From: a virus
IMG/VR virus record: IMGVR_UViG_3300027749_000017
Location: 1 to 36,934 of that record
Direction: 5' to 3' (one strand)
Length of the DNA: 36,934 nt
Below the pieces are notes generated by a model. It was not told the DNA's origin. It did no database searches and saw only the letters and a program-made list of their open reading frames with translations. Positions 1 through 36,934 of the stretch are shown here, one piece after another. The first letter of the stretch is position 1. Each line of letters opens with the position of its first letter. The position numbers and the translations under genes are program-made.

Positions 1-140
1 AGGATTTCGTAGCCGTTGATCTTGCAATACCGCACTTTTGGGCGGTCAGACTCGCGGGACTTGATGGGTTTGCCGTAAAACGCTTTTAATTGCTTGTCTT
101 CAGGTGTGCCCTCAAACGCCGTAGCGTTGCCAGGGTACAA
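1..140. repeat. Terminal direct repeat, copy 1 (circular closure)
   Basis: This segment is identical base for base to 36795-36934. It lies in the middle of the portal coding sequence, which becomes a single uninterrupted frame when one copy is removed. The most likely explanation is that an assembler left an overlap on a circular or circularly permuted genome. A true packaged terminal repeat is less likely, because those rarely fall within an essential gene. Confidence 0.95.
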
Positions 141-926
141 ATTCAGCGTTGTGCGGTCGTAATCGATGTAGTAGTAGTCGGCAATGCGGATCGTGTCCTC
201 ATTAAGCCAGTTGCTGATCGACTGATCGCCCACACCCAACGACTGGAGCGTGGTGATCGGCGCAGCATCGGGGTACATGCGCTCAAATTCTTCTTTTTGC
301 AGGTCTTCAGTGATGAAACAATACTTGGCATCCGCACCCGTTGGGTCTTGGATCGTAGGGTCCATGTAGACACTGAAACTGTTGCGAACACGGCCAATTT
401 TGATGTCTTGGTCAAAGCTGTTGTCTTCGCAATACTCAGTCAGCAGGCGAATATACCCTTCGCCGTAGGACACTTGGTTCTCGCACGCCGTATCGTAGGC
501 CACATCCGCATCACTGATGTATTCAATGTGCCGGATCATGCCGTTGAAAATGTCAGCCACCTCAATGTCGGCGTTGTCATCCACAGGAATGACTTTAGCG
601 CCTGGGCGGTTTTGCCGTTGGTCGTTGGTGACTTGCCGCACATGCTGGGGCAATTTGTTGATAGTCAGGCAAGGACGGGCGTTGATGGTCTGGCCTTGCA
701 CCGCGCCACGGGTGGCCAGTACGTCAGCAGGCCACTGCCAATGGTTGTCGGGTGAGCCTGCATAAAACTTCAGGTCATCGGTTTCGTCTTCACGGGATTC
801 GGATAGCGCAGAGACAGCCATGTCCAACCTTGCACGCGCAACGGTCAGGATGTCTGCGTCAGACTTCAGTGGTTTGCCGCCAGCAGCAACATTAGCCGCA
901 GCAACTATTCCGGTTGGATCAGCCAT
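1..926 (-). CDS. Portal protein, N-terminal part (continues at the other contig end)
   Basis: The portal is the dodecameric channel at the head vertex through which the terminase pumps DNA. Translation from ATG at 926 starts [13 protein letters not shown] and runs open to position 1. It continues in frame at 36794 and stops at 35528, giving about 730 residues against 725 for P22 gp1. Residues about 52-108 carry the features of P22-like portals: LKFYAGSPDNHWQWP, then NARPCLTINKLPQHVRQV and NDQRQNRPGAKV. The start overlaps the stop of the upstream GroES-like gene by 8 bases, which suggests translational coupling. The product is an internal virion component with no signal peptide. Family identification rests on recognised sequence pattern and length. 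The only oddity is the artificial split by the contig ends. Confidence 0.93.
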   Translation of the reverse strand, partial: MADPTGIVAAANVAAGGKPLKSDADILTVARARLDMAVSALSESREDETDDLKFYAGSPDNHWQWPADVLATRGAVQGQTINARPCLTINKLPQHVRQVTNDQRQNRPGAKVIPVDDNADIEVADIFNGMIRHIEYISDADVAYDTACENQVSYGEGYIRLLTEYCEDNSFDQDIKIGRVRNSFSVYMDPTIQDPTGADAKYCFITEDLQKEEFERMYPDAAPITTLQSLGVGDQSISNWLNEDTIRIADYYYIDYDRTTLNLYPGNATAFEGTPEDKQLKAFYGKPIKSRESDRPKVRYCKINGYEI

Positions 927-1161
927 TAAAGACCCCTAAAACGTGAGGTTCGCGCATTAGCACATACTCTTTGCCGTTATGCGTAAATTCTTGCCCGACA
1001 TCGAAATATACACGATCACCAACATTAACGTCTTTGCAATCTGGGCCTGCCGATAGTACCACACCAGTGCCAAGTTTTTCGCCAGGTGGCAATATGAACA
1101 GCGCGTGCGTCTCAACATCACGCTCCATGATCAGGCAATTTTGCAGGGCTTTTGGGGTCAT
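919..1161 (-). CDS. GroES-like co-chaperonin (Cpn10 family), short form
   Basis: This 80-residue protein resembles GroES, the heptameric lid of the GroEL folding chamber. Residues 33-39 (GVVLSAG), 43-53 ([11 protein letters not shown]) and 65-76 ([12 protein letters not shown]) follow the conserved Cpn10 core strands and the C-terminal 'resdIlgv' element. Residues 14-18 (RDVET) match the strand before the mobile loop, and residues 22-24 (FIL) sit where GroES has its GroEL-contacting IVL. The loop is a few residues shorter than in GroES, and the protein is about 17 residues shorter overall. The gene starts inside the stop of the preceding small gene (ATGA) and overlaps the portal start. It probably modifies host GroEL for folding of capsid or portal protein, as T4 gp31 does. 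That role is inference. Confidence 0.8.
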
Positions 1162-1298
1162 TTTTTCTTCGGTGGTGGAGAAGCACGCTTAACAGAGTAT
1201 GCGATTGCGACTGCTTGCTTGACCGGCTTGCCAGCTTTTACTTCAGCAGCTACGTTCTTGCGAAACGCCTCGGGTGATTTAGATTTAACGAGGGGCAT
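1158..1298 (-). CDS. Small basic conserved phage protein (46 aa)
   Basis: The frame reads [20 protein letters not shown] and ends in a proline- and lysine-rich tail (SPPPKKK). The middle ([17 protein letters not shown]) resembles a short lysine-rich protein seen beside terminase or portal genes in many phages; its function is not known to me. There is no membrane segment or cysteine. The start codon shares one base with the upstream stop (TGATG) and its own stop overlaps the GroES-like start (ATGA), so it is embedded in a tightly coupled string of late genes. A nucleic-acid-binding or packaging accessory role would suit its charge, but nothing in the sequence proves it. Confidence 0.8.
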
Positions 1299-1441
1299 CA
1301 CTTTCCTTTCTTAGCCGTTTTAGCAGAGTCTTTAAAGTCTTTGGCAGTTGGCGCACCCTTATCACCAGGGCTTCGCATCTTCTCTTTAGACCCAGCAGCA
1401 ATTCGTTGTTGTTTAGCATAAAGCCCCTGTTTAGTCGCCAT
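1298..1441 (-). CDS. Small basic conserved phage protein (47 aa)
   Basis: The frame reads [20 protein letters not shown] and contains the stretch [16 protein letters not shown], followed by a lysine-rich end (TAKKGK). This pattern (glycine-serine, KMR-PG, GAPTAK-F) recurs in short proteins encoded next to terminase genes in diverse phages; I know of no assigned function. The start lies one base after the large terminase stop, and the stop overlaps the next gene's start, so expression is likely coupled to packaging genes. The high positive charge suggests contact with DNA or with the acidic portal or terminase, but this is inference. Confidence 0.78.
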
Positions 1442-1442
1442 G

Positions 1443-2972
1443 TTAAGACCCCATCCAACTGGTTGAAACCATGCCGCGATCAGAAGACACGCGGCGCTCT
1501 GTTTTTAAATTGTACTCCCCACGGCTGGCCACGGGGTACGAGAATGTTAGCGCTATCGCATCCGCAGCGTCGGGTGACGCCAATCCGCGCGCTTTCATAT
1601 CCTTTTTAGATTCCAAGAATATCGAGCCTTTGGAGTCCGGCTTCATCATAGGCGAAATCAAATCAGTTTTCAAGAACCTGTCGTTTGGAATGCTGGCGCT
1701 TTTAAGCCATTCACGCATATCACCCCAAATCTGCGCCCTCATGTTGCCATACATGGCAGGGTTCCTAGACTTCCAGCCAAAGTTGACGCCCTTGATTTTA
1801 TACCGCTGTTCCTTTAACCTGTCCACGATCCCCGCGCCCAGCCCACCTTCGTCAATGAACACCATCGCGGGTTTCCATTCCTCAATCGCCTCGATCACAT
1901 GCCCAACCACCGTCATGGTGTCGTCGCCCCTGTGCCGAATAATCTTCACAATGTCTCGCCCTTGCCTGACCGCCAGCACTGTTGCGTCCGCGCCAAACCG
2001 CGCGGGGTCTACCCCGATCACGATCGGCGCTGATGGGTCTTTGTACTTCTCCCGTTTCATCGCGTCGTCTACCACCAAGCTGGAGATAAACTGGTCATCC
2101 CCCGCATTAGGGAATTCACCATATACCTCGACGTGCGACTGCGCGGAGTCCGGTCCGTATTCGTCAATGATCTGCTGATAGACCTGCTTGTCCGTTCCTT
2201 CCACCGTTCGGGCGTCCACCACTTTGGTTTGCCAGAACTCCCGTTTGCTGTGGAACGTTTCGTAGAAGTACCCCGTGTTGCGACGTGGGTTGCTAAACGC
2301 CAGCCAGAACCGGTTGGGTGTGTTCTCTGTAAAGAAGCCAGCCGTCACCGCCCAGATCGAGTCGTCGATACCTGACGCTTCATCAAACACTACCAACACC
2401 CCGTCGAAGTTGTGTACACCCGCGTAGGCGTCTGGATTCTCAGCCGACCACAGCCGCCCTTCAACGCCCCAGTAGCGTGTGCCTTTCTTCAGATCACGCT
2501 CGACCAGTTCGGTCAGCCATTTGGCAGGCATCAACCTGGTGGCGCTAACTTCAAACCAATGCGAGTTCAGCGACATCGCCAGCCACTTGGTAATCTCAGC
2601 CCATGTGATAGAGCGCAGTTGAGATTCACTGTTAGCCGACACGATGGTTGTCGAGCCAATCCGCGTGGACAGCATCCAGATCACGATCCAACTGACCAAC
2701 GCCGACTTGCCAATACCCCGTCCAGATGAAACCGCTTGCCGTAGCGTGTTGAAGTCTATTTCACCTTTATTTGCTTTGATGTGGTCTGTGATGGTTTGCA
2801 GCACCTCGCGCTGCCATTTGCGCGGCCCTTCAAAGTTCTCTAGCGGTGTGCCCTTAACCGACCACGGAAATATAAACTTTACAAACGCCAGTGGGTTGTC
2901 CTTGTACTGCGGTGCCCATAACCGCGCCATCAGTTCTTGTTCGTCTTCAGCGCTGTACTTGGTGCTTTGCAT
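1443..2972 (-). CDS. Terminase large subunit (packaging ATPase and nuclease)
   Basis: The 509-residue product is the motor that cuts concatemeric DNA and pumps it into the prohead through the portal. The N-terminal ATPase has a Walker A-type loop at about 83-90 (SGRGIGKS) and a Walker B at about 192-199 (VLVVFDEA) with its catalytic glutamate. The C-terminal RNase H-like nuclease has three acidic clusters: VIGVDPARFG (D322), VFIDEGG (around D374) and ASPDAADAIALTF (about 465-477). Length and motif order fit headful-type terminases. Its start overlaps the small terminase by 26 bases and it precedes the portal module, the standard packaging order. Packaging mechanism (headful or site-specific) cannot be read from sequence alone. 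Confidence 0.96.
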   Translation of the reverse strand: MQSTKYSAEDEQELMARLWAPQYKDNPLAFVKFIFPWSVKGTPLENFEGPRKWQREVLQTITDHIKANKGEIDFNTLRQAVSSGRGIGKSALVSWIVIWMLSTRIGSTTIVSANSESQLRSITWAEITKWLAMSLNSHWFEVSATRLMPAKWLTELVERDLKKGTRYWGVEGRLWSAENPDAYAGVHNFDGVLVVFDEASGIDDSIWAVTAGFFTENTPNRFWLAFSNPRRNTGYFYETFHSKREFWQTKVVDARTVEGTDKQVYQQIIDEYGPDSAQSHVEVYGEFPNAGDDQFISSLVVDDAMKREKYKDPSAPIVIGVDPARFGADATVLAVRQGRDIVKIIRHRGDDTMTVVGHVIEAIEEWKPAMVFIDEGGLGAGIVDRLKEQRYKIKGVNFGWKSRNPAMYGNMRAQIWGDMREWLKSASIPNDRFLKTDLISPMMKPDSKGSIFLESKKDMKARGLASPDAADAIALTFSYPVASRGEYNLKTERRVSSDRGMVSTSWMGS

Positions 2973-3384
2973 TTTGGACTTCTAGTATTTCGACATCAAT
3001 CACATCCAGCGCGCGGCGTTCGGCTTCGGCCAGTGCGCCAAGGATGCTAATCTGCTGATTGACGTCGACCGTGAGGGACTGCTTGGCCACCCAGCCGTGG
3101 ACGTTTTGCAGAATAGCCAGTGTAGCTTTAGCGTCGCCCTGGTCAGATGCCTTGTGTAGTTGCTTAGACGCGCGCATTTCCCCATCTGCGCGGCCTTTAT
3201 GTTCGGCCAACTCGGCCACAGGGTCCATCTCGCACAACTGACGATAGGCTTTAGGCAACATCCCTGCCGCAAAGGCTAAGTTGTCGCCCTTCAATCCGAG
3301 TTTGGCTGCGTCATAGATGCGGTTAAGCACCGCCTCTGTGGCGCGTATCTCGTTGATGATAAGTGGCAGTGAATGAAAACTCAT
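2947..3384 (-). CDS. Probable terminase small subunit
   Basis: This 145-residue protein is the first gene of the leftward late block and overlaps the large terminase start by 26 bases, the expected place for the DNA-recognition subunit. The N-terminal half (about 10-60) is helical and could hold a helix-turn-helix (KLGLKGDNLAFAAGMLP). The section SDQGDAKATLAILQNVHGW is typical of small terminase oligomerisation regions. The C-terminus becomes charged, suiting contact with the large subunit. I see no clear Shine-Dalgarno before ATG 3384; a -10-like box lies about 30 bases upstream. The call rests mainly on synteny and general pattern. Small terminases diverge strongly, so the exact family is uncertain. 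Confidence 0.8.
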   Translation of the reverse strand: MSFHSLPLIINEIRATEAVLNRIYDAAKLGLKGDNLAFAAGMLPKAYRQLCEMDPVAELAEHKGRADGEMRASKQLHKASDQGDAKATLAILQNVHGWVAKQSLTVDVNQQISILGALAEAERRALDVIDVEILEVQNAKHQVQR

Positions 3385-3414
3385 AGTTGTATGGCCGCGT
3401 GAATGCGTGCCGCC

Positions 3415-3420
3415 AGTATA
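3415..3420 (-). promoter_or_regulatory. Possible -10 box of the leftward late promoter
   Basis: On the minus strand this reads TATACT, five of six consensus bases, and lies 30 bases before the small terminase start at the edge of an AT-rich tract. No good -35 hexamer is found at normal spacing; the nearest TTGTAA is about 21 bases upstream. A phage-encoded activator might be needed, as for many late promoters. Low confidence. Confidence 0.3.
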
Positions 3421-3475
3421 AATTAAAAAATAAAAATTGTTTTACAACCTGCATTAAAAAAATAAATTGTCTGCA
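3421..3475. other. AT-rich tract, candidate DNA-unwinding element
   Basis: These 55 bases are dominated by A and T runs (AATTAAAAAATAAAAATTG, then TTAAAAAAATAAATTG), in sharp contrast to the surrounding sequence. They sit directly beside an array of DnaA-box-like 9-mers. In known origins an AT-rich unwinding element next to initiator boxes is the usual arrangement, so this may be the melting site of a replication origin. It also overlaps the leftward promoter region, which alone could explain the composition. Confidence 0.4.
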
Positions 3476-3598
3476 AACGCTCCGTTACAGCAGGCCCTTT
3501 GCTGTCGGCCCTACCCCCTCCCCCTCGAGCAAAATCCTGTGGACTATGCGGACTGTCCACACCTGGTAGCCAAACCCTATGTGGACATTGTGGACAGT

Positions 3599-3630
3599 CA
3601 GGCAAGCAGGCAAGCAGGTCATCAGGTCAT
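3599..3630. repeat. Four tandem 8-mers between inverted 9-mer pairs
   Basis: The segment consists of CAGGCAAG twice followed by CAGGTCAT twice, with no intervening bases. It nearly fills the gap between the reverse 9-mer pair (ending 3596) and the forward 9-mer pair (starting 3631). It is either a spacer that sets the 51-base phasing of the pairs or a second protein-binding repeat. Confidence 0.8.
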
Positions 3631-3930
3631 TGTCCACAATGTCCGCACCTGTTTGCGTGGGCAAAATGCGTCGGGGCAAAGTGTGGACACTGTGGACACT
3701 TTGGACGTGCGTTTCAAATCGCTGTACCCCTTTTGCCTATTTTTTAAGCAGGTGGGTTTTTCTTTTAATGATCTCTACTATCCACAATATCCACAAAGCA
3801 ACTCAACCCCATGTTCGGCGTGGTTTGCAGCGTGGGTCAAGCCCCCATTTTTTCGCTATCCACCGCGCGTCCACAACATCCACAAACGCTCTGGCGTGAA
3901 GCGATCGCCTGTAAACCCCCACAACTCACT

Positions 3931-3949
3931 CAACTATTGAAAATAGTTG
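3931..3949. promoter_or_regulatory. Perfect palindrome, candidate operator for early genes
   Basis: CAACTATT at 3931-3938 is the exact reverse complement of AATAGTTG at 3942-3949, with a three-base centre (GAA). The palindrome ends one base before the -35 hexamer of the rightward promoter, where a dimeric regulator could block or recruit RNA polymerase. As RNA the loop would be only three bases and no T-run follows, so a terminator is unlikely. Confidence 0.6.
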
Positions 3950-3977
3950 TTGACCAGGTAAAGAAATCAGTTACACT
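3950..3977 (+). promoter_or_regulatory. Sigma70-type promoter for the rightward early genes
   Basis: TTGACC at 3950-3955 and TACACT at 3972-3977 are separated by 16 bases and match the -35 and -10 consensus at five and four positions. Transcription would start near 3984, leaving a 26-base leader that contains GAGG at 3998-4001, eight bases before the ATG at 4010. Confidence 0.65.
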
Positions 3978-4009
3978 GAACACCTCAACAACTTAATGAG
4001 GTATCCACA

Positions 4010-4366
4010 ATGTCCACAACTAAGCGTTTAAAAACCATCGACTCTTCTCTAATTACTTGGGTAATCATGCGCGGTGATTTGGGTTGCAATGTCCGTTCAT
4101 TTTGCGCTGACGGCGATGGCATGGTCGTTGTCGAAGAATACGCAGACAACATTTATGCACTGTACGACCAAGACAAGCGCATCCAACTGTGGCGCGATGT
4201 TGAGACGCCTGAACAACTTGCCGCTGTTTTGGAAGTCGCGCAAGCCCATCTTGACGCCAACTACCGTGAAGCCTTTGAAAACGCAATGCATTGGAATGAC
4301 GAGCCAACGACAGATGAATTGCGTAAACAAATGAATGCCATCAACGGTTATGGCCATCTTGATTAA
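4010..4366 (+). CDS. Early hypothetical protein, 118 aa
   Basis: This is the first gene of the rightward early unit, preceded by a predicted promoter and a GAGG site eight bases before the ATG. The product begins MSTTKRLKTIDSSLITWVIM and is acidic in its middle and C-terminal parts (DGDGMVVVEEYADN, then NDEPTTDELRK). I recognise no domain, signal peptide or membrane segment. A predicted beta-rich first half is followed by an alpha-helical second half. Position as the first transcribed gene suggests an early host-takeover or regulatory role, but no function can be assigned. Its first codons overlap the last DnaA-box-like pair (4002-4018), so an initiator bound there might repress its translation or transcription. 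Confidence 0.8.
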   Translation: MSTTKRLKTIDSSLITWVIMRGDLGCNVRSFCADGDGMVVVEEYADNIYALYDQDKRIQLWRDVETPEQLAAVLEVAQAHLDANYREAFENAMHWNDEPTTDELRKQMNAINGYGHLD

Positions 4367-4381
4367 CTAAAGGAAAACATC

Positions 4382-4522
4382 ATGCACCGCTACACCTACA
4401 AACCCACGCAAGAAGCCCTCGAAAAGCGCCGCGCCGCCGCAATGGACATCCTCGCAGTGCTCGCCTACGCCGCCGCCTTGACGGTCTGCGCCTTGGCTTA
4501 TTTCGACATCCTCACATTCTGA
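4382..4522 (+). CDS. Small single-pass membrane protein, 46 aa
   Basis: An AAGGAAA site precedes the ATG by a few bases. The protein starts with a basic, hydrophilic segment (HRYTYKPTQEALEKRRA) and then one hydrophobic helix of about 20 residues (MDILAVLAYAAALTVCALAY), ending FDILTF. The positively charged N-terminus suggests it stays in the cytoplasm with the C-terminus outside. It lies between two early soluble genes on the same strand. Small early membrane proteins in phages may act in superinfection exclusion or alter host membrane processes; nothing here distinguishes those options. Confidence 0.75.
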   Translation: MHRYTYKPTQEALEKRRAAAMDILAVLAYAAALTVCALAYFDILTF

Positions 4523-4531
4523 AAGCCCACT

Positions 4532-4759
4532 ATGTCTAAATTAACTATCGGCGATAAAGTCGCATTTTCTCAAGCCGTCATCCGCCGCACGATGGACGGC
4601 ACCCGCGCGCGCGGCACTGTCGTCAGCGTTACGGGCAACACTGCCGCGGTTGACTTTGCGGGCACTTGGGTTGCCCACGAAGACGGCGGAACAGTGCGCT
4701 ACGTGCCAACCGCCAACTTAACCAAAATTCAGCCTAACGGCGTCATCTTTTCCAACTGA
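4532..4759 (+). CDS. Small beta-rich early protein, 75 aa
   Basis: The product begins MSKLTIGDKVAFSQAVIRR and has alternating short strands with turns (GTVVSVTGNTAAVDFAGTW), a pattern like a small SH3- or KOW-type barrel of about 60 residues. I cannot place it in a named family. It starts ten bases after the preceding membrane protein's stop and ends nine bases before the next gene, so it is co-transcribed. It has no cysteines and no hydrophobic helix. Binding nucleic acid or a host protein would suit such a fold, but that is only structural analogy. Confidence 0.72.
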   Translation: MSKLTIGDKVAFSQAVIRRTMDGTRARGTVVSVTGNTAAVDFAGTWVAHEDGGTVRYVPTANLTKIQPNGVIFSN

Positions 4760-4768
4760 AAGCACATT

Positions 4769-5104
4769 ATGTACATCACCATTGACAACGCCTCACAATT
4801 CCGCGACGAATTCCGCGCCCACAATCGCGGCGACCAGTTCTCTTATGAGGGCTTGGGCTTGTTGTTTGATTACCTTGAGCAATTAGAGCAAGATACAGGT
4901 GAACAATCCACACTGGATGTCATTGCGCTGTGCTGCGATTACACTGAGGAAAACCCTGAAGGCATTGCAAAAAACTACAGGTTTGATTTGGAGGGTTGCG
5001 AAACTGACGCAGATATTGCTGCTGCTGTTTTGGATTATTTGCACGATAAAACAGACGTTGTTGGCATCACCTCAACCGGCGCAATCATTTACACCAATTT
5101 TTAA
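4769..5104 (+). CDS. Acidic conserved early protein, 111 aa
   Basis: The sequence MYITIDNASQFRDEFRAHNR is followed by DQFSYEGLGLLFDYLEQLEQ and then STLDVIALCCDYTE. This arrangement (Phe-Arg opening, YEGL-LF-YLE, LDVIALCCDY) recurs in small proteins of many phages and mobile elements of proteobacteria, without a known function. The protein is strongly acidic, with adjacent cysteines in the centre (CC) and a beta-rich end (VVGITSTGAIIYTNF). Its high negative charge would allow DNA mimicry, as seen in some anti-restriction proteins, but I see no ArdA or Ocr signature. It belongs to the early unit by spacing. Confidence 0.8.
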   Translation: MYITIDNASQFRDEFRAHNRGDQFSYEGLGLLFDYLEQLEQDTGEQSTLDVIALCCDYTEENPEGIAKNYRFDLEGCETDADIAAAVLDYLHDKTDVVGITSTGAIIYTNF

Positions 5105-5114
5105 AGGACAAACC

Positions 5115-5315
5115 ATGTTAACTAGACTCACTTTTGAAGAACGCGAACGCCTCGCCCACGCCGAAGGCTTTACAAACACCGCCGAACTGTTCGCCAAAAT
5201 CGCCGACCTTGAACTCGCGGCCTTGACGCTACTTCAGGCGCTCGACCTGTATGCGCCCGATTTGGGCGATGAGATTAACGCGGCCATTGACGGCATGAGA
5301 GAGCAAATAGAATGA
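5115..5315 (+). CDS. Early hypothetical protein, 66 aa
   Basis: I chose ATG 5115 because AAAGGA lies just upstream; a longer in-frame opening back to 4899 would overlap the previous gene almost entirely. The product (MLTRLTFEERERLAHAEGFT) is predicted mostly alpha-helical with amphipathic repeats (ELFAKIADLELAALTLLQAL) and is acidic. No family is recognised. Its stop codon overlaps the start of a 19-codon hydrophobic peptide gene (ATGA). A helical hairpin that binds a partner protein is plausible. It is the second-last gene before the terminator at 5375. Confidence 0.72.
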   Translation: MLTRLTFEERERLAHAEGFTNTAELFAKIADLELAALTLLQALDLYAPDLGDEINAAIDGMREQIE

Positions 5316-5371
5316 CTGTTGCGCTCGCCTTACTTCTCGCCGCTCTACTAATTGCAGTTTTAGATTTATAA
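5312..5371 (+). CDS. Tiny hydrophobic peptide, 19 aa
   Basis: The frame reads MTVALALLLAALLIAVLDL and stops at TAA 5369-5371. Its ATG overlaps the preceding stop (ATGA), as in many coupled gene pairs of this genome, and it ends three bases before the terminator stem. Almost every residue is aliphatic, and the length matches one membrane-spanning helix with no soluble part. This could be a toxic or regulatory membrane peptide, or merely a chance open frame after a coupled restart. Existence as a real product is uncertain because the sequence is very short. Confidence 0.45.
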   Translation: MTVALALLLAALLIAVLDL

Positions 5372-5374
5372 CGA

Positions 5375-5398
5375 TTAAGGGGCCTTGCGGCCCCTTAA
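5375..5398. terminator. Strong hairpin between convergent units
   Basis: TTAAGGGGCC (5375-5384) pairs perfectly with GGCCCCTTAA (5389-5398) around a TTGC loop, giving a GC-rich 10-bp stem. It lies in the 28-base gap between the rightward early unit and the leftward replication unit, so it probably terminates transcription in both directions. The trailing T-run is short in each direction. Confidence 0.8.
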
Positions 5399-5399
5399 A

Positions 5400-7682
5400 T
5401 CATTTCACCAACCGCACAGACAAGGGCGGCGCGGTTTCTACCATGTCTCGCAGGTCAGATTTTGGCATTGTCGCCATATCTGGCGCGGCGAAGATGTGCT
5501 TCTTGTTGTCAAAGCGGCGAGACTTCAGCCGCCCCATATCGACCCATCCGGCCTCTTTTAAGGCGTGTAGAAGGGCAGGCTGCACAATTCGCACCGAACC
5601 CTGCACCGACCCCTGCAAACGGTCGCACAGGGCGTGCCAAGGGGCACCGACAACGCCTTTGGAAAACTCACCTAGACGGTTACGCATAAGATCAACAAGG
5701 AACGACTCAGCGCCACTCATACCGGCCTCAACCATAATGGCCTTGGCTTCTGTCAGCATAGGTGTTGCGCCAGGCGCGAAGGCAGACACGTCACGGGCGT
5801 GAAGCCACGCGGCGACAGCGCTCTTGCCCCCTGCCTCCAACCACGCCCATATTTTCGCGCCATCGGCGTCATTCATGCGCGGGGCGTCCGACCAGATGAC
5901 AAACCACCTGCGATCATCAGACGGGAGGTTGATGGCAACGCGCTCATTCGAGAACGCGATGATTTGCAGACGGTTCACCAGATCGTAAGGCGCTAGACCT
6001 TTACGCTGCACCGATAAAAACTCAGGCGGCGCGGCGATTAAGGGTTTCATTGTGTTCTCAAGCGCCCTTCTGTCCCTCGCCTCGCTCTGGCGTAATTCAT
6101 TGACAACCAGAACTTCAGTCTCCAAGGCGTAGCCCCATTGGGATGTGATCTCCTCATTGCGGACAAGGGAGACGTTCCGCAAGGCTTTGCCACCGATTGA
6201 CCAGAAAAACGGTGCCCACATCGTATCTTTACCCGACCCAGGGTTTCCCCCATGCAGTACGGCGTGATTGATCTTAATGTGGGGCTTCTGCAATTTAAAC
6301 GCCATCACGTCAAAGACGTGCGCGCGCTCTTTTTCGTCAGGCACCATACGCTCGACGTGATCGAGCCAAGGCTTAATGTTGCCTGCGACTGCCACCGGAC
6401 GCGCATCGCGCCAGCGGTTACCGTAGACGATGCCGTCACGCGAGCAGAGGATAGACTCGCCTGCTGCGTAGGTGACACCCTTCAGGATACGCGCGCCTTT
6501 CTTCTGACGGTTTTCGTCGTAACAGGTGCCTGCCTCAATCTTGGGGCGTTTGCCATGCAAACTGTTGCAGGCGATATGGCGAAAGATGGCATTGAACGAC
6601 GCGCGGGACACTTCGTGACGCTCGATTAGATCAAAAAAGGCGTCATCGTCTTGCAGGTAGGCGAAACGTTCGTACCAGCCTTCCTTCTCGACCCGTTGCA
6701 GTTCTTTACGCTCGACCTCTGCGATCACAGCCGCTGCCGCATCGGGGAACGCTTCGGTAGGTTGGAGTTTGTTAACCGCCGCGCCCATCACAGACGCAAG
6801 CAGTTCTTCACGCAAACCAGGTGTGTGTTTTGGCCCACCATTTTCGGCGACCCAATCCAAATAGGCGCGGCTGCCAAAGTCAATGCAATGGCTGTGCAGG
6901 CAGGTATAAGCACGATTCGCAGGCATATATCGGCCTTCGGGGTTGCCGTCGGTATGTGAGGCGCTGTTGGGGCAGATCACGCCAGCCCAACCTTCTTGAT
7001 TCGGGCGGGATAAGAGTAAACCCTGCTCAGACAGCCAGATCATCACGTCATCGGTGCCGTCATCTGAGATGCGGATCGGCTTGTACGCATCCACCGACGC
7101 GGCAGGCGTTACGTTCAGGGCAGTGCAGATTTGCGCTAATGAAAAGTCACGTTCTGGATGGAACTCACGCAAGACGGACTTAAACGAATTGCGGTCGGGC
7201 TTGATGTTGACGCTGCCAGGCAGACGAAAATTACGCACGGCGTTGATCGCGCCCTTGTCCGTGTAACCTGCTTCGGCGATGGCAATGATGGCGGCGCTGA
7301 AGTCGGCCTTGGTTGGCTGCTCATTGAAGACGTAACCCCACTGGAACGAACCTTCGGACGTTTCCATCTTCCAAGTCGGCTCTAATGGCGGCACGGTGGC
7401 CTTGGTGCCCACGTCGTCCAGCACCATCACAAGGACATACTCGCAGTTGGCGGCACTGGCGCTGACGTGGCCATCTCTGAATCGGTCAACGATGAACGAC
7501 GCAGTGTTGCCGTAGATCGCCCAATCATCCTTGATCTTGGCGTCGGGTAGCATGGCAGGCCACGTACACTTGATCGCACCGTCGGCGTGGTACTGGTACT
7601 CGCCCTCTTTAAGTTGTGGCTTTTGCCGCACAATTAAAAAAGTTTCGCCTTCTGGCGCTAATTTTGTGAGAAAATCTAACAC
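5400..7682 (-). CDS. Primase-helicase with DUF5906-type ATPase
   Basis: The protein primes and unwinds DNA at the phage fork. I set the start at GTG 7682 (MLDFLTKLAPEGETF), eight bases after an AGGAG at 7691-7695; an upstream opening to 7796 would run through a hairpin and lacks such a site. The product has 760 residues. The N-terminal third has the MVLDDVGTK motif (about 86-94) seen in RepB/primpol-type primases. A zinc-binding pattern (CPNSASH then CLHSHC, about 237-266) follows. The C-terminal helicase has a Walker A loop at about 478-487 (GGNPGSGKDT), then VLVVNELRQ and DDRRWFVIWSDA, as in DUF5906/D5-like ATPases. It is the last gene of the leftward replication unit, ending at the convergent terminator. 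Confidence 0.88.
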   Translation of the reverse strand: MLDFLTKLAPEGETFLIVRQKPQLKEGEYQYHADGAIKCTWPAMLPDAKIKDDWAIYGNTASFIVDRFRDGHVSASAANCEYVLVMVLDDVGTKATVPPLEPTWKMETSEGSFQWGYVFNEQPTKADFSAAIIAIAEAGYTDKGAINAVRNFRLPGSVNIKPDRNSFKSVLREFHPERDFSLAQICTALNVTPAASVDAYKPIRISDDGTDDVMIWLSEQGLLLSRPNQEGWAGVICPNSASHTDGNPEGRYMPANRAYTCLHSHCIDFGSRAYLDWVAENGGPKHTPGLREELLASVMGAAVNKLQPTEAFPDAAAAVIAEVERKELQRVEKEGWYERFAYLQDDDAFFDLIERHEVSRASFNAIFRHIACNSLHGKRPKIEAGTCYDENRQKKGARILKGVTYAAGESILCSRDGIVYGNRWRDARPVAVAGNIKPWLDHVERMVPDEKERAHVFDVMAFKLQKPHIKINHAVLHGGNPGSGKDTMWAPFFWSIGGKALRNVSLVRNEEITSQWGYALETEVLVVNELRQSEARDRRALENTMKPLIAAPPEFLSVQRKGLAPYDLVNRLQIIAFSNERVAINLPSDDRRWFVIWSDAPRMNDADGAKIWAWLEAGGKSAVAAWLHARDVSAFAPGATPMLTEAKAIMVEAGMSGAESFLVDLMRNRLGEFSKGVVGAPWHALCDRLQGSVQGSVRIVQPALLHALKEAGWVDMGRLKSRRFDNKKHIFAAPDMATMPKSDLRDMVETAPPLSVRLVK

Positions 7683-7707
7683 GGTTCGTTCTCCTAGTTG
7701 AGTGTTT

Positions 7708-7732
7708 AGCCCCCGTCTTATCCACGGGGGCT
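7708..7732 (+). terminator. Hairpin between two leftward genes; T-run only on the plus strand
   Basis: AGCCCCCGT (7708-7716) pairs with ACGGGGGCT (7724-7732) around a seven-base loop. The T-rich tail (TTCTTTTATT) follows on the plus strand, so it would terminate rightward transcription, yet both neighbours are leftward genes. It starts five bases after the upstream leftward stop codon. It may block antisense transcription, or protect or process the leftward mRNA ahead of the primase-helicase ribosome binding site. Confidence 0.5.
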
Positions 7733-7737
7733 TTCTT

Positions 7738-8577
7738 TTATTCGATGGTCGTTTCGTAAACTTCACACGATTCGGAACAACCACCATCCTCGTCAACGCG
7801 GCTTAACCGCGTCGGCGCATCTTTATTTTCTTCATATAGCTTAAACAGCCCAATGGTGTCGATGTTCTTGCGAAAGAACACACGGTCACCGACTTGAGGG
7901 CCATGCGATCGGTACTGCTGCTCCATGCGCCGATGAAAATCAAAGATACCGGCATCACGTTCAATCTGCATGAATTGCTTTTTAATGGACTTTTTAAAGC
8001 ATCCTTGGCAGTTACCCTCAAATTCGTCAATCCCAAGGTCAAAGGCTTGTTCAGACCACCAATCCAAAATGTCGCTTTTGTCTGTCGGCCACACGTCAAT
8101 CAAAGGGTATTCGATATTCTTGGCTTCAGCGGTCTTGCTGACGCGGCGTTTCTCGTCCTCACGGATGCCGATTGCTGTCGGGATGGTGCGGTAATCAAAG
8201 CCAAGGCTTCGCAAATACGAATTCATGGGGTTGATCTTGAGTTCACGGGTGCAATACGGAAACGCCATATTGGGGATGCCGTACTTTTTGATAACTTCCT
8301 CAAACGGTTCGCCGTTACGCGCTGCGCTAATGTAATCAACAACTTTGTGCGTACTAGCGACGCGGCCATCATGCACGACTGCTTCCAACCACACAGTGTT
8401 AAAACCAAAATGCACGTCGCAGTTATGGACAAACTCCAACGTCTTGGGGTGTTCCAGCGCCGTGTTGGCAAACGTGACAATGAACTCGTATTTGTCTGAC
8501 CAGTTGTCGAGCAACAACTTGGTCATGTAGGCGCTAGTGCGCCCACCAGAAAAAGAGATTTGATACTGCGGTTTCAT
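7738..8577 (-). CDS. PP-loop (PAPS-reductase-like) protein 1
   Basis: This 279-residue protein belongs to the PP-loop ATPase/PAPS-reductase superfamily, which activates substrates by adenylation for sulfur or related chemistry. ATG 8577 is chosen because it overlaps the upstream stop (ATGA). The PP-loop is SFSGGRTS at 8-15. PYCTREL (C109) and AIGIRED (135-141) correspond to the conserved Cys-Thr-Arg and substrate-loop regions. Two more cysteine pairs, C190/C193 (NCQGCF) and C267/C271, could hold an iron-sulfur cluster together with C109. Classical PAPS reductases lack this cysteine layout, so sulfate reduction is not the first choice. Next to a second such gene and between polymerase and primase, a base- or backbone-modifying role is plausible. 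That role is inference. Confidence 0.82.
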   Translation of the reverse strand: MKPQYQISFSGGRTSAYMTKLLLDNWSDKYEFIVTFANTALEHPKTLEFVHNCDVHFGFNTVWLEAVVHDGRVASTHKVVDYISAARNGEPFEEVIKKYGIPNMAFPYCTRELKINPMNSYLRSLGFDYRTIPTAIGIREDEKRRVSKTAEAKNIEYPLIDVWPTDKSDILDWWSEQAFDLGIDEFEGNCQGCFKKSIKKQFMQIERDAGIFDFHRRMEQQYRSHGPQVGDRVFFRKNIDTIGLFKLYEENKDAPTRLSRVDEDGGCSESCEVYETTIE

Positions 8578-9275
8578 AACGAACACACTCTGCACGTTGG
8601 AGCGTTACCGTCCCCCCGAATCTTGCGGCCATTGGCGAATTCAACCGCCAAATCTTTCAACGCCGCAGGCCATGCGTCGCGTTGCGGTGATCTGAACGTG
8701 TGGCCTAGCTGTTCTTCCACTGCCACACCACGCGCATATTCTTCAGGGTAATCACGCCAAAGATCACGCCATTCGCCCAAACGTTGGTAAGGGCACACGG
8801 CGCAATCGGTACGGCGCGGGATCGTCACTTCACGTTGCCCTAAGTACGTCCACACGTCCTCTTCTTTCCAGCCCCACTCACGCATGGGAAACCGGATTTT
8901 CATGTCTTCACCGTAGATGCCGCGCCGCGCTTCTTCATCTGCACGCAAGCCCACATATAAGACAGACCCTTCGGGCAGTGTCTCAAAGTAGGCAATCGTA
9001 GGTTCGATCTTTAATATGCGTGTACACCATCTGGCGCGAAAGTTTGGCAGCATTTGCATCTGGTCGATCAGGCCATACAGGTCGGTCGAGTGCCCGACGC
9101 GCTTGATAGGCAAGCCCATCATGCGTTCCAATTTAGCCCAATGCTCAACCATCTCTGGCAGTTCGTTGCCCGTGGCGTTGCAAATCAGTTCGTATTCGCG
9201 GGGTTCGACTTCCATCAAACGCAGCGCCAACGCGGTGGAGTCTTTGCCCCCACTTAGCCCTATGACGTGTTTCAC
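8574..9275 (-). CDS. PP-loop (PAPS-reductase-like) protein 2
   Basis: The 233-residue product starts at GTG 9275 with AGGAG six bases upstream. Its PP-loop is LSGGKDS at 7-13, followed by CNATGNELP (32-40), ARWCTRILKIEP (C84) and VGLRADEEAR (108-117), typical of DndC-like and PAPS-reductase-like enzymes that bind ATP. CxxC pairs at C158/C161 (CAVCPYQR) and C228/C231 could ligate a metal or iron-sulfur centre. The gene overlaps the polymerase stop by four bases (GTGA) and the next PP-loop gene by four bases, so all three are probably co-translated. The two PP-loop proteins share motif order but differ in overall sequence, as expected for an old pair or a heteromer. The substrate is unknown. 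Confidence 0.85.
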   Translation of the reverse strand: MKHVIGLSGGKDSTALALRLMEVEPREYELICNATGNELPEMVEHWAKLERMMGLPIKRVGHSTDLYGLIDQMQMLPNFRARWCTRILKIEPTIAYFETLPEGSVLYVGLRADEEARRGIYGEDMKIRFPMREWGWKEEDVWTYLGQREVTIPRRTDCAVCPYQRLGEWRDLWRDYPEEYARGVAVEEQLGHTFRSPQRDAWPAALKDLAVEFANGRKIRGDGNAPTCRVCSL

Positions 9276-11191
9276 GAATATCTCCTAGTTGTTACACCTT
9301 CAGCGGCCAATGGCAGGCCACTTGCCCATGCAGGCGGCGTACACATGATCTTATGGATATGTGCGGCTGTCGATTCTGCCTCAGATTCGGGGCACTCGAC
9401 GACGATTTCATCATGGACGTGTGCGATCACACCGTCCAGTTGTCTCAGGGCGTAGCGTAGGATGTCATTGGCGGTCGCTTGCACGACATTCTCACAAGCC
9501 AGCCCACGCCATAGACGGGCGCGAGGCCACTCTGTCGCATCGGCGGCAGGCTTCCAAGCTGCTTTGGTATATGTCACGTTGCCTTCTTCGTCGAATTTGG
9601 CGTTGGGGTAGCACAATACCCGACCAGAAGGAAGACTGTACCAAAGAGTCTGGCCATCAAACAAGTACACAATTCTTCCCGCAGCAAATTCATGCCCTTT
9701 GTTTCTCATAGCGCGCAGGTACGCGCCTTCCAATTGCGTGCCGTGGTGCATAGCCCAAGGGTTTGCCCTACGCCAGCCCTCGACCGCCCGTGCAACCTCG
9801 CCCGTGGACAGGTGGATACCGTAGACGCGCCCGAACACTTCAAACGCGCCAGCCCCTCCCAGAAAACCCAGCGCTAACTCTTGCACCTTGCCCACCTGTC
9901 GCTGGTCACCCGTCACGTCGTCATAGGCCACACGGAACGTCGCCGTGGCGTTGACCTTGTACGGGTCAAGACCCGACCGGAACACATCCAGTTTGATCTC
10001 ACCTGCTGGGCAGTTGGACAGCCACGGATGCACGCGGCCTTCGATGGCCGACCAGTCGTAGGCAATCAGAACGTTGCCAGGCGCTGCCACGATAGCAGGG
10101 CGAAGCATCTTCTTCAGAACGTCTGTAATGCGTTGTTCGAATCGTGGCACGATCTCATGGCCTCGAACCATTGCTGTGCGGACGGATTCGGGGTCTTTAG
10201 CGCTTTTACGCGGGAGATTATGGACTTGAGCGCCATAGGACGAAGCGCGCCCTGTTGCACTGCCTCCAGCAAAAACAAAGGCACCTCTAACTCGGGCATC
10301 TTCCTCGTCTGCCAAACTTGCAAGGCGGCTGAACTTCGCAACACTCGACGCCCAGAGGTCATCGGCGCACTGTATAACTTCGGCAACATCCGGCGGGACT
10401 TCATCATGGTTCTCCATCGCAAGCAGATTCGCTCGCACGTTTTTGTCTATGGAATACTTCTCGCCCGTCCACATCAGCTTCTTGGCTTCAGGGCCGACGC
10501 GCTCCAGCACCCACTCGCGCATCTTCGGCGAGCGCACGCTGGTAATCTGGCCTTCGGTCACTTCGGCCACGATCTTCTGGATTTCGTCCATCTCAGCGCC
10601 AGCGTACTTGACGGCGGCTCGGCACAAGGGCACGTCCACCATCAGGCCACGATCATTGATGCGCTCGTTGACGTGGTAGTCAAGCAGTTCATCTGGACTA
10701 AGTGGCCGCATAGCCTTGCTGACCGCACGCATGGCCCTTACATCTTGTTCGCAGTAAGCAACCATCTCGGCCATCAGGGTCGGATCGTTGTTGAAGCTAC
10801 CATCGGACTTGGGTATGCTCAACAGTCGGATTAGTTGGGCACCACGGTGGTCTTTCTTCATGGCCGCGCCAGCAAAGCGCCCCACATCTTCTAGGCCACC
10901 AGGCGCGCAGTTGGCACGGGCTTGGGTCGCCGTGCAGTAAAAGGATTCAAGAGGGTAGTTCTGCTGGAGAACATACCAGAACATCAAACGCTCAAACGCC
11001 GCGTTGTGGGCGTAGATTATGTGACCTGTGAAGTCAGGTAGTGGGCCACTTACCCAAGTCTGCACTTCTTCATCGTCAAAGGCGTAAGACATACACAGCA
11101 CCTCGGTGCTGGCGTGTTGCGCGTAGTTGTAAACGCCTGCGGTTTTTAGGTCGCAGGCGCTACGGGTTTCAAAGTCAACCCAAAGAGTCAT
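9272..11191 (-). CDS. DNA polymerase, family A, with 3'-5' exonuclease
   Basis: This 639-residue enzyme replicates the phage genome. The N-terminal exonuclease domain has VDFET (D6, E8), YAHNAAFE (about 60-67) and the YCEQD motif (about 146-150). The polymerase domain shows motif A (IAYDWSAIEGR, about 376-386), motif B (RQVGKVQELALGFLGGAGAF, about 431-450) and motif C (HVHDEIVVE, about 591-599) with the catalytic aspartates. ATG 11191 shares one base with the upstream stop (TGATG). Compared with Pol I it lacks the 5'-3' exonuclease and is compact, as in many podophages. It is followed immediately by the two PP-loop genes. Motifs are intact, so activity is expected. Confidence 0.95.
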   Translation of the reverse strand: MTLWVDFETRSACDLKTAGVYNYAQHASTEVLCMSYAFDDEEVQTWVSGPLPDFTGHIIYAHNAAFERLMFWYVLQQNYPLESFYCTATQARANCAPGGLEDVGRFAGAAMKKDHRGAQLIRLLSIPKSDGSFNNDPTLMAEMVAYCEQDVRAMRAVSKAMRPLSPDELLDYHVNERINDRGLMVDVPLCRAAVKYAGAEMDEIQKIVAEVTEGQITSVRSPKMREWVLERVGPEAKKLMWTGEKYSIDKNVRANLLAMENHDEVPPDVAEVIQCADDLWASSVAKFSRLASLADEEDARVRGAFVFAGGSATGRASSYGAQVHNLPRKSAKDPESVRTAMVRGHEIVPRFEQRITDVLKKMLRPAIVAAPGNVLIAYDWSAIEGRVHPWLSNCPAGEIKLDVFRSGLDPYKVNATATFRVAYDDVTGDQRQVGKVQELALGFLGGAGAFEVFGRVYGIHLSTGEVARAVEGWRRANPWAMHHGTQLEGAYLRAMRNKGHEFAAGRIVYLFDGQTLWYSLPSGRVLCYPNAKFDEEGNVTYTKAAWKPAADATEWPRARLWRGLACENVVQATANDILRYALRQLDGVIAHVHDEIVVECPESEAESTAAHIHKIMCTPPAWASGLPLAAEGVTTRRYS

Positions 11192-11823
11192 CAAACAGAC
11201 CGACGACGACGACCGGCTGATGCTGGCGCTTCTGGCTCAACTTCCTCAACCGGCGCACCATCAAGGCCAACCCACTCAACAATCTCAAACACTGGCGTGT
11301 AGATTTTGCCGTAGGACTTGTGCTGATAGTGATCCTTTTTGAGTTTCACAATAGCAACAGGCTTAGCTTGGTCTTTATCTACTTGCGTAGCAATGGCCAC
11401 ACCCAACGCCTGAACCGCTTTTTTACCGCCCACCGAAGTGGTTGTAAAGCGCGCTTCCATATCCTTGTCTTCGCCTGTGGTGCATTTCAAAGACATCCCG
11501 ATCTGAGTCTCCCAACCACGCTTGGCGTCCTTATGCGCGGCTTCAAGTTCAGGCAACGGTTCAGCGACGCCCACCATCTTTTCGCCCAACACTTCGCCGT
11601 CACCCCAAGCAATAAAGCCGTGGATAAAAGAGAAAGGGTTGATCGCCCAAAGGGACTCGGCCTCGACTTCTGTCTGATCCGCACCAAAGACCCAGTGGCC
11701 TGTCTTGTCCATTTTCAGGATGACGTTACCGGCTGGGCCTACGTCTTTTTCAAGAGCGCGAAGCGATGTAGACAAAGAAGAAACTGCTGGCAGATTTGCC
11801 GAAGAAAAAGTAGTCAATTGCAT
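11191..11823 (-). CDS. Conserved replication-module protein (210 aa), possibly ssDNA-binding
   Basis: The product begins MQLTTFSSANLPAVSSL and contains the conserved stretches WAINPFSFIHGFIAWGDG, MSLKCTTGEDKDM and DHYQHKSYGKIYTPVFEIV, followed by an acidic linker (EEVEPEAPAS) and a basic tip (GRRRRSV). I recognise this type from phage replication modules, always near polymerase and Cas4-like genes, but no activity is established to my knowledge. A beta-rich core with a flexible charged C-terminus resembles single-stranded DNA-binding proteins, and no other SSB candidate is visible here. The SSB role is therefore a guess from context. Its stop overlaps the polymerase start. Confidence 0.7.
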   Translation of the reverse strand: MQLTTFSSANLPAVSSLSTSLRALEKDVGPAGNVILKMDKTGHWVFGADQTEVEAESLWAINPFSFIHGFIAWGDGEVLGEKMVGVAEPLPELEAAHKDAKRGWETQIGMSLKCTTGEDKDMEARFTTTSVGGKKAVQALGVAIATQVDKDQAKPVAIVKLKKDHYQHKSYGKIYTPVFEIVEWVGLDGAPVEEVEPEAPASAGRRRRSV

Positions 11824-11832
11824 TTTTAACTT

Positions 11833-12945
11833 TCATTGGATTTTAGAAAGAGCAGCCGTCAGGCCACTCAACTGCAACACTGCTGGGCGAGGATCGTCCT
11901 CGCTTGCCAATGTTGTGCCTGAAGACACTGACACCACAAGTTCGGGTGGCAATGTCAACTTGCTCTTTTTGAGTAATTTCTCAGCGGCTGCTGGCGAAAT
12001 CACTTCACGTTCTTTATACGGGTCAATCCCTGCTACATTCATAACAATAACAGCTTCATCATCGCTGACCCATTGTCTTGTACCGCGCTTAGCGACCAGT
12101 TTGTAACCAGGTACAGGCATCGACTTTTCTAACAACTGAACCGCCAGATCGCGCAGGTCTTTGATCCAGCTTTCAATCATCTCAGCATTTTTGAGATACT
12201 GACTGAGCATTGTAATGTCTAACTCTTTCAATTGCGTTTGCAATGCGCGGTCTACTGCGCCAGTCATCTGTGGGCACACCGGCTTGGCCGCGCACCAACG
12301 GCAGTGGTCACCAGTGGCCAGTTTGGCGTCAGGCAACTGTGCGACTTGCACGGCCTTGACCAGATCACGCTCGAACTGTGCGATGCGTTCCTTGGTGGTC
12401 ACCCAACGCTTAATCATGGGCGGCTGGATGATGATGCACTCGATCTCGGTTGCGCCATCAAACGCCCACTTGGCGGCGTCGGTACGCATGGCCGCAGCCG
12501 CGTAGAACATCAGTTGTTCGTTCTCTACAGCATCAACCACAACACCGTCGCCAAATTTCCAATCCAAGACGATAGCGCGATCACCAATCCTACCAACAAG
12601 GTCAGTAGAACCAAAGACGTTAGGCAAGAGATTGCCAAAACCAACGCGAGTCTCCACTTCATACATCATCTCCTTGTTGGGGTCTACTTCATCCAGTAAA
12701 GAAAGTGCGGACACGATCTTCTCATCATACAAGTCTTGCGTCAGCACTTGGCCTTCGTAAGTCGTGCCGATCACATCAACGTTCATGTCCTCAAGAATAG
12801 CGCTGATGGCGTTGTGTAGCAATGTGCCACGGTCTGCGTGTTCACTGGAGGGCTTGGGAGGCATCTTCTGCACCAAGACTACAGAGCCAGGGCAGTTGAT
12901 GACGCGCTTGGCGGTCGAGCCGCCGACGATGTTACTGTGTTGCAT
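11833..12945 (-). CDS. Cas4-like PD-(D/E)XK exonuclease (DUF2800 type)
   Basis: I place the start at ATG 12945 (MQHSNIVGGSTAKRV), preceded by GGAGA; the opening back to 13194 would overlap another likely gene out of frame. The 370-residue product has an N-terminal cysteine (NCPGS, C18) and a C-terminal HCRWCAAKPVCPQ cluster, which together can hold a 4Fe-4S centre. Between them are DRGTLLHNAI, YEVETRV, FGSTDLVGR and VLDWKFGDG, the acidic and lysine residues of the RecB/Cas4-like nuclease core. The family is common in phage replication modules, usually next to the same SSB-like gene. It probably resects DNA ends for recombination. Confidence in the nuclease fold is high; the polarity of cutting is unknown. 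Confidence 0.85.
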   Translation of the reverse strand: MQHSNIVGGSTAKRVINCPGSVVLVQKMPPKPSSEHADRGTLLHNAISAILEDMNVDVIGTTYEGQVLTQDLYDEKIVSALSLLDEVDPNKEMMYEVETRVGFGNLLPNVFGSTDLVGRIGDRAIVLDWKFGDGVVVDAVENEQLMFYAAAAMRTDAAKWAFDGATEIECIIIQPPMIKRWVTTKERIAQFERDLVKAVQVAQLPDAKLATGDHCRWCAAKPVCPQMTGAVDRALQTQLKELDITMLSQYLKNAEMIESWIKDLRDLAVQLLEKSMPVPGYKLVAKRGTRQWVSDDEAVIVMNVAGIDPYKEREVISPAAAEKLLKKSKLTLPPELVVSVSSGTTLASEDDPRPAVLQLSGLTAALSKIQ

Positions 12946-13111
12946 CTGCTGTCTCCAAAAGAGTGTTGATCCCGTCACGCAGTTTGATTGCTTGCGCTCG
13001 GGTGAGACCTGCGCTGGTGTACGCGCAATGGCGATTGACGCTAATCCATACGCCGTCATCGTATTCGCTAACGGTGACGCTTGCGCCGTCTGTTTCAATT
13101 CTTGTGTCCAT
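12932..13111 (-). CDS. Small hypothetical protein, 59 aa
   Basis: The frame begins MDTRIETDGASVTVSEYDDG and continues VWISVNRHCAYTSAGLTRAQ, with a helical end (AIKLRDGINTLLETAD). AGGA lies seven bases before the ATG. It is the first gene of the leftward replication unit and overlaps the Cas4-like start by 14 bases. A short beta-hairpin followed by a helix is predicted, without a recognised family. Leading position downstream of a promoter suggests high early expression. It was hidden by a longer overlapping frame, but the ribosome binding site and operon position support it. Confidence 0.72.
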   Translation of the reverse strand: MDTRIETDGASVTVSEYDDGVWISVNRHCAYTSAGLTRAQAIKLRDGINTLLETADATQ

Positions 13112-13151
13112 TTTACTGTCCTGTAGTTGCTACCCAAAAGTGGGTGATGCA

Positions 13152-13181
13152 ATCTTAGCACATAAAATAAATGTTGTACAA
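13152..13181 (-). promoter_or_regulatory. Leftward promoter for the replication unit
   Basis: On the minus strand TTGTAC (13181-13176) is followed after 18 bases by TAAGAT (13157-13152), which is preceded by TGC as in extended -10 promoters. Transcription would start near 13145, giving a leader of about 34 bases that contains the AGGA site of the 59-residue gene. Confidence 0.55.
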
Positions 13182-13201
13182 AACTTTTTTTCATGTATTA
13201 T
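13174..13201 (+). promoter_or_regulatory. Rightward promoter for the nuclease-helicase unit
   Basis: TTGTAC (13174-13179) and TATTAT (13196-13201) are separated by 16 bases. Counting from the -10 box, the first transcribed base would be about 13208, exactly the A of the VRR-NUC ATG. The -35 is half of the palindrome TTGTACAA (13174-13181), whose other half serves the leftward promoter. Confidence 0.55.
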
Positions 13202-13207
13202 TCGGGC

Positions 13208-13492
13208 ATGAAAGAATCAGAAGTTGAACGGCACTTTGTTTGGGCTGTCGAGCGTGCGGGTGGTAAGACGTGGAAGTTCACATCCCCAGGGCGCAAAGGC
13301 GTGGCCGACCGGATCGCTTGCCTGCCCGACGGGCAGACGTGGTTTGTGGAGTTGAAAACCAAAGGTGGCAGGCTGTCGCCGTTGCAAAAAATGTTTGCTA
13401 GTGATATGGCAGTGTTGCGTCAAAACTACGCATGTTTATGGACTAAGGAACAAATAGATGGCTGGATACAAGAATTCAACAGAACTGTATGA
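13208..13492 (+). CDS. VRR-NUC domain nuclease
   Basis: The product (94 residues from ATG 13208, MKESEVERHFVWAVERAGG) matches stand-alone VRR-NUC proteins of phages. It has the opening ESEVE, the SPGRKGVADRI motif with the catalytic aspartate (about residue 38), FVELKTKGGRLSPLQ with the Glu-x-Lys pair, and a helical end. These PD-(D/E)XK nucleases probably resolve or cleave branched DNA. I prefer 13208 over an in-frame ATG at 13193 because family members begin at this point. Neither start has a Shine-Dalgarno, and the predicted transcript begins at or very near 13208, so translation may be leaderless. It leads the rightward middle unit and overlaps the next gene. Confidence 0.9.
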   Translation: MKESEVERHFVWAVERAGGKTWKFTSPGRKGVADRIACLPDGQTWFVELKTKGGRLSPLQKMFASDMAVLRQNYACLWTKEQIDGWIQEFNRTV

Positions 13493-13664
13493 CGCGGGGT
13501 ATGCCATACAGCAATACGACATTTCAAAAGAAAAACGAACGTGGCGTCACAAGGACAAAATTTTTACTACGCCGTATGACGTACCTGTTGAAAAAATAAT
13601 GTGGAACGGGCATTTAATGGAATTTTTAAAAATGGAGAAGAATGATGAAAGCAGTACCCGCTAA
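13458..13664 (+). CDS. Hypothetical protein, 68 aa
   Basis: AAGGAA precedes the ATG, and the frame overlaps the VRR-NUC end by 35 bases and the next gene by about 20. The product begins MAGYKNSTELYDAGYAIQQY and contains a basic, aromatic centre (KEKRTWRHKDKIFTTPYDV). I recognise no family. The amount of overlap on both sides is larger than usual here, which lowers confidence slightly, but the ribosome binding site and even amino-acid composition argue for a true gene. It lies between nuclease and helicase genes, so a helper role in DNA processing is possible. Confidence 0.62.
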   Translation: MAGYKNSTELYDAGYAIQQYDISKEKRTWRHKDKIFTTPYDVPVEKIMWNGHLMEFLKMEKNDESSTR

Positions 13665-13833
13665 ATACTTTGCGTTTCCACCTTACCGCGCCGAAGACCT
13701 TGGCGGCAAGATGGGCTGGTGGGGCGTAATGAACCGCAACGGCTTTAATTGCCTGACGTTTCCCGACAAGCTAGGGGCAGTGGTAACAACCGAAGAACGG
13801 GCAAAACAGATTGCAGATGAGTGGAACAAATGA
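13645..13833 (+). CDS. Hypothetical protein, 62 aa
   Basis: The second of two adjacent ATG codons (13642 and 13645) is preferred because it lies seven bases after GGAG (13634-13637). The product reads MKAVPAKYFAFPPYRAEDLG and is rich in aromatic and glycine residues (GKMGWWGVMNRNGFNCLTF), then has a helical end (TTEERAKQIADEWNK). The design suggests a compact alpha-beta domain. No known family is recognised. Its stop overlaps the helicase start (ATGA), implying coupled production and perhaps a partner role. Confidence 0.72.
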   Translation: MKAVPAKYFAFPPYRAEDLGGKMGWWGVMNRNGFNCLTFPDKLGAVVTTEERAKQIADEWNK

Positions 13834-15146
13834 ATTTGCGACCGTATCAAGAGTTGGCGGCTGACTTCATCTACGAGCATGATCGTGCGATGGTGCTTGC
13901 GCCAGTGGGTGCAGGCAAGACCGCCATCACACTGACCGGCATGTGGGAGATGTTGCGCGATCAGCACGTCAAGCGCTTCCTTGTTTTGGCACCCAAGCGG
14001 GTCTGCACCGACGTGTGGCCAGTCGAGCAGCCCAAGTGGGCACCGTTCCTGTCGCTGGCCGTGGCCGTGGGCACGCCTAAACAACGGCTGGCGGGGCTTC
14101 GCTCCAACGCCCAAGTGGTCGTGACCAACTACGACAACATCCAGTGGCTGGCTTTGCAGAAGTTGAATTTTGACGGCATTGTGTTTGACGAACTGACGCG
14201 CCTGAAGAACCCGTCAGGCACACGCTTTAAAGCGCTTTTAAAAGTCATGGAACCTATGCGCGTTCGCTGGGGCTTGACCGGATCGTTTACCAGCAACGGA
14301 CTGGAGGACGTCTTTGGCCAGTGCAAGATCGTCAACCAAGACCTGCTGGGCCGGTCCAAGGGCGCGTTTATGCAGCAGTACTTTGTGTTGCTCAACCCCG
14401 AGTTTGGCGAGTGGGCACCGCGTGTCGGCGCGCTTGATAAGGTCATGCAGAAAATCAAACCTGCAACGTATGTGCTGGAGCCTGGCGAGTACAAAGACAA
14501 ACTGCCGCCCTGCCATCACGTTGAGGTGATGTGCAAGATGGACTTGACGCCATACAACAAACTGAAGAAAGAGTTTGTGCTGGACACGATCACGGCGGTC
14601 AACGCTGGCGTAGTGACGGGCAAATTGCAGCAGTTGGCGTCGGGATTCGTCTACGACACCAACAGTGAAGCCTCCGATGTGCCTGGTAAGTTTACGATAA
14701 CACAAATGCCAGTGTGGTACAGCCCCCACAAATTTGATCGGCTAGAAGAACTTTTAGAGGAAAACCAACATGCAAACACCATCATTGCTTACACCTACAA
14801 AGAAGAACTTGCCGAACTCAAACGGCGATTCAGAATTACAACGCTTGACGATGATGATGCAATCGCTCGATGGAATCGGGGTGAAATACAAATCCTTGCC
14901 GTGCATCCAAAATCCGCAGGTCACGGCCTTAACTTACAACACGGAGGACAGCACATGGTTTTTCTGTCCTTGCCGTGGAGTCTTGAGTTGTTCGAGCAGA
15001 CAGTTGGGCGAATCCACAGAAGCGGCCAACGCCACGACGTGTGGGTCTATGTCCTGATGACTGAAAAAACTGTAGATGAAAAAATTTGGGCGGCGCTGCA
15101 TACTAAGCAGGCCGTGTCGGAGATCGCATTGGAGGCACTTAAATGA
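13830..15146 (+). CDS. SNF2-type superfamily 2 helicase
   Basis: The 438-residue enzyme translocates on double-stranded DNA using ATP. ATG 13830 overlaps the upstream stop (ATGA); an in-frame GTG at 13821 would add three residues. The protein shows the Q-like LRPYQ start, motif I APVGAGKT (about 25-32), motif Ia VLAPKRV, motif II IVFDELTRLK, motif III LTGS, and C-terminal motifs V (HPKSAGHGLNL) and VI (QTVGRIHRSGQ), all typical of SNF2/Rad54-like phage proteins. Length is short for the family, with no accessory domains. Paired with the VRR-NUC gene it resembles a nuclease-helicase module common in phages, probably acting in replication fork or recombination processing. Confidence 0.92.
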   Translation: MNLRPYQELAADFIYEHDRAMVLAPVGAGKTAITLTGMWEMLRDQHVKRFLVLAPKRVCTDVWPVEQPKWAPFLSLAVAVGTPKQRLAGLRSNAQVVVTNYDNIQWLALQKLNFDGIVFDELTRLKNPSGTRFKALLKVMEPMRVRWGLTGSFTSNGLEDVFGQCKIVNQDLLGRSKGAFMQQYFVLLNPEFGEWAPRVGALDKVMQKIKPATYVLEPGEYKDKLPPCHHVEVMCKMDLTPYNKLKKEFVLDTITAVNAGVVTGKLQQLASGFVYDTNSEASDVPGKFTITQMPVWYSPHKFDRLEELLEENQHANTIIAYTYKEELAELKRRFRITTLDDDDAIARWNRGEIQILAVHPKSAGHGLNLQHGGQHMVFLSLPWSLELFEQTVGRIHRSGQRHDVWVYVLMTEKTVDEKIWAALHTKQAVSEIALEALK

Positions 15147-15412
15147 ATATGAAGTTTGACGTGGAGTCATGCAAAACATTGTCCGGCGAATCGCGCGTGC
15201 GGCGCATAGAAGCGGACGCCCGTGAAGCCGCTGAAACGCACAGAGATCGCAACGCGGTATGGCGCAACACACCGAGAGACGGATTGATCTGGGATGGCCC
15301 CACATGGATGGATCAAGTACATAACAACGCAGAGCACATTATTTGGGCAGCAGCATTTCAGAAAAGAAAAGGCAGACTAGACCGAATGTTAGATAAGGAT
15401 TATTTTGTATGA
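15143..15412 (+). CDS. Conserved small phage protein, 89 aa
   Basis: The start overlaps the helicase stop by four bases. The product (MNMKFDVESCKTLSGESRVR) is rich in charged residues, with a tryptophan-containing middle (GLIWDGPTWMDQVHNNAEHI) and a basic end (FQKRKGRLDRMLDKDYFV). It looks mostly helical. I recognise no domain. The tight coupling to the helicase suggests an accessory factor, without direct evidence. Its stop overlaps the next start (ATGA). Confidence 0.75.
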   Translation: MNMKFDVESCKTLSGESRVRRIEADAREAAETHRDRNAVWRNTPRDGLIWDGPTWMDQVHNNAEHIIWAAAFQKRKGRLDRMLDKDYFV

Positions 15413-15618
15413 CCAGACTAAACACCAAGCAGACCGTATCTGAAATTGAACTGAACGAGTCTGAGAAGGCGATGGGCTGGCGCAAGCGTCAGATGGTCGA
15501 GCAACAGATCACCGCGCGCCAGCAGGCGTTTGTCGAGATCGCCGCCAAGATTGAAGCAATGCCGTTTAACGACGCAACGATTGACAGTTTTTTAGTTTGG
15601 TTGAAGGAACAAGAATGA
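15409..15618 (+). CDS. Helical hypothetical protein, 69 aa
   Basis: The product begins MTRLNTKQTVSEIELNESEK and is almost wholly alpha-helical, with a likely coiled coil in the centre (RQMVEQQITARQQAFVEIAA). Four-base overlaps at both ends tie it to its neighbours in one translational train. Its C-terminus (TIDSFLVWLKEQE) is amphipathic. No family is recognised. A structural adaptor or regulator role is possible, but nothing specific is visible. Confidence 0.75.
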   Translation: MTRLNTKQTVSEIELNESEKAMGWRKRQMVEQQITARQQAFVEIAAKIEAMPFNDATIDSFLVWLKEQE

Positions 15619-15782
15619 AACGAATAGACCAATGGAAGGCCAAGCTGAAGGCCGCAAGGTCGGAAGCCAAGCACAAGGAACGGCAGATGAACGCGGCTGT
15701 ACGCAGTTACATGCGGACGGACGCTGAAGTACAAAAATTAGAGGGGCAGATCAATGATTTCATGGCGAAAACTAAACAGTGA
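15615..15782 (+). CDS. Basic coiled-coil protein, 55 aa
   Basis: ATG 15615 overlaps the previous stop, so I prefer it to the longer opening at 15597. The product (MKRIDQWKAKLKAARSEAKH) is very rich in lysine and arginine and forms one long predicted helix with heptad-like spacing, ending INDFMAKTKQ. The charge suggests nucleic-acid binding. No family is recognised. It overlaps the next gene by 29 bases, an unusual amount for this genome. Confidence 0.7.
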   Translation: MKRIDQWKAKLKAARSEAKHKERQMNAAVRSYMRTDAEVQKLEGQINDFMAKTKQ

Positions 15783-15939
15783 TTTGAGTTTAAAGACTGA
15801 GGAACAAGTCTTGTCATTGTTGAACGAAGAACGCGTTACGGGTAAGCGCGTGACTGTGCTGGAGCGTTTGCATCAGCGCTATAACACCCTGCGCGTCGCC
15901 CGTGAGCGTGTAGAACTACTCAAGGAAGCAACCAAATGA
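15754..15939 (+). CDS. Helical hypothetical protein, 61 aa
   Basis: The ATG follows AGGGG by about seven bases. The product begins MISWRKLNSDLSLKTEEQVL and is helical and basic (TGKRVTVLERLHQRYNTLRV), with a leucine-rich pattern suggestive of a coiled coil. It overlaps the preceding gene by 29 bases in another frame and the next start by four bases. It may pair with the preceding coiled-coil protein, but this is only suggested by similar composition and adjacency. Confidence 0.66.
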   Translation: MISWRKLNSDLSLKTEEQVLSLLNEERVTGKRVTVLERLHQRYNTLRVARERVELLKEATK

Positions 15940-16067
15940 ACACAGCAAGATTAACTCAAGTGCGTAGCCTGTATCCAGGCCAACGTGATTACCAGCGCCA
16001 GTGGGTGCGAATCGTTCGATTCCTTGGCGATAAGTGGCTGCTGGCCACTCCAAGGGGGCGCGTATGA
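15936..16067 (+). CDS. Small basic protein, 43 aa
   Basis: AAGGAA lies eight bases before the ATG, which overlaps the upstream stop. The product (MNTARLTQVRSLYPGQRDYQ) has a run of basic and aromatic residues and a short beta-like segment (QWVRIVRFLGDKWLLATPRG). It is too short for firm family assignment. The stop overlaps the next tiny gene's start (ATGA). A nucleic-acid contact is plausible given the charge. Confidence 0.62.
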   Translation: MNTARLTQVRSLYPGQRDYQRQWVRIVRFLGDKWLLATPRGRV

Positions 16068-16129
16068 GCACCAAAGATTGGCCCGATAACTGGCCTTTTC
16101 CACCGTATCCATTGAGGAGCAAAAAATGA
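16064..16129 (+). CDS. Tiny Trp/Pro-rich peptide, 21 aa
   Basis: The frame encodes tryptophans and prolines in close succession (DWPDNWPFPPYPLRSKK). It has a strong AAGGGGG site five bases before the ATG and four-base overlaps on both sides, so translation is likely even if the product is only a coupling leader for the next gene. Its last codons contain the GAGGAG ribosome binding site of the following Cys-rich gene. No function can be assigned to so short a peptide. Confidence 0.5.
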   Translation: MSTKDWPDNWPFPPYPLRSKK

Positions 16130-16725
16130 AAGGAAACGGATATGAACGCCACTATAAAGATATAGCGCCGCTTAAAGACGGCTTGTTATTTCAAAAGTCA
16201 AACCCAACCAAACTGTCTAGAAACAAGTCAAAGATAGGGTTTAATTGCGACTATTGCGAGATGCCATTTGAGAAATACGCTTGTTGGGCAAAACGCACTA
16301 GCCACCATTATTGCGGTCGGGCTTGCGCTTGGGCCGCAAAGGTTGTCCGAATTCCAAAAGACTGCGTAGTGTGCGGCACAGAAATGATGTTGACCCCCAC
16401 TGACCATGCAAAAATTGCTACTTGTTCTAAACCGTGTTTACGCAAAAAGCGGGTGGTAAACAACGACAACATGCGGTCTTCGCCGGATTACACGGCTATT
16501 GTTAAGCGATTGAAAAAAAATGCAATTTGCAAATTGTGCGCTACAACCAAAGGTCCGTGGGTAGCGAAAGGGGTCAAACTGTGGGTTGAGGGAGGTCTTG
16601 CTTGCGCCGATAGTAGCGAAGCGTACTTGACATGTCGGCACTGCCATTTGAAATCCATATTTCCCCAAGCTATGGCGTCCACTTACATGAACAATCGAGT
16701 TAAATACTATAAGGAGCAGACATGA
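16126..16725 (+). CDS. Cys-rich putative zinc-binding protein (HNH-like)
   Basis: The 199-residue product carries three groups of cysteine pairs: FNCDYCEMPFEK with HHYCGRAC, DCVVCGTEM with ATCSKPC, and ICKLCATT with LTCRHCH. The first two have the layout of zinc knuckles found in phage HNH-type and homing endonucleases, where CxxC and a later CxxxC frame the fold. A full HNH catalytic core (paired histidines and asparagine at normal spacing) is not obvious; the HH before YCGRAC is the closest match. It may therefore be a DNA-binding zinc protein or a divergent nuclease. GAGGAG precedes its start. It stands in the middle of otherwise tiny genes, consistent with an inserted element. Confidence 0.7.
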   Translation: MKGNGYERHYKDIAPLKDGLLFQKSNPTKLSRNKSKIGFNCDYCEMPFEKYACWAKRTSHHYCGRACAWAAKVVRIPKDCVVCGTEMMLTPTDHAKIATCSKPCLRKKRVVNNDNMRSSPDYTAIVKRLKKNAICKLCATTKGPWVAKGVKLWVEGGLACADSSEAYLTCRHCHLKSIFPQAMASTYMNNRVKYYKEQT

Positions 16726-16898
16726 CTGGCTGGCGCAAACGACAAATTTCTGATGATGATGACATTCAAGAATATGTGCGCCCGTGGATTGGGCTGACGG
16801 AGGAGGAAGCTGAAGATATTTGGCGGTCTTGTGCGATGCGTATGCCAACAGAATTTGCCAAAGCGCTTGAAGCCAAACTTAAGGAGAAGAACACATGA
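16722..16898 (+). CDS. Small protein with a shared C-terminal module, 58 aa
   Basis: AAGGAG lies five bases before the ATG, and the start overlaps the previous stop. The product begins MTGWRKRQISDDDDIQEYVR, then WIGLTEEEAEDIW and ends ALEAKLKEKNT. The WIGLT opening and the EAKLKEKNT tail recur in the protein encoded at 17106, so the two share a C-terminal half. This 'W-GLT ... EAKL-EKN' arrangement is frequent in small phage proteins of unknown function. The end of the gene is part of a 34-base repeat that also supplies the ribosome binding site for the next gene. Confidence 0.7.
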   Translation: MTGWRKRQISDDDDIQEYVRPWIGLTEEEAEDIWRSCAMRMPTEFAKALEAKLKEKNT

Positions 16899-16900
16899 AA
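16867..16900 (+). repeat. 34-bp direct repeat, copy 1
   Basis: This segment matches 17356-17389 at 33 of 34 positions. In both places it encodes the EAKLKEKNT end of one gene, contains the AAGGAGAAG ribosome binding site and covers the ATG of the next gene. It appears to be a duplicated junction cassette. Confidence 0.9.
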
Positions 16901-17113
16901 ATATACATAAGCGAAGTTGATTGTTTAAAAGCTGAAATACGTCAATTAAATTCAGAATTGACCGAGGTTTATGGATTGCTTGGATTGGCACATCTAAACA
17001 TTAAGCAACATCTGAAGTACGGGTTTAATAAAAAAACAGCGCAGTCAACACTGATATCTGTTGGACGTTATTACCCTCGACTAAAAGCTGAAATGGAGAA
17101 GAACAATGACTAA
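16895..17113 (+). CDS. Helical hypothetical protein, 72 aa
   Basis: Starting within the ATGA of the preceding gene and just after AAGGAG, it encodes MKIYISEVDCLKAEIRQLNS followed by a leucine-rich helix (ELTEVYGLLGLAHLNIKQHL) and a basic end. A short coiled coil at about 9-27 is likely. No known family. Its 3' end overlaps the next gene by eight bases. Confidence 0.7.
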   Translation: MKIYISEVDCLKAEIRQLNSELTEVYGLLGLAHLNIKQHLKYGFNKKTAQSTLISVGRYYPRLKAEMEKNND

Positions 17114-17387
17114 AGACGAAGCATTGAAGCTGGCGCTGGAGGCGTTGGATATTGTGAAAATTCACTTTACGCAGAACCGCCATGTAAATGAAGCTATCAC
17201 CGCCATCAAAGAAGCCTTGGCACAGCCAGAGCACATAGGGTTTATGGATTCCAAATTAAACCCAATTCAGCGCACATGGGTTGGGCTGACAAAAATGGAA
17301 CTTATTAAATGCGGGGTTTTGCCGTATGGAATGACTTATAAACTTTACGAAGCCATTGAAGCCAAACTCAAGGAGAAGAACACATGA
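17106..17387 (+). CDS. Small conserved protein with the shared C-terminal module, 93 aa
   Basis: The product begins MTKDEALKLALEALDIVKIH and continues HVNEAITAIKEALAQPE, a helical N-terminal domain often seen in phage small proteins. It is joined to WVGLTKMELIKCG and the tail EAIEAKLKEKNT. That second half is a paralogue of the C-terminal half of the 58-residue protein encoded at 16722. The final bases form copy 2 of a 34-base repeat carrying the next gene's ribosome binding site. Function is unknown; the fusion shows that the C-terminal piece is a mobile or duplicated module. Confidence 0.75.
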   Translation: MTKDEALKLALEALDIVKIHFTQNRHVNEAITAIKEALAQPEHIGFMDSKLNPIQRTWVGLTKMELIKCGVLPYGMTYKLYEAIEAKLKEKNT

Positions 17388-17389
17388 AA
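17356..17389 (+). repeat. 34-bp direct repeat, copy 2
   Basis: This is the second copy of the segment at 16867-16900, with one mismatch. It covers the last codons of the 93-residue protein gene and the start codon of the helix-turn-helix gene. Confidence 0.9.
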
Positions 17390-17608
17390 TCTAGGCACCA
17401 CGCAATTCGTGAACTGTTGCTGGCGTCTGAAGATGGTCTAACTGTCAATCAACTTGCCGAGCACTTCGGCGCAGGGCCGAAGACCATCCAAAAGACTTTA
17501 AAGACCGTTTGCGGTGTGTACATTGACCGTTGGACGGGACCAAACCGAGGTCAGTACACGGCAGTGTACATGTGCGTAGAAACGCCTAAGAACGCCCCGC
17601 GTCCTTAA
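17384..17608 (+). CDS. Helix-turn-helix protein, 74 aa
   Basis: The product (MKSRHHAIRELLLASEDGLT) shows a classic helix-turn-helix in residues about 7-37 (VNQLAEHFGAGPKTIQKTLK), followed by a small wing-like beta segment (CGVYIDRWTGPNRGQYTAVY). This suggests DNA binding and perhaps regulation of phage promoters. It is the last gene of the rightward unit and has AAGGAG eight bases before its ATG. Its TAA overlaps the stop of the convergent endolysin gene within one TTAA. The target site is unknown; the palindrome at 3931-3949 is one candidate, by inference only. Confidence 0.8.
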   Translation: MKSRHHAIRELLLASEDGLTVNQLAEHFGAGPKTIQKTLKTVCGVYIDRWTGPNRGQYTAVYMCVETPKNAPRP

Positions 17609-18027
17609 GCGTAAAGGCGTGTGCCAGCCTTGTCAATAATCAGCTTACTCTTGCGTGGCGCGGCACCGGCTACGTTAGGTATGCTGATGTGGGTCCACCG
17701 ATCAAACTCACGGATCACTTGGTCATAATTCAGATCGCTGGCAATGATGGCTTTGACCACTTGGTCAGGTGTCATAGCGGGTACACGAATATCAGCAGCG
17801 CAGCCGATGCGATGCTGAGAAGTGTCTTTGCTGCCCACAGCATCATTGACTTGTTTTGATCGGAAAGCTGAATTGACCATGATGGGCTTTCCTCCAAGTA
17901 TTGTTTTGACTTGTTCAAGAAATTCTGCAAGACGTTGGAGGTTTGCAAGTTCTGTTTCATTGGGGATGTTGTCAAATTCACGATGGTCTGTGTGCGTTAG
18001 TTCCGCAAGGCTAAAGTGTTCAGTCAT
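17605..18027 (-). CDS. Endolysin, M15-type peptidase
   Basis: The 140-residue enzyme should cleave peptide bonds in host peptidoglycan at lysis. It has the zinc site of the VanY/D,D-carboxypeptidase-like M15 family: SQHRIGCAAD (H72, D79) and WTHIS (H113), with an acidic residue nearby (E107 or D109). The N-terminal FSLAELTHTDH and the sequence NSAFRSKQVN also match family members. It has no signal peptide, so export depends on the holin encoded next to it, whose stop overlaps this start (ATGA). It is the last gene of the leftward late block and ends convergently, tail to tail, with the helix-turn-helix gene. Confidence 0.92.
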   Translation of the reverse strand: MTEHFSLAELTHTDHREFDNIPNETELANLQRLAEFLEQVKTILGGKPIMVNSAFRSKQVNDAVGSKDTSQHRIGCAADIRVPAMTPDQVVKAIIASDLNYDQVIREFDRWTHISIPNVAGAAPRKSKLIIDKAGTRLYA

Positions 18028-18518
18028 TTTGTGGGCGTAGATTGGTGGAGGAGATTGTCTTTGTTTTGGCTTGATGCACTGCTACCAAAATAAAAGCCGA
18101 TGATGCCTGTCCACGCCGTACCAAGCGATCCCAGCATAAGCATCAGAGCATCAGAAGTTTTAAAGGTTTCGGTCATCATTCCTACCAAGATACCAAAGAA
18201 ACCAATGGTGACTGCAATAGCCAACACAGCAGGAATCCAGCTTTTTGTGGAAATTTGCATGTCACGCGCAGACTTGCGGTCTTCGTTCTCTAGCTTGGCA
18301 AAGTCCAAACCAAGCTCTTGGGCACGGGCCTTGATGGCAATCTCAGCTTGCTGTACTGATGCAATCTGCTCAGATGTGAGCTTTCCCGACTCAATGGTTT
18401 TTTGCGCTTCCTCTGGAGAGACGCCCAAGGCGGTTGCCGCTAACCCGTAAGCCATTGTTCCAAATGGGCCTCCAATGGCCGTAGCCAAAGTTGGCGCTAT
18501 TGCTTTTAACCAATCCAT
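18024..18518 (-). CDS. Holin (GTA-type three-helix family)
   Basis: The 164-residue product has two clear membrane helices at about 94-115 (WIPAVLAIAVTIGFFGILVG) and 124-146 (ALMLMLGSLGTAWTGIIGFY), and a hydrophobic N-terminal segment at about 5-32. A charged helical linker lies between them. The end FGSSASSQNKDNLL is typical of the GTA-holin-like family. It should form the membrane lesions that let the endolysin out and set lysis timing. Four-base overlap with the endolysin confirms the lysis cassette. The assignment is by pattern; topology with two or three helices is open. Confidence 0.85.
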   Translation of the reverse strand: MDWLKAIAPTLATAIGGPFGTMAYGLAATALGVSPEEAQKTIESGKLTSEQIASVQQAEIAIKARAQELGLDFAKLENEDRKSARDMQISTKSWIPAVLAIAVTIGFFGILVGMMTETFKTSDALMLMLGSLGTAWTGIIGFYFGSSASSQNKDNLLHQSTPTK

Positions 18519-18781
18519 TATTTTCCTTTCTGACGCTCTTCGAGCAGGGTTACTTTAACAAACAAACTATTAATCTCTTTGTAGATTTCTTCCTTCAGTT
18601 TGTGTCGTGCTTCAGCCGACAACGGGCTGTCAGTAGGGACACCTTGGCTTGTAATCAGCGCAGGCATGGAACCTTCAATCTTGGTTAGACGGGTATTGAA
18701 AGAGGACACTTCACCCAGAAGCCATGCAAGTGATGCCACCACAATGGGGATCACCGCCTTCATTACATCTGCCCAATTCAT
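18518..18781 (-). CDS. Membrane-anchored lysis-cassette protein, 87 aa
   Basis: An N-terminal hydrophobic helix (VIPIVVASLAWLLGEV, about 10-25) is followed by a polar domain (LTKIEGSMPALITSQGVPTD) and a coiled-coil end (LKEEIYKEINSLFVKVTLLE). The layout, a type II anchor and periplasmic helix, resembles inner-membrane spanins or phage membrane scaffolds, but no typical Rz sequence is seen and no Rz1 lipobox gene is embedded within it. It abuts the holin start by one base. Function in membrane fusion or holin control is plausible. Confidence 0.7.
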   Translation of the reverse strand: MNWADVMKAVIPIVVASLAWLLGEVSSFNTRLTKIEGSMPALITSQGVPTDSPLSAEARHKLKEEIYKEINSLFVKVTLLEERQKGK

Positions 18782-18782
18782 A

Positions 18783-19271
18783 CTAATTCCTCAATTTGTA
18801 CATAATAAATGCAAACGTACCCCAGCCAACAAATCCCGCCGCCAAAATAGAAGCAAATCCAATCAACAAGATGTTTACCGTTTCTGCCAGATTTTCCCGC
18901 TTCAGTTTAGCCTTGGCCTCCGCCGCACGCTCTTCCCGCTTACGGTTAGCCACAATCATGTTGTACTCGGCTTGAATAGCCTCCCAGACATCGCCCTGAC
19001 CAGAGTAGATCAGTTGCTCTCTCAATTGTTTCTCTGCGTCCCGCAGCGCTTTGGCCTGCATTACTGCGTTAACCGCCTGACCCATATCAGACTGCGGCTT
19101 TTTCTTTTCGTGTACCGCCGCCTTGGCTACGGTGTCCCTATGCTCAAAAAACTTAATTAGATCGCCACTGCATTCTTGCAGGTCTTTGCCCATCTGGATG
19201 GCTTCTTTGACCCCAGCAATCGTGCTCTTTGCTATTGCAAATGCCGCACCGATAGTGATCGGGTCGATCAT
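18783..19271 (-). CDS. Helical protein with C-terminal membrane anchor, 162 aa
   Basis: The product begins MIDPITIGAAFAIAKSTIAG and has a long charged helical middle (QAKALRDAEKQLREQLIYS and neighbours) ending in one membrane helix (about 134-155, ILLIGFASILAAGFVGWGTF). I have seen this combination in lysis regions of freshwater phages, without known function. It could be a spanin-like or anti-holin protein facing the periplasm or cytoplasm. It starts four bases into the preceding small gene and lies one base from the next, so expression follows the cassette. Confidence 0.7.
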   Translation of the reverse strand: MIDPITIGAAFAIAKSTIAGVKEAIQMGKDLQECSGDLIKFFEHRDTVAKAAVHEKKKPQSDMGQAVNAVMQAKALRDAEKQLREQLIYSGQGDVWEAIQAEYNMIVANRKREERAAEAKAKLKRENLAETVNILLIGFASILAAGFVGWGTFAFIMYKLRN

Positions 19272-19489
19272 TTGTCCTGTTTCGTGTCTAACTTATCAAA
19301 AATCTTGCCAAGCATTTCTTTGATTTCATCAATGTCACGGCGGTAATCGTCCTTGGCAATGTAAGTGTGGGGCATCTGACGCACATCAACATCAAGGCGC
19401 TCAATGGCCTTGGTGATATTGTTTAGAACCCACCCACCGAAGAACGCAGCCAGACCTAGAGCAACATTAAAGAACGTCTGGCTGTCCAT
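19268..19489 (-). CDS. Small membrane-anchored protein, 73 aa
   Basis: ATG 19489 is preferred over the longer opening at 19555 because AGGA precedes it and family-like sequences start MDSQTFFNVALG. A single membrane helix (VALGLAAFFGGWVLNNI, about 9-25) is followed by an acidic, helical domain (YRRDIDEIKEMLGKIFDKLD) that is likely coiled coil. Together with the neighbouring genes it forms a run of three anchored coiled-coil proteins. A role at the envelope during lysis is likely from position; the precise job is unknown. Confidence 0.72.
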   Translation of the reverse strand: MDSQTFFNVALGLAAFFGGWVLNNITKAIERLDVDVRQMPHTYIAKDDYRRDIDEIKEMLGKIFDKLDTKQDK

Positions 19490-19613
19490 CTTTTTTATCC
19501 TGAAGTTGTTGGTTAATGGACTGCACAACTGGCGCAACCTCACCATAAGGCGCAAGCATAAGCGCCCTGTTAATGACGGCCAGTTCTTGAGGGGTTAGGA
19601 TTAAAGTGATCAT
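19467..19613 (-). CDS. Small hypothetical protein, 48 aa
   Basis: The ATG overlaps the tailspike-like stop (ATGA), and the frame MITLILTPQELAVINRALML continues to APYGEVAPVVQSINQQLQDK. It is mainly helical and neutral, without a membrane segment. It overlaps the next anchored protein start by 23 bases. Coupled starts of this kind are usual in the late block, which supports it. No family is recognised. Confidence 0.62.
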   Translation of the reverse strand: MITLILTPQELAVINRALMLAPYGEVAPVVQSINQQLQDKKDGQPDVL

Positions 19614-20896
19614 ACTTTGTAATACGGGATTTTGTAGTCCGTGCCTTGAATGTTTACTTTAACGTAACCTTGCACTTGGGCTGGAGGCGCTCCGTTAGTC
19701 CCAATAGTTGCTGTAGTAAAAGAATAAGCGCTGGTCCATGTCACAGTTTCGCCAAGCACAATGCCACCGGCATCACTCAGAATCACGCTGTCTGTGCCGC
19801 TGACTGAGTATGTCAAGCCAGCAACACCAGTACTGTTATGGCGCAAACGGTACACAGACGAGGCGTCAAACGCCATGTTGTCGCCGTTCTTAATGCGGAT
19901 TGCCGAAGTGCTGTTTGTAGATGTACCCAGATCAATACCAACCGTATACGTGCCGGACATCTGAATACCCCAAGTACCCGAAGATGAAACTTGGATGCCT
20001 ACTGTCATGTTGCCATTTAGCGCAATGCCATCAGTTACTTGACCTTGGGTTAAATCATTGTCGGTCGGGCCAACCCGAACACCGTATGTTGTGGTGTTGA
20101 TCGTGCCGCCTGCTACACCCTTACCAACAGAAACGTCAACACCGACACGCTGAAAGCCCGTGTCTGTACCGTTGGCAAACATGCCTACTTCAATACCAAC
20201 CAACCCTTTAGTGGGATTGGCCACTTGGGTAAAGTCACGCGCTTCAGAAACAATGCCCCATGTAGGGCCAGTGCTGCGTTTGTTGCCTTGACCATACAAA
20301 GCCACGTTTTCACCAGCGGCTGAATAGTTGTCCATCACCGCCACGTTGGTCCACTCAAACGATGTCTCAGTAGCGCCGGTTATGGTGCGTGCGTAGATGG
20401 TTGGATTGACATAACCCACAGTGCCACCGGCCACGGCAGACGCGTCACGAAGCGCATTGACCGAAGCCTTGTACTCGCGGTCAGTGCCGGTTGCGGTTGG
20501 CGACACGCCATCTAGCAATTGCAAGCGGTCGTTGACTGTAGTAGTAACGTTGTTGTCGGTTGGGGTATAGCCGATCAGCGTAGCCCCGTTTGATGCGGCC
20601 AACAGCGCCAGCGTAGGACCGTTTGCACCGTTGACGTTATCAGCGGTCCAGATCAGCGTGTCGTTGGCGTCTTTAAGTTCCATGTAATAGCGACTGTTGC
20701 CGCACCACACAGCCGCCTCACCGCGACTGTTGAAAATCACAGGATTGGTGTTGGCCGTAGCGCCGGTGTAGTCGGTGTACGTGGCCTGTGGTGTTGTTGT
20801 GCCAGCAGCGTAGGTGTACAGTTTCCCACCTACCAACGGGTTACCGTTGGCATCAAAGAACTGCATTATTGGGCTGGGGGTAAGCGTAGTAGTCAT
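19610..20896 (-). CDS. Tailspike/tail fibre with phage head-binding N-terminus
   Basis: The first 60 residues (PIMQFFDANGNPLVGGKLYT and NTNPVIFNSRGEAAVW) match the head-binding domain that attaches P22-like and K1F-like tailspikes to the tail hub. The rest (about 100-428) is rich in serine, threonine and glycine with repeated short strands (for example GIQVSSSGTWGIQMSG), consistent with a beta-helical or fibrous receptor-binding trunk. At 428 residues it is shorter than P22 gp9 (666). The C-terminal tip (VQGYVKVNIQGTDYKIPYYK) resembles the small fibre tips of other phages. Enzymatic residues for polysaccharide cleavage cannot be identified. Its location after the ejection proteins suits an adsorption role. 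Confidence 0.8.
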   Translation of the reverse strand: MTTTLTPSPIMQFFDANGNPLVGGKLYTYAAGTTTPQATYTDYTGATANTNPVIFNSRGEAAVWCGNSRYYMELKDANDTLIWTADNVNGANGPTLALLAASNGATLIGYTPTDNNVTTTVNDRLQLLDGVSPTATGTDREYKASVNALRDASAVAGGTVGYVNPTIYARTITGATETSFEWTNVAVMDNYSAAGENVALYGQGNKRSTGPTWGIVSEARDFTQVANPTKGLVGIEVGMFANGTDTGFQRVGVDVSVGKGVAGGTINTTTYGVRVGPTDNDLTQGQVTDGIALNGNMTVGIQVSSSGTWGIQMSGTYTVGIDLGTSTNSTSAIRIKNGDNMAFDASSVYRLRHNSTGVAGLTYSVSGTDSVILSDAGGIVLGETVTWTSAYSFTTATIGTNGAPPAQVQGYVKVNIQGTDYKIPYYKV

Positions 20897-22719
20897 TTCG
20901 ATTCCTGGTTAACCGTGATCATTGAGTTTTGGTTTTGTTGCGCGGGGGCTAATGCGTTAGCAGAGACGCCCAAAGCGTTTAATTTAGCGGGGCTTAGCTG
21001 ATCTTTTGCTTGGCCAAGAGCGCGCAATACTTCAATGCGTTCTGACGCAGGGATTTTTTTCATCAAGTCAACAAAACTGGTGCTTGAATTAAACCCATTT
21101 TCCAGTTCACCCATAACCTTTTGGTTAAGTTTACCTTCTAAAATTTTAAGCATTTGGTTGGCCAACGTCACTTTGACGCTCATAAAGTCAGGCAACCGAA
21201 CTTTAGATTTGTTAGAGTCCATGATGATTTTCATGGCCTCCGCGCCAGCTTTAGTTTGGGACGCAACGCTTGCATCGCGCAACAATTCAGATTGCACTTC
21301 GCCAACCACTTTCATTTGGCTAGGCGTCAACACTTCGTCTAAACCGCCGTACCGCGCTTCGCCGGTTGCTTTTTTAAGCAACGCTTGTTCTCCGCGCCCC
21401 ATTGCGGTCATAAACGGCCCAGCACGCTCTCCCACGCCTAACGGCGACGCAAGCACATCTTGCATAGCATTAAGGACTTTGGCTTGGTTAACTGGCGCAG
21501 AAGTGGCGGCAAACACTTGCTGTGCTTTTTGATACCCAGGCAACGCTTTTTCAACGTTACTTTTGACGTCCAATAAATTTTTGACAATAAATTTATTTTC
21601 TTTGGTAGCAATTAAATCTTTAAGATTGTCCAATACCGACGACACTTGTTCAGCCGTTGTACTGGCTTCAAGTCCTGATTTGACTTGATTCAACGCGGTT
21701 GTCAATTTAACATTTCCTGGATTTGATGCCAAAATTTTGTCTACGGTTTGAATAAGCGGAACGGTTGAAACCGCAGTTGTAGGTTGAGTAGCCGCTGTGT
21801 AAAGCGGCGTAGTTGCATTACCGCGCATGGCTTGCGCTACAGCTAAATCTGGCGTTACAGCTTGCAAATTGGCCATTCGCGCTGCTTTTTGCGCTTCGCG
21901 TTCCAACGCAGCCGCACCAGGTGCGGTTCGGGCTTCTACCATTTGGCCAAGGTATTGCGTTTGCGGCGACATTACGTCTGACAAGGCTTGCCGAACTGTT
22001 GCTGTCGGCGGCGCATTTTGAAGCGCCATTTGTGCGGCCAATAGATTTTGAGGCGTGCGGCCTTCTTCCGTTAAAGCATTGCGAATAATATTACCCGCAC
22101 GTATAGCTGGACGTTGCCCTTGCATGGTATCAATTACATTGCCTATGGCTTTACCAGTCATCGCTGCGCCGTACCCCGCCGCCGCCGTAATAGGCGCAGT
22201 AGGATTAGTGTACGCCGCAGTTGTGGCCAACACTCTGGACGCTGCGGGGGCTACACGCGCAGTAGCCGTTGCGCCACCAGAAAGCAATGTAGACAGGTCA
22301 GCCACCGCGCCAACAGGGTCGGTAGCAAAAGTGTTTTTAATGCCTTCTATGCTGCCGTATCGGTCCTTGTACATACCGCCTACGGCATTTGCAACTTCAA
22401 CTGCTTGTTGCGCGGCTTGAGGATTTGCGTCAAATTTGTTGACAAAATCAACAACTTGTTTAGGCAACGCATTTTGCAGCGCGCCAGCCCCAATGTCTAA
22501 AAGACCTTTAACAGTTTGCACTGGGCTTGTAACCGCCTCATATAAACCGCCGACAAACTTTTTCCCACTGGACTCTAAATTTGCAAGTGCTTCTCCAGGC
22601 ACGTCTGACCAAGCACGGCGCGGCCCAGGGATGCCTGCACCGGCGGGTACAGGTTGCGCCGAACTAAGATCAAATCCACCAGACGCGACGGGCGTTGCGG
22701 TGCCAAGATCAAAAGCCAT
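20893..22719 (-). CDS. Probable virion ejection protein, 608 aa
   Basis: The product has a small repeat near its N-terminus (FDLGTATPVASGGFDLSSAQ), then long alanine- and valine-rich helices and no membrane anchor. Alanine-rich, helical proteins of 400-650 residues between the tail hub and spike genes are the usual ejection (pilot) proteins of P22-like phages, which leave the capsid with DNA and build a channel across the envelope. No lytic transglycosylase motif is seen. It overlaps the tailspike-like start by four bases, and its start shares a base with the previous stop. Function is inferred from position and composition. Confidence 0.68.
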   Translation of the reverse strand: MAFDLGTATPVASGGFDLSSAQPVPAGAGIPGPRRAWSDVPGEALANLESSGKKFVGGLYEAVTSPVQTVKGLLDIGAGALQNALPKQVVDFVNKFDANPQAAQQAVEVANAVGGMYKDRYGSIEGIKNTFATDPVGAVADLSTLLSGGATATARVAPAASRVLATTAAYTNPTAPITAAAGYGAAMTGKAIGNVIDTMQGQRPAIRAGNIIRNALTEEGRTPQNLLAAQMALQNAPPTATVRQALSDVMSPQTQYLGQMVEARTAPGAAALEREAQKAARMANLQAVTPDLAVAQAMRGNATTPLYTAATQPTTAVSTVPLIQTVDKILASNPGNVKLTTALNQVKSGLEASTTAEQVSSVLDNLKDLIATKENKFIVKNLLDVKSNVEKALPGYQKAQQVFAATSAPVNQAKVLNAMQDVLASPLGVGERAGPFMTAMGRGEQALLKKATGEARYGGLDEVLTPSQMKVVGEVQSELLRDASVASQTKAGAEAMKIIMDSNKSKVRLPDFMSVKVTLANQMLKILEGKLNQKVMGELENGFNSSTSFVDLMKKIPASERIEVLRALGQAKDQLSPAKLNALGVSANALAPAQQNQNSMITVNQESK

Positions 22720-24161
22720 TATTGGGCCTCTTTAAATGATTTGCGATCTGGGCTTACCCATGCAGTGTTGCCTGCGTTGTCGCGTTCAAACGTCCAATTT
22801 GCACCTACGCCTGCTGGTCGGGCAGCGGCTTTAGCTGCGCCAGAAGATAACGGAGGCACTTTAATGGGCGTTGTATTTAAACCAGTACCTTGGATAACTT
22901 CTTTTGGCATTTCTCCTGAACGTTTATTCCACGCTTCTGCGCTACGAACTGCAACGCGGTGTTGCAATTCGGCCAAGTCAGTAAGTGTTTTAGCAGTAAG
23001 CCCAATCGTGCCGCCTGCAATCCCTTGCAAGAATCTAAGGTCTTTATCCGTAAAGCCCTGTCCGGTGCCCAAACCTGCGCCTTTAATTGCGTCCAAAGTG
23101 CTTTGGCCTGTTCCGGCGATAAGCGCTTCAGTGTTGGCAATTTTTTCGTCGTTGCTTGCGCCTGCTATGTTTAACACACGTGCAATATTTAACTTGACAT
23201 CGGCAGCAGGGCCGGTAAATACGTTGCCTTGCTTTACCAAATCAATAATTCGATTGGCGTTTTCAGCCATTTGAGGCGCTTTTTCAGCAGTAGTCATTTT
23301 GCCAATATCTACATCAGCAATCTTTGTACCAAAGGCTTCGCCGTATTTTTTCTCTGTGCTGACGTTAACCGGCACATTGACATTTGTTGTGGTACGCGGC
23401 GCGTGCAAAACTTTAAACGCTTCAAACGTGCCTTTAAAGTTTCCACCTTCAGGCGTTTGTGCAAATTTATACTCTTGCACCGCAGTTGGAGGCAGCTTAT
23501 CTTTGACGCGCTGTTCAAGCGATTTAGCTAAATCGTGTTCACCAGCCGCATGAAGTTGGTCAATCTTGCGGTACGTGTTTTCTATGTCGTTTGTAGCGCC
23601 CGTAGCCAAAGCATTGCGCGGCATGACTGGCGTATACGCGCCAGATGATCTAGCGGCTAAAGCGTTAGCGGGAGCTGTAGGTTCCACGCCGTACATACCA
23701 GTGCCCAATGCGTTTTCAGTCGGCATCGGTGCGGCAGGCTGACGCATCACAGACGGCGCGGCGGCTGGCGCTTCAGTAGGCATACCACCAAGAATTTTAG
23801 CTACTCGATCTTGTCGGTCCAAGGCTTGCATACCTTTAATGCCGATGTCCATAAAGTGCGGAATACCAGATTGCACCATCTCTTGAAAATTGGACCGCAT
23901 GTCAGGCGACTTGCCGTTGGCTATAAAAACCTCTCGCATCTTAGCCAACGAATCGCGTTCACGTTTGGCTTGTTCAAGCTGCATTTGTGCAGACTCTTGT
24001 TGCAATCCCGCAGTTTTAAACTGCTGTTGGTTTGACGCCAATTGCTGTTGGTTTGACGCGAATTGCTGTTGCGCCAATTGATTACGCGCAGCCGCATCTT
24101 GCCCAGCTTGTATTTGCCCACCAATGTTGATGGGTTGGAGAAGGCCAAAATCAAGTGCCAT
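22719..24161 (-). CDS. Probable virion ejection protein, 480 aa
   Basis: The N-terminus carries short direct repeats of NQQQLAS and NQQQF type (about 38-60), followed by a Gln/Ala-rich helical section. The middle has Pro/Ala-rich linkers (TEAPAAAPSVMRQPAAPMPT), and the C-terminal half is helical (ENANRIIDLVKQGNVFTG, LAELQHRVAVRSAEAW). No enzymatic motif is clear. AGGAG lies before its start. The gene order (three adjacent large helical genes after the tail factors) suggests a counterpart of P22 gp20 or gp16. The exact correspondence cannot be determined by eye. Confidence 0.68.
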   Translation of the reverse strand: MALDFGLLQPINIGGQIQAGQDAAARNQLAQQQFASNQQQLASNQQQFKTAGLQQESAQMQLEQAKRERDSLAKMREVFIANGKSPDMRSNFQEMVQSGIPHFMDIGIKGMQALDRQDRVAKILGGMPTEAPAAAPSVMRQPAAPMPTENALGTGMYGVEPTAPANALAARSSGAYTPVMPRNALATGATNDIENTYRKIDQLHAAGEHDLAKSLEQRVKDKLPPTAVQEYKFAQTPEGGNFKGTFEAFKVLHAPRTTTNVNVPVNVSTEKKYGEAFGTKIADVDIGKMTTAEKAPQMAENANRIIDLVKQGNVFTGPAADVKLNIARVLNIAGASNDEKIANTEALIAGTGQSTLDAIKGAGLGTGQGFTDKDLRFLQGIAGGTIGLTAKTLTDLAELQHRVAVRSAEAWNKRSGEMPKEVIQGTGLNTTPIKVPPLSSGAAKAAARPAGVGANWTFERDNAGNTAWVSPDRKSFKEAQ

Positions 24162-24875
24162 TTAAAACTCCTGACCTACGTTATCCCAGACGCTTGCCGA
24201 TGTTGGCGTCATCCCAAAACCGCCGCCACCACCTCCGCCGCCCGATTTATTACCTAAATACTTGCCAAACATTCCAGCAACATCGTTGTAAGAAGAAGAG
24301 CGAGAATTTGCGCCCGAAAGTAACATATTGCCAGTGTTGGTGCCTGTTTGCGTACCATACGTACCGTAATTGCCACCCAACGTATTTGCAGAACTTTGTC
24401 CCGCGCCAAAAAGACTTTGAAGAGGCGCAAGTTGATTAGTGCGGTTAATTTGGTACCGATTAAACGCATTCTGATATTCTTGTGAACCTAAATCTTGGCC
24501 ATACTTTTGCAACGCGCCACCAGTGTTACCGCTAATAAGGCCACCACGGGCCGCAGCACTGCGCTCCAACGCTTTTGTGCCTTGATCCATTCGAAACTGG
24601 TAGCCAGGGTCAGTTACAAAATCAGACATGCCAAAATCGCGGGAGTATTTTCCGTATCCTTCAGCGCCCGTGTTATCCGATAAACCCAGATAATCCATCA
24701 ACCGATTCATGCCTTTCATACCGCCTTGACGGAATGGTTCTTGCAGTTCGATCTGTTTATCTAGCGCATACCTAGACTGAGCGTTTGCAGCGTTTGCCGC
24801 ACTTGACGCGGCATTGGCTTGATTATTGCCGTTAATAAGACTTATGGCTGCGGGAACAATATAGGACCACGGCAT
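24162..24875 (-). CDS. DNA transfer (ejection) protein, P22 gp7-like
   Basis: The product includes the section DPGYQFRMDQGTKALERSAA followed by ARGGLISGNTGGALQKYGQ and YQNAFNRYQINRTNQLAPLQ, a motif widely annotated as phage DNA transfer protein. It begins MPWSYIVPAAISLINGNNQA, rich in alanine and asparagine, and ends with a glycine-rich run (GGGGGGGGFG). P22 gp7 is 229 residues, close to 237 here. AGGAG occurs six bases before the ATG. It is the first of the ejection genes and should be released with the genome. Confidence 0.8.
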   Translation of the reverse strand: MPWSYIVPAAISLINGNNQANAASSAANAANAQSRYALDKQIELQEPFRQGGMKGMNRLMDYLGLSDNTGAEGYGKYSRDFGMSDFVTDPGYQFRMDQGTKALERSAAARGGLISGNTGGALQKYGQDLGSQEYQNAFNRYQINRTNQLAPLQSLFGAGQSSANTLGGNYGTYGTQTGTNTGNMLLSGANSRSSSYNDVAGMFGKYLGNKSGGGGGGGGFGMTPTSASVWDNVGQEF

Positions 24876-24878
24876 AAT

Positions 24879-25217
24879 TTACTCCTGAAGGCACTTGGCC
24901 AGTTTTTGGACTTGCGTGTTATCGCCAGCCACTATTAACACTTCATCAATCGAATCTATATTGGTGCATTCAGTAGCATGAACGCAGTACCACACAACAT
25001 CTGTGAGGGATTTTACGCCATGATGCCTGTTTGCTTCAATAGTTAAACATGCTGGCGCGTGAACGACAGACTTAACACCATCCACAATCAATTCCACTGA
25101 CCCGCTGGCCAAAATTGACAAGTGGTCAAACTTGTGTTTGTGCTGCACAAGAATGTGCCCCGCTGGGATGCGGGTTTCTTTTGCGTACACACCGGAACTG
25201 AAAAAATGTTCAATCAT
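24879..25217 (-). CDS. Cupin-domain protein, 112 aa
   Basis: A single small beta-barrel is predicted. The first cupin motif (GHILVQHKHKFDHLSILASG) gives H26, H28 and H32, and the second (PACLTIEANRHHGVKS) adds H66, a potential metal site. The remaining sequence (WYCVHATECTNIDSIDEVL) fits strand-rich folds. Cupins bind sugars, organic acids or metals and include isomerases and dioxygenases, so chemistry cannot be told. It sits between ejection and tail genes, overlapping the upstream stop by four bases. A virion-associated or host-metabolite role is possible. Similar short cupins occur in phages but are poorly studied. Confidence 0.8.
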   Translation of the reverse strand: MIEHFFSSGVYAKETRIPAGHILVQHKHKFDHLSILASGSVELIVDGVKSVVHAPACLTIEANRHHGVKSLTDVVWYCVHATECTNIDSIDEVLIVAGDNTQVQKLAKCLQE

Positions 25218-25579
25218 CTTGAAATGGCCGTAATGGTTGGTGTACCAATGTACGTCATGGTTAGCGCGTCCCCTGGGGACAGGCCAAACATGCCATAGTA
25301 TGAACCCGTATTGTATTTCGTACCAGCCCCACGTTGGAACTCAACTTTAATCATACCGCCTCCACTAATCATAACGTCCACCGGCCTTTGAGTGGTGTTG
25401 CTGTAAACCAAAGGCGATCCGGTCAAAGGCACAGCCGCCGGATCACTGGGCGGCGTGTAGTCAACATTTGCGTTAAGCAAGGCCAAAAAATACCTATACC
25501 ATTCCCGCGAAATTAAACCCGTTACCTGATCAAAGAACGGTACTCGGTTTGACGGGATATTGGTATTTGCATTAAGCAT
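25214..25579 (-). CDS. Small tail-associated protein, 121 aa
   Basis: The product begins MLNANTNIPSNRVPFFDQVT and contains the recognisable helix GLISREWYRYFLALLNANVD, common in small proteins encoded just after the tail stabilisation gene in podophages. The C-terminal half is beta-rich (VDVMISGGGMIKVEFQRG) and ends GTPTITAIS. It lies where P22 encodes its tail needle, but the coiled coil expected of a gp26 needle is absent. It might be a knob or connector. Overlaps the cupin start by four bases and the gp10-like gene by eight. Confidence 0.7.
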   Translation of the reverse strand: MLNANTNIPSNRVPFFDQVTGLISREWYRYFLALLNANVDYTPPSDPAAVPLTGSPLVYSNTTQRPVDVMISGGGMIKVEFQRGAGTKYNTGSYYGMFGLSPGDALTMTYIGTPTITAISR

Positions 25580-27089
25580 TGGTAGGCGTCACAAACAATT
25601 CAGCGCCCATGATGGCGATCTTGACCGGATCGGTGCCTGAAACTTCATACACACGGTCGCGCAACTTCATAGTCATGCCCAGACGCCGCCAGATTACCCG
25701 TTGGCCAGTCTGACCCACAGCGCCCATAGATTTGGAATGGTAGTTGCCCCACGTATGGCCACCATCGTCTGACCAACGTAGCAATACCAAAGGCGTGCCG
25801 TTGACGCTTGTCTGGTCACCTGTGATCAGAAAGTTGTAAGACTCAGTGATGATGTCATCGCTGTCCTCAGTGACAATAAATTGTTCTTCTGTAACTGGAG
25901 GCAGGGTAAACCCTACTTCGCAGTCGAGTTGCAATGAATGCTGTGCAGTACGTTTGAGCGTGTTCGTGCCGGAGGCCAGCGCACGCCAAGAACGAATCCA
26001 CTTTTGGATGTGGTCATTGTCCGAGTACACATCCAAGTCAAACGCATAAATTTTGCCGTCTGCAAAATCACCTACCAGCACTTCGTTGTTAAACACAGCG
26101 CGGCAGTTGGACCGATGACGGATAGCGTTGTCGCTTTCCCAGCTTGCACGTTCGTGCCATGCTTGGGTTGAAGCATCGTAGACCCATGTAGCGTTGGCCG
26201 AGGGAAAGGTCAACACATAAAACGTGTGGCCCTCTTGCTGATATGAATAAGCAATGGCGTCTGTGATGTTGCCGTATTGGGCAATGGCGTACTCTACGGC
26301 GTGCGTAGATATGCGTGTGCCGGTGTAGCCATTGGCGCGGTAAACAATGCCTTGTCCACGGGCGTCAGCGCCTAGCCAGAACAAGCTGTTGTCTAGCTTG
26401 GCTACCGAGAACGCTGCCGCGCATCCTAACTCGTTAAAAGCCCCTTGGATGCGCTGGAATGGCACGCCTGGGGGCGGTAGACCGGCGTCATACCAAACCT
26501 CAACCGAGTTGCCGCCAAATAACCACAGTTCATTGTGGTCAGCAATTACGGCCACCAGACCATCGGGCGAACCTTCAGCACTGGCCACACTGGCCCCATC
26601 TAGCACCGTGCCATCATACGAATCAGTTACCCAAAACTTTTGGCTGTTGATCTCGTTAAAAATAAAATAGCCGTCCATAAACGTAACGGTCTGCGCGGGA
26701 GGAAATGTGTTGTTCTGAACAAAAGCATTGGTCACTGAGTTGTAGACATAACTTGGACCGTTGGCCACAATGAACAATTGAGTGCCGTTAAATGCCATCG
26801 ACACAGGGCCAGTATTGCCTACAGTGCCAAGCAGTGTTGAGTTGTAGCTTTGATCGACTTTGTACAGTTCGTTATTAGATACTACGTACAACCATTGACC
26901 TGACTGCAACATGCCCCGAATGGGGCCGGTGCCTACGGAGGTCACCAGCCGCAGGCCAGGGGCACGGTTTAAAAACGCCGCTTCCTTGCCACCTTCGGGA
27001 GTGGCTTCAGGAAACAGATTGACCATGCGGTTATCCGCAGCATTGGTGCTGCGTGCAACGTAGCTAGAGCCAAGAATCTGCGTTTTCAT
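25572..27089 (-). CDS. P22 gp10-like packaged-DNA stabilisation / tail hub protein
   Basis: The 505-residue protein has successive beta blades (GMLQSGQWLYVVSNNELYKV, LWLFGGNSVEVWYDAG, HTFYVLTFPSANATWVYDAS), consistent with the propeller-like structure of P22 gp10 (472 residues), which plugs the portal after packaging. The opening STNAADNRMVNLFPE and FLNRAPGLR are characteristic. ATG 27089 follows AGGA and overlaps the HAD-like stop. The segment TWGNYHSKSMGAVGQTGQRV near the C-terminus is shared by the family. It is next to the gp4-like gene, as in P22-like tail modules. Confidence 0.88.
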   Translation of the reverse strand: MKTQILGSSYVARSTNAADNRMVNLFPEATPEGGKEAAFLNRAPGLRLVTSVGTGPIRGMLQSGQWLYVVSNNELYKVDQSYNSTLLGTVGNTGPVSMAFNGTQLFIVANGPSYVYNSVTNAFVQNNTFPPAQTVTFMDGYFIFNEINSQKFWVTDSYDGTVLDGASVASAEGSPDGLVAVIADHNELWLFGGNSVEVWYDAGLPPPGVPFQRIQGAFNELGCAAAFSVAKLDNSLFWLGADARGQGIVYRANGYTGTRISTHAVEYAIAQYGNITDAIAYSYQQEGHTFYVLTFPSANATWVYDASTQAWHERASWESDNAIRHRSNCRAVFNNEVLVGDFADGKIYAFDLDVYSDNDHIQKWIRSWRALASGTNTLKRTAQHSLQLDCEVGFTLPPVTEEQFIVTEDSDDIITESYNFLITGDQTSVNGTPLVLLRWSDDGGHTWGNYHSKSMGAVGQTGQRVIWRRLGMTMKLRDRVYEVSGTDPVKIAIMGAELFVTPTNA

Positions 27090-27331
27090 AGGGAATCCTG
27101 ATAGACCCACTGTGGGCTGTCATCAATCCAAATGTCGGCGTTGATTACAGCCGACTTTGCTTTTCGGCTAGTGTAAACAACTTCAATTGGGGCATTGACA
27201 ATTGTTTCGACTGGTGTACGCATCGTGACAATTTTTACTGTGTGCCCACGATTTTGCGCTAATTGAACAAAATCATTCCACAACGCCGGATCGGCGGTGT
27301 AGGTTTTGTCGTAATCAAGCGCAATCAACAT
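27086..27331 (-). CDS. Minimal HAD-superfamily phosphatase, 81 aa
   Basis: The first residues give the HAD nucleophile motif I (LIALDYDKTYT; D6, D8, T10). Motif II is TMRT (T36), a lysine for motif III lies at about 57-59 (SRKAK), and motif IV is IWIDDSP (D70, D71). All are present in a protein half the usual HAD length, with no cap domain, so it could act on large substrates such as DNA or RNA 5' or 3' ends, as T4 PNKP does, or on phosphoproteins. It is tucked between gp4-like and gp10-like genes with one- and four-base overlaps. Substrate unknown. Confidence 0.8.
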   Translation of the reverse strand: MLIALDYDKTYTADPALWNDFVQLAQNRGHTVKIVTMRTPVETIVNAPIEVVYTSRKAKSAVINADIWIDDSPQWVYQDSL

Positions 27332-28050
27332 TAATAGTTACCTGCGTAAATATTGAAACGCTGGCGAGTGGCCACGATGGCGTAAGGCATCGACATCACA
27401 TCGTCAGGGTTGTTAATGCGCTTTAAGTCGCGCTTGCTGGTCATGGCGATGCGCTGCACTTGGGGGCTTGGCTCGACACCAAACTCAGGCGCAATCTCCA
27501 TCGCCAATGCGTAGGTGAACGCACGCAAGTAGCCTGGCGGGAACGCCAGTACCGTGTTCAGTGTGGCAGGCTGATCCAATTCTTGAACGGACACAAAGTG
27601 CCATTCCAAGTCCCGTGTAGGGCGTGGATAAACCGTCATTTGAATGTTGGGGTATTCCATGTTGATCCACATGACTTGTGGATACGTGGAGGTCACCGTC
27701 TTAACCGCAATCCCGTTGTATTGTTGCTGGTTAATGAACTTAATGCCGTAAGAAACGTTTGTGCCTGGGTCACGGTAGTATGTTGCATCATCTAACAAGA
27801 TGGGACGAATGCCAACAAATTCACCTGTAGGGCCAAGGTGGCGCTGAATCTCGCCAGCAGGCCAAGTAAAGATTTGATCAATGGTGTTGAACACTGACAA
27901 TCGTTCAGTGTTCCAACTGTCGATCATTTGATTTAGCGCAACAAGACAATCGTTGGATGTTTCGGAGGAAGGCGTTTCGCCTTCGGCCAGCATACCGATT
28001 AAGCGCAAGGCGCGGTTAATTTGATCCCCAGCGGTATACGTTGCTGCCAT
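27331..28050 (-). CDS. P22 gp4-like head-completion / tail accessory factor
   Basis: The product opens TYTAGDQINRALRLIGMLAE and GETPSSETSNDCLVALNQMI, then DSWNTERLSVFNTID, a pattern of the P22 gp4-like tail accessory family that binds below the portal. At 239 residues it is longer than P22 gp4 (166), mainly by a C-terminal beta section (PNIQMTVYPRPTRDLEWHFV) and helix. Gp4 of P22 also has muramidase activity, which cannot be read here. The start follows GGAG by a few bases. Position before gp10-like supports the call. Confidence 0.85.
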   Translation of the reverse strand: MAATYTAGDQINRALRLIGMLAEGETPSSETSNDCLVALNQMIDSWNTERLSVFNTIDQIFTWPAGEIQRHLGPTGEFVGIRPILLDDATYYRDPGTNVSYGIKFINQQQYNGIAVKTVTSTYPQVMWINMEYPNIQMTVYPRPTRDLEWHFVSVQELDQPATLNTVLAFPPGYLRAFTYALAMEIAPEFGVEPSPQVQRIAMTSKRDLKRINNPDDVMSMPYAIVATRQRFNIYAGNY

Positions 28051-28052
28051 GC

Positions 28053-28241
28053 TCAGACTCCTTCGGTTTCACCTTTGCGGGTGTATTTGCGCTTCACAAC
28101 TAACGTGTTGGCCGCTTCTTCAGAGTCTGAAGGCGTGTCTGGATTGTAGCGCATCCAGCCATTTTTTTCATCAAATTCGGCTTCAAGGTCCATTGTGGCT
28201 ACTTTGCGACCGTGAACAGGATGAGAAAGATAAATAACCAT
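28053..28241 (-). CDS. Small conserved virion-module protein, 62 aa
   Basis: The product reads MVIYLSHPVHGRKVATMDLE and GWMRYNPDTPSDSEEAANTL, ending in a basic run (VVKRKYTRKGETEG). The 'HPVHG-KVA' opening with 'DEKNGW-RY' is shared by small proteins located between coat and tail genes in many podophages. Function is not known; it may be a head-tail adaptor or minor head protein. No Shine-Dalgarno is visible before ATG 28241, and a UUCG hairpin lies eight bases upstream, so output may be limited by readthrough. Confidence 0.75.
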   Translation of the reverse strand: MVIYLSHPVHGRKVATMDLEAEFDEKNGWMRYNPDTPSDSEEAANTLVVKRKYTRKGETEGV

Positions 28242-28249
28242 GATTTAAG

Positions 28250-28269
28250 AACGGGGCCGAAGCCCCGTT
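28250..28269 (-). terminator. UUCG-loop hairpin after the beta-rich virion gene
   Basis: In leftward RNA, AACGGGGC pairs with GCCCCGUU around the very stable UUCG loop. It starts a few bases after the stop at 28274 and is followed by UUCUUAAAU. The T-tract is weak, so it may be a partial terminator that lowers transcription of downstream tail genes relative to capsid genes. Confidence 0.6.
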
Positions 28270-28273
28270 TGGT

Positions 28274-28765
28274 TTAAGCGCCGTGGATGATTGCGTAGTT
28301 GATAATGACAGCTTCAGAGTATGAAGTTGCAGTAGTCAAGTTTCGCAACGTAATCAAAGCAGAACCAGCAGCCAAATACGAAACGTAAGTGGTGTAAGCC
28401 CCAGCAGCGCTACCAGTAGTGTTACTAGAAACGCACACAATAATTGTGTCATTGAGGGAGATTAAGCTATTGGTCAAGATGAACGACACAGCAGTGCTAC
28501 CCGCCAACGCTGCGTTGCTCATTGTGATGCGGCCAGCAGACTTGTTCAGAGTTACCCCTGTGCTTTTGTCTGTCAACTGCGTCACAGTACCTTCAGCCGC
28601 TGCCGCATAACCAATTTCGGTTGTAGCGTAAACGGTAGTTCCAACAACTGTAGATGGCGTTGTTGCACCAATTGTGCTGCCATCAATTACCGCACCACTT
28701 ACAGTAGTGCCAGAAGTCAATTCGGGATCGCTAAACGCAACGCCGACAGATTTTGAGTTTGCCAT
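28274..28765 (-). CDS. Beta-rich virion protein, possible head decoration, 163 aa
   Basis: The sequence has many serine, threonine and alanine residues and short strands. It includes GTVTQLTDKSTGVTLNKSAG and FILTNSLISLNDTIIVCVSS, a pattern familiar from phage structural proteins encoded downstream of the coat gene. No charged domain or cysteine pair suggests enzymatic function. AAGGAAA precedes its start, predicting strong translation. UUCG hairpins lie on either side of the gene, which may set the dose of its mRNA. A capsid decoration or fibre-like role is inferred. Confidence 0.72.
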   Translation of the reverse strand: MANSKSVGVAFSDPELTSGTTVSGAVIDGSTIGATTPSTVVGTTVYATTEIGYAAAAEGTVTQLTDKSTGVTLNKSAGRITMSNAALAGSTAVSFILTNSLISLNDTIIVCVSSNTTGSAAGAYTTYVSYLAAGSALITLRNLTTATSYSEAVIINYAIIHGA

Positions 28766-28779
28766 AATTGTTTCCTTTA

Positions 28780-28803
28780 AAACAGGGGCCGAAGCCCCCG
28801 TTT
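28780..28803 (-). terminator. UUCG-loop hairpin upstream of the beta-rich virion gene
   Basis: In leftward RNA AAACGGGGGC pairs with GCCCCUGUUU around UUCG, including one G-U wobble that would be an A-C mismatch in rightward RNA. The structure therefore works better in the leftward transcript. It follows immediately after the stop at 28807 and is trailed by UAAAGGAAAC. Confidence 0.6.
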
Positions 28804-28806
28804 AAA

Positions 28807-29232
28807 TTACAAACGATACAAAGACCAAGCAGCATCACCAGTCTTACGGGCGCGGAATGCAGCCGATGTACCAGCAGTAGCAGCAATGGTCATCAGACCC
28901 AGTGAGCCAGAAGTTCCAACTGTCCAACCTGTGCCAGCAGTCATGGTGATAACACCAGAACTAGAGCCGTCCACGTTGATCACATTGAAGTCGAATGCTG
29001 AGTTGACGGGCATACTTGGAAAAGCAGCGTCCATCAAAGCAGCAGTGGGCAGCGTGTAAGCAGCAGCAGACGTACCAGGTGAGCCAAGAATAATCTTGGT
29101 AGTCAATTGAGTCACAGTCAAAGTTGCTGCGCCAGCGGCAATCGCGCTAGGCGTAGGTTGTGCAACAAATTGAATTTCGCCTGTATTGCCGTCACCAACT
29201 TGATAACCGCCAGAACCATTAGGTAAAGCCAT
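28807..29232 (-). CDS. Beta-rich virion protein, 141 aa
   Basis: The product begins MALPNGSGGYQVGDGNTGEI and is rich in alanine, threonine and glycine, with strands such as AATLTVTQLTTKIILGSPGT and SSGVITMTAGTGWTVGTSGS, and ends FRARKTGDAAWSLYRL. It looks like the fold of the 163-residue protein downstream and may be its paralogue or a second head decoration protein. AAAGGAAAAA is a good ribosome binding site. It follows directly after the coat gene, where accessory head proteins are usual. Confidence 0.72.
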   Translation of the reverse strand: MALPNGSGGYQVGDGNTGEIQFVAQPTPSAIAAGAATLTVTQLTTKIILGSPGTSAAAYTLPTAALMDAAFPSMPVNSAFDFNVINVDGSSSGVITMTAGTGWTVGTSGSLGLMTIAATAGTSAAFRARKTGDAAWSLYRL

Positions 29233-29259
29233 GATATTTTTCCTTTAGAAAAGAATTGA

Positions 29260-30468
29260 TTAACCCCAGAGACGGCAAGCCATCTGTGGACGAATGGTGC
29301 TAAAGCCATACAGAACGTCAATACGGCAAGGCAGGCGGTCGTTGTTGATGTCGTACTGACGAACAACGCGCAAGCTGATACCGTTGTGAACGGCACGGGC
29401 AGCCATGTCAACACCTTGTGGGAGCAAAAGGTCAGCAGTGGCGAACGTGATAGCGTCCTTGTGGTAGACCAAGTTCTGTGGGTAAGCAGTAGAAGCAGTG
29501 CCCAAGAAGGTCACAGCTTTGCTGGTTGCTGGCAATGTGTCCATAGTAGCCAATGCGTGAGCAGCGGAATACATAGGAGCAACAGTTACAGTCCAAGTGC
29601 CGGACACAGCAGTAGCGTCAACCAAGGCCACAAACTGGAACAACGAACCAGTGGTTTCACGGGTTTGTGGGTTCACAGAGAAGCAGCTTGCGATTGTGAA
29701 AACGTCACCAGCTTTGATGGTGGTAGACACAGAACCTTGAGCCAAGGTCAGGGTAGCCGAACCTTCAGTGGTCACAGCAGCGCTGGTGGTTGTGGATGCA
29801 GCAGCATCGCGCGAACCAGTGGTGAACTGTTTAATCGACTGAGACATGTTGATCTCGTCATAACCCAACACGCCAGTGCCCATCATGCCGTTCTTAAACT
29901 GCTTGCTGATGGTGTCGGTAGGATTAAACAGACCTTTCATGCCTTCAACCAGACCAGCGTTAGCGGCAGGGTTGACGGTGGCGTAACGTGGGTTCATCAC
30001 AGCGGCGTTTTCGTTCAGCTTCTGCTGGGCTTGCAACAAGACCAAAGAAGTTGAAGGTGTAGTGCCAGGAGTGCCAACCGAGTTGCCGATAGTCTTGAAG
30101 CAGTTAGCAACGTCAGCATCAATGCTGGAGGCCAACTGGCTGATACGAGGCTTCAACACACGTTCTGCAAAGTCATCCAATTGCATGGTCAATTCAGCAG
30201 ATGTGAAGTTGACGCCGATGTGCTTTTGGGTGGAGACAGTCAAAGTGGTGAACTGTTCGTTATCGTCCTGAACTTGCAGGGCGGCACCGTCAGTTACCAA
30301 AGCGCGGTCAGGTAAACGGATACGCAGTGTGGAACCGATTTTTGCGCCTTCAACAGCGAAAGAATCGTCATACTGGCGGTTCACGTTGCGGGTGATCACA
30401 AGATTGTTCTCGAGGATTTCGAGAGCCTTCCGTGTGATCATGTCAATGGTTAAGATACTGTTAGACAT
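29260..30468 (-). CDS. Major capsid (coat) protein, P22 gp5-like
   Basis: The 402-residue product resembles the P22 coat family: MSNSILTIDMITRKALEILE, then NNLVITRNVNRQYDDSFAV, RIRLPDRALVTDGAALQVQD and FTSAELTMQLDDFAERVLKP. P22 gp5 is 430 residues with an extra I-domain; the beta-rich insertion here (about 235-300, VTTEGSATLTLAQGS and TIKAGDVFTIASCFS) may correspond. It follows the scaffold gene and has AAAGGA before the ATG. It forms the T=7-like shell that is packed by the terminase. The C-terminus (VRQYDINNDRLPCRIDVLYG) is also conserved in the family. Confidence 0.92.
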   Translation of the reverse strand: MSNSILTIDMITRKALEILENNLVITRNVNRQYDDSFAVEGAKIGSTLRIRLPDRALVTDGAALQVQDDNEQFTTLTVSTQKHIGVNFTSAELTMQLDDFAERVLKPRISQLASSIDADVANCFKTIGNSVGTPGTTPSTSLVLLQAQQKLNENAAVMNPRYATVNPAANAGLVEGMKGLFNPTDTISKQFKNGMMGTGVLGYDEINMSQSIKQFTTGSRDAAASTTTSAAVTTEGSATLTLAQGSVSTTIKAGDVFTIASCFSVNPQTRETTGSLFQFVALVDATAVSGTWTVTVAPMYSAAHALATMDTLPATSKAVTFLGTASTAYPQNLVYHKDAITFATADLLLPQGVDMAARAVHNGISLRVVRQYDINNDRLPCRIDVLYGFSTIRPQMACRLWG

Positions 30469-30494
30469 TTCAAAAGTCCTTTAAGAAGTCAAAG

Positions 30495-31265
30495 TTAGCG
30501 GTTCTGTGCTTCCCACTTCTTCCGCTGTCGCAACCTTTCGGCTTCAATCCACTGCGAGGCTGTCATGGTCTTGATAGACCGTGGGTCCGTAGTGTCATGT
30601 GCCGGTGATCCAGAGGATCGGGCGGTAACTGGCGAAATCGGCGCTGGCGCAGATGTTGTTTTCTTCATCGGAGGTTCAGCGGCCAATTTGGCTTCGATCC
30701 GTCCGATTTCCTTCGCCTGGCTCAAGGGCGTCATGCGTGAGATGCGATCTGCTTCTTTTGGATTTGACCCGAGGTAGTACGCTAACTCAGGCCCAATGTC
30801 CGAAGACTGGATCGTTTCTGCCATCACGTTGGTGATTGGTAGCTTGGGGTTGTACGCGACTTGTTCAAAGTCATCGTATTTGCTCCGCGCTTCTTCCTCA
30901 AGATCGTGATAACTCTCAAGAACCTGCGAGTGCTGCTTGGCGGCTTCACGCTTGGCGATCAGTTCTTCTGCCTTCTGGAGAGCCAGTGCGTCTGCATAGG
31001 CTTCAGTTGACTCAAACTGGTCAGCGGTGGCTGTTGGGGCTGCTCTCAACGTCTGTTGTTCAGACTGACGCTGTGCTTGTTCTCTTTCCCACTTACGTTG
31101 CTCTCTTGCAAGGCGTTTGCCGATAGCTGCATCAAGTTCCTCTTGCGAGAATGATTTGGCTTCGGTTACTTCCGGCGTACTTTCAGCAACTTCAGGTGTG
31201 GCCGTCACATCCGTGGTTGGCGCGGAGTCTACTTCCGCTAGGGCTTGCTGGACTTCTTCAGTCAT
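30495..31265 (-). CDS. Scaffolding protein
   Basis: The 256-residue product is acidic at the N-terminus (VDSAPTTDVTATPEVAESTP), helical in the centre (EELDAAIGKRLAREQRKWER) and basic at the C-terminus (WIEAERLRQRKKWEAQNR), which would bind coat protein. P22 gp8 is 303 residues with a similar layout. It lies immediately before the coat gene, as in all P22-like phages. It should leave the prohead before packaging. Sequence similarity to known scaffolds is weak; position and composition carry the call. Confidence 0.85.
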   Translation of the reverse strand: MTEEVQQALAEVDSAPTTDVTATPEVAESTPEVTEAKSFSQEELDAAIGKRLAREQRKWEREQAQRQSEQQTLRAAPTATADQFESTEAYADALALQKAEELIAKREAAKQHSQVLESYHDLEEEARSKYDDFEQVAYNPKLPITNVMAETIQSSDIGPELAYYLGSNPKEADRISRMTPLSQAKEIGRIEAKLAAEPPMKKTTSAPAPISPVTARSSGSPAHDTTDPRSIKTMTASQWIEAERLRQRKKWEAQNR

Positions 31266-31299
31266 TTCTATGAATCCTAAGATTCCCTGATGGACTGCA

Positions 31300-31653
31300 T
31301 CAGTACAGTTTTATTGGCACATACGTTTGGTTAACCCAAGGCAGGCCAGTTGTGGTCAATTGCGGTGCGGCTTTCTTGGCCAGTTCTTCATCAAGTTTGG
31401 CTTCGTATTTACGCACTTCTTCTTCACCGAGCGAATTCTTGACCCAGCCAATCACTTGGTCTGGTGTCAAGGATGCGTAGTCGGTGTACGGCGAACCTGG
31501 AGCGTACTCAAGATTTGCTGTACTGTAAATATGTGCAGTATAGTCCCCTTGTGTGCCGGTCAGCAACCAGTTCACCACATAAACGACATTTTCCTTTCCC
31601 TCATACTGGGGAAAGCATTGCATTTGTTCTACGGTCCAAGTTTTGATAGACAT
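31300..31653 (-). CDS. Conserved small protein in the fibre cluster, 117 aa
   Basis: ATG 31653 follows AGGA by six bases; the longer opening to 31689 is not preferred. The product begins MSIKTWTVEQMQCFPQYEGK and continues VVYVVNWLLTGTQGDYTAHI, then LTPDQVIGWVKNSLGEEEV, and ends LPWVNQTYVPIKL. This type of acidic alpha-beta protein, with 'V--V-W---G--G-Y-' and 'LT--QVI-WVK', is common among marine and freshwater phages. No function is known. It is co-directional with a glycine-rich adhesin and a gp38-like gene, so a fibre assembly role is possible. Confidence 0.74.
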   Translation of the reverse strand: MSIKTWTVEQMQCFPQYEGKENVVYVVNWLLTGTQGDYTAHIYSTANLEYAPGSPYTDYASLTPDQVIGWVKNSLGEEEVRKYEAKLDEELAKKAAPQLTTTGLPWVNQTYVPIKLY

Positions 31654-31661
31654 GATTGATC

Positions 31662-32057
31662 CTATGGTTGTGGGTCTGCAAGTACCCAAGACAGTGTACT
31701 TTCATCCCATTCATAATATGGTGGGCTGCTTGGCATTGGAATTGGTGCTTCCCACAAATACGAAGTTGCATTCATTACCCATGATGGGTACGGTTGAGGT
31801 GGGGCAAAACCCTCACCTTCAGGGCCGTTAGGCAAGTAAGTGTAACCAATGCCAGCGTAGTTCTTGCGAAAGGCTTTGGACTGATCTGAGTCAAGCGTGT
31901 CACTGTTTGGAGTGTAGTAAATCCCGCCATGAGTGTTGTAGCTGGTTTGAATCCAGCTTGCAGGGTCGCCCCAATTGCCAGTGTCAATTTCAGCTTGGTC
32001 AATAACCAGCACTTGTTGAACAATGTTTTGATCGTTAATTTGTGCAAAGTGGCTCAT
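31662..32057 (-). CDS. Conserved cyanophage-like protein of the fibre region, 131 aa
   Basis: The sequence begins MSHFAQINDQNIVQQVLVID and contains GNWGDPASWIQTSYNTHGG, RKNYAGIGYTYLPNG and PPQPYPSWVMNATSYLWEAP, a combination often found in T4-like and podo cyanophages near fibre genes. It is rich in aromatic residues and prolines and has no transmembrane helix. Function is unknown; attachment of fibre tips or chaperoning of fibres has been suggested for related proteins by position only. It overlaps the glycine-rich adhesin by four bases. Confidence 0.78.
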   Translation of the reverse strand: MSHFAQINDQNIVQQVLVIDQAEIDTGNWGDPASWIQTSYNTHGGIYYTPNSDTLDSDQSKAFRKNYAGIGYTYLPNGPEGEGFAPPQPYPSWVMNATSYLWEAPIPMPSSPPYYEWDESTLSWVLADPQP

Positions 32058-32902
32058 GCTACATACGTCCCACCTGTTGTAAATGTATGGATTGTGTTAC
32101 CACCAGAAGAGGTGACAGTACCCCCTATGCCACGTTGACCGCCAGCATAGCTAATAATGACTACACCAGAGCCACCGTTACCCCCAGTATTAGTAGAAGC
32201 AGAAATTGCGTTTCCAGTTGCGCCCCCACCACCGCCACCCAAATTAGTGGTTCCAGAATTTCCATTACTTGGATTTGTTGCACCGCCAGAGCCACCACCG
32301 CCAGAGCCACCAGAAGCGCCAGCACTTGTATAGCCACCACCACCACCACCTCCTGCATAAGTAACAGAAGAGCCTGTAATAGAATTTGCTGTTCCATTCC
32401 CACCAATACCCTGCCCTGCTGTATTGCCTACTTGACTTGCCCCGCCGCCGCCACCAGAACCGTATGGAGGTACTGTTTCATTTGCACCACCTGCGTTGCC
32501 TTGTCCAGAAGTTCCAGCGCCGCCTGTTGTTGCTGAGCCAGAACCACCACCTCCACCGCCAGAACCGCCAGCAGAGCCATTTTTAACATTCCCACCACCG
32601 CCGCCACCACCAACTGCCGCAGTTAAAGCGCCAAATTGAGAAGATGATCCATTTGTTCCATTAGTTGCCGTAGTGGAAGCCCCAGGGCCACCAGCGCCAA
32701 CTGAAATTGTATAAGAAACTGATGCGGTTACAGATGTCGTTCCTGATGTGTAGCCACCCGCACCCGCACCACCACCGCCAGAACTTGGCACAGTAAAAGT
32801 TGTACTTCCACCTCCACCACCACCCGCGACAACTAGGTAGTTAATTGTGTAAATAGATGGCGGTAATGCAGCCACAGCAAGAGCTTGAAGAATCCCACTC
32901 AT
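32054..32902 (-). CDS. Glycine-rich adhesin-like tail tip protein
   Basis: The N-terminus (SIYTINYLVVAGGGGGGST) matches the start of glycine-rich phage tail proteins. About half the chain (roughly residues 28-255) is made of polyglycine runs alternating with short, variable segments (for example AGGGGGGGYTSAGASGGSGG). The C-terminus (GGTVTSSGGNTIHTFTTGGT) is also a known ending of such proteins. The pattern resembles the polyglycine-helix sandwich of gp38 adhesins from T-even-like phages, in which loops between glycine runs bind receptors. Overlap of the start with the fibre gene (four bases) links the two. Host specificity is likely, by analogy. Confidence 0.8.
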   Translation of the reverse strand: MSGILQALAVAALPPSIYTINYLVVAGGGGGGSTTFTVPSSGGGGAGAGGYTSGTTSVTASVSYTISVGAGGPGASTTATNGTNGSSSQFGALTAAVGGGGGGGNVKNGSAGGSGGGGGGSGSATTGGAGTSGQGNAGGANETVPPYGSGGGGGASQVGNTAGQGIGGNGTANSITGSSVTYAGGGGGGGYTSAGASGGSGGGGSGGATNPSNGNSGTTNLGGGGGGATGNAISASTNTGGNGGSGVVIISYAGGQRGIGGTVTSSGGNTIHTFTTGGTYVA

Positions 32903-34890
32903 GACAAGCCCGAGCCGTTAATGATCCAAGTGGTGCTGGTCATTTTGATGGCCGTAGCCGTTCCGTACTGCGCCAGCGAACGTGTGCCAGTTGTACCTGT
33001 GCCGCCCAGATAAAGGGTATCGGTTGTAATGGCAATAGACACAACTTGCGATGTCATGTTGATGAACGTCACCGCAGTGCCTATGGTGTAGGCTACAGAG
33101 CCGTTTGCGGGGATTGTGAATGTCCGAGCGTTGGCATCTGTTGAAGGGTGCAAAATGGCCTTGCCAGCATCTGCCAAAACTAATGTATATGCTGCGCTTT
33201 GACTGTTGATTGGAATGTTTAAATAACCAACAGCGTTTGTGCCATCGGCAGTGCAACTGCTTAAGTTACCTGAAGTTGGTGTTCCCAAAACGGGAGTAAC
33301 CAAAGTAGGCGAAGTAGACAATACAGTGTTGCCAGAACCCGTGGAAGTTGTAACCCCAGTACCGCCGTTGGCAACAGGCAGAGTTCCTGTAACACCCGTG
33401 GTCAAAGGTAGACCTGTCAAGTTGGTAGCCACACCAGATGTTGGCGTACCCAGCAGAGGCGTCACCAGTGTGGGCGATGTCGATAAGACAACGGAACCTG
33501 TGCCTGTGGATGTTGTTACACCTGTACCACCGTTAGCCACCGCCAAAGTGCCAGTAACATCAGCCGCAGCCAAGGCCGCTAAAACAGAGTTTGTACCGTT
33601 GGATCGGAGGTAATACGCTGTGGTCTGAGTGCCTGTCAAGGCAGTGATGGCAGCCGCCGCAGTTGTCTGACCTGTACCGCCGCTGGCAATTGCCACCGTG
33701 CCTGTCAGATCAGCCGCAGCAAGTGCTGAAAGCGTAGCGTTTGTACCGTTGGAACGCAGATAGTACGCGCTTGTTTGTGCGCCAGTTAAAGCCGTAATTG
33801 CCGCAGCAGCAGTCGTTTGGCCCGTGCCGCCGTTAGCAATTCCTAAAGTGCCCGTCACACCCGTAGTCAGGGGTAGGCCAGTTAAGTTAGTGGCTACGCC
33901 TGAAGTGGGTGTGCCCAGCAACGGTGTAACCAAAGTCGGCGAGGTAGACAGAACAACAGAACCGGTGCCGGTTGAAGTTGTAACGCCCGTACCGCCATTC
34001 AAAACAGGCAGTGTTCCGGTCACGCCGGTAGTCAACGGCAGGCCGGTCAGGTTAGTTGCCACGCCCGAGGTTGGTGTTCCTAACAACGGTGTCACCAATG
34101 TTGGCGAAGTGGACAACACCACGTTGCCCGAACCTGTAGTGCTGTATGAAGTGCCCCAAGCAGCACCAGTTGACAACGGAATACCAGCGCCAGGGTAAAC
34201 CATGCCGCCACCGCCGCCACCAGATGAGTTAATTGTTTGGTTTGGCCAAGTGCCGGTAATTGACACGTTTGTGCCAGCCACCAATGCCGGCGTAGTTGTG
34301 CCAGTACCGCCATTGGCCACTGCCAACGTACCGGCCAAAGTCACAACGCCCGTGCTGGCCGTAGAGGGTGTCAAGCCAGTTGTGCCTGCGCTGAACGAAG
34401 TCACGCCGCTGCTACCGCCGGTTGAGGCAATTGTTTGATTGGGCCAAGTGCCCGTAATCGTGACGTTTGAACCCGCCACCAAAGCAGGCGTAGTTGTGCC
34501 CGTACCGCCATTGGCTATGGGCAAAGTGCCAGTCACGCCAGTGGTCAGGGGCAAGCCGGTCAAGTTGGTAGCTGTACCCGAAGATGGGGTGCCCAAAGCA
34601 CCGCCACTTACCAAATACGATCCAGCAGCTTGCTTACCGTTAAACGTATTCCAATCGGTCGAGGTCAAATAACCGTTTGTGGAAGTGTTGGCCGCAGCCA
34701 TGCTAATGGCAGGGGTCAAGCCACCCGAAGAAACTACGGGCGCAGTGCCGGTAACCGCCGTGACAGAAGTTGCACGCAGTTGAGCAACCGTGACCTTTGC
34801 GGTCGTTGTGCCTTGGACCAGAGGCAAAACCTCCGTGCCTGCCAGCGGGGTGGTGGCCGCAGGGAGTTGGGAAATTTTGACGTTGGACAT
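32899..34890 (-). CDS. Repetitive tail fibre protein, 663 aa
   Basis: The N-terminus (MSNVKISQLPAATTPLAGTE) matches the attachment segment of many phage fibres. Residues about 95-525 consist of repeated modules: GTPTSGVATNLTGLPLTTGV followed by TGTLPVANGGTGVTTSTG, with seven N/S-GGTG motifs and three identical copies of a 32-residue stretch. Two QTTAAAAITALTG modules (about 375-465) and two PNQTI modules also occur. The C-terminal part (about 550-663) is unique (TFTIPANGSVAYTIGTAVTF) and likely binds receptor. The product should form a long trimeric fibre. The gene precedes the adhesin-like gene and overlaps it by four bases. Confidence 0.85.
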   Translation of the reverse strand: MSNVKISQLPAATTPLAGTEVLPLVQGTTTAKVTVAQLRATSVTAVTGTAPVVSSGGLTPAISMAAANTSTNGYLTSTDWNTFNGKQAAGSYLVSGGALGTPSSGTATNLTGLPLTTGVTGTLPIANGGTGTTTPALVAGSNVTITGTWPNQTIASTGGSSGVTSFSAGTTGLTPSTASTGVVTLAGTLAVANGGTGTTTPALVAGTNVSITGTWPNQTINSSGGGGGGMVYPGAGIPLSTGAAWGTSYSTTGSGNVVLSTSPTLVTPLLGTPTSGVATNLTGLPLTTGVTGTLPVLNGGTGVTTSTGTGSVVLSTSPTLVTPLLGTPTSGVATNLTGLPLTTGVTGTLGIANGGTGQTTAAAAITALTGAQTSAYYLRSNGTNATLSALAAADLTGTVAIASGGTGQTTAAAAITALTGTQTTAYYLRSNGTNSVLAALAAADVTGTLAVANGGTGVTTSTGTGSVVLSTSPTLVTPLLGTPTSGVATNLTGLPLTTGVTGTLPVANGGTGVTTSTGSGNTVLSTSPTLVTPVLGTPTSGNLSSCTADGTNAVGYLNIPINSQSAAYTLVLADAGKAILHPSTDANARTFTIPANGSVAYTIGTAVTFINMTSQVVSIAITTDTLYLGGTGTTGTRSLAQYGTATAIKMTSTTWIINGSGLS
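33386..34110 (-). repeat. Fibre-gene repeats, identical in protein but diverged in DNA
   Basis: Copies at 33386-33480, 33851-33945 and 34016-34110 (95 bases each) encode the same amino acids (TLVTPLLGTPTSGVATNLTG and onward), yet differ at many third codon positions. For example, the first bases read CCTGTAACACCC, CCCGTCACACCC and CCGGTCACGCCG on the plus strand. A fourth, partly changed copy begins near 34529. The protein repeat is retained while DNA identity has been lost. Confidence 0.9.
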
Positions 34891-34893
34891 GAT

Positions 34894-35160
34894 TTAATCG
34901 TAGTAGACGGTTGCGGAAACAGTGCCACTGATGACAATGTAAATGCCCTTGTTGGCATAAATACCATTAACACCAAAATTGTAAGCAGTCGCCGCTGTTG
35001 GCGTAAACACTTTAAAAATCGGCGTGGTCGTAGTCGTTGCAGCCGAATCATAGACCGTGATGGTTGGTGTACCGCTGGCCGCAGTGACCATGATACCAAT
35101 CAATTTGCCAGCAGATGCCTTGATGTTTGCCGTTGCGTCAGTTTGGGTATAGTTTGCCAT
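34894..35160 (-). CDS. Small beta-rich virion protein, 88 aa
   Basis: The product begins MANYTQTDATANIKASAGKL and is almost entirely short strands (GIMVTAASGTPTITVYDSAA, NFGVNGIYANKGIYIVISGT), ending VSATVYYD. It resembles small phage structural proteins next to the fibre gene, possibly a jelly-roll or head fibre. There is no cysteine and little charge. It lies three bases upstream of the fibre gene start region and nine from the next upstream gene. Function inferred only. Confidence 0.72.
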   Translation of the reverse strand: MANYTQTDATANIKASAGKLIGIMVTAASGTPTITVYDSAATTTTTPIFKVFTPTAATAYNFGVNGIYANKGIYIVISGTVSATVYYD

Positions 35161-35168
35161 GATGGTCC

Positions 35169-35531
35169 TTATGCGAGAAAGCGAAGTTTGTACAAAGTAC
35201 GCAGATAAATTTCAATGATGTTGTCGATCAGTTGTTGCAGCGACATATCGGTCTTGTCAACCACTTCATATCTGGCGTCTTCGATCTGCTTGAGCGAGTC
35301 TTCCAAGAATTCAATGATGTTAGATGTTTTCTTGGCCGAGTGCAATGTGATGGGGCCAATCAAACCGTGACGGCCTTGATAGCTTTCAGCAAAATCATCC
35401 GCTGCATCAATGATGCGGTCGTAAAAAATGTTTAGCGCCGTGTGCTTAGAAAAGCTGCGGGTGTTCAAGTGAACGCTGTGCGCCACATCTCTTGCAAGAA
35501 ACAACAAACCTAAAAATTCGTTTGCTTTCAT
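35169..35531 (-). CDS. Conserved helical protein, DUF5856-like, 120 aa
   Basis: The sequence begins MKANEFLGLLFLARDVAHSV and includes HLNTRSFSKHTALNIFYDRI, DAADDFAESYQGRHGLIGPI and a final IIEIYLRTLYKLRFLA. It is nearly all helical with conserved histidines and acidic residues, a pattern of a ferritin- or Dps-like four-helix bundle. Many phages encode such a protein next to structural genes. No metal-binding function has been proven, and the E-x-x-H pattern of ferritins is not complete. It overlaps the portal stop by four bases. Identification is by recollection of the family pattern. Confidence 0.78.
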   Translation of the reverse strand: MKANEFLGLLFLARDVAHSVHLNTRSFSKHTALNIFYDRIIDAADDFAESYQGRHGLIGPITLHSAKKTSNIIEFLEDSLKQIEDARYEVVDKTDMSLQQLIDNIIEIYLRTLYKLRFLA

Positions 35532-36934
35532 TGTGGCATTCCCATTTGCTGTGGTTGTTGTTCCATACCTTCTTGCGGCATCTCAGCGCCGACATCAACA
35601 TCACGGCCTGGCATTTCGCCAATCAGATCACCAGAGGTGATCATACCGTGAACCGTGCCCATTACGATGTCCTGAATTTGCTCTGGCGACATAGAAGCCT
35701 GCACTTGCGCCAACCGTTTAGTCTCAGCTTCGTATGCCTTAACCTGCGCTTCAAAGTCCTTGCGTTTTGTGTCTTGCACTTCAACCGACTGGTTAACGTG
35801 CATCAGCATCTGGTGCATTTGCTCCATCTCTTGACCCATCGCTTGCATCTGTTGCTGCGCGGCCTGCAACGCTGGGTTCTCATCGCTGTCGTTCATCAAC
35901 TTAGGATCAATGGTCTTGGCAAACCGTTTGGCCATCTCTTGTGCGCCTGGCCAATCCATGTTCTTGACAAACAGGTCACCGGCCACAGCCCACAATTGAG
36001 GATTGCCTTGCAACAGTTGTGCCATTGCCTCAAGAGCCTCTTGACGTTTGGTCGCGTAGCCTGGGCCGGTGGTCGCAACGACATCGTACTTGCCAACGCC
36101 AGGATTGTAGATTTTCTCAAGCACAATCCCGTTTTGGTCCACAATCTTGTTGACCGGCTCGGGCTGCTCGGGGTTAATCTTGACCATCTTGGTGTCGCCA
36201 TCTTCACCAATGATTCGGGCGATGCGCTGGGTGTCGTAAATCTTAGGGATCAAGTCCACCAGTTGACGGGCTACATGACGCACGCCACGGGCTAAGTTAT
36301 CGCCATAGTGGTAAGTACCTACATCGCCCTCACGCTGACGCGCAAGGATGGCTTTGCCGCTGCGCTCATTGCTGCCCATGCCCAAACTGGCGTTATATTG
36401 GCCAGTGGTGGACTTAATGTCTTCAGCAGCGCCAGATTTGGCTTGTAGGAGGCCGCTAGAGGCCATTGGAGGCTGGGCACGCTGTGGCAGTGGCATAACA
36501 GTGCCTTGACCGTCTGTAACGTCTGGATTGACCTCCAAATAGGGCCAATTGTTGGTGTTAGCGGTCTTCCACTTGTCTTCGTAGCCCTCAAACTGGCCGC
36601 CATAACCAATAAATGGCGCTTTTGGCGCCAAAGCCAGCATTTCAGCTTCTTGGGACACCCAATAGTTGTACATGCGCTGGGCATCTTTGGCATTTCGGAC
36701 CAAACCAGACACGTACAAGCGGCCATCCACCTCAAATTCATTGCCAACAATGCGAATAACGGGGATATATTTACCTGCCCACTCGCGTTGCTCAAGGATT
36801 TCGTAGCCGTTGATCTTGCAATACCGCACTTTTGGGCGGTCAGACTCGCGGGACTTGATGGGTTTGCCGTAAAACGCTTTTAATTGCTTGTCTTCAGGTG
36901 TGCCCTCAAACGCCGTAGCGTTGCCAGGGTACAA
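35528..36934 (-). CDS. Portal protein, C-terminal part (continues from position 1)
   Basis: This is the remaining two thirds of the 730-residue P22-like portal started at 926. The reading frame crosses the junction with no interruption: ...TTLNLYPGNATAFEGTPED. It contains SGAAEDIKSTTGQYNASLGM, which fits the hub region lining the channel, and GKAILARQREGDVGTYHYGD, typical of the family. The C-terminal 120 residues are Gln/Met-rich and likely coiled coil (LQAAQQQMQAMGQEMEQMHQ), corresponding to the barrel inside the P22 portal. The final 140 bases duplicate positions 1-140. It overlaps the next gene's start by four bases. Confidence 0.93.
   Translation of the reverse strand: MYPGNATAFEGTPEDKQLKAFYGKPIKSRESDRPKVRYCKINGYEILEQREWAGKYIPVIRIVGNEFEVDGRLYVSGLVRNAKDAQRMYNYWVSQEAEMLALAPKAPFIGYGGQFEGYEDKWKTANTNNWPYLEVNPDVTDGQGTVMPLPQRAQPPMASSGLLQAKSGAAEDIKSTTGQYNASLGMGSNERSGKAILARQREGDVGTYHYGDNLARGVRHVARQLVDLIPKIYDTQRIARIIGEDGDTKMVKINPEQPEPVNKIVDQNGIVLEKIYNPGVGKYDVVATTGPGYATKRQEALEAMAQLLQGNPQLWAVAGDLFVKNMDWPGAQEMAKRFAKTIDPKLMNDSDENPALQAAQQQMQAMGQEMEQMHQMLMHVNQSVEVQDTKRKDFEAQVKAYEAETKRLAQVQASMSPEQIQDIVMGTVHGMITSGDLIGEMPGRDVDVGAEMPQEGMEQQPQQMGMPQ
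36795..36934. repeat. Terminal direct repeat, copy 2 (circular closure)
   Basis: This is the second copy of positions 1-140, identical throughout, lying within the portal coding region. Its removal gives the 36,794-bp circular map. Confidence 0.95.

Follow-up and report, generated by a model that had tools for sequence, protein, structure and literature searches.

The window, as we call the whole stretch of 36,934 bases analysed here (an IMG/VR virus record), derives from a tailed phage and encodes a terminase, a portal and a major head protein. On its minus strand an exonuclease gene is followed by a 210-aa core gene, the gene of a family A DNA polymerase, two genes termed A and B, and a primase/helicase gene. 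A and B are genuine open reading frames. The initial annotation had described them as two adjacent PP-loop genes between polymerase and primase, joined to each other and to the polymerase by overlaps of four bases, and both statements agree with the following features of the region.

5400-7682, minus strand: primase/helicase-type protein (DUF5906), probable start GTG 7682
7708-7732, strand not given: hairpin of 9 pairs between B and the primase
7738-8577, minus strand: gene B, NinC-like PP-loop protein, 279 aa, ATG start (ORF; phrog_424, NinC alignment)
7765-7779, minus strand: C-terminal CxxxC of B (CSESC), Cys267/Cys271, tail predicted to be disordered (alignment, model)
7999-8010, minus strand: CxxC of B (CQGC), Cys190/Cys193 (alignment)
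8251-8253, minus strand: Cys109 codon of B (YCTRELK; alignment)
8574-8577, minus strand: ATGA, overlap of 4 bases between A stop and B start
8574-9275, minus strand: gene A, SspD-like PP-loop protein, 233 aa, GTG start (ORF; PADLOC SspD 7.1e-41)
8583-8594, minus strand: C-terminal CxxC of A (CRVCSL), Cys228/Cys231 (alignment)
8793-8804, minus strand: CxxC of A (CAVC), Cys158/Cys161, aligned to DndC Cys280/Cys283
9024-9026, minus strand: Cys84 codon of A (RWCT), aligned to DndC Cys146
9272-9275, minus strand: GTGA, overlap of 4 bases between polymerase stop and A start
9272-11194, minus strand: family A DNA polymerase, core gene flanking the slots
9282-9286, minus strand: AGGAG, Shine-Dalgarno-like, ahead of A within the final codons of the polymerase
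11191-11823, minus strand: 210-aa core gene upstream of the polymerase, tentatively labelled "SSB?"
11833-13194, minus strand: Cas4/RecB-type exonuclease (DUF2800), core gene

The 798-aa open reading frame of the primase is over-extended, GTG 7682 being its most likely start. Because of this start and of the hairpin lying in between, B does not overlap the primase gene. The hairpin is kept at the empty site of L093, a relative with a near-identical polymerase gene, from which the AGGAG in the polymerase end (window 9272-9290) is absent while the end of the protein is almost unchanged.

The sequence motifs initially noted were all found in both proteins, namely the PP-loop (SGGKDS in A, SGGRTS in B), the CT-R-L segment (CTRILK within RWCTRILK, and CTRELK within YCTRELK), the G-R-(D/E)E loop (GLRADEE and GIREDEK) and the additional CxxC or CxxxC pairs. 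Five cysteines, located in CTxxLK, CxxC and a C-terminal CxxC or CxxxC, are common to A, B, NinC of phage lambda, SspD and a phage protein named PptA, and the same cysteine motifs occur in three further PP-loop families encoded beside the polymerase of relatives, in one of which (family C) the first motif reads CSQKFK. Cys84, Cys158 and Cys161 of A are cysteine in 48 out of 48 A and SspD proteins, and Cys228/Cys231 in every sequence of this set reaching that far. Among the B homologues, Cys109, Cys190, Cys193 and Cys271 are retained in all 46 and Cys267 in 43 of 45. Conservation on this scale argues that the cysteines of A and B are not there by chance. The first three align with Cys146, Cys280 and Cys283 of DndC, which have been reported as ligands of a 4Fe-4S cluster (PMC12193691), and which in A belong to the RWCT and CxxC motifs.

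Profile searches assigned A to the SspD family. With the PADLOC SspD model, E-values of 7.1e-41 and 1.7e-11 were obtained for A and B, respectively, while B gave the better match to phrog_424 (2.1e-51, against 3.5e-37 for A), a family which lumps several subfamilies. PAPS_reduct was the only Pfam domain detected, above its cut-off in both proteins, and no curated NCBIfam family exceeded its cut-off for either. The note's proposal to search against DndC, TtcA, QueC and CysH was followed up: neither protein matched CysH (including its equivalog model), QueC or, up to E = 1, TtcA; a TilS domain was marginally indicated in A (0.056, below cut-off), and the DndC model TIGR03183 yielded 23 bits for A and 17.5 bits for B, far under its cut-off of 290.4 bits. 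An alignment with E. coli CysH revealed neither the catalytic ECGLH in A or B nor any of the five cysteines in CysH. The view that these are not plain PAPS reductases was thereby borne out.

The kinship of A points in the same direction as the profiles. Four plasmid relatives (31.6-37.8% identical according to the search) reside in operons with DUF4007 (SspB) and an SspC-type gene, one of them also with a cysteine desulfurase, and when 84,980 species genomes were scanned, SspB and/or SspC adjoined the A relative in 74 of the 80 best loci. By this gene company, the nearest bacterial relatives of A are genuine SspD proteins of DNA-phosphorothioation operons. A shares with SspD the PP-loop, RWCTRxLK, GxRADE, the CxxC and the C-terminal CxxC, and shows 33-34% identity to four SspD proteins encoded in operons; it differs in length (233 versus 264-279 aa), and it is a single, swapped phage gene. 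SspA, SspB and SspC gave no match in the window record or in the viral loci searched, whereas they are present with SspD in the plasmid and genome loci; neither SspB (DUF4007) nor the SspC ATPase was detected in the window alongside its SspD-like protein. Among ten window proteins checked there was no Ssp or Dnd partner, DndB, DndD and DndE included, as had been stated for DndA/B/D/E at the outset. With DndC, A has in common Cys84/158/161, falling on Cys146/280/283, and a comparable RWCT loop, but A and B are only half as long as DndC. On profile and kinship, A is thus a solitary SspD-like protein. Two further solitary relatives were seen: one, 48% identical, lies in Azospirillum rugosum (L280:7971-8753) without SspB or SspC and is possibly a prophage gene, and a 46-50% relative is found in NC_023841 (L003), 'Dunaliella viridis virus SI2', for which an algal host is listed, though it is classed in Caudoviricetes and has phage-type genes.

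B is, according to its profile match and cysteine pattern, a homologue of lambda NinC and a weaker relative of SspD. NinC (L111:1582-2454) is 31% identical to B overall and has each of its five cysteines, the C-terminal pair again lying in CSESC, a CxxxC in place of the CxxC of SspD. Unlike B, it is encoded in the nin region and not beside a polymerase; it is dispensable for plaque formation (PMC10695390). Relatives of B occur in hundreds of phage records and NinC-like genes in many genomic places. On Acinetobacter plasmids (L117:3445-5777) a B homologue directly follows a cytosine methyltransferase gene, an N-6 DNA methylase being encoded about 2 kb further on. Outside the lineage of the window phage, relatives of A also adjoin SNF2-type helicases, DEAD/ResIII-type helicases and an SbcC-like gene, neighbours which fit work on DNA. 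In another phage (L198:5989-8911) an A relative lies about 14 bases before the gene of an SbcC-like ATPase. We considered this RecF/SMC-type protein as a DndD-like partner and rejected it, as it matches SbcC and not DndD.

AlphaFold2 gave confident models of both proteins (mean pLDDT 89.6 for A and 91.5 for B), in which the C-terminal cysteine tails had low confidence and are probably disordered, as would be expected of a mobile, sulfur-carrying tail. A structure search meant to name the function yielded as nearest solved folds NcsA, APS/PAPS reductases, LarE and TtuA with TM-scores of about 0.35-0.55, matches at the level of the superfamily only.

We compared the locus with its relatives. The genes of the exonuclease, the 210-aa protein, the polymerase and the primase form an invariant set, in which A, B or both are placed before or after the polymerase. 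Besides A and B, these slots may hold PP-loop proteins of the families C, D (PptA-like) and E (BrxP/SspD-like), C5 methyltransferases, phrog_757 methyltransferases, Dam, Mom (Pfam 3.1e-33), NUMOD4/HNH proteins, or nothing. The further PP-loop genes of families C, D and E are:

L401:6456-7214, L370:3747-4517 and L395:3750-4517
L386:3741-4517, L389:6432-7247 and L426:2915-3730

The flanks, which agree nearly base for base between relatives, disclosed how these genes are exchanged. The sequence ctgaagccccgtgacagggggctttggaaaggagacgctt precedes A in L010, L011 and L013 and B in L063, and a near-identical sequence runs directly into the polymerase gene in L430, L434 and L436. A second flank is followed by A in L028, by family C in L371 or by nothing, and in L424 Mom stands behind a flank matching the one found at A in L017 and other loci. 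Judging by these junctions, slot genes are swapped precisely at gene borders; in the window, where the AGGAG missing from L093 falls within 9272-9290, the end of the polymerase gene itself seems to contain the border of the exchange. The Mom-type gene of L424 (3898-4497) lies behind the upstream flank that A has in other phages, its apparent first codons being that flank. In a polymerase tree of 144 loci, at least 31 changes were needed for A and 12 for B, figures which are not a rate, as the set was enriched for carriers of A and B. Orphan methyltransferases and Mom of phage variable islands occupy the same slots with the same gene-for-gene precision, though their chemistry differs from that of A and B; among the island genes of cryoconite phages whose type is known, those of methyltransferases and homing endonucleases are the most frequent (PMC7468147). 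Homing by the cassette itself was dismissed, there being no endonuclease domain in A or B (Pfam), while HNH genes in the slots may or may not drive the exchange. The presence of HNH genes in these slots marks the site as a general insertion hotspot as well, and function cannot be proved from location alone.

Two earlier suggestions were not supported by these data in the form in which they had been argued. The overlaps had been taken to tie the genes to replication, but L093 and L075, whose polymerases are 98-99% identical to that of the window, have neither A nor B, and their place can be taken by methyltransferase, Mom or HNH genes. Some link with replication may nevertheless exist, because in 95 loci fetched by the polymerase alone, regardless of PP-loop genes, all 22 PP-loop genes adjoin the polymerase, two of these as second member of an A+B tandem. 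The 355 kb of surrounding sequence of these loci contained no PP-loop gene and 25 methyltransferase hits; methyltransferase genes were also met upstream of the exonuclease gene or downstream of that of the primase, whereas PP-loop genes were confined to the sides of the polymerase. It had further been proposed that both proteins together make one modification. Most relatives, though, contain A alone or B alone, replacing each other at the same flanks, which renders two subunits of one enzyme unlikely; A and B look like alternatives. A second A+B tandem was encountered in L060 (2232-3766), and as its A belongs to the 70% subfamily, tandems of this kind may have formed repeatedly.

Comparison of A with its close relatives gave a pN of about 0.05 and a pS of about 0.7 (0.6-0.8), whereas in the same comparisons 9-26% of the nonsynonymous sites of the polymerase differ. 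These values indicate that A is under strong purifying selection. Recent transfer does not account for its high identity, as its synonymous sites are as saturated as those of core genes, a finding which purifying selection fits better. An optional gene that is more tightly constrained than the polymerase is, to judge from these ratios, a working enzyme.

A search of the PDB with the A/SspD profile returned as its best match chain C of 21FY, 'PptA' (1.6e-14; 0.24 for E. coli CysH). Over a stretch of 42 residues, PptA has the same sequence as a protein of Vibrio phage vB_VhaP_VH-5, and the sequence cluster of E. coli IscS includes the entry 21FY. Read from names and shared entry codes alone, 21FY therefore holds a phage PP-loop protein together with IscS. 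The entry was not returned by our structure search (fold library up to April 2026). PptA resembles A and B in its phage origin, its PP-loop and its cysteine pattern, and the PptA-like family sits in the same polymerase-side slots; with an identity of no more than about 20% to A and B, it constitutes a separate subfamily. For the known system, formation of an SspA-SspD complex has been published (PMC7188994). No cysteine desulfurase was detected in the phage, which makes the host IscS the likeliest sulfur donor.

Genes replacing each other at one site tend to share a job. The slot-mates of A and B modify DNA by several chemistries, and together with the kinship to SspD and phosphorothioation this makes sulfur modification of DNA the best reading; the original suggestion of a DNA modification, most likely a thio group, was strengthened accordingly by both lines. 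We consider it somewhat more likely than not that A and B are interchangeable stand-alone phage enzymes of the SspD/DndC kind, which introduce sulfur donated by IscS into the phage DNA and thereby counteract restriction. DNA phosphorothioation reportedly takes a route over an adenylated intermediate, named in the title of one paper. The PP-loop would bind ATP and adenylate the acceptor, for which a phosphate of the DNA backbone is favoured, and a [4Fe-4S] cluster would be held by the three cysteines of CTxxLK and CxxC. The C-terminal CxxC or CxxxC tail would take over persulfide sulfur from the host desulfurase, and this sulfur would displace AMP, giving phosphorothioate, the favoured product, or otherwise sulfur-modified phage DNA. 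Such DNA would resist host restriction, the likeliest benefit, and the slot beside the polymerase would be the site where related phages trade modification genes. Against this reading it must be weighed that the nearest folds of the models include sulfur transferases acting on RNA and small molecules. Known phosphorothioation also needs partners, SspB/C or DndD/E, and as these were not detected, a lone SspD may be inactive or act elsewhere.

PP-loop enzymes are chemically diverse, and A and B might instead attach a thio group to a base, make a product free of sulfur, or modify a dNTP before its incorporation by the adjacent polymerase. The last route would suit the position of all 22 sampled genes, but no kinase or nucleotide-pathway partner adjoins A or B and the SspD/DndC cysteine set favours backbone sulfur, for which reasons we regard such chemistry as unlikely. 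Slightly less credit is given to an interference with defence, in which A and B, by binding IscS, would divert sulfur in competition with DndC or SspD and make the phosphorothioation-based immunity of the host fail, with no need for the phage DNA to be modified. Optional, swapped genes suit counter-defence, PptA and IscS share one PDB entry, and A is close enough to SspD to compete for the desulfurase. A decoy, though, should need no intact ATP-pyrophosphatase site, yet PP-loop, GxRxDE and all five cysteines are kept with dN far below dS, and the slot-mates modify the DNA of the phage itself. Thiolation of tRNA or mRNA in the manner of TtcA, NcsA, TtuA or TrmU, which would support phage translation or protect tRNAs, is improbable to a somewhat greater degree: in the structure search A came closest to NcsA, a [4Fe-4S] tRNA thiolase, and TtuA and TrmU were returned too, but the sequence kinship is to SspD, BrxP and DndC, TtcA and TilS searches gave the results described above, and the neighbours in the slots act on DNA. 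A role in sulfur metabolism as auxiliary cysH, as implied by names like 'phosphoadenosine phosphosulfate reductase', by the PAPS_reduct match and by PHROGs, which files the phrog_424 family under auxiliary metabolic genes, is very hard to reconcile with the missing ECGLH, the other cysteine set and the lack of a CysH equivalog match.

SspD, DndC, BrxP, islands of orphan methyltransferases and the solved PptA-IscS entry were already known. In the literature, as far as our incomplete coverage of it extended, we found no paper on PptA, 21FY or phage-encoded phosphorothioation, none on solitary SspD- or NinC-like genes sharing a slot with methyltransferases and Mom, and none linking NinC to the five-cysteine set.

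A and B probably hide the phage DNA from bacterial defences. More tentatively, and with rather less than even confidence, we propose that they represent a class of phage single-gene DNA-sulfur enzymes comprising at least five PP-loop families, to whose relatives lambda NinC belongs, and that these enzymes need neither SspB/C nor DndD/E, draw sulfur from IscS, act on DNA at the replication fork and, as methyltransferases and Mom do, change hands between phages at one constant position next to the polymerase; many 'cysH' genes of viral metagenomes would then stand for DNA modification. If this is true, the 'PAPS reductase' genes that are common in phages and routinely counted as auxiliary genes of sulfur metabolism would be anti-restriction DNA-modification enzymes, and phosphorothioation-like chemistry would not depend on the customary assembly of several proteins. 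The orphan gene ninC of the much-studied phage lambda would then gain a testable job.
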